Shown here one piece after another: positions 1 to 44,448 of a stretch of 44,448 nucleotides of DNA. The number at the start of each line of letters is the position of its first letter. Position 1 is the first letter of the stretch. The stretch comes from Verrucomicrobiota bacterium (lineage in GTDB: Bacteria > Verrucomicrobiota > Verrucomicrobiia > Limisphaerales > JACDHS01), in assembly GCA_013820875.1 (NCBI GenBank), contig JACDHS010000028.1, positions 1 through 44,448 of the forward strand. Direction: 5' to 3'. The notes beneath the pieces are model-generated. The model searched no databases and had not been told where the DNA came from. It saw only the letters and a list, made by a program, of their open reading frames with translations. The position numbers and the translations under genes are program-made.

Positions 1-4
1 TCCG

Positions 5-108
5 CGCATTTCTCCCTCGGTTACGTTTACAGAGACAACTTTCCCCGCATTTCTCCCTCGGTTACGTTTACAGAGGCAACTTTCCCCGCATTTCTCTCTC
101 GGTTACGC
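5..108. repeat. 41-bp tandem repeat, 2.5 copies
   Basis: Copies start at 5, 46 and 87, giving an exact 41-bp period; the third copy is partial. Copies 1 and 2 differ by a single base (AGAGAC versus AGAGGC). The array runs off the left edge of the window, so the true copy number is unknown. It shares the spaced motif CTCGGT-N7-ACAGA with the 43-bp array at 19401. It encodes no recognisable protein. Confidence 0.9.
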
Positions 109-569
109 CGACAAGATGGGCATTTTTTGGTTTCAGGTCTTTGTAAACGTAAGGATATGAGGAACATACGCCTCCACTAATCCTGAATCCCGCAGTTCAA
201 TACCGCTAATCAGAAGGGGGATTGCGAAGAAGGCCACTTGAAAAGCCAACCCCCTGTTGGGTGAAGTATTTGTTTCACGTAACCGCTTTTTCGTTAGCGA
301 CTATTAGCGAAGATTAGCGGTTCCACTGCCGTTTTGAGGTTGACCAACGAAAACCTCACCCGAACCTTCGGGGCACCCTTCAGTTGGTAAAAACAAAAAA
401 CAAACTGCAACTCCGTATCCGCCCGAAAATATCGGGGGGTGGTTTGAACCATTAACAGGGGAGAATAGGTCAAAAGCAGGGGGCAGAATCCAGCATTCCT
501 CCGTTTTTAGAGAAAATCCGGCTAAACGCTTGCCTGAATGGTACGCGTTGTTACAGTTTGCGGCATCAA
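109..569. other. Non-coding leader with hairpins and TTAGCG iterons
   Basis: No credible gene is visible here. The hexamer TTAGCG occurs at 294, 304 and 314, spaced exactly 10 bp, and the inverted form CCGCTAA lies near 205. Short perfect hairpins are CCAAC/GTTGG (246-260), TGAGGTT/AACCTCA (335-358), CCCGA/TCGGG (359-372) and CCCGA/TCGGG (422-436). I looked for a tRNA and found no cloverleaf. The stretch may hold the promoter of the prs operon, a structured RNA, or old repeat debris; the sequence does not decide. Confidence 0.4.
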
Positions 570-598
570 AACCACCAAATGGTGGTTCTTTTGTTTTT
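570..598 (+). terminator. Terminator-like hairpin just before prs
   Basis: AACCACC (570-576) pairs perfectly with GGTGGTT (581-587) around an AAAT loop, and a T-rich tract follows at 589-598. It ends 10 bases before the GTG chosen as prs start. It could end an upstream transcript or act as an attenuator for prs. Its position inside the longer open frame argues against the TTG at 558 as the start. Confidence 0.6.
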
Positions 599-608
599 GA
601 AAAAGCGC

Positions 609-1553
609 GTGAAAATCTTTAGTGGCACATCGAATCTTCCATTGGCGAAAGCCATTACCCAATCAATCGGGTTGGAACTGGGCAAATGCACTGTCTCAGC
701 TTTTCCGGATGGAGAAACTTTCGTGAAAATCGAAGAGAATATCCGTGGTGAAGATGTTTTCCTTGTGCAATCCACCTGTCCGCCGACCAACCACAACCTG
801 ATGGAGATGTTCATCATGATGGACGCCATGCGCCGGGCGAGTGCTTCGCGCATCACAGTGGTTTTGCCATTTTATGGCTACGCCCGCCAGGATCGGAAGG
901 ATCAGCCGCGCGTTCCGATCACCGCCAAGTTGATTGCCAATCTTTTAGTTGCGGCCGGCGCCAACCGGGTTTTGACGATGGATCTGCACGCGCAGCAAAT
1001 CCAGGGCTTCTTCGATATCCCGGTGGATCATCTATATGCCGCGCCGGTGATGTATGATTATCTGAAGAAGAAAAAGATTCCGGACCTGGTCGTGGTGAGT
1101 CCGGATGTGGGCGGCTTAAAAATGGCGCATGCCTACTCGCAGGTGTTGGAATCAGGGCTGGCGATTGTGGCCAAGCGCCGGAAGAGTGCGACGGAAACCG
1201 AGGCAATGGCAGTGATCGGCGACATTCGCGGCAAGAACGTGCTGATGGTGGATGACCTGACGGAAACGGCTGGCACATTGACGACTGCGGCAACGCTCCT
1301 GAAAAAGAAGGGGGCAAAGAAAATTTACGCCTGCGTTTCCCATGCTATTTTAAACGATCTTGGGATTCAAAGATTGAGAAAATCAGTCATTGACGAATTG
1401 ATAACAACTGATACCGTCCTGCGCCCCGAGATAGACGGTGTCAATATCACGACATTGTCTGTAGCCGGGTTGCTTGGCGAAGCCATCAAGCGGATTGAGA
1501 GTAATTCCTCGGTTTCTTCGCTGTTTGAATTTAAGGGCGGACGGACCAGCTAA
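609..1553 (+). CDS. prs: Ribose-phosphate pyrophosphokinase (PRPP synthetase)
   Basis: Makes 5-phosphoribosyl 1-diphosphate from ribose 5-phosphate and ATP in the cytoplasm, feeding purine, pyrimidine, His, Trp and NAD synthesis. The 314-residue product is the usual length of class I enzymes. Visible motifs: the N-terminal KIFSGTSN, the ATP-loop PFYGYARQDRK, the metal-site segment MDLHAQQIQGFFDIP, SPDVGG, and the PRPP-binding loop VDDLTETAGTL. The open frame begins at TTG 558, but GTG 609 gives the canonical N-terminus (VKIFSGT) and avoids the hairpin at 570-587. No clear ribosome binding site is seen. It leads a housekeeping operon with rplY 24 bases downstream. The identity is certain; the start codon is less so. 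Confidence 0.97.
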   Translation: MKIFSGTSNLPLAKAITQSIGLELGKCTVSAFPDGETFVKIEENIRGEDVFLVQSTCPPTNHNLMEMFIMMDAMRRASASRITVVLPFYGYARQDRKDQPRVPITAKLIANLLVAAGANRVLTMDLHAQQIQGFFDIPVDHLYAAPVMYDYLKKKKIPDLVVVSPDVGGLKMAHAYSQVLESGLAIVAKRRKSATETEAMAVIGDIRGKNVLMVDDLTETAGTLTTAATLLKKKGAKKIYACVSHAILNDLGIQRLRKSVIDELITTDTVLRPEIDGVNITTLSVAGLLGEAIKRIESNSSVSSLFEFKGGRTS

Positions 1554-1577
1554 TTGGCCGGACGAAGTAGAATTTAT

Positions 1578-2222
1578 ATGAAATCTGTATCATTGACCGC
1601 GTTCCCGCGCATTGCCACAAAAGGCAGCGCTGTTAAGAAATTGCGAGCCCAGGGCCGAGTTCCGGCTGTTATCTACGGGCGCAACAAACCGCAAAGCCTC
1701 GAAATCAACACCAAGGAAATCGAAACGATTGTTCATCATTCGGCTTCCGAAAACTTGCTGTTGGATCTTGCCGTAGACGGTGCGAACCGACTGGCTCTCG
1801 TAAAAGAGATCCAACATCACCCGCTCAGCCGGAAGATTTTGCACATTGACCTCCATGAAGTGGCCGAAGGCGACAAGGTAACTGTCACGATCCCTGTTGA
1901 GGCTATTGGCGAAGCTGTCGGGGTGAAAGCCGGTGGTGTTCTCGAGCATGTGCTCTTCAAAATCAAAGTTCGTGGAACTCCGAAAGATCTGCCTGAGATC
2001 ATCAATGTTGATGTCAGTGCGCTCGAAGTTGGCAAAACGATTCATCTCGGTGAAATTCCGTTGCCTCCCGGAGTTGAAACGTTAGGCAAAAAAGAGATTT
2101 CGGTTTTCAGTGTGGCGGCTCCGAAGACAGAGGCAGCGGAAGTTGCAACTGAAGGCGCTCCTGCTGGTGCTGTAGAAATGACCAAGGAGAAGAAGGAAGA
2201 CGCGGGCGCCAAGAAGAAGTAA
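1578..2222 (+). CDS. rplY: 50S ribosomal protein L25/general stress protein Ctc
   Basis: Binds 5S rRNA in the large ribosomal subunit. The 214-residue product is the long Ctc/TL5 form: an N-terminal L25 beta-barrel (about 1-95, with the typical LRAQGRVPAVIYG segment near 25) plus a C-terminal Ctc domain (about 100-185), then a low-complexity Ala/Glu/Lys tail. ATG 1578 is chosen over the TTG at 1554 because MKSVSLTAFPR matches the family start. The prs-rplY-pth order is conserved in many bacteria and supports the call. A terminator-like hairpin lies immediately after the stop. Confidence 0.95.
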   Translation: MKSVSLTAFPRIATKGSAVKKLRAQGRVPAVIYGRNKPQSLEINTKEIETIVHHSASENLLLDLAVDGANRLALVKEIQHHPLSRKILHIDLHEVAEGDKVTVTIPVEAIGEAVGVKAGGVLEHVLFKIKVRGTPKDLPEIINVDVSALEVGKTIHLGEIPLPPGVETLGKKEISVFSVAAPKTEAAEVATEGAPAGAVEMTKEKKEDAGAKKK

Positions 2223-2230
2223 TTTCATCA

Positions 2231-2268
2231 GGAGCGACTGGACCTATACCCGTCGCTCCTTTAGTTTT
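2231..2268 (+). terminator. Hairpin with T tract between rplY and pth
   Basis: GGAGCGAC (2231-2238) pairs perfectly with GTCGCTCC (2252-2259) over a 13-base loop, followed by TTTAGTTTT. It ends 8 bases before the pth start. It should end or attenuate the prs-rplY transcript, which would make pth to rplI depend on read-through or on another promoter. Confidence 0.75.
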
Positions 2269-2276
2269 GCCCACTC

Positions 2277-2879
2277 GTGGAAGAACAGTTTCTTATTGTG
2301 GGTCTGGGCAATCCGGGTCGCGAATATGCCCGGACCAGGCATAACGCCGGCTTTATGTTGGTTGAGAAATTGGCCGAACGCTGGCGTTTGGGGTGGTCGG
2401 ACGAAAGAAAGTTCAATTCCAGGGTAGCGAAAGTAGGGCGCGGCGGTCGGAAGGTGTATTTATCGGAGCCGCAAACCTTCATGAACTTGAGTGGTAAAGC
2501 GGTTGGCCGGACGGCGGAGTTTTATAAAGTGCCGCCCAAAAGAGTTTTGGTGCTTGTGGATGACGCCGATTTGCCATTGGGGCAGATTCGACTGCGGGGC
2601 AAGGGGAGCAGCGGTGGTCATCACGGCATTGATAGCATAGAGCAGCATTTGGGAACGCAGGATTTTCCCCGATTGCGGATTGGAATTGGCCGGAAGCAGA
2701 GCAATGTTCGTGAGATCACGAATTATGTTTTGGGCCAGTTTGGTGCGGACGAGAATGAGTTGCTCGGCAAAGTTTTAACCAGGGCGTCTGACCAGGTCGA
2801 AAGCTGGTTGGATGAGGGGATCGAGAAAGCAATGACAAAATTTAACGGAGCCGTTGACTCCGGAAGAAAAGAAAAATGA
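2277..2879 (+). CDS. pth: Peptidyl-tRNA hydrolase
   Basis: Releases tRNA from peptidyl-tRNA that has dropped off ribosomes. The 200-residue product is full length. The start reads FLIVGLGNPGREYARTRHNAG, holding the conserved Asn12 and catalytic His22; SEPQTFMNLSG and VDDADLPLG (with the conserved Asp) follow, then SSGGHHGIDSI. The start is GTG 2277; no ribosome binding site is apparent, and the hairpin stem ends 18 bases upstream. The stop overlaps the rpsF start (ATGA, 2876-2879), so the two are translationally coupled. Confidence 0.96.
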   Translation: MEEQFLIVGLGNPGREYARTRHNAGFMLVEKLAERWRLGWSDERKFNSRVAKVGRGGRKVYLSEPQTFMNLSGKAVGRTAEFYKVPPKRVLVLVDDADLPLGQIRLRGKGSSGGHHGIDSIEQHLGTQDFPRLRIGIGRKQSNVREITNYVLGQFGADENELLGKVLTRASDQVESWLDEGIEKAMTKFNGAVDSGRKEK

Positions 2880-3199
2880 AAAAGTACGAAGGTTTGTTCA
2901 TATTGGATACTGCAGGCAGAGAAGAAGGCATCAAAGATGCCATTGATAAGATTTCTGCAGAAATCACATCTGCTGGCGGAAAAGTTGAAACCGTTCAGAA
3001 GATGGACAAGAAAAATTTCTCACGCGTGGCTGACAAACGTCATCAGTCCGGTTTCTACGTGAATGTTATTTTCGAAAGCGCTCCAGAAGCGATCAAGCAA
3101 CTCCGCCAACGGTTCGTGTCGAATACCGACGTGTTCCGCGTCATGTTCACTCACGCTGGTGAACAGAAGGAACCGGGAGTCGCAACTGTAGCGAAGTAA
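2876..3199 (+). CDS. rpsF: 30S ribosomal protein S6
   Basis: Small-subunit protein that binds 16S rRNA with S18. The 107-residue product has the S6 pattern: KKYEGLFILD at the start, GGKVETVQKMDKKNFSRVADKR in the middle (about 39-60), and the beta strand SGFYVNVIFE. The ribosome binding site lies inside the end of pth (GGAAGAAAAG), and the ATG overlaps its stop by four bases. It is followed by ssb and rplI. The usual rpsR (S18) is absent from this cluster and must be elsewhere. Confidence 0.96.
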   Translation: MKKYEGLFILDTAGREEGIKDAIDKISAEITSAGGKVETVQKMDKKNFSRVADKRHQSGFYVNVIFESAPEAIKQLRQRFVSNTDVFRVMFTHAGEQKEPGVATVAK

Positions 3200-3219
3200 G
3201 TTTTTGAGGGGACGTTGTT

Positions 3220-3678
3220 ATGGCCAGTTTCAATAAAGTTATCTTAGCCGGGAACCTGACGCGCGATCCTGAATTGCGCTATACCTCCACCGGAGTTGCA
3301 ATCGCGAAGATCAGCATTGCTGTAAACCGCAAATGGCGTAACGAAGCGGGCGAACAAAAGGAAGAAGTGACTTTTGTAGACGTTGATTGTTTCAGAAAAC
3401 AAGCTGAGACAATCGGCCAATACATGAAGAAGGGGAGTCCCATTTTGATTGAGGGGCGGTTGAAACTGGATCAGTGGGAAGATAAACAGACTCAACAGAA
3501 GCGCAGTCGGTTGGGAGTGGTCATGGACTCGTTTGAATTCCTCTCATCTGGAACTCGCGCCGAAGGAAGCGGTGAAGCACCTGCGCCTCGCAGTCGTCCT
3601 GTTGCAGCAAAACCGTCTGCGCCAGCAAGCGAAGATCCCGATATGCCGCCGCAGGAAGAAGATGATGTCCCATTCTGA
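3220..3678 (+). CDS. ssb: Single-stranded DNA-binding protein
   Basis: Coats single-stranded DNA in replication, recombination and repair and recruits partners through its C-terminal tip. The 152-residue product has an OB-fold (about 1-110; SFNKVILAGNLTRDPELR at the start, EGRLKLDQWED near 90), a Pro/Ala-rich linker, and the diagnostic acidic tip EEDDVPF at the extreme C-terminus. A GAGGGG ribosome binding site precedes the ATG by eight bases. It sits between rpsF and rplI, the standard location. Confidence 0.97.
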   Translation: MASFNKVILAGNLTRDPELRYTSTGVAIAKISIAVNRKWRNEAGEQKEEVTFVDVDCFRKQAETIGQYMKKGSPILIEGRLKLDQWEDKQTQQKRSRLGVVMDSFEFLSSGTRAEGSGEAPAPRSRPVAAKPSAPASEDPDMPPQEEDDVPF

Positions 3679-3715
3679 GCGGTTCAATTTTAACACTTAA
3701 TTATCTCTAAATTTT

Positions 3716-4276
3716 ATGGCAAAGACAGAAGTTATCCTGACACACAATATCGTCGGTCTCGGCGGTGAATCCGACCAGGTAAAGGTCGCCGCTGGCTACG
3801 CTCGCAACTATTTGCTCCCCCACGGTTTGGCTGTCCCGGTGACGCAATCCAACAAACGGCAGATCGAAGCCTTGCGCAAACGCCGTGCGGAACGTGAATC
3901 GCACGAACTGAACAGCATGACGGAACTCTCGAAGAGCGTTTCCAAGCTGATCTGTGTGGTGAAGGTCAAGGCTGGCGAAGACGGTCGCATGTTCGGTGCT
4001 GTGACTGCCGGCGCGATCTCCGATGAGATGAAGAACCAGTTCGAAATCAGCCTCGATAAGAAGAAAATTCATATTGAGAAGCCGATCAAGAGCCTGGGTG
4101 AACATGAAGTTGAACTTCGCTTGCACACGGACGTGACTTCCACGTTGAAAGTCCGTGTTGAAAGTCTCACTCCTCTGTCACCGGAAGCTATTGCTGCACA
4201 ACAAGCGGCCCAAGCTCCTGCCGGAGAAACTCCGAAGACTGAATCCCGCGCCAAACGCGCTGGAGCAAAGAGCTAA
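3716..4276 (+). CDS. rplI: 50S ribosomal protein L9
   Basis: Large-subunit protein near the L1 stalk that helps maintain reading frame. The 186-residue product has the N-terminal domain (EVILTHNIVGLGGESDQV, then GYARNYLLPHGLA), the long connecting helix (about 50-80), and the C-terminal domain with the GRMFGAVTAGAI segment near 98. A tail of about 35 residues rich in Ala, Gln and Lys extends past the usual 150 residues; similar tails occur in several L9 proteins. It is the last gene of the operon, followed by a strong terminator. Confidence 0.96.
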   Translation: MAKTEVILTHNIVGLGGESDQVKVAAGYARNYLLPHGLAVPVTQSNKRQIEALRKRRAERESHELNSMTELSKSVSKLICVVKVKAGEDGRMFGAVTAGAISDEMKNQFEISLDKKKIHIEKPIKSLGEHEVELRLHTDVTSTLKVRVESLTPLSPEAIAAQQAAQAPAGETPKTESRAKRAGAKS

Positions 4277-4309
4277 AGAAGCAAAAGCTGCGGTTGATTG
4301 TAATTTGCA

Positions 4310-4337
4310 AGGCAGGTCGTTAACGACCTGCCTTTTT
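4310..4337 (+). terminator. Rho-independent terminator of the prs-rplI operon
   Basis: AGGCAGGTCG (4310-4319) pairs perfectly with CGACCTGCCT (4324-4333) around TTAA, followed by a T run to 4337. The 10-bp GC-rich stem and T tract make this the clearest + strand terminator in the window. Confidence 0.93.
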
Positions 4338-4407
4338 CTTTAATGGACGCAGCATCCCTTTCTGTGCTGTTTCAAGGATGAAAAGTAAGTGTGAACAGCG
4401 CATCAAG

Positions 4408-6387
4408 CTAAAGCTTCTTGGCCCGATAGAATTGGCAAGGGGAATTGGTGCCGTCGTCGTGAAATTCGACGATGCTGTTGCTGTTTACGATATTGGTGAA
4501 GCTCACCCAATTCGTAGGGGCAAGAATAGATGCACGTTCGATGAGGCTCGTTGAACCCAGTGCTCCGCTTAATAGGAAACGCATTTTGCCATCCTGTTCC
4601 AGGCCAAACTGTTTAAAGCGGAAAGGCACGGGATCGAGGGTGTCGGCGAGGAAGTTATCGAAGTAGGCTCCGCGGGCCGCTGGAAAAGTGGGAGTGTTGC
4701 CGGCGTGCCAGCGATAACCCATGCCCGTCTGACCTGCCGGATAGATCGTGTTATTCACCTGGGCCAGGAGTTCTCCATCCAGCAGGAACCTGATTTGATT
4801 AGTGCGCGCTTCGATCCTCATCGTGCGCCATCCGCTGGCAGGTTCGTAACGGGACGAGGATTGGAGATCAACGACAGTGGCGTTGGTGATGTAACCTGCC
4901 CGAAGTCTGCCATCATCATTGTCCCACACAATGGCGTAGCAATGACCGCCGCCTTCGAATGTGTCTGTCATGCCGGCAAATCCATCATCGCGGAGAAAAA
5001 TGCCATACCGTTCCCATCTGCCGCTGCCGAGATAGGCTGGATTGTAGTTGAAATAGACATCGCACTGGACGAAGTAGTTTCGGTGTCCTGGTTTGCCGAC
5101 GAGCACTGACTCTGCATATCCGTTTCCAGAGTTGTTTGCATCGGTCACGAAAAGTGCCTTGCCATCACCGCCCGGTGAAGAAGGGGTAAAGGATTTTACA
5201 ACCGAGCGGGTGAATTTCGGACGACCAAACATCGATTTCCCAAGTTCAGAAAAAGATTCCTGGATGGGGAAATCGTGGGTCGGCAGCGTTGCTGTATTGA
5301 TCGCTGGGTGAATTAACTCTGGATAAACGATCATTCGATTGTTGGGTTTCACCCACCCCCATGTCGCTGAAGCGCCGGGAAGGGGGATGCGATAGTAGCC
5401 ATTGGTGATCTGATCGGCCACAAATCGTCCGCCACCAAACAGGACTTGCCCGAGTTGGCTCGCTCCATCGTTCGGCGTTGATCGGATCGAGTATTTGGTT
5501 TGAAGTTGCCCGGAGTGTACGTAAGTGACGTTGTCCGGCATCGCCTGGATGACCGTTCCGATGAAGACTTCTTCGACCTGGTCTGCCCGGATCCAGCCTG
5601 AACGATTGGAGCCATTGTTTGGGATGAACACGCGATAATAACCGCGCTTCGGGTAACTGGAGAAAAAGAGTTGTCCCTCGTGCGCTGTGCTGATTTGTGT
5701 GCTGCTGTCCAGGTGATCCGTTCGGATTACGGTGCTGTTGGCGGTCACCCGCACGACTCTGCCGATCTGATGATTGGCAGTTGCATTGAACATAATCGGG
5801 AATTTGAAATGCCCCCAATAAAATGGACACACCGGTGAACCGCCGCGGATTTCACTTTGGATGTGCAAATGTTCGGAAGTGGAATTGCCGGTGTTGTCGG
5901 AAAGCCCAACTTGGTCGCCGATACTGACACGCTGCCCATTCGTGGCCGTCACGGTCAGCATGTGCAAGTAGAGCAGATCAATGGATTCTCCATTTGGGGT
6001 AGGTGCATCGACAGCTATTCTGACGAAATTACCGTACGGAGTGCTGTGATCGTTTTTGGGGAAATGTGTCACTACTTCCGTCACTGTCCCTGCGACGGCT
6101 GCATACAGTGGCGTTCCGGTTTGGACGGCAATATCTGTTCCTCGATGATTATTATAAGCATTCGGTGAAATCCAGGTGGTACCGGAGTATCCGGTCCAGT
6201 CGGCTCGGTTGTTGCCGCCAACATCATAAATAAGATCGAAGAATGCTTCGATAATGAAGCCATCCTCAAACGGAAGAACCTCATAAGGCCCTGGAGAAAT
6301 TTGAGCGCGCGCGGAAAGGAAGGGAAGGCACATAACCAGGAGAGTGGCACGCCATGCCAACCCTGCGGAGCAATATGATGATTTCAT
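4408..6387 (-). CDS. Secreted M23 (LytM-type) metallopeptidase with SH3-like and LamG-like domains
   Basis: A 659-residue exported protein. Residues 1-28 form a signal peptide ending SARA. The M23 domain (about 70-190) is complete: zinc ligands His81 and Asp85 (HRGTD), His142 in LLYLHML, and His173/His175 (EHLHIQ). Two SH3-like segments follow (about 235-285 and 295-350, each with GYYR and GW signatures), then a concanavalin/LamG-like fold (about 375-590) and a short C-terminal beta domain. The family cleaves peptidoglycan cross-bridges; the extra domains suggest binding to wall glycans, which is inference. It is transcribed divergently from mqnC across 96 bases. Confidence 0.85.
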   Translation of the reverse strand: MKSSYCSAGLAWRATLLVMCLPFLSARAQISPGPYEVLPFEDGFIIEAFFDLIYDVGGNNRADWTGYSGTTWISPNAYNNHRGTDIAVQTGTPLYAAVAGTVTEVVTHFPKNDHSTPYGNFVRIAVDAPTPNGESIDLLYLHMLTVTATNGQRVSIGDQVGLSDNTGNSTSEHLHIQSEIRGGSPVCPFYWGHFKFPIMFNATANHQIGRVVRVTANSTVIRTDHLDSSTQISTAHEGQLFFSSYPKRGYYRVFIPNNGSNRSGWIRADQVEEVFIGTVIQAMPDNVTYVHSGQLQTKYSIRSTPNDGASQLGQVLFGGGRFVADQITNGYYRIPLPGASATWGWVKPNNRMIVYPELIHPAINTATLPTHDFPIQESFSELGKSMFGRPKFTRSVVKSFTPSSPGGDGKALFVTDANNSGNGYAESVLVGKPGHRNYFVQCDVYFNYNPAYLGSGRWERYGIFLRDDGFAGMTDTFEGGGHCYAIVWDNDDGRLRAGYITNATVVDLQSSSRYEPASGWRTMRIEARTNQIRFLLDGELLAQVNNTIYPAGQTGMGYRWHAGNTPTFPAARGAYFDNFLADTLDPVPFRFKQFGLEQDGKMRFLLSGALGSTSLIERASILAPTNWVSFTNIVNSNSIVEFHDDGTNSPCQFYRAKKL

Positions 6388-6483
6388 AAATTAAAAACGC
6401 CGATCGGGAGGAAGGTGAATCAAAAGTGAATTTTCATTGTCGCTTGGTCAAGACGTAAGTGAGTTCAGAATGACTCTTCGCTT

Positions 6484-7623
6484 GTGTCGCAGGTGGCGTC
6501 GGATAAATTGGCCAACGTGATTTGCGACATTTCACTCGGCACTCTGCGACAGAAAATTTGGGATGGTGAACGCATCAGCCCTGCTGAAGCGAGGCAGCTT
6601 TATCAATTGCCACTCGAAGAACTCGGTGCGCTGGCGGATCGCCGTCGGCAATTGACGAAGCGTGATGCTTACAATGGTCGCGGCAACGAAATCGTCACCT
6701 ACATCGTTGATCGCAATGTAAATTACACGAACGTCTGCAATGTTTACTGCAAGTTCTGCGCCTTTTACCGGACGGAAAAAGAGAACGATGCCTACGTCAT
6801 CACCCATGATGAAATGGACCGCAAGATTGAGGAGACGGTGGCGCTGGGCGGAACGCAGATCCTGATGCAGGGCGGGCATCATCCGAAGTTATCGATGCAA
6901 TGGTATCTGGATTTGATTTTCCACATTAAACAAAAGTTTCCCGAGATAAACATTCACGGATTCAGTCCGAGCGAATTCGTTCATTTCCAGGAAGTCTTCC
7001 AATTGCCGGTCGAAGAAATCATTTCGCAATTTGTCAAAGCCGGCCTGGGTTCCATTCCAGGCGGCGGCGGTGAGATTTTGGTAGATCGCGTTCGGAAACG
7101 AATCGCTCCTTTGAAAGCGATGAGCGACGAGTGGCTGGCAGTCATGGACACAGCGCATCGGTTGGGTTTGTCTTCCAGCGCCACGATGATGTTCGGCCAT
7201 GTGGAAACTGTGGACGACCGCATTGAGCATTTGGAACGTGTCCGCGTCCAGCAGGAGAAATCGTTGTCCTACGGCGGAACAGGATTTACCGCCTTCATCG
7301 GGTGGACGTTCCAGTCAGAGAACACAAAATTGAAGGCTCCGACTGTGGGTGCCCAGGAATATTTGCGGACACAGGCATTGAGCCGGATTTATTTGGATAA
7401 TATTCCAAATGTCCAGAGTTCCTGGGTGACGCAAGGGTTGGAGATCGGGCAGGTGGCATTAAAATATGGTGCGAATGACCTCGGCAGCATCATGATTGAG
7501 GAAAATGTTGTCTCCCAGGCTGGCGCGACCTTTCGCATGGGTGTGGCGGATATGAAACGCTTGATCGAAGAACTGGGCTATGAGCCGCATCAACGTGATA
7601 ACTGGTATCGCCTGCTGAATTGA
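6484..7623 (+). CDS. mqnC: Cyclic dehypoxanthinyl futalosine synthase (radical SAM)
   Basis: Catalyses the radical SAM cyclisation of dehypoxanthine futalosine in the futalosine route to menaquinone. The [4Fe-4S] motif is Cys85-x3-Cys89-x2-Cys92 within NVCNVYCKFCAFYR, typical of MqnC rather than MqnE. Other support: GGTQILMQGGHHP near 112 and GSIPGGGGEILVDRVR near 190, both family signatures. Length 379 is slightly above the family's usual 350-370, so the GTG at 6493 is an alternative start. mqnD lies 10 kb away on the other strand, which supports a complete futalosine pathway. The GT2 gene follows after 33 bases. Confidence 0.95.
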   Translation: MSQVASDKLANVICDISLGTLRQKIWDGERISPAEARQLYQLPLEELGALADRRRQLTKRDAYNGRGNEIVTYIVDRNVNYTNVCNVYCKFCAFYRTEKENDAYVITHDEMDRKIEETVALGGTQILMQGGHHPKLSMQWYLDLIFHIKQKFPEINIHGFSPSEFVHFQEVFQLPVEEIISQFVKAGLGSIPGGGGEILVDRVRKRIAPLKAMSDEWLAVMDTAHRLGLSSSATMMFGHVETVDDRIEHLERVRVQQEKSLSYGGTGFTAFIGWTFQSENTKLKAPTVGAQEYLRTQALSRIYLDNIPNVQSSWVTQGLEIGQVALKYGANDLGSIMIEENVVSQAGATFRMGVADMKRLIEELGYEPHQRDNWYRLLN

Positions 7624-7656
7624 CCAATCTACGGCTTTCATTTTTTACCATCCTAA

Positions 7657-8391
7657 ATGAGTTCCGACTTGCCCATCCTCAGCATCGTTCTTCCTTGTTT
7701 CAACGAAGAGGGGAACTTGCGCGCGCTGATTGCGGCTATCCGCGCAGGGGTCGAGCCGTTGGCGATTGGTTATGAAATTATCATTACAGATGATTGCAGT
7801 CGCGATGGTTCATGGGGTGTGTTGAAGGAATTGGCGGCGGAAGATCCGCGTATCCGCGTGCAGAAATTTGAATCCAATTGCGGCCAATCAGCGGCTATGT
7901 GGGCGGGAATGAAAACTGCGCGTGGCAAATTCCTGATGACCCTTGATGCAGACCTGCAGAATGATCCCCATGAGATCCCAAGATTTATTGCCGCCCTGGA
8001 GCATTACGATTGCGTCTGCGGTTCGCGGGTTGAAAGTCGCAGGAAAGGGGACAATTCCGTTCGGATCATTTCGTCGCGCATTGCCAATGGTGTTCGGAAC
8101 TGGCTGAGCGGCGACACCATTTCTGATTCCGGTTGTTGTTTTCGCGCTTTCAAGCGGGAATGCATTGAGAACCTGAAGTTTTTCAAAGGGATGCATCGCT
8201 TTATGCCGACCTTGATCAAGCTGGAAGGTTTCAGTGTGACGGAAATCCCGATCGGAACCAATCCGCGGTTTGCCGGGAAGACAAATTACGGCGTGTGGAA
8301 CCGGTTGTTTGCTTCTTTTTACGATTTGTTGGCCGTGCGTTGGATGAAAAGCCGTATGGTTCATTACAAAATTGCCGAGCGGATCAACTGA
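7657..8391 (+). CDS. GT2-family glycosyltransferase (DPM1/ArnC-like catalytic domain)
   Basis: A 244-residue cytoplasmic-face glycosyltransferase of family 2. Motifs: SIVLPCFNEEGNL at the start, the nucleotide-binding ITDDCSRDGS, and the metal site LDADLQNDP near 92-100. GMHRFMPTLIKLEG and NYGVWNRL are typical of polyisoprenyl-phosphate glycosyltransferases. It lacks the two C-terminal membrane helices found in ArnC/GtrB types, so it resembles the soluble DPM1 form. It lies between mqnC and the paralog pair at 8421 with 29-33 base gaps, so it is probably co-transcribed. The sugar donor cannot be told from the sequence. Confidence 0.88.
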   Translation: MSSDLPILSIVLPCFNEEGNLRALIAAIRAGVEPLAIGYEIIITDDCSRDGSWGVLKELAAEDPRIRVQKFESNCGQSAAMWAGMKTARGKFLMTLDADLQNDPHEIPRFIAALEHYDCVCGSRVESRRKGDNSVRIISSRIANGVRNWLSGDTISDSGCCFRAFKRECIENLKFFKGMHRFMPTLIKLEGFSVTEIPIGTNPRFAGKTNYGVWNRLFASFYDLLAVRWMKSRMVHYKIAERIN

Positions 8392-8420
8392 TACTATGAT
8401 GCAGTCCGTCAGCGGTTTAT

Positions 8421-9665
8421 ATGCCCCCTAAAAAACAGCGCGCTGAAAACAACAAGCCAGCGCTACGGGCCCGTTTATTCGGGCCGATGCTTGTCCTTCT
8501 TTTGGTTCTCCCGATTGTTTCCTGGATGGTCGCTTCCAAAGTGAAAGAAAGGACAGATGACGCGCGGTTTGTTTCCTACGGCAAACCGGGGCCATGGGGG
8601 AACATGGAATACGTGCGGATCGCAATCGAACTCCCCGATCATTATATCGACGTGGAAAATCTCGACCCCAACGATTGGTTTTTCAAAGGACAATCAAAGA
8701 AGGAAGCTTTGGGCATCCTGAAGCAGTGCGGGTTGACGGAAACACAATTGCGCGCCGTTGAAGCGTCTGAGTGGGAAAACGTTCCCGCAGGCAGCCGGGT
8801 TTTCCTGAGCGATGATTTGGTTTGGAACCTAAAGGGAGATTCTCGGGCGAAGCTCTACAGCTTCCTCGGACAGCACGAAGAGAACGTGGATCAATATAAT
8901 GCCTTTGTTTATCGTCCGGATCGCGTTGAAGAGCGTCTGGCCTACAGCGGTTTAAATTCTGTTTCCATCAGCATGTTCAAACAGTTGTTGTATCCCCAGG
9001 AGTCACTTTTGCGATTTGCTGATGTGGATATTGTTTTGCGCAAAATTAATGATCGGGAGGAGCGAATGCGCTTTGTGAAAACAGTTTCCAGAAGGTCGTC
9101 CCTTCTTGTGAAATTGTCTGTCACGCCGGAAACGGACGTCGAGGGGTTGTTGAATTATTGGGGTGGTGGCGGGCGTGCGAAAGATCTGCGGCCTTTGTTG
9201 GAGTCACTCGCAAGGGTGCCGGGCGGTTGTAAGATTGATATTGCCCATTTGCTCCCGCCATTTGTTCGGCAAAGGCTCTATACTTACCCGCTGCCCGATA
9301 GCGAAGCCCATTTCGGTCGCCAGGACTGTCATTGGACGTCGTTGAACTTCTGGAATGACAATGCCGGGCGAGGTTTTGACAGTCCGGAAGCCGCCGCGAG
9401 CGCTGTTGAAGCGGGATACTTCCATGTAGCCGATGCCCTCGAGGATGCGCAATTGGGAGACATCATTTTCTTGCAAAGCCAGGATGGTAACTTGATCCAT
9501 TCCGCTGTTTTTATTGCCGATGATGTGGTTTTTACAAAGAACGGGAGTGGCCCTAACCAGCCTTGGATCTATATGAAAATGGAAGACATGTTACCGTTCT
9601 ACGATTCACCCAACGAGACGCCTCGCCTTCTCATCTATCGCCGCAAATCAGTTGAACTACAATGA
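8421..9665 (+). CDS. Membrane-anchored protein with NlpC/P60-like C-terminal Cys/His domain, paralog 1
   Basis: A 414-residue protein with a basic N-terminus and one membrane helix (about 18-40), so most of it should lie outside the cytoplasm. I do not recognise the central region (about 55-290). The tail has Cys303 in QDCHWTSLNF and His360 in IHSAVFIADDVVFTKNG, the spacing and context of a papain-like NlpC/P60 fold, where the strand after His and the DGD/GDIIF-like turn before it are characteristic. It may cleave or amidate cell-wall peptides, but this is inference. The stop overlaps the next paralog by four bases (ATGA). Confidence 0.6.
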   Translation: MPPKKQRAENNKPALRARLFGPMLVLLLVLPIVSWMVASKVKERTDDARFVSYGKPGPWGNMEYVRIAIELPDHYIDVENLDPNDWFFKGQSKKEALGILKQCGLTETQLRAVEASEWENVPAGSRVFLSDDLVWNLKGDSRAKLYSFLGQHEENVDQYNAFVYRPDRVEERLAYSGLNSVSISMFKQLLYPQESLLRFADVDIVLRKINDREERMRFVKTVSRRSSLLVKLSVTPETDVEGLLNYWGGGGRAKDLRPLLESLARVPGGCKIDIAHLLPPFVRQRLYTYPLPDSEAHFGRQDCHWTSLNFWNDNAGRGFDSPEAAASAVEAGYFHVADALEDAQLGDIIFLQSQDGNLIHSAVFIADDVVFTKNGSGPNQPWIYMKMEDMLPFYDSPNETPRLLIYRRKSVELQ

Positions 9666-10951
9666 AAACGCCCGCTCACCGGATGGCGCAATCCGATCCT
9701 CGAACAACGGTTCGAGCTTCGCGCTCGATTCTTATCGGCCTGATTCTTTGCGGAAGTCTTCTGGTCGGTTCGTGGATCTGGTTTGCTTTTTACCTCCGTT
9801 CGCACTCCAGCGCTTTAGCGAGTAAGGAAAATCTCCCCGAGTCGGATCAAACCTTCACGTCCCAACCGGGGCCCTGGGGGGAACTGGAGTGTACCCGCGT
9901 TACCATCGAATTGCCGGATCACTTCATCCAGGATGAGACGTTGACCCTTGCGCCAACCAGTTGGTTCTTCAAAGATCATTCACGGGAAAAGGTCATTGCG
10001 CTTTTCAAATCTGCCGGCTTGGATTCCGGGCAGATCAAATCGCTCATGGAGAAAAGCGAGTGGATGGAGACGGACAGGGGAATCAAGATTGTCCCAGAGG
10101 AGCAGGTGGTCCTCTCGCTTCGTCCGGAATCGCGCCAGAAAATCTATTCGGTCCTGGAGATATTTCCCGACAATGAGTTCTACTATGTGGCTTTTGTGTT
10201 TCGCGCCGAGCGACTCCGGGAACGGTTTGAGTATAGCGGTTTGCATCCGGAAACCATCAGGCTGTTCAATCAAATGACTTATCCACGCGGCAGCAACCTG
10301 GTGGTGTTTGCCGATTCGGAAACATTGATGCGCCAGATTCATGATCGTGATGAACGATTGCGCCTGGTGAAAACGTTGTCGCGTCGGAGCACCTTGTTGG
10401 TGAAATTGAAAATAACACCCGAGACAGACGTCGAGCAGTTGCTCCATTTTTGGGGGCAGGGGGGACGAGCCAAAGATTTGAAACCCTTGTTGCAATCTTT
10501 AGCCAAAGTCCCGGGAGGTTGTAAAATCGATATTGCTCATTTGCTGCCGCCATTCGCGCGGCAGCGGGTCTATACTTATCCCTATCCGTCGGAGACAGCT
10601 GAATCAAAAGAGAACTGTCATTGGACGGCTTTGAACTTTTTCAGTGACAACCCGGACCCTGACTTTTTGAAGTCGGATGTCGTGGAAAAGGTAATCCAGG
10701 AGAAGTACCAGCCAGTGACAGACGAATGGCGGATGGGCGACGTCATTTTTCTGGTGAATGCAAAAAGCCAACTGGTTCATTCCGCAGTCTATATCGCCGA
10801 CGATATTGTTTTCACCAAGAATGGTGTGAACCCAAGCCATCCGTGGGTTTACATGAAAATGGAAGACATGCTCCTCTATTATGAAACCCTTGGTGAACCA
10901 TTGGAACAATGGATTTACCGGAACAAAGAGTTTGCAGAGCAGGTGGAGTAA
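9662..10951 (+). CDS. Membrane-anchored protein with NlpC/P60-like C-terminal Cys/His domain, paralog 2
   Basis: A 429-residue tandem paralog of the preceding gene, with shared blocks such as PGPWG, IELPDH, WFFK, RSTLLVKL/RRSSLLVKL, VPGGCKIDIAHLLPPF and YMKMEDML. It has one N-terminal membrane helix (about 20-46). The putative catalytic pair is Cys319 (ENCHWTALNF) and His373 (LVHSAVYIADDIVFTKNG). The start overlaps the previous stop, so expression is probably coupled and the two may act together. The stop lies three bases from the stop of the convergent membrane gene. The function is unassigned. Confidence 0.6.
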   Translation: MKTPAHRMAQSDPRTTVRASRSILIGLILCGSLLVGSWIWFAFYLRSHSSALASKENLPESDQTFTSQPGPWGELECTRVTIELPDHFIQDETLTLAPTSWFFKDHSREKVIALFKSAGLDSGQIKSLMEKSEWMETDRGIKIVPEEQVVLSLRPESRQKIYSVLEIFPDNEFYYVAFVFRAERLRERFEYSGLHPETIRLFNQMTYPRGSNLVVFADSETLMRQIHDRDERLRLVKTLSRRSTLLVKLKITPETDVEQLLHFWGQGGRAKDLKPLLQSLAKVPGGCKIDIAHLLPPFARQRVYTYPYPSETAESKENCHWTALNFFSDNPDPDFLKSDVVEKVIQEKYQPVTDEWRMGDVIFLVNAKSQLVHSAVYIADDIVFTKNGVNPSHPWVYMKMEDMLLYYETLGEPLEQWIYRNKEFAEQVE

Positions 10952-10954
10952 GGG

Positions 10955-11647
10955 CTATCGCTCGCCTTCGAAGACACTGTTGAAGATTACTTCCTTGATT
11001 TTCCAGATGAGCGCCATGGTCATCGCCAGGGGCATTAACACCAGGAACAACAACAACCAAATTCCAAAGGGCTCTATTGTATTTAGAAAAGCGATGATTA
11101 TTCCCGGCAGCGTTGTGACGTTCGTGAGGATAACGTGAAGGACAACGAGGACGGGGATGATTAGCAGCAGGCTTCGATTAAAGGAGGTGAACAGTTTTGT
11201 TTCCATCCGCAAAGCTTCATCCGGCAGCATTGCGGTGAGTCTCTGCAGCACGTAGTTCAAGTTGTAGAGGAAAAAGATGCTGCAGAACGCGAGAATTCCT
11301 ACTGCGACCCGGAACAGGAGCACATAAGGCGCTTTCTGCCACCAGTAGAGAAACGGCACCAACCCCAAATTGATGAAAATTAAAATCTGAGCACTATCCA
11401 ATGCCCGTATCCAGATGCGTTCCTGCTTTTGGAAATGGCGCAATTGCAACAAGCCAAACATGAGCAGGCCAGTCACGAGCAGCGAAGGGAAAATCGCCAT
11501 ACTGCCGAGCAGATCCAGCCAGTTGGTTTGTGCCGTTTGCACATAGGTGATCAGCGCCAGAGGCAATCCCCAAAACAAAGAAGAAAGACCGCGCACTAAC
11601 CGCGCCAAGGAACGCAATAATTCAGCTTTGGCTGGGTCAGAGGACAT
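10955..11647 (-). CDS. Polytopic membrane protein of unknown function
   Basis: A 230-residue hydrophobic protein with about five membrane helices (roughly 20-37, 48-68, 88-105, 112-132, 160-220 containing two). I recognise no family motif. It begins 12 bases downstream of speA on the same strand, so the two are likely one transcript, but nothing in the sequence ties it to polyamine metabolism. Its stop is three bases from the end of the convergent paralog gene, leaving no room for a terminator between them. Confidence 0.7.
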   Translation of the reverse strand: MSSDPAKAELLRSLARLVRGLSSLFWGLPLALITYVQTAQTNWLDLLGSMAIFPSLLVTGLLMFGLLQLRHFQKQERIWIRALDSAQILIFINLGLVPFLYWWQKAPYVLLFRVAVGILAFCSIFFLYNLNYVLQRLTAMLPDEALRMETKLFTSFNRSLLLIIPVLVVLHVILTNVTTLPGIIIAFLNTIEPFGIWLLLFLVLMPLAMTMALIWKIKEVIFNSVFEGER

Positions 11648-11659
11648 GTCTGTGTTCTA

Positions 11660-13597
11660 TCAGATCGTCAGGTAGGTATAATCTTTGAGGCCGCGCTCAT
11701 AATCATCGAGCAGGCGCATGCCTTCAGAGGGTTTCAGGCGATCAGATTTGATGGCTTCATCAATCTGCGCTTTCATTTGTCGTTTCAATTCGTTTTCGTC
11801 GTATTGAACCGCCGAAAGCGTCTCGACAATAGTGTTCCCTTCGATGATTTCCTCCACGTAATAACCGGATGGCTCATCAGGATCGAGGAAGACGTGAACT
11901 TCATTGACGCGTCCAAACAAATTGTGGAGATCCCCCATGATGTCCTGGTAAGCCCCCATCAGAAAGAATCCCAGATAGTATGGTTCAACACCCTTGCCAT
12001 TTTCGATCAGGCGATGCATAGGCAAAGTGTCGCGCACATCCCGCAGGTCGATGAATTTGTTGATCTGCCCGTCAGAATCACACGTGATATCGACGAGGGT
12101 GCCTTCCCGTGTGGGGCGTTCATTCAGCCGATTTATCGGCATGATTGGAAAGAGTTGTCCCAGGGCCCAGTGATCGAGCAAAGACTGGAAGACCGAGAAA
12201 TTACAAAGATATTGATCGCCCAAACTGTCTTCGAGCTTCCGGATTTCTTCGGGGATGTAGGCCTGTCCCTTGTAGCTTTCTACAACTGCCTGACCGATCT
12301 CCCAATACAAGGTCTCAATCTTCGCTTTATCAGGGAGATCAATGAGCCCGAGCGTGAACATGTTGTGAGCGTCTTCCTTCCGCTCAAGGGAATCGTGAAA
12401 AGCTTCAAGCTTGTTCGATTTTCCAAGGTTCTTTCGAATATCGAGCAACTCCTTTACCAGGGCATGCTCATTTTCGCCGTATTGAAATTGGTCGCTGCTC
12501 CGGAGCTTTTCAATGGCTCCAAACACTTCCACGATCAGGACACTGTGATGAGCCACGATGGCGCGTCCGCTTTCGCTGATAATGGTCGGATGCGGCACTT
12601 TCTCCTGGTTGCAGACATCAGCGATGTAATAGACGATGTCGTTGGTGTATTCCTGCAACGAGTAGTTCGTGGAACTGTCAAACGCCGAGCGGCTGCCGTC
12701 GTAATCCACGCCCAACCCGCCGCCGACATCAACGAACTCCAGATGAAAGCCCATTTTGTAGAGCTTCGTATAGAAACGCGTTGCTTCCTGCACCGCCTTT
12801 TTGACCGTTAAAATATCAGGTACCTGGGAACCAATATGGAAGTGCAGCAGTTTGAAACAATGTTCCAGTTTCTCGTTGCGGAGAATTTCGGTGGCAGCGA
12901 GCAATTCCGCAGTGCTTAAGCCGAACTTCGCATTTTCGCCTCCGCTCTCCGCCCATTTTCCGGCGCCTTTGCTGGAGAGCCGGGCGCGAATTCCAATGAG
13001 TGGTTCTACCCCGACCTGTTTTGAAATCGCAATGATCTGCTTCAGTTCCTCAAGCTTCTCCACCACCATGATGACCCGTTTGCCGAGTTTGATGCCGGTA
13101 AGCGCCATCTTGATGAAAACCGCATCCTTGTAGCCGTTGCAGATGATCAAACCGCCAGCCTGGTTTTGCAGCGCCAATCCTGCGAAGAGCTCCGGTTTGC
13201 TCCCAACTTCCAACCCGAACTGGAAAGGCTTGCCGGCATCGAGAATTTCTTCCACCACCTCGCGCAGTTGATTCACTTTGATGGGAAACACCCCGCGATA
13301 TTTGCCCTGGTAATTAAATTCAGTGATCGAGTTGCGAAAAGCTTCATTGATCGCTTCGACCCGGTGGCGAAGGATGTCCTGGAATCGAATGAGAAGCGGA
13401 AACTTCAGCCCGCGCCCCTTCGCTTCTTCGATAACGTCGGTCAGATCAACGGAGGCGCCTTTGTCTTGCAACGGACGCGCAACCACACGACCAGCTTCGT
13501 TAATGTCGAAGTAATTTGCTCCCCATCGGTTGATATTATAGAGGTTGCGCGCCGTTTGGATGTCCCACGGCTGCACGGGCTCGGGCAATTCACTCAT
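11660..13597 (-). CDS. speA: Biosynthetic arginine decarboxylase (PLP, SpeA type)
   Basis: Converts arginine to agmatine, the first step of the arginine route to putrescine. The 645-residue length fits SpeA. The PLP lysine is Lys107 in GVFPIKVNQ. Other family signatures: GLEVGSKPEL, ICNGYKD, the HFHIGSQV segment, DVGGGLGVDYDGS (phosphate binding) and SESGRAI. The fold is alanine-racemase-like barrel plus C-terminal beta domain, with the helical insertion typical of SpeA near 400-480. The ATG at 13597 gives the family N-terminus (WDIQTARNLYNINRWG). No spermidine synthase gene is in the window. Confidence 0.96.
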   Translation of the reverse strand: MSELPEPVQPWDIQTARNLYNINRWGANYFDINEAGRVVARPLQDKGASVDLTDVIEEAKGRGLKFPLLIRFQDILRHRVEAINEAFRNSITEFNYQGKYRGVFPIKVNQLREVVEEILDAGKPFQFGLEVGSKPELFAGLALQNQAGGLIICNGYKDAVFIKMALTGIKLGKRVIMVVEKLEELKQIIAISKQVGVEPLIGIRARLSSKGAGKWAESGGENAKFGLSTAELLAATEILRNEKLEHCFKLLHFHIGSQVPDILTVKKAVQEATRFYTKLYKMGFHLEFVDVGGGLGVDYDGSRSAFDSSTNYSLQEYTNDIVYYIADVCNQEKVPHPTIISESGRAIVAHHSVLIVEVFGAIEKLRSSDQFQYGENEHALVKELLDIRKNLGKSNKLEAFHDSLERKEDAHNMFTLGLIDLPDKAKIETLYWEIGQAVVESYKGQAYIPEEIRKLEDSLGDQYLCNFSVFQSLLDHWALGQLFPIMPINRLNERPTREGTLVDITCDSDGQINKFIDLRDVRDTLPMHRLIENGKGVEPYYLGFFLMGAYQDIMGDLHNLFGRVNEVHVFLDPDEPSGYYVEEIIEGNTIVETLSAVQYDENELKRQMKAQIDEAIKSDRLKPSEGMRLLDDYERGLKDYTYLTI

Positions 13598-13723
13598 TTT
13601 CCAGACAATTCAATGTGAGCGCACTATAAGGATGCTCGACGAGATTTCAACTAACGGATTAAAAAAACTGAAGGAGCAGCAGGTGGGTTCTGCCGATCTA
13701 TCGCACTTGGAGGCTGGCTCAGG

Positions 13724-14071
13724 TTAGTTTCGCAGTGGAGTTGCGTTCTGCCAAAAGCGCAAAGGAGCAGGAGGCGATGTGTTTTCCACTGAAGATGCCA
13801 TTGGAGCGATGGTGTTTGAGGTAATGAAATTTTCAATCGGAGCCGTCAAATGAAAGCCTTCGCGACTGCTTTCGAGGGGAATGCCAATTTCATCGCGCAT
13901 CATGTGGAGCGTTCGGCGAATGGTTCGTGAATTCACACCGATTGCCTGGGCTAGTTCAGCAGCTTTGTGTGGCCTGCCATCGCCAAAGATATTGAGCAAG
14001 TTGGCGATGCGACCGGATAGGGTGCTATAGCGGGAAATCCCGCGTTGAGGATTAGGGTTGAGACGTTGCAT
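13724..14071 (-). CDS. Small winged-helix DNA-binding protein
   Basis: A 115-residue protein. Residues 18-75 form an HTH_11-like winged helix: ANLLNIFGDGRPHKAAELA, then GVNSRTIRRTLHMMRDE as the recognition region and EGFHL as the wing. The C-terminal 40 residues are Pro/Ser-rich with no recognised domain. The start lies 20 bases inside the 3' end of the receiver-like gene, so the two are coupled and likely form a split two-part regulator. Targets are unknown. Confidence 0.65.
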   Translation of the reverse strand: MQRLNPNPQRGISRYSTLSGRIANLLNIFGDGRPHKAAELAQAIGVNSRTIRRTLHMMRDEIGIPLESSREGFHLTAPIENFITSNTIAPMASSVENTSPPAPLRFWQNATPLRN

Positions 14072-14438
14072 ATTCCATTAGTTTTTGGACGGAACCTGAA
14101 TCTGAAAGGCCTTTGACGAGAAAACCTTGGGCACCTTGTCTAACGTATTGAATGGCGGCAGAAACTTCAGCGGCATGCGCCAGGACGAATACGGGCACAT
14201 CATGTTGATGTGATCGCGAGAGTGAGCGCGATTTAATATCGGCAATGTCGCCCGGTTGAACAAAAGCAATATCAATGAAGATGCCGCTCAGTGACTGCGA
14301 TTTCATCTCCTCTTTTGCAGTATCCAGATGTTCTGTCTGAATGACCCTTACCGGTAAACCACTGGTCAAAAATCGAGTTTCTTCTTTGCAGTCATTAACA
14401 AAGAGAAAGAGGGACATCAGTTGTTCCGATTCTGGCAT
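14052..14438 (-). CDS. Degenerate response-regulator receiver domain protein
   Basis: A 128-residue single-domain protein with the receiver layout: N-terminal acidic residue Asp16, a phospho-acceptor candidate Asp56 (GIFIDIAF), and Lys109 in GFLVKG. The conserved Thr/Ser of the fourth strand appears to be replaced by Ala (FVLAHA, about 84-89), and the acidic pair is weak, so signalling may be altered or phosphorylation-independent. It overlaps the winged-helix gene by 20 bases. ATG at 14417 (MSLFLFVND) is an alternative start. No histidine kinase is nearby. Confidence 0.6.
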   Translation of the reverse strand: MPESEQLMSLFLFVNDCKEETRFLTSGLPVRVIQTEHLDTAKEEMKSQSLSGIFIDIAFVQPGDIADIKSRSLSRSHQHDVPVFVLAHAAEVSAAIQYVRQGAQGFLVKGLSDSGSVQKLMEYATSQP

Positions 14439-14701
14439 AACTCGATACTATCCGAATCGCTAGCTAGAATCCTGCCAACAAGAAAATGGCGCTTCATGGG
14501 GAAAGTGGGGGGATTTTATTGTCAAAAATGAAATTTGTTCTCAACTCTGCGAAGAACGGATGAATTAACGTTCACAACCGTTTGCGCTTTCGTTCCAGGC
14601 GGTTTTGTGCTTGGATTGGTCCGTGAATTTATGCACTAATGCGCAGGGCCTGCACACTCCAGCATTCCGGCAGAACGAAAAACCTTTGTGACCAAGAGCT
14701 T

Positions 14702-14842
14702 ATGATGCAAGCTGCTGTTATTGCCGTTTCAGTCGCCTTCGGACTCTCACTTTATATTTTTGTTGTCTGGAGTGTTCAGAAAAGTCGTTCGCGAAGGCGG
14801 CATGGTGCCGCTCAACGTTACTACTTTTCCGTTCGTAATTGA
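14702..14842 (+). CDS. Possible small membrane protein (46 residues)
   Basis: An open frame beginning with two adjacent ATGs codes for one strong membrane helix (about 3-24) followed by a basic tail (KSRSRRRHG). A longer version from 14639 is possible. There is no good ribosome binding site, and the frame lies alone in the 424-base gap between the receiver gene and guaB. It is plausible but weakly supported; the rest of the gap shows only AT-rich sequence that may hold promoters. Confidence 0.25.
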   Translation: MMQAAVIAVSVAFGLSLYIFVVWSVQKSRSRRRHGAAQRYYFSVRN

Positions 14843-14862
14843 TTTGAAGCGTGGGCGGGTGA

Positions 14863-16428
14863 TCAGTTTCCTGCTTTTACTTCCACAATGTCGTGCGGAC
14901 CAGCTTCGCGTTGCCCGGCCGAACTGACCTGAATATAACGGGCGCGTTCCTTCAATTGAGCCAGGTTGGCGGCTCCCAGGTAACCCATCCCGGATTGAAT
15001 TCCCCCGATCAGTTGCGCCAGAATTGCATCCACTGATCCTGAAACTTCCTTCAAAGCTTCCACACCTTCGGCTGCCATTTTGCGGGAAGTATCAGATGTG
15101 TGGCCATAGCGCGCCGCGGAACCGGATTTCATCGCCGCGAGGCTGCCCATCCCACGATATTGCTTGTACATTTTGCCGCCGATTTCCATGATTTGTCCCG
15201 GCGCTTCAGCGCACCCGCCGAATATCCCGCCGCAGATCACCGCATTGGCGAGGGTGAGTGCTTTGACAATATCTCCTGATTTTGTGATGCCGCCGTCTGC
15301 GATGATGTTCACTTTTTTCTGGGCAGCGGCACGCGAGGTGACGTAAAGGGCGGTGAGTTGCGGGATGCCGACCCCGGCCACGATGCGTGTGGTGCAGATC
15401 GAGCCAGGTCCCTGGCCAACTTTGATCGCATTCGCCCCGCAGTCCGCCAGGTATTCGACTCCCGCCGCGCTCGTTACATTTCCCGCGATGATCGGCAGGT
15501 TGGGAAAGGCGTTGCGAATGGTTTTCACCGCCTCGCCCACTCCTTTGCTGAAGCCGTGCGCGGTTGAGACGGCGACGACATCAACGCCGCGCTCCACCAA
15601 TGCGCTGACGTGATCCAGCACTCTCCTTTTATCCAATTCGCCGAAAGCATTGCGAGTGGTCGAAACGGCCGCCCCGCAGATCAGCCGGAAATGCGCATCC
15701 CGAGCCGGACGAAACTGCGCATTGCGTTCCAGCATGATGCGTTCGACATCGCTCATCGTGAACAAACCTTGCAAATGATCTTCGTCATCCACGACCAGCA
15801 ATTTGTGAATGCCAGGGTTTTCCTCGAAAAACGCGTCCGCGCGGGCAATTGGGTTTGCGCCGAGTTCCTTTTTGTTGATGGTATGGACCTGGGATCGCGG
15901 CGTGAGAGCTTCAGCCACTTTACGTTTTGCGTAGCGCGCCTTGACGGCATGACCGGGGAGCAGCCCCCACAGTTTTCCGTTCTGGTCCACGACAGGAAAT
16001 GTGCTGAAAGCAAAACGTTGCTTCTCGATAGTGTCCAGCACGTCGCCAATGCGCTGGTCCGGATCCACCTTCACCGGTTCCTGGATCAATCCATGAACAT
16101 GTTTCTTCACACGGCTCACTTCCAGCAACTGATGCTTCTCCGGCATGTTGTAGTGAATCAGGCCGAGTGCGCCATTCAGGGCCATGGCGATCGCCATCCG
16201 TGATTCGGTGACGGTATCCATGTCGGCAGAAATGACCGGGATATTCAGGCTTAAACCTTCTGCCAAAGATGTTTCGAGAAGGGTATCGCGGGGAAGTATC
16301 TCGGAATATTGGGTAGCCAGCGTGACGTCGTCGTAAGTCAATCCCACCTGGTTCGATCCCGTAAAAAATCTCTCCGCAGGTTTGTAGAACTCTGAATCAA
16401 TTGAAGAAAGCTCGTGCGAAATTGCCAT
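14863..16428 (-). CDS. guaB: IMP dehydrogenase with CBS pair, variant active-site motif
   Basis: Expected to oxidise IMP to XMP, the committed step to GMP. The 521-residue product has the (beta/alpha)8 barrel interrupted by two CBS domains (about 115-235). Catalytic Cys345 sits in GPGSICTTR, and the flap Arg440-Tyr441 ([10 protein letters not shown]), which activates water in IMPDH but is absent from GMP reductases, is present. Unusual: the normally DTAHGHS or DSSHGHS loop reads STAHGFS, so the NAD-ribose-binding Asp is Ser288 and the His is Phe293; Gln339 replaces a hydrophobic residue in VGQGPGS. GMP reductase of the CBS-containing GuaB1 type is the alternative. Confidence 0.85.
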
Positions 16429-16573
16429 AGGCGAACATGCCCGATGGAAGCGCTTCCAGGCAAGTGAAGAATCGTGTTTTGAAAAACAACGAGAGCCACC
16501 AACCCGTTATCCTGCTACGGGGCCTTTGTCATTGGTCCAATTGCATTTTGGAATTCCCTGGTCACCTATGATC

Positions 16574-17344
16574 TCACTCGGCCACCGACGCACCGGACGC
16601 GAAGCCGTCCCTCATCACTTCCTTGATTTCCTTCGGCTTCAACATGCGTTCCCAAATCATGACCTCATCGATTTCACCCTTGAAGAAATACGCGGGAGGG
16701 TCGCGGTAAAGCGCGCCGATCGAGAGGTAATCCAGCGCCAGGTTCGGGCGTTCATACCTGTATTCGGTATTCTGTTCTCCATTGACGAAAACCTTCGCGG
16801 AATTGCCCAGGTTTACCCAGGCGATATGAGTCCATCGGTTGTTAAAAACGATGCCTTCAGTTGGAAGATTGTTTAAAATCTCACCCGTTTCGCGAACGAA
16901 CACATTGAGTTGACCACTTGTCCCTTCGCGATGAGTCCCCAGCAGGAAGAGTGGCAGCTTATTATGGCTGGATCCTTCTGCGAACAACATCCGGTTATTT
17001 TGTCTCGGCTCACCGCGGACCCACATCGCAATCGTGAACTCCTGCCTCGCGTAAATCGGTAGATCGCGACTGCTTTGCTTCTGCAGCGAGAGAAACTGCG
17101 ATCCGCCATCGAGGGAAATCGCATTCCCGAATTTTCCCGGAACAAGGTTGGTAATGGTGATATTGTGGGCTTTAAGGTGGTTTGTCCCGACAGTGTCCCG
17201 CACCAGGCCGTCCTCCACCGAATCCATCGACCAGTACATCAGCAGGTCATTTCTCAGGCTTGCTTCCATCCGCCCCGCAGCCATCACGCAGACTGCGACG
17301 GCCACCCCCCAAAGCAACAGATTCCTCTGAAATGACGTTTTCAT
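16574..17344 (-). CDS. Secreted LamG/concanavalin-like protein
   Basis: A 256-residue exported protein. The ATG at 17344 (MKTSFQRNLLLWG) gives a clean signal peptide of about 28 residues; the frame is open four codons further but that would overlap mqnD. The rest is one LamG jelly-roll domain (about 30-245), with FTIAMWVRG, RWTHIAWVN, AKVFVNGEQ and the closing GEIDEVMIWERMLKPKEI. Such domains bind carbohydrate or protein ligands; no catalytic domain is present. It starts one base after the mqnD stop, which indicates co-transcription. Confidence 0.8.
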   Translation of the reverse strand: MKTSFQRNLLLWGVAVAVCVMAAGRMEASLRNDLLMYWSMDSVEDGLVRDTVGTNHLKAHNITITNLVPGKFGNAISLDGGSQFLSLQKQSSRDLPIYARQEFTIAMWVRGEPRQNNRMLFAEGSSHNKLPLFLLGTHREGTSGQLNVFVRETGEILNNLPTEGIVFNNRWTHIAWVNLGNSAKVFVNGEQNTEYRYERPNLALDYLSIGALYRDPPAYFFKGEIDEVMIWERMLKPKEIKEVMRDGFASGASVAE

Positions 17345-17345
17345 C

Positions 17346-18197
17346 TTACTCCACAAATTCCAGTTCCTGCCGGTGGGGAATCAATCCCCGTTCAAAGGCT
17401 TTTCCCAGGAATCGGCGGATGGATTCCCGCCCTTTGTCGCCGTAATCCAGTGTCCAATGGTTCACATACATCCCGACAAATTGATCCGCCAGCTCGTGTC
17501 CCATGTCGCGGGCATACTGCAAGGCATGTGCCACAGCTTCATCTCGATGATCTAAACTGTATTGAATACTCTCGGTTAAAATCTTCGAAATTGTTTGGCG
17601 CACGTCTGGCGCGAATTTTTTGTGAATCACATTGCCGCCCAGAGGCAGGGGAAGCCCTTCGTTCTCGCGTCCCCACCAGACCCCGAAATCTTCACAAACC
17701 ACTAATCCTTCATTTTTGTAGGTGAGTTGGCCTTCGTGGATAATCAACCCGACATCCGCATCGCCTTTTCGCACAGTTGCAAAAATCTCGTCAAACGGAA
17801 CCACCATGAACTTGAACTGCTGCGCGTCCATTCCCAGCCAGAGTTGCAGGGCAAGGAACGCACTGGTCATCGTGCCAGGGACGGCGATCGTTTTTAACGC
17901 GATCTCATCTTTTGTGAACGGCTCTTTGGCGACCAGCATTGGTCCATAGCCATCTCCCATGCTCGCGCCGCTCGGCAGCAGCGCATATTTATCACTCACA
18001 TAAGCGTAGGCATGGATGCTGATGGCGGAAATGTCCAACTCGCCGCGAGTGGCCCGGACGTTCAAGGTTTGAATATCCTGGAGGATATGTTCGAACTCAA
18101 AGCCATTGGTCGGAATGAGTCCTTTCGCGAGGGCATAGAACATAAAGGCATCATCCGGGTCCGGCGAATGTCCAAGGGTCAACTTCGTTTTCTCCAT
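17346..18197 (-). CDS. mqnD: 1,4-dihydroxy-6-naphthoate synthase
   Basis: Cleaves cyclic dehypoxanthinyl futalosine to 1,4-dihydroxy-6-naphthoate, the step after MqnC in menaquinone synthesis. The 283-residue product is the usual length. Signatures: LGHSPDPDDAFMFYAL at the N-terminus (substrate-binding loop), DIQTLN, ISIHAYAYV, and GLIIHEGQLTY with the conserved His near 154. The fold is periplasmic-binding-protein type II. The LamG gene follows after one base. With mqnC at 6484 this shows the organism uses the futalosine pathway. Confidence 0.96.
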   Translation of the reverse strand: MEKTKLTLGHSPDPDDAFMFYALAKGLIPTNGFEFEHILQDIQTLNVRATRGELDISAISIHAYAYVSDKYALLPSGASMGDGYGPMLVAKEPFTKDEIALKTIAVPGTMTSAFLALQLWLGMDAQQFKFMVVPFDEIFATVRKGDADVGLIIHEGQLTYKNEGLVVCEDFGVWWGRENEGLPLPLGGNVIHKKFAPDVRQTISKILTESIQYSLDHRDEAVAHALQYARDMGHELADQFVGMYVNHWTLDYGDKGRESIRRFLGKAFERGLIPHRQELEFVE

Positions 18198-18293
18198 GAG
18201 GGCACAAGGGAAGCCTCGAACGGCAAAATTGTCACGGCTGAAAATGATTTGATAAGCAGTGGGAATTTCCTCCCGGCCCGGACCCAGGAGAAC

Positions 18294-19205
18294 TCACGTC
18301 CGCACCATTACAACCGCACTCCGCACACTTTCCCCACCATTATTCAGCGCAGAGATGGTGACCTCCACCTCCGCATTCGCTGGCAACTCTTCAAACATGA
18401 AATCCGTATCCGCAGGCGTGCCCACCACTCTCGGTTCTTCATCCACTCCCACCACTTTGATGCTTACCCGGTAATACTCTGCTCCCGGTGCTTTATCCCA
18501 CTGCACCGCCACCGCATTCTCCGCAACCGAAACCACCGTGACATTCGTCGGCGCATCCGGACGCACCTTTGCGCCCGGCTTGTTGAAACCAAACGCTGCC
18601 CAACGCTCATCCAGCGGGGTGAGTCGAACACTCAATTCCTTAATCAATGCCCGCAACTGCTTGCGAACCTGGGCCGCCCGGAGATCGCGTGCCGTCATCG
18701 CTAGTTCCCAGATCGTCTTCTGGCGATTCACCGCATTGCGCGCGGCGATTAACTCGTTGTGGACCGTGGCGGCGCGTGCTGCGGTTGCCTGCAGCGGCGT
18801 GTTTTCATGCTCGGGATGCGCCGTGAGATAAGCTTTCAACGACAATAATCCCGCCGACAGCTTGTCTTCATTGCGCGGCACGCTCAGAGAATGGACAAAC
18901 CCGGTTTCATCCCAGGCGGAGGAATATTGTTTGCCCAAATGCGGTTTCAAGACATCGCGCGCCACGTACATATAATCGCGCCCAGTCGCCTTGGCGGTCC
19001 TGAACGCCTTCAGTCGTAACAACAGCTCCGCTTTGGCTTGTTTGGTGGCTGTTTCACCTGCAATCAGACCGGAAAGACTGGTGTTCATCGCGTCCGACGT
19101 CACCAGGCTCAGGGTGAGTGGACCCGCATAAAGTTCTACCCCGGCAATCGCTGCCGAGAATTGCGCCACCACCGTCCCATAGCTCTTTTGAATATCATTT
19201 TTCAT
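18294..19205 (-). CDS. Helical protein with C-terminal fibronectin type III domain
   Basis: A 303-residue protein from ATG 19205 (the frame is open 16 codons upstream). Residues 1-215 are mostly helical with many Ala and Arg and no recognised family. Residues 218-303 are an FN3 domain: PDAPTNVTVVSV, then AVAVQWDKAPGAEYYRVSI and a closing NNGGESVRS. There is no signal peptide, so it may be cytoplasmic or leave by another route. It is 96 bases upstream of mqnD on the same strand. The function is unknown; FN3 domains usually mediate protein or carbohydrate contacts. Confidence 0.75.
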   Translation of the reverse strand: MKNDIQKSYGTVVAQFSAAIAGVELYAGPLTLSLVTSDAMNTSLSGLIAGETATKQAKAELLLRLKAFRTAKATGRDYMYVARDVLKPHLGKQYSSAWDETGFVHSLSVPRNEDKLSAGLLSLKAYLTAHPEHENTPLQATAARAATVHNELIAARNAVNRQKTIWELAMTARDLRAAQVRKQLRALIKELSVRLTPLDERWAAFGFNKPGAKVRPDAPTNVTVVSVAENAVAVQWDKAPGAEYYRVSIKVVGVDEEPRVVGTPADTDFMFEELPANAEVEVTISALNNGGESVRSAVVMVRT

Positions 19206-19284
19206 CAGTATTGACTCACTTTCTGTTGTCAGAACCGTTCCCGTCCCGAACAAAGCATGTTATGCCACAAAGGGACCATTCAAT

Positions 19285-19320
19285 GTACTGGCAAAATTTG
19301 TCCCCAAATTTTGCCAGTAC
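19285..19320. repeat. Perfect 16-bp inverted repeat, 4-base loop
   Basis: GTACTGGCAAAATTTG (19285-19300) is exactly complementary to CAAATTTTGCCAGTAC (19305-19320), with TCCC between. Neither strand carries a T run after the stem, so it is not a standard terminator. It lies 79 bp upstream of the FN3 start. It could be an operator, a REP-like or transposon-end remnant, or a structured RNA element. Confidence 0.95.
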
Positions 19321-19400
19321 TCCGGCCCCCTGATTCTATTGATGATTCTGCATGAAAGTTTTTTTTATCTTGACGTTGGGAGAGGAAGACAGTGAAGCAC

Positions 19401-19674
19401 CCTCCGACGTCGGAAGGCCACTCGGTCGGACCCGCAGACACACCCTCCGACGTCGGAAGGCCACTCGGTCGGACCGACAGACACACATTCCGACGTCGGA
19501 AGGCCACTCGGTCGGACCGACAGACACACCTTCCAACGTCGGAAGGTCACTCGGTCGAACCAACAGATACACCTTCCAACGTCGGAAGACCACTCGGTCA
19601 AACCTGCAGACACACCTTCCAACGTCAGAAGGCCACTCGGTTGAACCGACGGATACACCTTCCGACGTTGAAGG
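19401..19674. repeat. 43-bp tandem palindromic array, six full units plus a part
   Basis: Units start at 19401, 19444, 19487, 19530, 19573, 19616 and 19659, an exact 43-bp period. Each early unit holds the 12-bp palindrome TCCGACGTCGGA and the inverted pair CGGTC/GACCG. Units 1-3 are nearly identical and later ones accumulate C-to-T and G-to-A type changes. There are no unique spacers, so it is not CRISPR. The period is not a multiple of three, so it does not encode a repeat protein. Confidence 0.95.
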
Positions 19675-19679
19675 GGGGG

Positions 19680-19696
19680 CGGGACAGCCTGTCCCG
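19680..19696. repeat. Short perfect hairpin after the 43-bp array
   Basis: CGGGACAG (19680-19687) and CTGTCCCG (19689-19696) form a perfect inverted repeat with one central base. It has the same style as the hairpin pair at 44292-44333, and the flanking ACTTC is shared with that site, suggesting one interspersed hairpin family. Confidence 0.7.
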
Positions 19697-19815
19697 ACTT
19701 CTATCTGACGCGGAATTGCTGGTCGGAGAGGGGTAGGGGAGAAACGACAAATGCGACTCTGGCTTCTCCTTTCTTTCCTGTTGCGCCCAAGAGATCACAA
19801 AATACACTCCTCTCC

Positions 19816-20763
19816 ATGAGCTTGTCTCCCCTCACAATCAAAAATCCAAACGATCCCACAGGCAAGTGGCACTCAATTTATCAATGGGTGTTCGAGATGT
19901 TGATGTATGTCACCGCTAACGGTCAGGACGAACCAACGCCACCGTTCGGAAAGACTCCCACACCATCTGAAAACGAGGCCTGTGATGCATGGCTGCGTAA
20001 AGTCGTTTTTATACGGGAGGTTGATGAACGACACGTGCCGGAACGATCACACTTGAGTTGGCTCTTCGCTCGTCTCCTTGTCGCGCGGGAATACGTGGAT
20101 GATCAGATTAGAGGCTTCGCCGCTCCTCCTCCGGGGCAAAGCGGGAACGACACCATGTTGCATCTACTGGTCGATCGATGGCATGAAGAACTCCACAAGC
20201 TCTGGTCGGACTTCGCTTATGATGGCAAGAATGTCCGCTTCCGCGATCGCACGGTTATGGTTCGTCCGAACAAAACGCATTGGTTGACCGGAGAAGATCC
20301 AGGGAATACGGATGACACAGCAGTCACTTGGAAGAACCTGCACAACTTTGCAGAAATGTTGGCTGCGGCAATGTGCCAACGGGTGGAGATGAAGCTGCCT
20401 TTCGGTGAAATGCCCACCCCGAAAATGGATGCACGTTGCGACAATTGGTTCAAAAAGTTTTTCAGTTCCGAAAATGCCCGGAATTCTGTGGAAAGCTCGC
20501 CGCTGGACCTTGCCCCATGGTTGGCCGCACGACTGGTGGTTGCCACCGGGATTGCATTTGGAAATATGGAAATGAACCCAAACCCGCCCACAGAAAAAGC
20601 ATTGTGGATCTGCCTGCGCAACATCGTCATCACTCGATGGAACCAATCCGCTAAACAACTTTGGAAGGGCATGTACATGAAGGAAGATGGCAAAATCGGT
20701 TTCCGCGGAGATCCAACAGTTGATCACCTCCAATCCAAAAGCATCTTCTTTTCCATGAACTGA
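19816..20763 (+). CDS. Unrecognised Trp-rich family protein, tandem paralog A (two-module)
   Basis: A 315-residue protein of a family I do not recognise, with no signal peptide or membrane helix, so probably cytoplasmic. It is an internal duplication: module 1 has CDAW (56-59), WLFAR (82-86), RW (121-122) and LW (129-130); module 2 has CDNW (208-211), WLAAR (235-239), RW (274-275) and LW (282-283). Each module starts with PFGxxPTP. The C-terminus DHLQSKSIFFSMN is almost identical to that of paralog C. It is predicted to be largely helical. It opens a three-gene cluster with gaps of 20 and 17 bases. No catalytic motif is evident. Confidence 0.85.
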   Translation: MSLSPLTIKNPNDPTGKWHSIYQWVFEMLMYVTANGQDEPTPPFGKTPTPSENEACDAWLRKVVFIREVDERHVPERSHLSWLFARLLVAREYVDDQIRGFAAPPPGQSGNDTMLHLLVDRWHEELHKLWSDFAYDGKNVRFRDRTVMVRPNKTHWLTGEDPGNTDDTAVTWKNLHNFAEMLAAAMCQRVEMKLPFGEMPTPKMDARCDNWFKKFFSSENARNSVESSPLDLAPWLAARLVVATGIAFGNMEMNPNPPTEKALWICLRNIVITRWNQSAKQLWKGMYMKEDGKIGFRGDPTVDHLQSKSIFFSMN

Positions 20764-20783
20764 TCTATACATTCATAAACCAC

Positions 20784-21329
20784 ATGATCAATCGTTTCCC
20801 CGGCAACCAATGGAAGAGCGGAGTCTATGGCCCTGATGAACCCATCGAATCCCTTAAAATAGAAAAAATTGAGCCCTGCAGTGCGGCCCATTTCGGATCC
20901 AAGTTTCCAGACACAGGCCTTTTCAAGCAATTTGCGATGGGACCATGGCACGAACTGCGCAGGCACATGTTGCTGTTCGCCGGTCATGTCATGCCGGCGA
21001 ACGGGAAGGAAGTTTCACCACGACGCGATCCCGGAGCAGAAATCGAAAAGCGATGTGATCAATGGATCGTCCTCTTCTTGATGGCCGTTGATGAAGGCGA
21101 GGTGCTCATGCCGCCACCAAAAGATCTTCGCAAATGGCTTTATGCCCGGGCATTGATGGCACTCTCATTGATTGATTATGAGATTCGCACCCAGGAAAAA
21201 CGAGAGGAACCCGACATGAAGAACAATTTCAAAAGCGAGATTGGATCACGTTTGGTCATCTTTTGGCAGGAAATGGGCAAGCAACGCTGGCTGGAGACCG
21301 ACCCGGACAAAAGTTCCACAGCAGAGTAG
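20784..21329 (+). CDS. Unrecognised Trp-rich family protein, tandem paralog B (single-module)
   Basis: A 181-residue relative with one copy of the module: CDQW (91-94), WLYAR (118-122), then FW and RW near 160-170. The first 50 residues are unlike the larger paralogs, and the two-module C-terminus is missing. It sits between the two 315-residue genes, 20 bases after A and 17 before C, so all three are probably one transcript. It may be a shortened duplicate that kept a function, or a decaying copy; the intact frame favours the former. Confidence 0.75.
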   Translation: MINRFPGNQWKSGVYGPDEPIESLKIEKIEPCSAAHFGSKFPDTGLFKQFAMGPWHELRRHMLLFAGHVMPANGKEVSPRRDPGAEIEKRCDQWIVLFLMAVDEGEVLMPPPKDLRKWLYARALMALSLIDYEIRTQEKREEPDMKNNFKSEIGSRLVIFWQEMGKQRWLETDPDKSSTAE

Positions 21330-21346
21330 AAATCCAATTCAACGTC

Positions 21347-22294
21347 ATGAATCGATTCTCCCGAACAACAAAGAACCCGAACGATCCCGAAGGAAGGTGG
21401 AATCACGTCCAAAGCTGGGTTTTCACCCTCCTCATGATTGTCACACAGAATGGGATCAACGAGCCCACGCCACCACTGGGCAAAACTCCATCCCACGAAG
21501 TCGATGCAGAGTGCGATGAATGGGTTCGCAACCTGGTAAAGCAGGATACAGTCGGACTGAAGAACATCCCCAGCCCGAAGTTGGCTCCATGGCTTTGGGC
21601 CAGACTGCTGGTGGTTCAGGAATACATTAAAGATTTGATCGAAAGCCAAGCTCTTGCGCCCAACCATCCAGGAGGAGTGCAACCTGCCTTGGAAGATATT
21701 CTCGTGAAACAGTGGCACGAGCACCTCCACAAACTTTGGTCCCAGTTCAGTTACGAGGACTCAATGTTAAATTTCGGTTCACGCATGGTGCTTTTTCGGC
21801 CAGGTCGTGATCACTGGACAATTGCCCGGAATACCGATGAAGACATGATGGCTGTGACTTGGAAGAACGTGCATTTCATCGCTGACTTGTTGGCAGTGGC
21901 GCTAAGCCAGAGAGCAAAGTTGAAACTTCCGTTTGGTCAATTGCCCACGCCGGAAATCGATGCCCGTTGTGATAAATGGTTGAAGAGGTTTTTCCCGTGC
22001 AAGGATCCTGAGAAGATGGTGGACACCTGCCCGATGGCATTGGCGCCATGGCTGGCGGCACGAATGCTCACAGCCACCGGGGTTGCATTTGGAAACCTTG
22101 AATACAACCCGAATCCACCACCTCACCTATCTGTCTACTGCGTTTTGGAAGATCTCGTGATCCCCCGATGGAACTTCACTATGAAACAGTTGTGGCTGGG
22201 CGTTTACATGAAGAAAGACGGCAAAATCGGATATCGCGGAGATCAAACGATGGATCATCTTCAATCCAAAGGCATCTTCTTCTCCATGAATTAA
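21347..22294 (+). CDS. Unrecognised Trp-rich family protein, tandem paralog C (two-module)
   Basis: A 315-residue protein, exactly as long as paralog A and alignable to it end to end: both begin with a KNPNDPxG[KR]W block and end DHLQSK[SG]IFFSMN. Module 1 has CDEW (56-59) and WLWAR (82-86); module 2 has CDKW near 208 and WLAAR near 235. The ATG at 21347 is preferred over upstream codons because it reproduces the length and N-terminus of paralog A. It is the last gene of the trio; a broken XRE regulator faces it. Confidence 0.85.
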   Translation: MNRFSRTTKNPNDPEGRWNHVQSWVFTLLMIVTQNGINEPTPPLGKTPSHEVDAECDEWVRNLVKQDTVGLKNIPSPKLAPWLWARLLVVQEYIKDLIESQALAPNHPGGVQPALEDILVKQWHEHLHKLWSQFSYEDSMLNFGSRMVLFRPGRDHWTIARNTDEDMMAVTWKNVHFIADLLAVALSQRAKLKLPFGQLPTPEIDARCDKWLKRFFPCKDPEKMVDTCPMALAPWLAARMLTATGVAFGNLEYNPNPPPHLSVYCVLEDLVIPRWNFTMKQLWLGVYMKKDGKIGYRGDQTMDHLQSKGIFFSMN

Positions 22295-22298
22295 GAGA

Positions 22299-22451
22299 TT
22301 ACGCAACCTCCAGCAATACCTCTGGATGCTTTGCCGCAATCTTCAGGAGAACCTTTGCTGGCCCAGTCGGTTTGCGGCGGCCTTGTTCCCAGTTTTGCAA
22401 CGTATCCATGCTGATCCCCAGGATGTCAGCAAACTTCGACTGAGAAAGTTC
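22299..22451 (-). pseudogene. Truncated XRE-family (HigA-like) helix-turn-helix regulator
   Basis: Reading leftward from 22451, about 50 codons encode the C-terminal part of an XRE domain: LSQSKFADILGISMDTLQNW, then EQGRRKPTGPAKVLLKIA, ending at the stop at 22299-22301. This matches HigA-type antitoxins. The codon just upstream is TAG (22452-22454) and no start exists, so the 5' half is missing. The break coincides with the repeat remnant at 22457. The intact form was probably the antitoxin of a toxin-antitoxin pair; no toxin is left nearby. Confidence 0.8.
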
Positions 22452-22456
22452 CTACG

Positions 22457-22495
22457 AACCGCTCTGCGGTCGCGCCGCGCTCCGTCTGCCAGCAC
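22457..22495. repeat. Half copy of a GC-rich interspersed repeat
   Basis: The stretch CCGCTCTGCGG through CTGCCAGCAC resembles one arm of the inverted element at 39422-39547 (shared CTCTGCCAGC core, CGCCGC and CCGC ends). It abuts the break in the XRE gene. The match is by eye and includes gaps, so membership in one family is probable, not proven. Confidence 0.45.
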
Positions 22496-22582
22496 CCACT
22501 TTTAATCGCCCCCCCCCGCAGCGACCGTCGTGAATTGGTGGAAGACATTTTCTTTCCGTGTGACTAAATTTGCGGCATACGC

Positions 22583-25500
22583 ATGCCCCAAACGGCAGAG
22601 AATCAACAAGAAAGGCTTGATGGCCTCCTGCAACATGCATTGCTTTTGGATCTGGAAGTTTCTCATCAAGGGAAAATCTTTAAGATTGGAGCAGTGCTGG
22701 GAAATGCGACGTTGCCGCGCTCCGGTCAATCCAGCGCAACACTGCATGAGTTGTCTGTCATGGGCCAGTCCGCGAACTGCGTTCTTGGACATAATTTGGT
22801 TTCGCACGATTTAACAATCCTGCGTGAAACTGCTGCCAATCATCCGCTGCTAAAATTGCCAGTCATCGACACACTGCTCTTGTCGCCAATAGCGTTTCCT
22901 GAAAATCCTTATCATCGGCTCATCAAAGATTACAAACTGGTTCGCGAAAGCGTTAATGATCCAGTGGCGGACGCTCGGCAGGCCGCTATGGTTTTCCAGG
23001 ATGAATTCCGCTCTTTAAGTGGACTGAGACAAACCGAGCCGCGCCTTTTCGAGTTGCTCCATTTTTTGCTGGCCACACCCGATGAAACGACGCCCTCCAT
23101 ATCCAAAGGAATGGAGCTATTCTTTGGCGCGCTCGGTGGGAGCATTCCGTCCAGAACAAGAGCGCTTGAGCTTTGCCGTGAGTTGTTCGCTGAATGGGCA
23201 TGCAACAATAAGCCAGTGGAGGAATTACTCTTTCAAACCGCCAACTCGCGTTTGTCTCTAGCCTATGCACTGACATGGCTGCGTGTTGCAGGAACCAATT
23301 CTGTGCTCCCACCCTGGGTGCGTTTGCAACACCCATTAACAGGCAAGTTGATCCAGTGGTTGCGGGAGTCTCCGTGCGATTCACCCGCTTGTTCATACTG
23401 CCGCAAAGTGTATGACGCTCGGGAACAGTTAAGCCGATTTTTCAATTGGACCGAGTTCCGAGCTCTTCCGAAGAGCCCAGGCGGCGGCAGTCTGCAGCAA
23501 GAGATTGTTGAAGCTGGCCTGCGTAACGAATCAATGCTCGCGATTCTTCCCACCGGCGGTGGCAAGTCGATCTGCTTTCAATTGCCCGCGCTGACCCGCA
23601 ATTTTCGTCGTGGTGTCCTCACCCTTGTCATCTCTCCGCTACAAGCATTGATGAAAGACCAGGTGGAAGGATTGATTCGTCGCACCGGCACACCTTTCGC
23701 CGCGGCGCTCTCTGGATTGCTGACCCCGATGGAGCGGGCCGATGTTCTTCAACGCGTACGGATGGGCGACGTCGCTTTGCTTTATATCTCTCCGGAACAG
23801 TTGCGTAACCGTTCTTTTTGCAAAGCGATTGCGCAACGCGAAATCGGCTGCTGGGTTTTCGATGAAGCGCATTGCCTTTCCAAATGGGGTCACGATTTTC
23901 GGCCCGATTATCTTTACGCCGGTCGTTTCATTCGCGAGTTCGCGAGGGAGCAAGGTGTTGAGATTCCGGCCATCGTTGGATTCACTGCGACTGCCAAGCG
24001 CGATGTTAAAGAAGAGATCATTACGTTTTTTCAAACTGAAACCGGGCGTGATCTAAAACTGTTCGAAGGCGGGGTGGAACGAAACAATTTGAAGTTCCAG
24101 GTGCAGTCCATCACCAGGCACGGGAAACTGGAAAGAATTCACGACCTGCTCTCGGATCGGTTGGGCCAGACTTCGGGCGGGTGCGCGATTGTTTTCCGGG
24201 CGACGCGAGATGCCACTGAACAGACCGCCAAATTTCTACAGGAGAAGGAATGGTCTGCCGCAAACTTCCATGCCGGATTAACTCCACCAGAAAAGAAACG
24301 TATTCAGGACGAATTTCTTGCCGGGAACACGAAAGTCATTTGCGCCACAAATGCTTTTGGGATGGGCATAGATAAGGAGAATGTGCGCCTGGTGATTCAC
24401 GCCGATACGCCCGGATCTCTGGAGAATTACCTGCAGGAAGCCGGACGCGCAGGACGCGACGGTCTGTTGGCTGAATGCGTTTTGCTTTACGACGAAGATG
24501 ATTGCGAAAAGCAGTTTCGGCTCGGTTCTTTTTCGGAATTAACCCGCCGCGACATTGCACAGATCCTGCGCAGTTTACGCAAATCGGCGCGTGGAGAAAA
24601 AGAGGAGATCGTTATCACCGCGGGCGAAATCCTGCGCGACGAAGACATTCAAACCAGCCTGGACGCGCAGGATCGCAATGCCGACACCAAGGTGCGTGCT
24701 GCCATCTCCTGGCTGGAGCGCTCTGGCTTCCTGCAACGTGATGAGAATGTCACCAATGTTTTCCAGGCCCGATTGTTGGTGCGGGATTTGCACGAGGCTG
24801 AGGCCAAAATGAATTCCTTGAATCTTTCCCAGAATGAAAAGGCACTTTGGCTCGCCATTTTGCGGGAGTTTATCAATGCCGGAATCCAGGACAGCTTGAC
24901 GGTGGATCAACTCGCGGTTTTGCCGGAGTTCGCTTCCTATGCCAAAGGTGGTCCCAACAGTGGCGCGAAAGTGAACCCCGAGTTTATCAGTGGCAAAATC
25001 CTGAAAATTTTGGGGAGCATGGCGCAAGTCGGGATCATGAAGCGCGACTTGTTGCTGAGCGCGTTCGTGCGTCACAAAGTCGGTGATCACTCTCGCATCC
25101 GCTTCGATCGTGTCGTGCAACTTGACCGCAAGTTGCTCGACCTCCTGATAACGGAAGCTCCCGATCCGGAAGGCTGGCTGCCTCTTTCGCTCCGGTTGAT
25201 CAACCAGCGCCTTTGTGATGAGGGGTTCGCATCTTCGACTGAACTGATTCGCCAACTCCTCAAGAGCCTCACAGAAGATGGACGAGGGTTCGCCGGCACA
25301 CATGGCAGCATTGAAGTCCGTTACATCGCGCAAGACTCCTACCGAGTGCGGGTGCGTCGCAGTTGGTCCGACATCAGTGCCCTGGCGGAAAAACGCAGGC
25401 GAACTGCTTCCGTGGTGTTGGATGTTCTCTTTGCGAAGATACCGCGTGACGCTTCCGCGTCGGCTGAGCTTCTGATTGAATTCTCCTTTGATGAACTGCG

Positions 25501-27799
25501 CAAAGCGATCGAAAGCGACTTGCTCTTGCGTTCAGATTTGAAAGACATCGACGCTGCGCTGGAACGCGCCTTGATGTTCCTGCACGAACAACAGGTAATC
25601 ATTCTACAACAAGGGCTTGCCGTTTTCCGTTCGGCCATGACGATTCGGTTGCAGCCGGGGGCCAAAGGCGAACGATACAAATCCAGCGATTACCAACCGT
25701 TGGAACATCACTATCGCGAACGAATTCTTCAGGTCCATGTCATGAGCGAATTCGCCCGGCGCGGAGTCGAAGCGATTAGTGAAGCTCTCCGGCTTGTCCT
25801 CGCTTATTTCACGCTGGACAAGGAAGAGTTTCTTCAAACCTATTTCCGATCCAAACTTCAACTGCTTCAATACGCGACCACTGCGCGTTCTTTCCAGCGC
25901 ATCGTTTCGGACCTTAACAATCCAGCACAGATAAAAATCGTTACCGCGCCAGCCAGCCGCGACATGTTGGTTCTTGCGGGCCCCGGTTCAGGAAAAACAA
26001 AGACTGTGGTGCATCGCTGCGCCTACCTGTTGCGTGTCGAACGCGTTCGCCCGCAAAGCATCCTGATCTGTTGTTTTAATCGCAGTGCCGCACTGGAATT
26101 GCGGCGCAGGTTGGTGGACCTCACTGGGGATGACGCGCGCGGGGTGACTGTGCTGACTTACCACGGATTGGCGATGCGTCTCCTGGGTTATTCCTTTATG
26201 GGAAGAACGAATACGGCTGAAATCAATTTCGACGAGTTGATCAAAGACGCTGTAAAGCTGTTGCGCGGAGAGACAACTCTGCCCGGAATTGAGCCTGACG
26301 ACGCGCGTGACCGTCTGTTGGCCGGGTTTCAACACATCCTGGTGGATGAATATCAGGATATTGACGAACCCCAGTATCAAATGATTAGTGCCATCGCAGG
26401 GCGAACGCTTGATGACGCGGATCTCAAACTGTCCATTCTGGCTGTCGGTGATGACGATCAAAATATCTATTCCTTCCGAGGCGCCAATGTGGAATTCATC
26501 CGCCGCTTTCAAGACGACTACAAAGCCGAAATTTATCCCCTGGTCGAAAACTACCGCTCCACTCGCTACATCATCGAAGCCGCCAATAGCCTGATCAGTG
26601 CGAATTCGGACCGGATGAAAACGGAGCATCCCATTCGTATTGATCGTTACCGGGAGATGTTGCCGGCAGGGGGCGTTTTTGCGCAGAGAGACGATCTCAC
26701 AAGAGGGAAGGTTCAAGTTATCCGGGTGAAAGATGGGGAAGGACAAGCTCGCGCTGTCATCTCTGAAATCCGGCGTCTGAAGCAGATTGGCGTCTCTGAC
26801 CTGTCGCGCATTGCGGTGTTGTCCAGTCATCATCGCGATCTTGCCCAGGTTCGCACATTAGCGGAGCAGGCTGGCGTTCCGATTGTGTGGTATGCGGGGC
26901 AGGGTGGAATACCGCAACTTTACCAGGTGCGCGAGATCTACAGTTTTCTGCAACACCTGGTGGAGAGGAAGAATTTGATGGTCCGTGCTTCCGCGCTGAT
27001 CGACACAGCGGAAAAGCTTCTGGAGAAAGAACCACTGAATCGGTGGCTGCAATTTCTTTGTCGTATAGTGGAAGCCTGGAAAGTGGAGTCTAATGACGCC
27101 GAGCTTCCCGCGCAATTCGCCTTGGAATTTCTGTATGAAACCTGCGCCGAAAGCCGTCGCGATTTAAATTATGGCGAGGGTGTAAGGTTGAGCACCGTGC
27201 ATTCGGCTAAAGGGACAGAATACGATCACGTCTTGCTGACTGGATCGTGGCCGCTGCTTCAACAACCATCCAGACAAGAAGAAGCCCGGCGTGCCTTCTA
27301 TGTTGGAATGACCCGCGCTCGTCAAAGCCTCAGCATATTTGACCGTGCCGATGTCGGTCCATCGTTGCCGCAGTCTTTGAGCGGTCCTTCGATTCTTCAA
27401 CGAGCGTCTGCCGACGATCCTGCAACACCCCCCATAATGTTCCTGAACTACGCAACCCTTGGCATGCAGGATATTCATCTCAGCTTCCCAGGGCGGTTCA
27501 ATCAAGCGCACCCAATCCACGCCGCTCTTTCCTGGTTGCAACCCAATTCAAAGCTGCAAATGCGCGAAGAGAATGGCAGCGTGAGTCTTTTCAACGACAC
27601 CGGCGCGCAGGTTGCCCGACTCTCCCGCAAATCCGAAAGCGCATGGTTGCCGCGACTTGGCTCCATTCGCGAAGTTCGCGTCCTCGCCATGGTGCATCGG
27701 AGCGTCGATCAGGAAACCGTCTCGACCCGTCGTGATCAATACAACGTATCTGAATGGGAAATTCCTATCGTCGAACTCTGCTACGAAGATTCGCTGTAG
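22583..27799 (+). CDS. DnaQ-like exonuclease / RecQ helicase / UvrD helicase fusion
   Basis: A 1738-residue DNA-processing protein. Residues 1-145: DEDD-type 3'-5' exonuclease with Asp23/Glu25 (LDLEVS), Asp76 (GHNLVSHD) and Asp130 (NDPVADA; the usual His is Asn125). A CX4CX2C cluster lies at 265-273. Residues 290-760: RecQ SF2 helicase with Walker A LPTGGGKS near 323, DEAH at 427-430, GFTATA, and the motif VI segment QEAGRAGRDG. Residues 1090-1620: UvrD SF1 helicase with GPGSGKT near 1132, VDEYQDID near 1253, VGDDDQNIYSFRGA, and HSAKGTEYD. An unassigned 110-residue tail follows. The fusion suggests coupled unwinding and trimming in repair, recombination or defence. No accessory partner is certain. 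Confidence 0.92.
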   Translation: MPQTAENQQERLDGLLQHALLLDLEVSHQGKIFKIGAVLGNATLPRSGQSSATLHELSVMGQSANCVLGHNLVSHDLTILRETAANHPLLKLPVIDTLLLSPIAFPENPYHRLIKDYKLVRESVNDPVADARQAAMVFQDEFRSLSGLRQTEPRLFELLHFLLATPDETTPSISKGMELFFGALGGSIPSRTRALELCRELFAEWACNNKPVEELLFQTANSRLSLAYALTWLRVAGTNSVLPPWVRLQHPLTGKLIQWLRESPCDSPACSYCRKVYDAREQLSRFFNWTEFRALPKSPGGGSLQQEIVEAGLRNESMLAILPTGGGKSICFQLPALTRNFRRGVLTLVISPLQALMKDQVEGLIRRTGTPFAAALSGLLTPMERADVLQRVRMGDVALLYISPEQLRNRSFCKAIAQREIGCWVFDEAHCLSKWGHDFRPDYLYAGRFIREFAREQGVEIPAIVGFTATAKRDVKEEIITFFQTETGRDLKLFEGGVERNNLKFQVQSITRHGKLERIHDLLSDRLGQTSGGCAIVFRATRDATEQTAKFLQEKEWSAANFHAGLTPPEKKRIQDEFLAGNTKVICATNAFGMGIDKENVRLVIHADTPGSLENYLQEAGRAGRDGLLAECVLLYDEDDCEKQFRLGSFSELTRRDIAQILRSLRKSARGEKEEIVITAGEILRDEDIQTSLDAQDRNADTKVRAAISWLERSGFLQRDENVTNVFQARLLVRDLHEAEAKMNSLNLSQNEKALWLAILREFINAGIQDSLTVDQLAVLPEFASYAKGGPNSGAKVNPEFISGKILKILGSMAQVGIMKRDLLLSAFVRHKVGDHSRIRFDRVVQLDRKLLDLLITEAPDPEGWLPLSLRLINQRLCDEGFASSTELIRQLLKSLTEDGRGFAGTHGSIEVRYIAQDSYRVRVRRSWSDISALAEKRRRTASVVLDVLFAKIPRDASASAELLIEFSFDELRKAIESDLLLRSDLKDIDAALERALMFLHEQQVIILQQGLAVFRSAMTIRLQPGAKGERYKSSDYQPLEHHYRERILQVHVMSEFARRGVEAISEALRLVLAYFTLDKEEFLQTYFRSKLQLLQYATTARSFQRIVSDLNNPAQIKIVTAPASRDMLVLAGPGSGKTKTVVHRCAYLLRVERVRPQSILICCFNRSAALELRRRLVDLTGDDARGVTVLTYHGLAMRLLGYSFMGRTNTAEINFDELIKDAVKLLRGETTLPGIEPDDARDRLLAGFQHILVDEYQDIDEPQYQMISAIAGRTLDDADLKLSILAVGDDDQNIYSFRGANVEFIRRFQDDYKAEIYPLVENYRSTRYIIEAANSLISANSDRMKTEHPIRIDRYREMLPAGGVFAQRDDLTRGKVQVIRVKDGEGQARAVISEIRRLKQIGVSDLSRIAVLSSHHRDLAQVRTLAEQAGVPIVWYAGQGGIPQLYQVREIYSFLQHLVERKNLMVRASALIDTAEKLLEKEPLNRWLQFLCRIVEAWKVESNDAELPAQFALEFLYETCAESRRDLNYGEGVRLSTVHSAKGTEYDHVLLTGSWPLLQQPSRQEEARRAFYVGMTRARQSLSIFDRADVGPSLPQSLSGPSILQRASADDPATPPIMFLNYATLGMQDIHLSFPGRFNQAHPIHAALSWLQPNSKLQMREENGSVSLFNDTGAQVARLSRKSESAWLPRLGSIREVRVLAMVHRSVDQETVSTRRDQYNVSEWEIPIVELCYEDSL

Positions 27800-27810
27800 G
27801 CGTTAAACAG

Positions 27811-27831
27811 GGAGTAATGGAGTAATGGAGT
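27811..27831. repeat. Short octamer repeat (GGAGTAAT)
   Basis: GGAGTAAT occurs twice and GGAGT a third time, right after the helicase stop. It belongs to the same TGGAGTRR octamer type as the array at 35810-35881. Confidence 0.8.
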
Positions 27832-27925
27832 TTTGGGATCCGAATAGAGACAAATAGCCGCAAGTCCAACGCTTCAACACTTGCGATTGGCGGCTGGAGT
27901 CGCAAACATTCAGCCGTTGACAGCA

Positions 27926-29539
27926 ATGTTGTTCAAACTGATTGGCGGGATCGGATTGTTCCTGCTTGGAATGATTATGCTGACGGATGGGCTGAAGGCC
28001 TTTGCCGGAGACGCCTTGCGCCGCGCCCTCATCCGTTTTACTGGAACACCTCTAAAAGCCTTCGGTTCCGGCGCGCTCGTCACCGCCATGGTTCAGTCTT
28101 CCAGCGCGACGACAGTCACGGTGATCGGGTTTGTCAGCGCCGGTCTTCTCACTTTTCCGCAAGCCGTCGGCGTGGTGTTCGGCGCGAGCCTTGGAACCAC
28201 CGCCACCGGTTGGATCGTTTCGGTGCTGGGACTCAAGGTGAGTCTCGGCTTTTACGCGTTGCCGCTGGTGGGGATTGGCGCATTGCTGAAACTGCTGGCG
28301 CGCGGAAGATGGAAATCCCTGGGACTGGCGCTGGCTGGATTCGGATTGATTTTCGTCGGCATCGAAACGCTCCAGGAGGGAATGGAAAGTTTGTCGGGCA
28401 TTTTCAATCTTTCCAAACTTTCGACCGGCGGCATAGGCGGTTATTTGCTGGCGATGCTGATCGGCATTGTCATGACGGTAATCATGCAGTCATCGAGCGC
28501 CGCAGTCGCCACGACCCTGACGGCACTGCACACCGGGGCAGTCAATTTCGAGCAGGCCGCGTCGCTGGTGATTGGCGCGGCAATAGGAACCACCGTGACG
28601 GGAGCACTGGCCGCAATCGGTGGCAGTGTCCCCGCAAAAAGAACCGCTTTGGCCCATGTCGTGTTTAATCTCGCCACCGGTTTGATCGCCATCCTTCTGC
28701 TGCCGCTTTTATTGTGGAGCATCCGGTTGGGACAGGAACATCTCGGGCTGGATGCCGGGGCAACCAGTCTGGCCGCGTTTCACACCTTGTTCATCGGGAT
28801 GGGGGTGGCTCTCTTTCTGCCTTTCGTGGACCGGTTTTCGGCCTGGATCATAAAACTGCTGCCGGATAAAGGGCCGGTGTTGACGCAGCATTTGGACGAC
28901 ACTCTTCTCAGCGTTCCTGCGGTCGCGCTGGAAGCTACCCGGCGTGCGTTGAGCGAAACGGCGTGTGAGATGTTTGAAATTCTTGGCGACACCCTCAAGA
29001 CGCCGCCTTCCTTCGCGGATGAACATCGCATTGGGCAAGTGCGACAATCGCTCGACGATATCCAACGGTTCTTCGCCAAAATTCCTTCAGTGAACGCGGA
29101 TGTGCCACTGTCTCAGTCGCGCGTTGCCCAGATGCATGCAATTGATCATCTAATGCGGTTGAAATCGCGGCTGCGGACCTCCTCCTCCAAGGTTCACCAT
29201 AGCCCGGCAAACGAAAAACTGCAGCCTGTCATGACGCTTGTGAGGAACATTCTCGATCTCGGACAATCCGGACTTCGCGGGAACGCCGCCGCCGACTGGC
29301 TGGCCGAAGTAGAGAAAAGTGCAACGACACTGGCGGAGATGCGTCGGGACAAACGCTCCGAGGTTCTGCAACAGACTGCTGGAGGTGATTGGGATCCGGC
29401 TGTCGCACTGGAAATCCTGGACAGCATACGATGGTTTGATCGCGTGGGGTATCATAGCTGGCGCATCTGCAATTACCTCAGCGTTGACGGGAAGAAAAAT
29501 GTTGCCCTACCTGAACTGGAAACCGATTCAGGTGAATGA
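27926..29539 (+). CDS. Na+/phosphate cotransporter family protein with PhoU-like tail
   Basis: A 537-residue inner-membrane protein of the NptA/PNaS family. It has two inverted repeats each with the QSSSA signature (MVQSSSATT and IMQSSSAAV) and about eight or nine membrane helices (to about residue 325). The C-terminal 200 residues are helical and PhoU-like, probably cytoplasmic. ATG 27926 gives MLFKLIGGIGLFLLGM, the family start; the upstream 15 codons are doubtful. Phosphate is the likely substrate, though many such proteins are uncharacterised. It stands alone, with repeats on both sides. Confidence 0.88.
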   Translation: MLFKLIGGIGLFLLGMIMLTDGLKAFAGDALRRALIRFTGTPLKAFGSGALVTAMVQSSSATTVTVIGFVSAGLLTFPQAVGVVFGASLGTTATGWIVSVLGLKVSLGFYALPLVGIGALLKLLARGRWKSLGLALAGFGLIFVGIETLQEGMESLSGIFNLSKLSTGGIGGYLLAMLIGIVMTVIMQSSSAAVATTLTALHTGAVNFEQAASLVIGAAIGTTVTGALAAIGGSVPAKRTALAHVVFNLATGLIAILLLPLLLWSIRLGQEHLGLDAGATSLAAFHTLFIGMGVALFLPFVDRFSAWIIKLLPDKGPVLTQHLDDTLLSVPAVALEATRRALSETACEMFEILGDTLKTPPSFADEHRIGQVRQSLDDIQRFFAKIPSVNADVPLSQSRVAQMHAIDHLMRLKSRLRTSSSKVHHSPANEKLQPVMTLVRNILDLGQSGLRGNAAADWLAEVEKSATTLAEMRRDKRSEVLQQTAGGDWDPAVALEILDSIRWFDRVGYHSWRICNYLSVDGKKNVALPELETDSGE

Positions 29540-29602
29540 ATCCGGCTAGCTGGGCGTGCGCTGGTTCGAAGTAGTTTTGTGTAAGGGATTTTCGACACCC
29601 AA

Positions 29603-29917
29603 CAAACCTTGCTGAAGGTCAAAAAAGCCTTTTTGCGACCCCCGCAAGGGTTGCGGACAGTCGAAAAAGCAATTTTGGGGAGTGCGCAAAGGTTGCTGAT
29701 AGTCAAAAAACGCTTTTCCGACACCCAACACACCTTGCGAAGAGTCAAAAAAGGCTTTTGGAGATCCTCGCAAGGTTTGCGGACAGTCAAAAAAGCAATT
29801 TTGAGGAGTGCGCAAAGGTTGCTGACAGTCAAAAAACCCTTTTTTGATACCCAACAACCTTTGCTGACTCCCCAAAAACCCTTTTTTGCCGGTGCGCAAA
29901 CCCTCACGAGAGCTTAA
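29603..29917. repeat. 42-bp tandem array with 126-bp higher-order period
   Basis: Units start at 29603, 29645, 29687, 29729, 29771, 29813 and 29855, with a partial unit at 29897. Units three apart resemble each other most (29645 with 29771, 29687 with 29813), giving a 126-bp higher-order repeat. The consensus includes GGTTGC, GACAGTCAAAAAA and a CTTTT run. Three frames are open through it with 14-residue repeats, two on the minus strand, so an encoded repeat protein cannot be picked out. Confidence 0.93.
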
Positions 29918-29928
29918 AAAACCTTACC

Positions 29929-29969
29929 AAAAAAAGAACCGGTTCTGCATCACCAGATGCAAAACCGGT
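29929..29969 (-). terminator. Leftward terminator
   Basis: ACCGGTTCTGCATC (29938-29951) pairs with GATGCAAAACCGGT (29956-29969) with one mismatch and an ACCA loop. On the minus strand the stem is followed by TTCTTTTTTTGG. It would end leftward transcription, perhaps read-through from the beta-propeller gene at 30453. Confidence 0.75.
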
Positions 29970-30119
29970 CTATATCCCCCCAAACAACGTGAAGACCTTA
30001 AAACCAGAGTGGATTTCACGCAATCCGTGAAACCCTGAAAGAGGTGCTGTCATTGCTGTTCTCCCCATGTGTCCTGTCAGGGATTAATCGATCCAAACGA
30101 AGAGGTAACTTCCGTTGAC

Positions 30120-30380
30120 ATGTTCTCGCGTAAGGAAGTATCTTTGATTAATCCCCTTAGAGAGCACCTCATGTTTATGAATGAAGGTGACAAGAAGAAG
30201 AAGCCCCGCATTATCGAGGGTTACGGAATCGTTGATTACCTTCCTGAGCCGTTCGTTACAGTATTAGTGCATGCTGAAACGCATACTTGCCAGGCATACG
30301 TGGATAAGATCGGAATTTGGCGCAGCCCGTTCAACGACAAACCGATCACCTCTAGAGTCGTTTCTTGGGAACCAATTTGA
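30120..30380 (+). CDS. Hypothetical protein, 86 residues
   Basis: A short charged protein with no membrane helix and no family I recognise; it contains a lysine run (GDKKKKPRI) and a C-terminal half with beta-strand character (FVTVLVHAETHTCQAYVD). The start is uncertain: ATG 30120 or GTG 30069 (103 residues). No ribosome binding site is clear. It runs toward the convergent beta-propeller gene. Confidence 0.4.
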   Translation: MFSRKEVSLINPLREHLMFMNEGDKKKKPRIIEGYGIVDYLPEPFVTVLVHAETHTCQAYVDKIGIWRSPFNDKPITSRVVSWEPI

Positions 30381-30452
30381 TCCTGATCCGGCAGTTCAAA
30401 GACTCCTAATCTGCGCGCAGGCGAGCGGCAACTCCCCCATCGAAGCATCAAT

Positions 30453-31700
30453 TTACTTCGCCCGCACATCCAGGCAGACAATTTCGTCCAGGTTGCGAAG
30501 GTAAATCATCCCGTTGGCGAGAACCGGTAGTGCCCATGTGTCACCTTTGGTATCGCGCGGCAGGTCTTTGCGCACTTCAACGGGTTGAGCGCGGGATATT
30601 TCTTCAAAATCGGCCGGGGTTGCTTCGGCGGTTGCGAGTTGGCCTTTGTCGCCGTAGATGATTAATTTTCCATCGGCGACTATCACTGACCCGGTGCCGA
30701 AACCTTCGTGCTCCCATTTTTCTTCGCCAGTTTTGAAATCGAGGCACTTCAGAAAACCGCGCCCGGCCTGGCCGTCGAATCCATACAGGAATCCATCCCA
30801 GAGCACGGAGGAGTTGACCTGGTTTTTCATCTTTTTATTGCGCCAAAGCTCCACGGGCGGAGCTTTGCTGAAGTCGTAAAGGGCGCAACCGACACCGTAT
30901 CCGGAAGAGATAAAAATGGTGTTGCCATGGATGATCGGCGTGGCGGCATTCACGTCATAACTGGTTTTCCACGGAATCCGCCAGAGTTCGGCTCCGTCTT
31001 TGAGTGATCGGGCCACGAGAGTTTTGGCGGTAAAAATGGCGATCGCTGGCTGACCCTTGTGCGTGAAGCTCACTGGGGAGGAATAGCCGGCTTCGTCATC
31101 GCCGACTTTCCAGATTTCTTTGCCGGAGTTTTTTTCGAAGGCGACTGTGGAAGCGCCGGGAGCGCCGGTTTCAGCGATCACTATGTTTTCGACGACAAGC
31201 GGGGAGGTTGAGAATCCCCATTGCGGCGGTTTGGCGTTGTAATCCGCCTGATAATCCTTCTGCCAAATCACATTGCCGTTGTTTGCATCGAGGCAGAACA
31301 GGTGACCTTCACGGCTGACGGAATAAACGAATTTCCCGTGAACCGTGGGTGTGCCGCGCGGACCAGGATAACCGTTGGGATCCTTGGCGGGGCAGGGGTA
31401 GGAATGTTTCCAGATTTGTTTGCCGGTTTGCGCGTCAAAACAGAAGACGTGATCGGTGTCGGCAGTGTTGCCCATGACATACACTTTGCCGTTAGCCACT
31501 GCCATGGAACCGTAGCCTACGCCGATTTCAGCCCGCCATAACTTCGCAGGACCGGATGCCGGCCATTCTGCTGACCAATTCTTGTCCCGTGAAACACCGT
31601 CGCGATTCGGACCTCGCCATTGTGGCCAATCCGTTGCGCATGCCGGGCGTGGGACAGATAGAAATAAAACTGTTCCGAGCAGAAAGGCCGCGAGTTTCAT
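30453..31700 (-). CDS. Secreted PQQ-type beta-propeller protein
   Basis: A 415-residue exported protein from ATG 31700; residues 1-23 are a signal peptide ending ACA. The mature start DWPQWRGPNRDGVS is the hallmark of this Verrucomicrobia/Planctomycetes family. Repeated blades with GKxxW and VxCLDAxxGxxxW strands fill the rest (for example FCFDAQTGKQIWKHSY, FCLDANNGNVIWQKDY, KCLDFKTGEEKWE). No dehydrogenase residues or PQQ ligands are evident, so it is a propeller scaffold more than a proven enzyme. It is transcribed leftward, alone. Confidence 0.85.
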   Translation of the reverse strand: MKLAAFLLGTVLFLSVPRPACATDWPQWRGPNRDGVSRDKNWSAEWPASGPAKLWRAEIGVGYGSMAVANGKVYVMGNTADTDHVFCFDAQTGKQIWKHSYPCPAKDPNGYPGPRGTPTVHGKFVYSVSREGHLFCLDANNGNVIWQKDYQADYNAKPPQWGFSTSPLVVENIVIAETGAPGASTVAFEKNSGKEIWKVGDDEAGYSSPVSFTHKGQPAIAIFTAKTLVARSLKDGAELWRIPWKTSYDVNAATPIIHGNTIFISSGYGVGCALYDFSKAPPVELWRNKKMKNQVNSSVLWDGFLYGFDGQAGRGFLKCLDFKTGEEKWEHEGFGTGSVIVADGKLIIYGDKGQLATAEATPADFEEISRAQPVEVRKDLPRDTKGDTWALPVLANGMIYLRNLDEIVCLDVRAK

Positions 31701-31784
31701 ATAACGGAAAAAGTTGCAGCACCCGCCAGGTGTGTCAATGACAGGAGTGCCCGTGCGGACCATCAGCTCGACAGCACCCCGAAT

Positions 31785-31997
31785 CTACGATCTGGCATCG
31801 GCCATTTTGCGCTTCGAACTCTTCATCATAGCCTGATCTTTTGAAGTGATTTTACGGCCTTTTTGTTCCTTCATTCCGTTCTCTCGCAATTCGTGCTCAG
31901 CGCGAAGCCAGTGTTCCTGCTCACAACCTTCCGGTTTGCCTTCACGTTCCCAAATTTCGTAAGCACGCTGTGAAATCTCTTGGTAGGTAATTCTCAT
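31785..31997 (-). CDS. DUF2934 family protein
   Basis: A 70-residue cytoplasmic protein. Residues 8-34 match DUF2934: ISQRAYEIWEREGKPEGCEQ, then HWLRAEHEL. The family's function is unknown; it is common beside stress genes in Planctomycetes, Verrucomicrobia and Proteobacteria, and here a stress/envelope cluster lies just upstream. A perfect palindrome (32035-32050) sits about 40 bases upstream of the ATG. Confidence 0.85.
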   Translation of the reverse strand: MRITYQEISQRAYEIWEREGKPEGCEQEHWLRAEHELRENGMKEQKGRKITSKDQAMMKSSKRKMADARS

Positions 31998-32034
31998 CGC
32001 TGAATAAAATGAAACGTGAACCTGTTATTGTCTC

Positions 32035-32050
32035 TAAGGGGCACCCCTTA
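32035..32050. promoter_or_regulatory. Palindrome upstream of the DUF2934 gene
   Basis: TAAGGGG-CA-CCCCTTA, a perfect 7-bp inverted repeat 38 bases upstream of the ATG at 31997. Position and symmetry suit an operator, but no regulator is identified; chance or a small hairpin is possible. Confidence 0.3.
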
Positions 32051-32092
32051 AATTTAGGTCGGGGCTGTCTCTGATTATCGTTTTCCTACAAG

Positions 32093-32128
32093 GAAAAATA
32101 AAACAGCGCCGACACTTATCGGCGCTGT
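32093..32128 (-). terminator. Terminator of the outer-membrane barrel gene
   Basis: ACAGCGCCGA (32103-32112) pairs perfectly with TCGGCGCTGT (32119-32128). On the minus strand the stem is followed by TTTATTTTTC. It lies 27 bases past the stop of the leftward gene. Confidence 0.88.
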
Positions 32129-32155
32129 GTGAAAGGACTCTGATGGAGTTCGGTC

Positions 32156-32719
32156 CTAGAACGCGAAACGCAGGCCGCTGCGGATCAGCGAGTAATCATT
32201 GGAATCTTCACCCCACGCATATCGGCCATCGATAAAGATGCCGGTGTTCGGGTTGAAGCGGAACTCGAAACCCACGCCAGCATGCAATGACCATGCGTCC
32301 GTCGGGTCGAATATCCTGCCGCCGCCACCCAGGATGTAAGGAGCAAAACCGCTCTCTGCAATCGGGAAGCGGGCAATGGCGCTGAGGCTTGCATTGTCAA
32401 TGAAAGCCCCTCGATTATTGTGGATTGAGGTATCCACCCCGATGCCGATATTGCGGGTGAAGAAGTAGTTCAATCCGATTCCTCCACCCCAGCGACCGCC
32501 TTTAGGTTGATCGAAAAAATCATCCTCATTCTGGGAGTTGCGATGATAGCTGCCAAAGACGTCAAAGCTGAACTCATTGGCGCGATAAAAATCGCCCTCC
32601 CGGTCGTAGGCGAAGCGTTCGGCAAAGGTTGTTCTGGTGGTTGTGGTGGTGGTCTGGGCCATAGTCATGCCTGTGGCCAGGATCAGTGCTGTTGCGGTGA
32701 GAACCGCTGTGATTTTCAT
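32156..32719 (-). CDS. Outer-membrane beta-barrel protein
   Basis: A 187-residue protein from ATG 32719, preceded by a good ribosome binding site (GGAGGA eleven bases upstream). Residues 1-21 are a signal peptide ending MAQ. The rest alternates aromatic and hydrophobic residues (FDVFGSYHRN, GGIGLNYFFTRNIGIGVDTS, AGVGFEFRFNPNTGIFIDG) and ends GLRFAF, with a terminal Phe as in membrane-inserted barrels. It resembles the eight-strand OmpA/OmpX-type porin-like family. The substrate is unknown. It has its own terminator. Confidence 0.8.
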   Translation of the reverse strand: MKITAVLTATALILATGMTMAQTTTTTTRTTFAERFAYDREGDFYRANEFSFDVFGSYHRNSQNEDDFFDQPKGGRWGGGIGLNYFFTRNIGIGVDTSIHNNRGAFIDNASLSAIARFPIAESGFAPYILGGGGRIFDPTDAWSLHAGVGFEFRFNPNTGIFIDGRYAWGEDSNDYSLIRSGLRFAF

Positions 32720-32880
32720 AATTTCATTTCCTCCGGTTTTTAGGTTGCTGGCTCCGGTCGTCCGAAGCCATTTCAGTGTCAACCGTACCAAACTCCATCA
32801 AACGCTGACATTCAATCGGGGAATATCCGTATTTTTGTTTACGGCTTTACTCTACCGTCGTTCTCTCATCCGGTCCGATG

Positions 32881-32914
32881 AAGAAATAAAAGAGGCGGAC
32901 TGTTTAAGTCCGCC
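32881..32914 (-). terminator. Terminator of the SRPBCC gene
   Basis: GGCGGACT (32894-32901) pairs perfectly with AGTCCGCC (32907-32914) around GTTTA. Read leftward, a CTCTTTTATTTC tract follows. It lies 37 bases after the SRPBCC stop. A weaker T-rich stretch on the other side could make it bidirectional. Confidence 0.8.
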
Positions 32915-32950
32915 CCTTGTGTTTTTCAGTTCGGCGAACGTGTTCGCACT

Positions 32951-33478
32951 TCAGTGCAATCGTTTGCTCCGTGGCTCGGTTGCAATTTCTGCGGCGGTCT
33001 TCAGCCGGTCGGCGCCGGATTCTTTACCGCCGTGAATTTCTCCACGCCAACCGCCGGTTTCAGCGCCGCGTTGTTCGATGAATTCCTTGAAGCGCTTTAA
33101 ATCGCCTTCCACTTTTCCAGACGCGACACCCAAAGCGCCGCCCACTTTCTCGGTGGCGCTTTCCGGCTCATAATTAAGGTTTAATAGGACTTTGGTGGTA
33201 TTGGCATCCACTGCCTCGAAGCGTACCGTGCCCGAATTGCTGGCGCCTGCAATACTGCGCCAGGAGATGATTTTGTCAGGCGTCTGCTCGACGATTTCGG
33301 AATCCCATTCCTTGGTTTTTCCGGCGACGGTTGCTTTCCAGTGCAGCCGCACGTTGTCCAGTTGCTGCACCTGGTCAATCCCATCCATGAATCGTGGAAA
33401 TTCTTCGAATTGGGTCCATTGATTGTAAACGGCGCGAATCGGGGCGTTGACGTCAATTGATTTTTCAATGGTTTCCAT
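32951..33478 (-). CDS. SRPBCC (START-like) family protein
   Basis: A 175-residue cytoplasmic protein. Residues 1-145 form the polyketide-cyclase/START fold: ETIEKSIDVNAPIRAVYNQW at the start, FEEFPRFMDGI, KEWDSEIVEQTPDKIISWRS, and a long C-terminal helix (EGDLKRFKEFIEQRG). This subgroup commonly sits in stress clusters. The last 30 residues are charged and look disordered. ATG 33478 is used; a TTG nine bases upstream overlaps the DUF4142 stop. It is the second gene of a likely two-gene operon. Confidence 0.85.
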   Translation of the reverse strand: METIEKSIDVNAPIRAVYNQWTQFEEFPRFMDGIDQVQQLDNVRLHWKATVAGKTKEWDSEIVEQTPDKIISWRSIAGASNSGTVRFEAVDANTTKVLLNLNYEPESATEKVGGALGVASGKVEGDLKRFKEFIEQRGAETGGWRGEIHGGKESGADRLKTAAEIATEPRSKRLH

Positions 33479-33483
33479 AGCGA

Positions 33484-34251
33484 TCAAGGTTCTTGAGAGT
33501 TGGTGTCGTCTGCCGGATCGTTCTGTTGCACGCCGCTGTCGTCCAGTTGAAGCGGTTCCTGCAATGGCTTTTCATCTTCCTCTTTTTCAACGTCCGGTTG
33601 TGCTCCTGCCGGTTCCTGCAATTCAGGAATGCTGGCGGTGCGGTTCTCCTGTAGCAATTCGGCTATGCGCAAGTGCTCACGTAATGTGGGAACCATTTCT
33701 GAAGCGAAGGAACGAATGGCGGGATCTTCGCCTTCACGCGCTTGTTTTTCATATTCGCGAATATCTTTCTTGTGATCTTCGATCGCATGCTTGATGAAAG
33801 CTTTGTCGAATTCTTCACCTGAAAGATTGCCCAAATGCTCGAGGGTCGCCAGGTGTTTTCCTTTCAACTCCTCTGAGACAGTGATTCCTTTTTTTTTAGC
33901 GATTTTTATCAGTTTGTCATTCGCCTCCTGATGATCTTTGGCCAGCTTGTCACCGAATTGTTTCACTGAACTGCTTTGCCCTTTTTGCGCAGCGAGTTGG
34001 CCTTTCTTTACCTCAGCCACATTTCCTTGAACCGCATTCTTTACGAATTTCTTTTCGGGGTTGTCGGTTTCCGCTCCGGCGGGTTCATCCACTTGGATTT
34101 CGCTTTGTAATTCAATGCGATTGTCGTCGGTTTGCACCTTGGTTTCTGCTCCGGCGGGTTCATATTGCTTATCTTTGTCCTCGGCGATGAGTGAGCCGAC
34201 CAGGCAGAGCGAAGCCACGAGGGCTGTCACTAATTTCGTTTTGAATTTCAT
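33484..34251 (-). CDS. Exported DUF4142 (ferritin-like helical) protein
   Basis: A 255-residue protein from ATG 34251 with a strong ribosome binding site (AAAGGAG). Residues 1-24 are a signal peptide. The DUF4142 four-helix domain spans about 62-205: KKFVKNAVQGNVAEVKKGQL, GDKLAKDHQEANDKL, and FIKHAIEDHKKDIREYEKQ. The motif EPAGA appears three times, twice in the linker before the domain and once after it, and the tail is acidic and probably disordered. DUF4142 proteins are secreted stress-linked proteins without known enzyme activity. It is probably co-transcribed with the SRPBCC gene. Confidence 0.88.
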   Translation of the reverse strand: MKFKTKLVTALVASLCLVGSLIAEDKDKQYEPAGAETKVQTDDNRIELQSEIQVDEPAGAETDNPEKKFVKNAVQGNVAEVKKGQLAAQKGQSSSVKQFGDKLAKDHQEANDKLIKIAKKKGITVSEELKGKHLATLEHLGNLSGEEFDKAFIKHAIEDHKKDIREYEKQAREGEDPAIRSFASEMVPTLREHLRIAELLQENRTASIPELQEPAGAQPDVEKEEDEKPLQEPLQLDDSGVQQNDPADDTNSQEP

Positions 34252-34384
34252 ATTCTCCTTTGTTGAAGTTTGTTCCGACTGAACCGCGAAAGCGGCACCT
34301 TGCAACCTATTCCCGAAGATCGACCATTCAATCGGGCGGAGAGCGACTTCTCCTTTACGGGAAGTGCTTAACCAGAGGGGGGAG

Positions 34385-34433
34385 TCAAGGTTCGAAGTTT
34401 AAAGTTCAAAGTTGAGATCCCTTTGAACCTTGA
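34385..34433. repeat. AAGTTCAA-type short repeats and inverted pair
   Basis: TCAAGGTTC (34385-34393) pairs with GAACCTTGA (34425-34433); the interior holds degenerate heptads of the AAGTTCA kind. It is low-complexity repeat DNA between the divergent DUF4142 and trpF genes. Confidence 0.6.
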
Positions 34434-34499
34434 ACCTCGTCCAACCCAATATCACGACTGGCATTTCCTGCTGCTCCATGGAAGATTACCGGCTCCTGA

Positions 34500-35123
34500 A
34501 TGGACCCGGTTAAAATCAAAATCTGCGGAATTACAAATATCGAGGACGCGCGCGCTGCCGCAGAGGCGGGTGCAGACGCGCTCGGTTTCATGTTTTTCGA
34601 ACAGAGCCCGCGCAATGTGCAGATCGAAATTGCCGCACAAATTACCAGGAGCGTTTCCCCATTTGTTTTGAAGATCGGCGTCTTTGTAAATCCAACACCC
34701 GACCTGGTGCAGAGCGCGATCGCGCACTGCGACCTGAATCTCCTGCAGTTTCATGGCGAGGAAACGTCCGAGTTCTGCCAGCAATTCGGTATGATGACGA
34801 TGAAGGCGTTTCGCGTGAAGGATGCGGAATCGCTGGACGTTCTTCCCGCGTATCGCACGGACGCTTTTCTGCTGGATAGTTACGTCGCGGGAAAACAGGG
34901 TGGCACAGGTGAAAAATTCAATTGGGATCTCGCCGTTGCGGCAAAACAATTTGGCCGCCCTGTCTTTCTCGCCGGTGGCCTGAATGCGGGCAATGTGCGG
35001 CAGGCCATAGAGCAGGTGCGCCCGTTTGGTATTGATGTCTCCAGCGGCGTCGAATCAGCGCCCGGCAAAAAGGATCATCAGAAGATCCGTGATTTTATTT
35101 CTGCCGCGCGGACTGCGTGTTGA
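34500..35123 (+). CDS. trpF: Phosphoribosylanthranilate isomerase
   Basis: Amadori rearrangement of phosphoribosylanthranilate in tryptophan synthesis. The 207-residue product is a full TIM barrel. The general base is Cys9 in KIKICGIT; the general acid is the Asp of FLLDSYVAG; the phosphate loops are [10 protein letters not shown] and [25 protein letters not shown] is also typical. No other trp gene is in the window, so the pathway genes are dispersed or lie outside it. The 3' end overlaps a nitrite-reductase remnant on the other strand by 29 bases. Confidence 0.96.
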
Positions 35124-35352
35124 CCTTGGTTGCGTCAGGCTTTTTGCGAAGCGCCATTTGACCTTTGCGCGAGAAATTAATGGATTCACCCAGAATTCGA
35201 ACAGCCTCCTGCGGCGCGTGAAAGCCCATTGAATTTTCCGCTTCGATGAAATCGAGGTAGAACTGGGCTTTGCGCTGAAAATCCCGGGGGGCCGCAAGTT
35301 CTTCATCTGTTGCTCCTGCAGATCTCGCCGCTTTGATTTCACCAAATAACAA
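35095..35352 (-). pseudogene. nrfA: C-terminal remnant of ammonia-forming cytochrome c nitrite reductase
   Basis: About 85 codons end at 35095. The segment [20 protein letters not shown] followed by [11 protein letters not shown] matches the C-terminus of NrfA/cytochrome c552, where this His is a heme ligand. No CXXCH heme site and no signal peptide remain, and the only start is a TTG at 35352 in the middle of the family sequence. So it is a 5'-truncated relic, unless a short protein has been domesticated. The intact enzyme would reduce nitrite to ammonia in the periplasm. The rest of the gene is not in the window. Confidence 0.65.
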
Positions 35353-35459
35353 CCTAACGCGAGTTTTGAGAATGGAAAGGGTTCGGGGTGCGCAATATTC
35401 GTGGTGGCTATGACAAAATTTGTGGAGCGGTTCGGAGACGATAAAACGATGGTTAGCGC

Positions 35460-35717
35460 ATGAAACTCAGGAACACACTGCTCGTAATTTCTTTGATCGG
35501 CTTTGCGGTCGGATTCAGTGACATTCAGGACAACATGCTGTTCTGGTTGGGTCGTCCGATTGGAGCTATCTTCGCCATTGTTTATTTCCTCTTTGTTTTT
35601 CTTGAAAAGCCGTTTGCCGGCTATGACGCAGAGCAACTTCGGCCAGTATCCAATGCCCCTGCGAAAACTTCCCACAAGGAGAAACGGAATCCAGCACTCA
35701 CCGGGGCTCTCTCATAA
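35460..35717 (+). CDS. Small membrane protein, 85 residues
   Basis: Two hydrophobic segments (about 5-20 and 28-50) are followed by a polar tail. It has no recognised family. It begins with ATG 35460 and is followed by a terminator-like hairpin, which supports a real transcript. The gap before it is only the space upstream of the nrfA remnant. Confidence 0.5.
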
Positions 35718-35739
35718 AGCCAGGCTGGAACTACGGGCA

Positions 35740-35767
35740 AGGCGTCTCACAAAGGCGCCTTTTTTTA
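35740..35767 (+). terminator. Terminator after the small membrane gene
   Basis: AGGCG (35740-35744) pairs with CGCCT (35756-35760) and an eight-base T run follows. The stem is short but the T tract is strong. Confidence 0.65.
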
Positions 35768-35770
35768 TGC

Positions 35771-35952
35771 TCAGGCCATATTCAGCCGAGGATGAAGATT
35801 TCTCTCGGGTGGAGTGATGGAGTGATGGAGTGCTGGAGTGGTGGAGTGGTGGAGTGGTGGAGTGGTGGAGTGGTGGAGTGATGCTGTTCCAATACTCCAA
35901 TACTCCACCCCCCCCCTTCAGGCCATGCCCCGCCCGTGATGAAGATTTCTCT
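35771..35952. repeat. 35-bp direct repeats flanking an octamer array
   Basis: Two 35-bp copies lie at 35771-35805 and 35918-35952 (147 bp apart), sharing TCAGGCCAT at the start and GATGAAGATTTCTCT at the end. Between them is an array of nine TGGAGTGN octamers (35810-35881), then inverted copies of the same word (ACTCCA at about 35895-35908) and a C run. The layout looks like an insertion or a duplicated segment with internal expansion. Confidence 0.9.
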
Positions 35953-36001
35953 TAGCGGCGAATCAGGAGGAAGACATTTCAACTCCCAGTAGGGTACGGG
36001 T

Positions 36002-36247
36002 ATGAAAACAAATTTGAAAAAACTATGCGGCGCATTGGTGTGCAGCACTGCTCTGCTGGCCTCCAGTGCTTTTGCTCAAACCTATGAAACCGACATGGCG
36101 CGTCCCGGAGTGCAAATGACTGAACCGGCGGGAGCCGATAGGGCATTAGGTTGGTCGTGGCTCGGGTTGCTTGGTCTCCTGGGGCTCTTCGGTTTGAAGA
36201 AACCGGCCCGCCATGAGAATGAGTATCGGGCGCCGAAGACCGCTTAA
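36002..36247 (+). CDS. Small exported protein with C-terminal membrane anchor
   Basis: An 81-residue protein with a signal peptide (1-25, ending AFAQ), a short extracytoplasmic stretch holding TEPAGADRA, and a C-terminal WSWLGLLGLLGLFGLKK helix with a basic end. This is the WGxxG/sorting-signal-like architecture common in Verrucomicrobia. The EPAGA word is shared with the DUF4142 protein. The function is unknown; it may be a membrane-anchored stress protein. Confidence 0.7.
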   Translation: MKTNLKKLCGALVCSTALLASSAFAQTYETDMARPGVQMTEPAGADRALGWSWLGLLGLLGLFGLKKPARHENEYRAPKTA

Positions 36248-36255
36248 CGGTTCTT

Positions 36256-36285
36256 GAGCAGCGGATGGGTTCACATTCGCTGCTC
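36256..36285. terminator. Hairpin between convergent genes
   Basis: GAGCAGCG (36256-36263) pairs perfectly with CGCTGCTC (36278-36285), between the small anchored protein and the convergent antiporter. There is no good T run on either side, so it may be a weak or Rho-assisted terminator. Confidence 0.45.
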
Positions 36286-36296
36286 TTCGCCCTAGG

Positions 36297-37292
36297 TTAT
36301 GCTTTGCACAAAGTGATGATCGTCAAGAGAGCAAGATAGCTCGCGTAGAGCGCCACGAGGAGCACTCCTTCCTTGCGGGTCACCCGGCGATCCGTCAACA
36401 ACACCCAGAGGAGCACAGCCATAATCACGAGCATCGCGGGAAAATTAAAAACCTGCGTCAGACGATCGAGCTTCACATCCTGCACCACCGCCGCAACGCC
36501 AACGACCAGGGTCAGGTTGGCGATGTTTGCGCCCAATACATTCCCAACCGCCAGATCGGATACCGACTTGCGAGAGGAAGTGATGGCTGTGACCAGTTCC
36601 GGCAGGGACGTTCCCAGAGCCACAATCGTCAGCCCCACAATGATCGGTGGAATTCCCAGGCGAACGGACAACCCGATCGCGCCACTCACGAGAATCTTGC
36701 TGCCGAATACGACGATAACCGCTCCTATAATAAATTGAACGACGCTGCCCGGCTTGGTTTGCAACCAGGCGAAACGCGTCCCGCCCACATCTTCTTCGAT
36801 GGCTGTTGCCTCCTGCAGGTTTTCCGGTGTGCGATAACGCCAATGCCGCCAGAAATCCCAAATGAAATAAGTGGCGCCTCCCAGCATCAACAAAACCCCA
36901 TGCGTGCGGGACAATGACAAATTCCAGGTCATCACAAATAACAGCGCCCCGGCGCCAAACATTACCAGCAGAGGCGCCTTCAACACTTTGACATGCACAT
37001 CCACATGTTTGATCATGGCGGTCACTCCGAGGATCAGCCCGATGTTGCAGATGACAGACCCAACCGCATTTCCGACCGCCAGGTCGGAAGCGCCTTCAAG
37101 TCCGGAAATGACTGAGACAACCAACTCCGGCGTCGTGGTCGCGAGACTGACCAGGGTCGAACCGATGACTACCCGCGGCATTCGGAGGAATTCCGCCAAC
37201 CGCACTGCAGCGCCAACAAAAAGGTCGCCGCCTTTTACAATGAGCAAAAGGCCGGCGACCAACAACGTCACTTCTGTCCAGAAGCTGTTCAC
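36297..37292 (-). CDS. Calcium/sodium antiporter (CaCA family, YrbG-like)
   Basis: A 331-residue inner-membrane protein with about ten helices in two inverted halves. Each half carries an alpha-repeat: SLATTTPELVVS then GNAVGSVICNIGL, and ALGTSLPELVTA then GNVLGANIANL. The acidic PE residues bind the cation. The family exchanges Na+ for Ca2+ across the cytoplasmic membrane; the actual ion pair here is unproven. The gene is flanked by unrelated genes and has no visible regulator. Confidence 0.93.
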   Translation of the reverse strand: MNSFWTEVTLLVAGLLLIVKGGDLFVGAAVRLAEFLRMPRVVIGSTLVSLATTTPELVVSVISGLEGASDLAVGNAVGSVICNIGLILGVTAMIKHVDVHVKVLKAPLLVMFGAGALLFVMTWNLSLSRTHGVLLMLGGATYFIWDFWRHWRYRTPENLQEATAIEEDVGGTRFAWLQTKPGSVVQFIIGAVIVVFGSKILVSGAIGLSVRLGIPPIIVGLTIVALGTSLPELVTAITSSRKSVSDLAVGNVLGANIANLTLVVGVAAVVQDVKLDRLTQVFNFPAMLVIMAVLLWVLLTDRRVTRKEGVLLVALYASYLALLTIITLCKA

Positions 37293-37416
37293 TCCACTTT
37301 ATAAACCGCAATTGAACTAGCCGCGAATGAAACCAAAAATTTCAATCATTTTCCTTTAACCGGGTTTTGCGCTTTCTGCGTTCTTTCGCCGCTAATAACT
37401 GGCCTTCAGAATCACT

Positions 37417-39261
37417 CTATTGCGCCGGTTCAGTCTCCGAGATCACTTCGTCCGGGGTTCTGCCCAGGAGATACGAGACCAAGCCTTCGTCGCGGTTATT
37501 GAACCACGCCTCGGACAAGTCCAGGTGAGCCATCGTCCGGTAATTATCCGCGAGTGGATGGCCGTCATCATCGAACAGGGATGGTGGTGGTTCCGGTTTC
37601 TTTTTCACCGCCACACCGCTCCCGAATTCGTCATCTTCATCCTCCTCCTCACGTTCCCATGGTGCTGGAGGCAACGCCTTCGCCGCAGGGGCGGCAAATT
37701 CTTCCGGCTTAATCTCTGTGCCGTCCTGCTTCTTCAATTCATAGCGATGCAGTCGATCGAGGTATTCCTGTTGCTCCTGCTGGCTCCGCTCGAATTCCGC
37801 GTCATCCTGTTCGCGCTCGAACTGTTCTTCCAATTGTTTCTCCGCCTTGGTCCGTTTCCGCTTGGGTGATTTCAGATTGATCCAAACTGTCGCTGTGTAA
37901 TCCGGTCCGATCTTTGCCAGTGCCGAACGCGTCGCTTCAAGGATTGGAGAAAGCTTGTCCACCACACTGAAAGATTCGATCGTCACCCCGACGCTGCGTT
38001 GTTCGCCGTAGCCTTCGGTCGTTCCCCAATCCCTGCAACCGAGTTGTTTGTTGAGAGCGCGAGCCACAAAACGGGCCACCCATTGCGCTTCACATTTCCG
38101 CAGCCCGAGATCCATCGGACCGCCCTGGGCTGCTTCGATGTTCTTCCGGGAGCGCTCATTGATTTTGAGCATCGGCGCGATTACAACGCGCAAAGGGGGC
38201 AGGGGGGGACGTGCCTTCGGTGCGAGGAACAAATCATCCCACGGCGGCAACCCGGCATTCAGCGCCGCGACCTCCGTATCCACCGGCGGACACCCTTTCA
38301 CCTGCAACTCACGCAATTGCGGTGCTTCCACAAGCGTCGAAAAATCGCGCGGCCTCCCTTTATCAATCCCGAAATTGTGTTTGGTCTCGAACGCCAGGAA
38401 ATAAAGTTTCGGCAAACGGGTCAGAGGCGAAACATCGAGCGGTTCAGCGGCATTGCAGGTGAAGCAGGTCATCTCCTTCAACGCTTGCAACGGAGTGAAG
38501 TCGCGCACCTTGCCAGTCAGCGTCAGGTTGAGCACATGCGGAAATGCTTCGATTCCGTCGAGTCGTTCCACGCCGCCCAACGTCAGGATTTCGCACGCCG
38601 GGAGCTGCGGCAGATCATGCAGATTCCGTGCGGCCAACGGAGTGCATTCCAGGGTCCCCACCTTCACTTTCGGCCAGATCAAGCCGCGCTTGAACGCGAG
38701 CAGGTTTCCTTTGAGAGAAAGTTTCTCAATCTCGGAAAGTTTTTCCAACCCGGCGAGGTCCGGCCAATGCACGGCAAAAGTCAGGCTTAAGTCCGTCAAC
38801 TGGGCGCAGCGCGACAGCGGCGTGTAATCATCACAGATGGTGCCGCCAAACAGCAGTTTGCGGAGGCCGGGCAGATCGGCGAGCGGATTGAGATCCGTCA
38901 CTTCAGAATTGTGCAGGCTGAACGATTCCAGCGCCGGCAAAAAGCGGATCGCCTGGAGATCGCGGATCTGACGCTCGTTATAGCCGGGATACCAATGGAT
39001 ATTTCGCACGCTTGGAAACGCTTCCGCCGCTCGGCGCAGGTTTTCTTCGGTGAAAACCGGCTTGTAAGCAGGGTTCAAATTCCGCTGACGTTGGCGCGCC
39101 ATGATTTCGTCCAGGCTGATATGCGGATCCAGGCCGCGCGCCCGCAAAAAGTTGAACGCTTGTTCAACCACCAGTTCGGTCGTGTAAAGTTCCTCCAACG
39201 TTCTGGAGCTATCCAGCGCCCATCGGACAAATTGTTCAACATCCATAACTAAAGTCTTCAT
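37417..39261 (-). CDS. Leucine-rich-repeat protein with coiled-coil and acidic tail
   Basis: A 614-residue cytoplasmic protein; ATG 39261 (or 39246) is chosen because the frame upstream, open to 39453, is a shadow of repeat DNA. Residues 85-360 are divergent LRRs: LPALESFSLHNSEVTDLNPL, LPGLRKLLFGG, LSEIEKLSLKG and similar. Residues 425-515 form a compact domain, followed by a charged coiled coil (about 515-560), a proline/acid-rich linker, and a short C-terminal helical segment (HLDLSEAWFNN). The function is unknown; such proteins usually mediate protein contacts. Confidence 0.75.
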   Translation of the reverse strand: MKTLVMDVEQFVRWALDSSRTLEELYTTELVVEQAFNFLRARGLDPHISLDEIMARQRQRNLNPAYKPVFTEENLRRAAEAFPSVRNIHWYPGYNERQIRDLQAIRFLPALESFSLHNSEVTDLNPLADLPGLRKLLFGGTICDDYTPLSRCAQLTDLSLTFAVHWPDLAGLEKLSEIEKLSLKGNLLAFKRGLIWPKVKVGTLECTPLAARNLHDLPQLPACEILTLGGVERLDGIEAFPHVLNLTLTGKVRDFTPLQALKEMTCFTCNAAEPLDVSPLTRLPKLYFLAFETKHNFGIDKGRPRDFSTLVEAPQLRELQVKGCPPVDTEVAALNAGLPPWDDLFLAPKARPPLPPLRVVIAPMLKINERSRKNIEAAQGGPMDLGLRKCEAQWVARFVARALNKQLGCRDWGTTEGYGEQRSVGVTIESFSVVDKLSPILEATRSALAKIGPDYTATVWINLKSPKRKRTKAEKQLEEQFEREQDDAEFERSQQEQQEYLDRLHRYELKKQDGTEIKPEEFAAPAAKALPPAPWEREEEDEDDEFGSGVAVKKKPEPPPSLFDDDGHPLADNYRTMAHLDLSEAWFNNRDEGLVSYLLGRTPDEVISETEPAQ

Positions 39262-39421
39262 AAGTTTACCTAAGAGGCAAGCAAAGTAAGGAGTGAAATG
39301 AGTGAATAAAGCGCATCCTTGACACTGCCCGCAAACCGGAGCCCGACTCTGCGAGCCGCAGCAATGTGAGAAGTGACGAACGGACAGAGAGTCCGGGTGT
39401 GGGGGGCGACGAGGAGACGAA

Positions 39422-39547
39422 TTTGGACTGCGGTGGCAAGCGAAGCGCGACACCGCTTTCGGACCCCAATGCGGGGTTTCAATTTCCTGGTGTTCTTAAT
39501 GCGCCCGAAAGCGCTGTCGCCGCTACGCTCTGCCAGCGCAGTCCAAA
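39422..39547. repeat. Long inverted-repeat element
   Basis: The arms 39422-39462 and 39505-39547 are imperfect reverse complements (TTTGGACTGCG outermost, CGCTTTCGG innermost), separated by about 42 bases. It forms one large stem-loop, of the kind interspersed in Verrucomicrobia genomes as non-autonomous elements. Half of such a unit seems to lie at 22457-22495. Confidence 0.75.
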
Positions 39548-39621
39548 ATGCGGGGCGGAAATTCAAGAGTCCAAACCACGATCTGGGCTGGTCCTTCGGA
39601 AAGGCGCATGGCTATTCCATC

Positions 39622-39659
39622 GAAAACAGGCGAGGAACCCTCGGTTCCTCGCTGTTTTC
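39622..39659. repeat. 17-bp hairpin with one bulge
   Basis: GAAAACAGGCGAGGAACC (39622-39639) pairs with GGTTCCTCGCTGTTTTC (39643-39659) apart from one bulged G, with a 3-base loop. No T run follows on either strand. Confidence 0.85.
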
Positions 39660-39670
39660 AGGCGGGAATT

Positions 39671-39793
39671 TACTTTTTCCCGGGCAAGAGTCTTTTTTGG
39701 GCGTCCAAAAATACTTTTTCCCGGGAAAAACTTCCGTCGGAGCGAAAAAAAATGCTTTTTCCCGGCATCGCCTGTTTGTAAACAGCAGATTGT
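39671..39793. repeat. Degenerate 41-bp tandem repeat, three units
   Basis: TACTTTTTCCCGGG recurs at 39671 and 39712, and TGCTTTTTCCCGG at 39753, an exact 41-bp spacing. The second half of each unit is poorly conserved but ends in A-rich tracts in the first two. It is the fourth array in the window with a period near 42 bp. Confidence 0.8.
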
Positions 39794-39926
39794 CAGTGGT
39801 TTGCACGTTAGGGATCGGTTTTCCCGCTATTTTCAGGGGAGTAGCCATGCGATTTCCAAGGCACCCAATCGGATCCCTTATGAGCCTCTTGACTTTTTCA
39901 TCTCTCTGCCGACACTGCGCGGCACT

Positions 39927-40256
39927 ATGGCACATATTTCTGCTGAATTTCGAGGCGTGACTGCGGTCACCAAGGCTAACGTTTATTTCGATGGCAAAGT
40001 CGTCAGTCATACCATCCTTTTTCCCGACGAAAGCAAAAAGACTCTTGGCCTGATTTATCCAGGTAAATTCCATTTTGGCACCGACAAAGCGGAACTCATG
40101 GAAATCGTCGCCGGTGAATGCGCCGTAAAACTCGATGGACAAGACGCGGTGAATACCTACTCCGCAGGACAAACGTTCGATGTGCCTGCCAAATCCGGCT
40201 TCGACATCGAAGTGAAAACCGGCATTTGCGAATACATCTGCTCGTTTATCGGATAG
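39927..40256 (+). CDS. ppnP: Pyrimidine/purine nucleoside phosphorylase (DUF1255)
   Basis: A 109-residue cupin-fold enzyme that phosphorolyses several nucleosides to bases and ribose 1-phosphate. The match to PpnP covers the chain: ANVYFDGKVVSHTI, GLIYPGKFHFGTDKAELMEI, AGECAVKL, then AGQTFDVPAKSGFDIEV and EYICSF at the end. The ATG at 39927 is preferred; the much longer upstream frame crosses repeats. It is slightly longer than the E. coli enzyme at its N-terminus. It stands alone. Confidence 0.92.
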   Translation: MAHISAEFRGVTAVTKANVYFDGKVVSHTILFPDESKKTLGLIYPGKFHFGTDKAELMEIVAGECAVKLDGQDAVNTYSAGQTFDVPAKSGFDIEVKTGICEYICSFIG

Positions 40257-40303
40257 ACGAAGTTGGATTCCGCCAGGGAGGGAACAGCGTGTCCTCTTTC
40301 ATG

Positions 40304-40358
40304 GCAGCCGAGGTGATGAGTCTGTCTTTCTGGAAAAGTCAGAGCCACATGACCTTGG
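40304..40358. repeat. Degenerate long hairpin element
   Basis: TCTGTCTTT (40321-40329) pairs with AAAGTCAGA (40335-40343) with one mismatch, and the flanks (GCCGAGGTGATGAG and CCACATGACCTTGG) are imperfectly complementary. It looks like a decayed interspersed hairpin in the 271-base gap before the DUF2723 gene. Confidence 0.5.
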
Positions 40359-40527
40359 GTTGATGCGTTCAAGGGGCAAAACTATTCCTTCGTGATGTTT
40401 GATTTTTTTTTGGGCACGCTACTTTGAGCACTTATTTTCCGCGGGGCGTCAGAAAGTTTTGATGGACAAAACTAAGCTGACCTTCTTAGTTGCGCCAAAT
40501 TGGCCCTGAGAAACGCGTATAAACCAA

Positions 40528-43500
40528 ATGAACCAGGACACTGTTAAGTCGGACAAAAACAACAACAAGAAGTCTGCCCCCGCAGCAGCAACTACTTCGA
40601 GTCCTCTTAAGATTCCAGCGCTATTCCGCAAAATAGACTGGTGGGCGTTTGCCGTCAGTACCCTCCTGGTGTTTATCGGTTACCTTCTCACCATTGCCCC
40701 CGACGTGACCCTTGAGGATTCCGGCGAGTTGGCGGTGGGTTCGATGTACGCCGGTGTGCCGCATCCTCCAGGGTATCCCGTGTGGACCCTTTACACGTGG
40801 TTTTTTACCAAAATTCTGCCGTTCTCCAACATAGCGTGGCGCGTTGCCATGGCGAGCGCCGTGGCTGGGGCGTTGGCTTGTGGGTTGATTGCTTTGGTGG
40901 TTTCGCGCGGCAGCAGCATGATGATGGAAAGCATCACTTCGCTGAAAGGGATCGAGCGTCGATGGGAATCTGCGATTTGCTTTGTGTCCGGCATTGTTGC
41001 GGCAATGTTGATGGGGTTCAACGGCTACATGTGGAGCCAATCGGTCATTGTCGAGGTTTACAGTCTCAGCGTTCTTTCATTGATGGGGATGATTTGCTGC
41101 CTGATGCGCTGGATTTATGCGCCGCAGCAAAATAGGTACTTGTACTGGGCCTTTTTCCTCTTCGGCATCTGTTTGACGAACCACATGTCACTATTGGTAG
41201 CGGCAATGGGTATTCAACTTGTGGTTGCTGCGTCGAACAAGAAGCTGGGACGGGACATGTTTTTGGGTAACTCGATTATCTATATCGTGTTGCTCTTTGT
41301 CTTGAAGGAATCGTTTGTAGGCAAAGCCTCGATGTTTTTCCTGTTCAACCTGATCGGGGTGGGATCAGTGCTCGCTTGCGGTTGGCTGATCTTTAAGACG
41401 CAGTCTATTCTGACAGAATGGAAGGTCGTGCTGATCAGCGCTTTGGCTTTCCTCCTCGGGTGCGCGTTCTATTTTTACATGCCATTGGCTTCCATGACCA
41501 ATCCTCCAATGAATTGGGGGTATGCCCGGACTGCGGAAGGTTTCATGCACGCTCTCCTGCGCGGGCAATATGGCAGTATCTCTCCGACCAACAACTTGAT
41601 GTCGTTCTTTGGGCAGCTCGGAATCTATGTGGAAGGTGCGATGGAGGAGTTTCATCTGGTTTACCTTTTGATCGGTCTGGTGCCCTTCTTTTTCTACCGC
41701 TTAATGCAGAAGCGTGAACGTTCCTGGTTGATTGGGTTGTCGGGTCTCTTCTTCTGTCTGTCGGTCATCATGTTGATCCTGTTGAATCCGACACCCGACC
41801 GGCAAAGTCGTGATCTAAACAAGGTCTTCTTCACAGCATCGCACACGATTGTGGCGATGGGGGTGGGGTATGGGTTGTCACTTCTGGCTGCGTATCTACT
41901 GACTCAATACGAGAAAGTCCGGCGTTTTGCGCTGATTGGCGGGGCTATCGCTGTTGCCGTGAGTCTTTACACACTGGCCAGTGTGGTCAGTGAAACGTTC
42001 CCGGAACAGTCCATCATCGGTGGATTGAGTCGAACCTTCCAGCATGGCGAAAACATTTTGACGATCTTTAGCGCCTTGTTCCTGGTGGTGTTGACCAGTG
42101 TTTTTGTTGGGGTGATTATCCTCTCCCGATCACGTGTATTGCTCGTGCCCATCCTGGGGATATTTTTATTGTTCCCGGTTCACTCGGTCATCTCTCACTG
42201 GCAGGACAACGAACAACGCGGACATCTTTTCGGGTATTGGTTCGGTCATGACATGTTCACGCCTCCTTTTGAAACGGCGGAGGGCAAATCGATTTATCCG
42301 GAGATGGCGAAGGATGCGATCCTCTTCGGTGGAACGGATCCAGGTCGTTTCAACCCGACATACATGATCTTTTGCGAAAGTTTTATTGCCGCAAAGAATA
42401 AGCCTAACGATCCCGACTTCGATCGCCGTGATGTCTATCTCATCACGCAGAACGCCCTGGCCGACGGAACCTACCTGAGCTACATCCGCGCCCACTACAA
42501 TCGAAGCGCGCAAATTGATCCGCCGTTCTTCCAGAACTTTTTTGACAAGCGCGGTCTGAAACTTTTCATGCCTCTCTGGAAAGGGTTGGACAAGACGTTC
42601 CTCGCTCTTGGCGACAGCATCGAAAAGGAACGCCGGGTCGGAACTTCATGGTTTAAAACGGATGACTTCAAGGATGTGGCTGCCCTCAGACAACGGTTGG
42701 GAGAGAAGAAAGATCCGGTTTCGCAGTTTCTCTTTGAAAAGCTCAGTCCTGAAACTCAGAAGCTGTTGAGTGCTGGTGATGACAAAGCTTTTGCCCGTGC
42801 GCTCGCGAAAGATCTCAATGTGCTGATTGATAGTGGAGCGATCTACGACAAAGAACGTTTCGCCGGGGTTAAATTGTCGGATCACTCGCAACGTTTCATC
42901 AAGGAGAATCCCAAGAGTTATACTTTGGTGCGCTGGAATCGTTTGCTCCTCGAAGATGCGTATTCAGAAATCGAGAAAAGCAACGGTGGTGTCTATCCCA
43001 ATTTGGAAATCCATACTCCTTCCAAGGAGGATTCCGAGCGCAGCTTCTCTGAATATCTCCAGGATGCGCAACGCCGTTTGCAAACCGGCCAACTCAGGCC
43101 GGGGGAAGATGTGAAGCTGACCCATGGCCGTGTGCAGGTGTCCGGGTCTGTTGCCGTCATGGCAATCAATGGCCTGCTGACAAAGACCATCTTCGACAAG
43201 AATCCGCAGCACGAGTTTTACATTGAGGAAAGCTTCCCGCTCGATTGGATGTTCCCGCATCTGACGCCCTACGGCATCATCATGAAGATCAACCGGGAAC
43301 CTGTCCCGGTCATTTCCGAGGAGATCGTACGGAACGACCATGAGTTCTGGAGCCAATTCTCCGGCCGGCTCATCGGTAATTGGATCGACTACGATACTCC
43401 GGTGAAAGAGATCTGTGATTTTGCGGAACGCCTCTATTTGCGTCGCGATTACCGTGGCTTTACAGGCGATCGCAAATTCATCCGGGATGACAGTGCCCAG

Positions 43501-44280
43501 AAAGCATTTTCCAAACTGCGCAGCTCGCTCGGGGGCCTTTACTCCTGGCGCCTTGGCTATATGGGGATTGATTGCCCACCTTCATTCCGTGCGCAGAAAA
43601 ATCCGGAAGAATTGAAGCGCGTGATCCGGGAAACCGATTTCGCATTCAAACAGGCATTTGCATTTTGTCCTTACAGTCCGGAAGCAGTTTATCGCTATGT
43701 GCAATTTCTATCGAACCAGGGACGGGACGACGATGCCATCCTGATTGCCAACACATGTTTGAAGTTTGATCCGGAGAACGGACAAATCAAAGGTCTTGCA
43801 CAGCAACTCGAATCCATTAAGGCGGCACGCAACCAACCGGCCGCTGTAAGAACGGCCAATCTCGAAGGTGTTTTTAATCAAGTGAATCTCATGTTGCAAC
43901 AGGGGAAGGCGGCTGAAGCTGTTCCATTGCTCGATCAGATCGTGGCGAATCCCGGAGCCGGGCAGGAAGCTGTGCTGATGGCAGCCCGCGTCTTTTTGCA
44001 ATTGAACGACACTGCACGCCTGGAACAGGCCCTGTCGCGCATGACTCAAATTGCGCCTGACAATCCAGAGGCGTGGTACGATCTCTCTGGAATCCAGGTG
44101 ATGGTCGGGAAACAAAAGGAAGCCGTGGACTCGCTCAAGAGAGCGATCCAGAACAGTAACGAACGTCTCAAACGCGAACCAACCGCGCGGAATATCATCA
44201 ACGAGGCGAAGAAGGACACTCGATTTGGTCCATTGCGCCAGTTGGATCCGGAGTTGGACCGGTTGCTCTCGGGCAGTTAG
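40528..44280 (+). CDS. DUF2723 (GT-C-like) membrane protein with TPR tail
   Basis: A 1250-residue protein. After a Lys/Asn/Ala-rich cytoplasmic N-terminus (1-35), about 12 membrane helices span 37-560. The DUF2723 signature is seen: TLEDSGELAV (Glu63, Asp64, in the first extracytoplasmic loop, as in GT-C glycosyltransferases) and GVPHPPGYPVWTL (77-89). A large soluble part (about 580-1120) is followed by tetratricopeptide-like repeats (about 1080-1235; EAWYDLSGIQVMVGKQKEAV). The family includes TMEM260, reported as a protein O-mannosyltransferase; that activity is inferred here. It is a single-gene unit, ending at two hairpins. Confidence 0.87.
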   Translation: MNQDTVKSDKNNNKKSAPAAATTSSPLKIPALFRKIDWWAFAVSTLLVFIGYLLTIAPDVTLEDSGELAVGSMYAGVPHPPGYPVWTLYTWFFTKILPFSNIAWRVAMASAVAGALACGLIALVVSRGSSMMMESITSLKGIERRWESAICFVSGIVAAMLMGFNGYMWSQSVIVEVYSLSVLSLMGMICCLMRWIYAPQQNRYLYWAFFLFGICLTNHMSLLVAAMGIQLVVAASNKKLGRDMFLGNSIIYIVLLFVLKESFVGKASMFFLFNLIGVGSVLACGWLIFKTQSILTEWKVVLISALAFLLGCAFYFYMPLASMTNPPMNWGYARTAEGFMHALLRGQYGSISPTNNLMSFFGQLGIYVEGAMEEFHLVYLLIGLVPFFFYRLMQKRERSWLIGLSGLFFCLSVIMLILLNPTPDRQSRDLNKVFFTASHTIVAMGVGYGLSLLAAYLLTQYEKVRRFALIGGAIAVAVSLYTLASVVSETFPEQSIIGGLSRTFQHGENILTIFSALFLVVLTSVFVGVIILSRSRVLLVPILGIFLLFPVHSVISHWQDNEQRGHLFGYWFGHDMFTPPFETAEGKSIYPEMAKDAILFGGTDPGRFNPTYMIFCESFIAAKNKPNDPDFDRRDVYLITQNALADGTYLSYIRAHYNRSAQIDPPFFQNFFDKRGLKLFMPLWKGLDKTFLALGDSIEKERRVGTSWFKTDDFKDVAALRQRLGEKKDPVSQFLFEKLSPETQKLLSAGDDKAFARALAKDLNVLIDSGAIYDKERFAGVKLSDHSQRFIKENPKSYTLVRWNRLLLEDAYSEIEKSNGGVYPNLEIHTPSKEDSERSFSEYLQDAQRRLQTGQLRPGEDVKLTHGRVQVSGSVAVMAINGLLTKTIFDKNPQHEFYIEESFPLDWMFPHLTPYGIIMKINREPVPVISEEIVRNDHEFWSQFSGRLIGNWIDYDTPVKEICDFAERLYLRRDYRGFTGDRKFIRDDSAQKAFSKLRSSLGGLYSWRLGYMGIDCPPSFRAQKNPEELKRVIRETDFAFKQAFAFCPYSPEAVYRYVQFLSNQGRDDDAILIANTCLKFDPENGQIKGLAQQLESIKAARNQPAAVRTANLEGVFNQVNLMLQQGKAAEAVPLLDQIVANPGAGQEAVLMAARVFLQLNDTARLEQALSRMTQIAPDNPEAWYDLSGIQVMVGKQKEAVDSLKRAIQNSNERLKREPTARNIINEAKKDTRFGPLRQLDPELDRLLSGS

Positions 44281-44291
44281 GAGCTGGATGG

Positions 44292-44333
44292 AACGGGCTA
44301 CCAGCCCGTTGTCGGTGGCAACCTGCCACCGAC
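44292..44333. repeat. Two adjacent perfect hairpins after the DUF2723 gene
   Basis: AACGGGCT-ACC-AGCCCGTT (44292-44310) abuts GTCGGTGGCA-ACC-TGCCACCGAC (44311-44333). Both stems are perfect, both loops are ACC, and they start 11 bases after the stop. They resemble REP-type elements more than terminators, since no T run follows. Confidence 0.9.
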
Positions 44334-44448
44334 TTCCCGGCAGTCCAACACGCACTAAATCCCTGTGTTACTCTCTCTATAGCGGTTCTCAAAAATCATT
44401 TCCGGATAGGCACTTCAAGTTCCATCGGAAACGTCCGGTGTTCAACCG

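Follow-up and report, generated by a model that had tools for sequence, protein, structure and literature searches.

Three consecutive genes in the window, the 44,448-nucleotide stretch of DNA analysed here, encode proteins built from a repeated module, and the question is what kind of family they represent and what it may do. These genes, designated A, B and C, are members of a real, undescribed and lineage-restricted protein family of an uncultured Verrucomicrobiota bacterium.

The A, B and C genes and their module

Gene A (positions 19816 to 20763, forward strand) encodes a protein of 315 amino acids that, as judged by the open reading frame, its translation and the module alignment, has modules at residues ~15–135 and ~169–288 with a linker between them. 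Gene B (20784 to 21329, forward strand) encodes 181 amino acids with a single module at residues ~45–172 and an N-terminal part modelled at low confidence. Gene C (21347 to 22294, forward strand) again encodes 315 amino acids with a double module, and its start is an ATG located within a longer open reading frame that begins with TTG. The three genes lie on the same strand and are separated by 20 and 17 bp; hence, coordinates and translations agree with the original prediction in gene lengths and spacing. Gaps of 17–20 bp seem too short for the attC sites of integron cassettes. A promoter scan found no promoter, and an Rfam search of the whole window gave no match.

The A and C proteins are 51% identical overall and, as had been noted, share the N-terminal sequence KNPNDP and the C-terminal sequence FFSMN; B ends in DPDKSSTAE. 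The CDxW and WLxAR motifs are at residues 56/82 and 208/235 in both A and C, and at 91/118 in B, and the distance between them is 26–27 residues in all five modules. Thus, the five predicted copies of one module were located. The further claim that RW and then LW follow in every module holds more loosely, as B has FW and then RW. Alignment of the N- and C-terminal modules gave scores of 127 for A and 123 for C, as compared with means of 28–29 and maxima of 46–54 for shuffled sequences, and the module of B aligned with the N-terminal module of A and the C-terminal module of C with scores of 99 and 81 (shuffle maxima 53 and 51, respectively). Each of the module-to-module scores (81–127) was set against 500 shuffles, with an overall shuffle maximum of 46–56, and the internal repeat is therefore far above chance.

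In an alignment of 14 modules, the module of ~110 residues includes W, C-D, W, R and W residues that are invariant and one further W that is nearly so. An AlphaFold model of B calculated with the 14 aligned modules includes four main helices (residues 54–68, 84–103, 113–136 and 149–171) preceded by a short one, with a pLDDT of ~90 in the core and low confidence for the N-terminal ~43 residues. In a full-length model of C, based on two sequences, the helix pattern occurs twice, at lower confidence. The module is thus predicted to be tryptophan-rich and all-helical.

No Pfam, NCBIfam or PHROGs match above the curated cut-off and no PDB sequence match was obtained for A, B or C, and the domain searches revealed no helix-turn-helix (HTH) or other DNA-binding domain in the module. 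Foldseek found no PDB or BFVD match to the module core (lowest E values 2.6 for PDB and 0.45 for BFVD, TM about 0.2), and likewise no fold match to the weaker full-length model. Comparison of 12 modules with family models gave hits at chance level only, such as one to PF20796 (PDDEXK_13); the E value of 0.076, given by one of the 12 members, is far from significance, and the module core is predicted to be all-helical. The family is therefore undescribed, with neither a sequence nor a fold relative in the libraries searched, which bears out the original view of an unrecognised, modular and duplicated family.

The C-D pair, invariant in 14 of 14 core-family modules, lies at the start of helix 2, and an enzyme that uses it might be envisaged. 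However, the alignment includes no invariant His and no second acid or base, and the fold searches matched no enzyme. In the most distant relatives, from genomes G832 and G763 (see below), Cys is not kept at the aligned position, whereas W, R and W are retained. Hence, a catalytic cysteine is unlikely and a structural or binding role is favoured; an enzyme of this type is considered very improbable.

Distribution, duplication and dispersal of the family

The window genome (G000) has four family genes, namely A, B, C and one on contig C77. Nine copies on eight contigs were found in the metagenome-assembled genome Verrucomicrobiales bacterium RYN_621 (G001, JAQGOU01), the only other sampled genome of the same GTDB family. 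One of these, on contig C366, is truly frameshifted; the genes on C615 and C187 are intact, as the stops reported inside them are terminal stops. A search with alignment A1 at E ≤ 0.001 of 293 genomes of the order and 388 of the phylum gave no match besides G000 and RYN_621. Among 384 sampled genomes of the class, two had a relative: a clear one in G832, at E 8e-9 (96.5% in hhalign, with E 9e-10), and a weaker one, at E 5e-4 (89.5% in hhalign), in G763. Both are single-module proteins, each with a same-strand gene close behind, and the G763 relative has TrbI-like conjugation genes a few kilobases away. Matches in G026 and G536 were weak, and one in G934 (E 3e-4) was distrusted because it lies antisense within another open reading frame. 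No homologs were found in the phage, plasmid and viral contig collections (IMG/VR; two viral_contigs scans), leaving an origin of the family in phages or plasmids unsupported. The copies are thus almost all in G000 and RYN_621, and the family is nearly restricted to one GTDB family, in keeping with the lineage restriction proposed at the outset.

In a maximum-likelihood tree, the N-terminal module of A pairs with that of C, and the C-terminal module of A with that of C; therefore, a two-module protein arose first and was duplicated afterwards. The B protein clusters with three single-module RYN_621 proteins, from another genus, with 97/98 support and 45–50% identity. Hence, B belongs to a separate, older single-module subfamily that is also present in the sister genus, and the tree and the identity values rule out a truncated A or C, so that the description of B as one shortened copy has to be abandoned.

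Pairwise dN/dS values were 0.26, 0.09, 0.28 and 0.26 for the four pairs with measurable dS; the A/C and B/C187 pairs are saturated and stand outside these values. The family is under purifying selection. The adaptive or diversifying selection invoked for the expansion is therefore unsupported, measurable dN/dS being only 0.09–0.28.

The copies on C87 and C559 (C559a) share 90.8% identity over a stretch that starts 52 bp ahead of the ATG and runs to one position past the stop codon, and both flanks are unrelated. Other pairs of copies have similar block boundaries at lower identity, and for these the decay of non-coding DNA could be an alternative cause of the block edges. The copies have thus dispersed as gene-sized units.

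Surroundings of the trio in the window

Upstream of A is a gene for an fn3 protein (positions 18294 to 19253, reverse strand) of ~310 amino acids with a C-terminal fibronectin type III domain. The fn3 family has 52 matches in the 5.7-Mb window genome and 80 in RYN_621, some of them fragments; several copies are 90–93% identical at the amino-acid level, and the high-identity copies have in common a gene-sized DNA block of about 0.8–1.1 kb. This amplification is more striking than the A-B-C family itself. Genes for fn3 proteins occur near the module copies on C12, which is the locus in the window, and on C188, C145 and C87, which is unsurprising given 52 and 80 matches per genome, and for the same reason fn3 was dropped as a conserved partner of the module.

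Between the fn3 gene and A, a 43-bp tandem array of 6.3 copies (19398 to 19668) is strongly palindromic (CACCTTCCGACGTCGGAAGG...). With the array as query, 24 matches were found in G000, some near fn3-family copies, and none in RYN_621. As the array also adjoins another fn3-family copy, it is probably outside the A-B-C unit. Other repeats in the window are a perfect inverted repeat of 16 nt around a 4-nt loop at 19285–19320, a nested 126-bp/42-bp tandem repeat at 29589–29867, and the octamer GGTGGAGT, repeated nine times at 35808–35880.

Downstream of C, a gene at 22583 to 27799 (forward strand) encodes a 1738-aa fusion of a RecQ-type (DEAD/Helicase_C) and a UvrD-type helicase, as identified by Pfam. 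It begins 288 bp 3' of C and is the closest defence-type neighbour and a candidate member of the A-B-C unit. The N-terminal ~200 residues of the fusion look like a DEDD exonuclease by eye, and Pfam has no match for residues 1–306.

Between C and the helicase gene, positions 22299 to 22448 on the reverse strand encode a C-terminal fragment of 49 residues that resembles HTH_3 and the MqsA antitoxin and lacks its N-terminal part. This fragment is probably a toxin-antitoxin remnant. Its position just 3' of C is consistent with an immunity or antitoxin array, in which A, B and C would neutralise varied toxins. Like the immunity arrays of polymorphic toxins (PMC3482391), A-B-C is a tandem set of divergent, small and soluble paralogs, and the family is lineage-restricted. 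It differs from those arrays in that the copies are mostly solitary, dN/dS is low whereas rapid diversification would give values near or above 1, and no toxin or trafficking partner was seen. The search for such partners covered the neighbours in the window and the loci of the relatives, with part of the neighbours profiled, and recognised no toxin, secretion, or CDI/Rhs gene beside any examined copy. Thus, an immunity or contact-dependent family, as first proposed, is not borne out, and an immunity or antitoxin array is considered unlikely.

Defence-type genes near the module copies and the possible role of the family

At six of ten loci, including the window, the module copies have a defence-type gene no more than ~5 kb away, the families counted having been chosen post hoc. 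On C559, a type IIG restriction-methylase (RM) gene sits between two module copies. A complete Shango SngABC system is 1.6 kb from the copy on C615, and a gene for a CHAT-astacin protein is 1.2 kb from that on C646. On C87, a gene for a DUF6602/NucC-like protein is 0.3 kb from the copy, with Mrr_N and PDC-S31 genes nearby, and on C366 PDDEXK plus UvrD (nuclease plus helicase) lies 0.3 kb from the broken copy. The sixth locus is C12, with the RecQ-UvrD fusion downstream of C. No obvious defence gene was seen at the other four loci (C77, C145, C188 and C187). Although copies lie near Shango, type IIG RM and NucC-like/DUF6602 genes, none of the Pfam, NCBIfam or PHROG models fits the module, and we know of no described component of these systems that corresponds to it.

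The sole CHAT gene and the sole SngB gene of RYN_621 are each less than 5 kb from a module copy, and one of the seven N6-methylase matches in this genome is within 5 kb of one; as a rough estimate, ±5 kb around the nine RYN_621 copies covers no more than about 1.4% of the genome. A PADLOC scan covered neighbouring genes and, as control, 20 arbitrarily chosen RYN_621 genes, which were single genes and not whole loci. One control gene was matched clearly and a second one weakly, and the genes directly adjoining the copies showed no clear difference from this small control. None of ten further genes close to module copies was matched by PADLOC. PADLOC also matches generic helicases that are not defence genes. 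Each defence family occurs beside the module just once, with no recurring single partner. The association between the module and defence genes is therefore suggestive and not proven, since the families were chosen post hoc, the control consisted of single genes, and four loci are without an obvious defence gene. The original prediction holds by half: no known domain matches the family, yet the copies have no single conserved neighbour either, although defence-type genes recur near them.

Two further protein families were seen at these loci. HTH/WYL-type regulators encoded at L013:3581-4705 and L014:11991-13109, near the copies on C145 and C87, are a homologous pair with 59% identity. An uncharacterised family of ~230 amino acids with no Pfam match is encoded near the copies on C615 and C187 (L031:5486-6193 and L032:9043-9741; 52% identity) and directly adjoins the C615 copy.

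The C559a copy and the IIG RM gene, the C87 copy and the DUF6602 gene, and the C366 copy and the PDDEXK gene are divergently oriented with short gaps of 0.3–0.4 kb, an arrangement that would suit a regulator, acting on transcription or assembly, of the restriction or helicase genes alongside. Controller and WYL regulators of defence (e.g. BrxR, PMC9122589) are likewise small, adjoin defence genes and are sometimes divergent from them. However, the module has neither an HTH nor a WYL domain, the WYL-like proteins near C145 and C87 being products of separate genes, and the orientation differs at the other loci. A regulator is thus improbable.

The dispersal of gene-sized blocks into unrelated flanks would also be expected of a generic lineage-specific accessory or selfish family that moves as single genes into variable islands, in which defence genes gather as well, and plays no part in defence, its function being either housekeeping-accessory or purely selfish. 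The integrase-like, transposase-like and varied unrelated neighbours of the copies, the broken copy on C366, and the presence of fn3 as a second dispersed family in the same genomes all agree with such a family. Conversely, the proteins are under purifying selection, the unique defence systems of the genome adjoin copies, and the A-B-C operon keeps three divergent members together. This explanation is a real possibility, though a doubtful one.

Our preferred explanation, itself tentative, is an accessory role for the family in defence islands. A, B and C represent a new family of cytosolic proteins with a narrow distribution, in which the modules are either single (B-like, about 150–190 amino acids) or a fused pair (A and C), and the copies would serve defence or mobile islands as accessory genes. 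The gene-sized dispersal and the TrbI-like conjugation genes near the weak G763 relative are in line with this view. The module would be non-enzymatic and may bind a partner via a surface set by the conserved W and R residues, the specific partner-binding step being a guess. Bound to its partner, it could modulate, scaffold or sense for the neighbouring antiviral machinery; A and C, with two modules each, would be bivalent, and the three proteins may be co-expressed as a single complex. It is rather unlikely, though conceivable, that the module is a new component of anti-phage or anti-plasmid defence, namely an interchangeable helical sensor or adaptor for RM, Shango, CHAT and RecQ-UvrD systems of one Verrucomicrobiota lineage, and that A-B-C with the helicase forms a new defence system.

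The genes studied thus define an orphan family with a confidently predicted helical module, purifying selection, single-gene dispersal and recurrence beside unrelated defence systems of the host. If the link to defence is not functional, it would be one more lineage-specific orphan family; if it is functional, the module would be an accessory part that several defence systems have in common, in a phylum that has been little studied.
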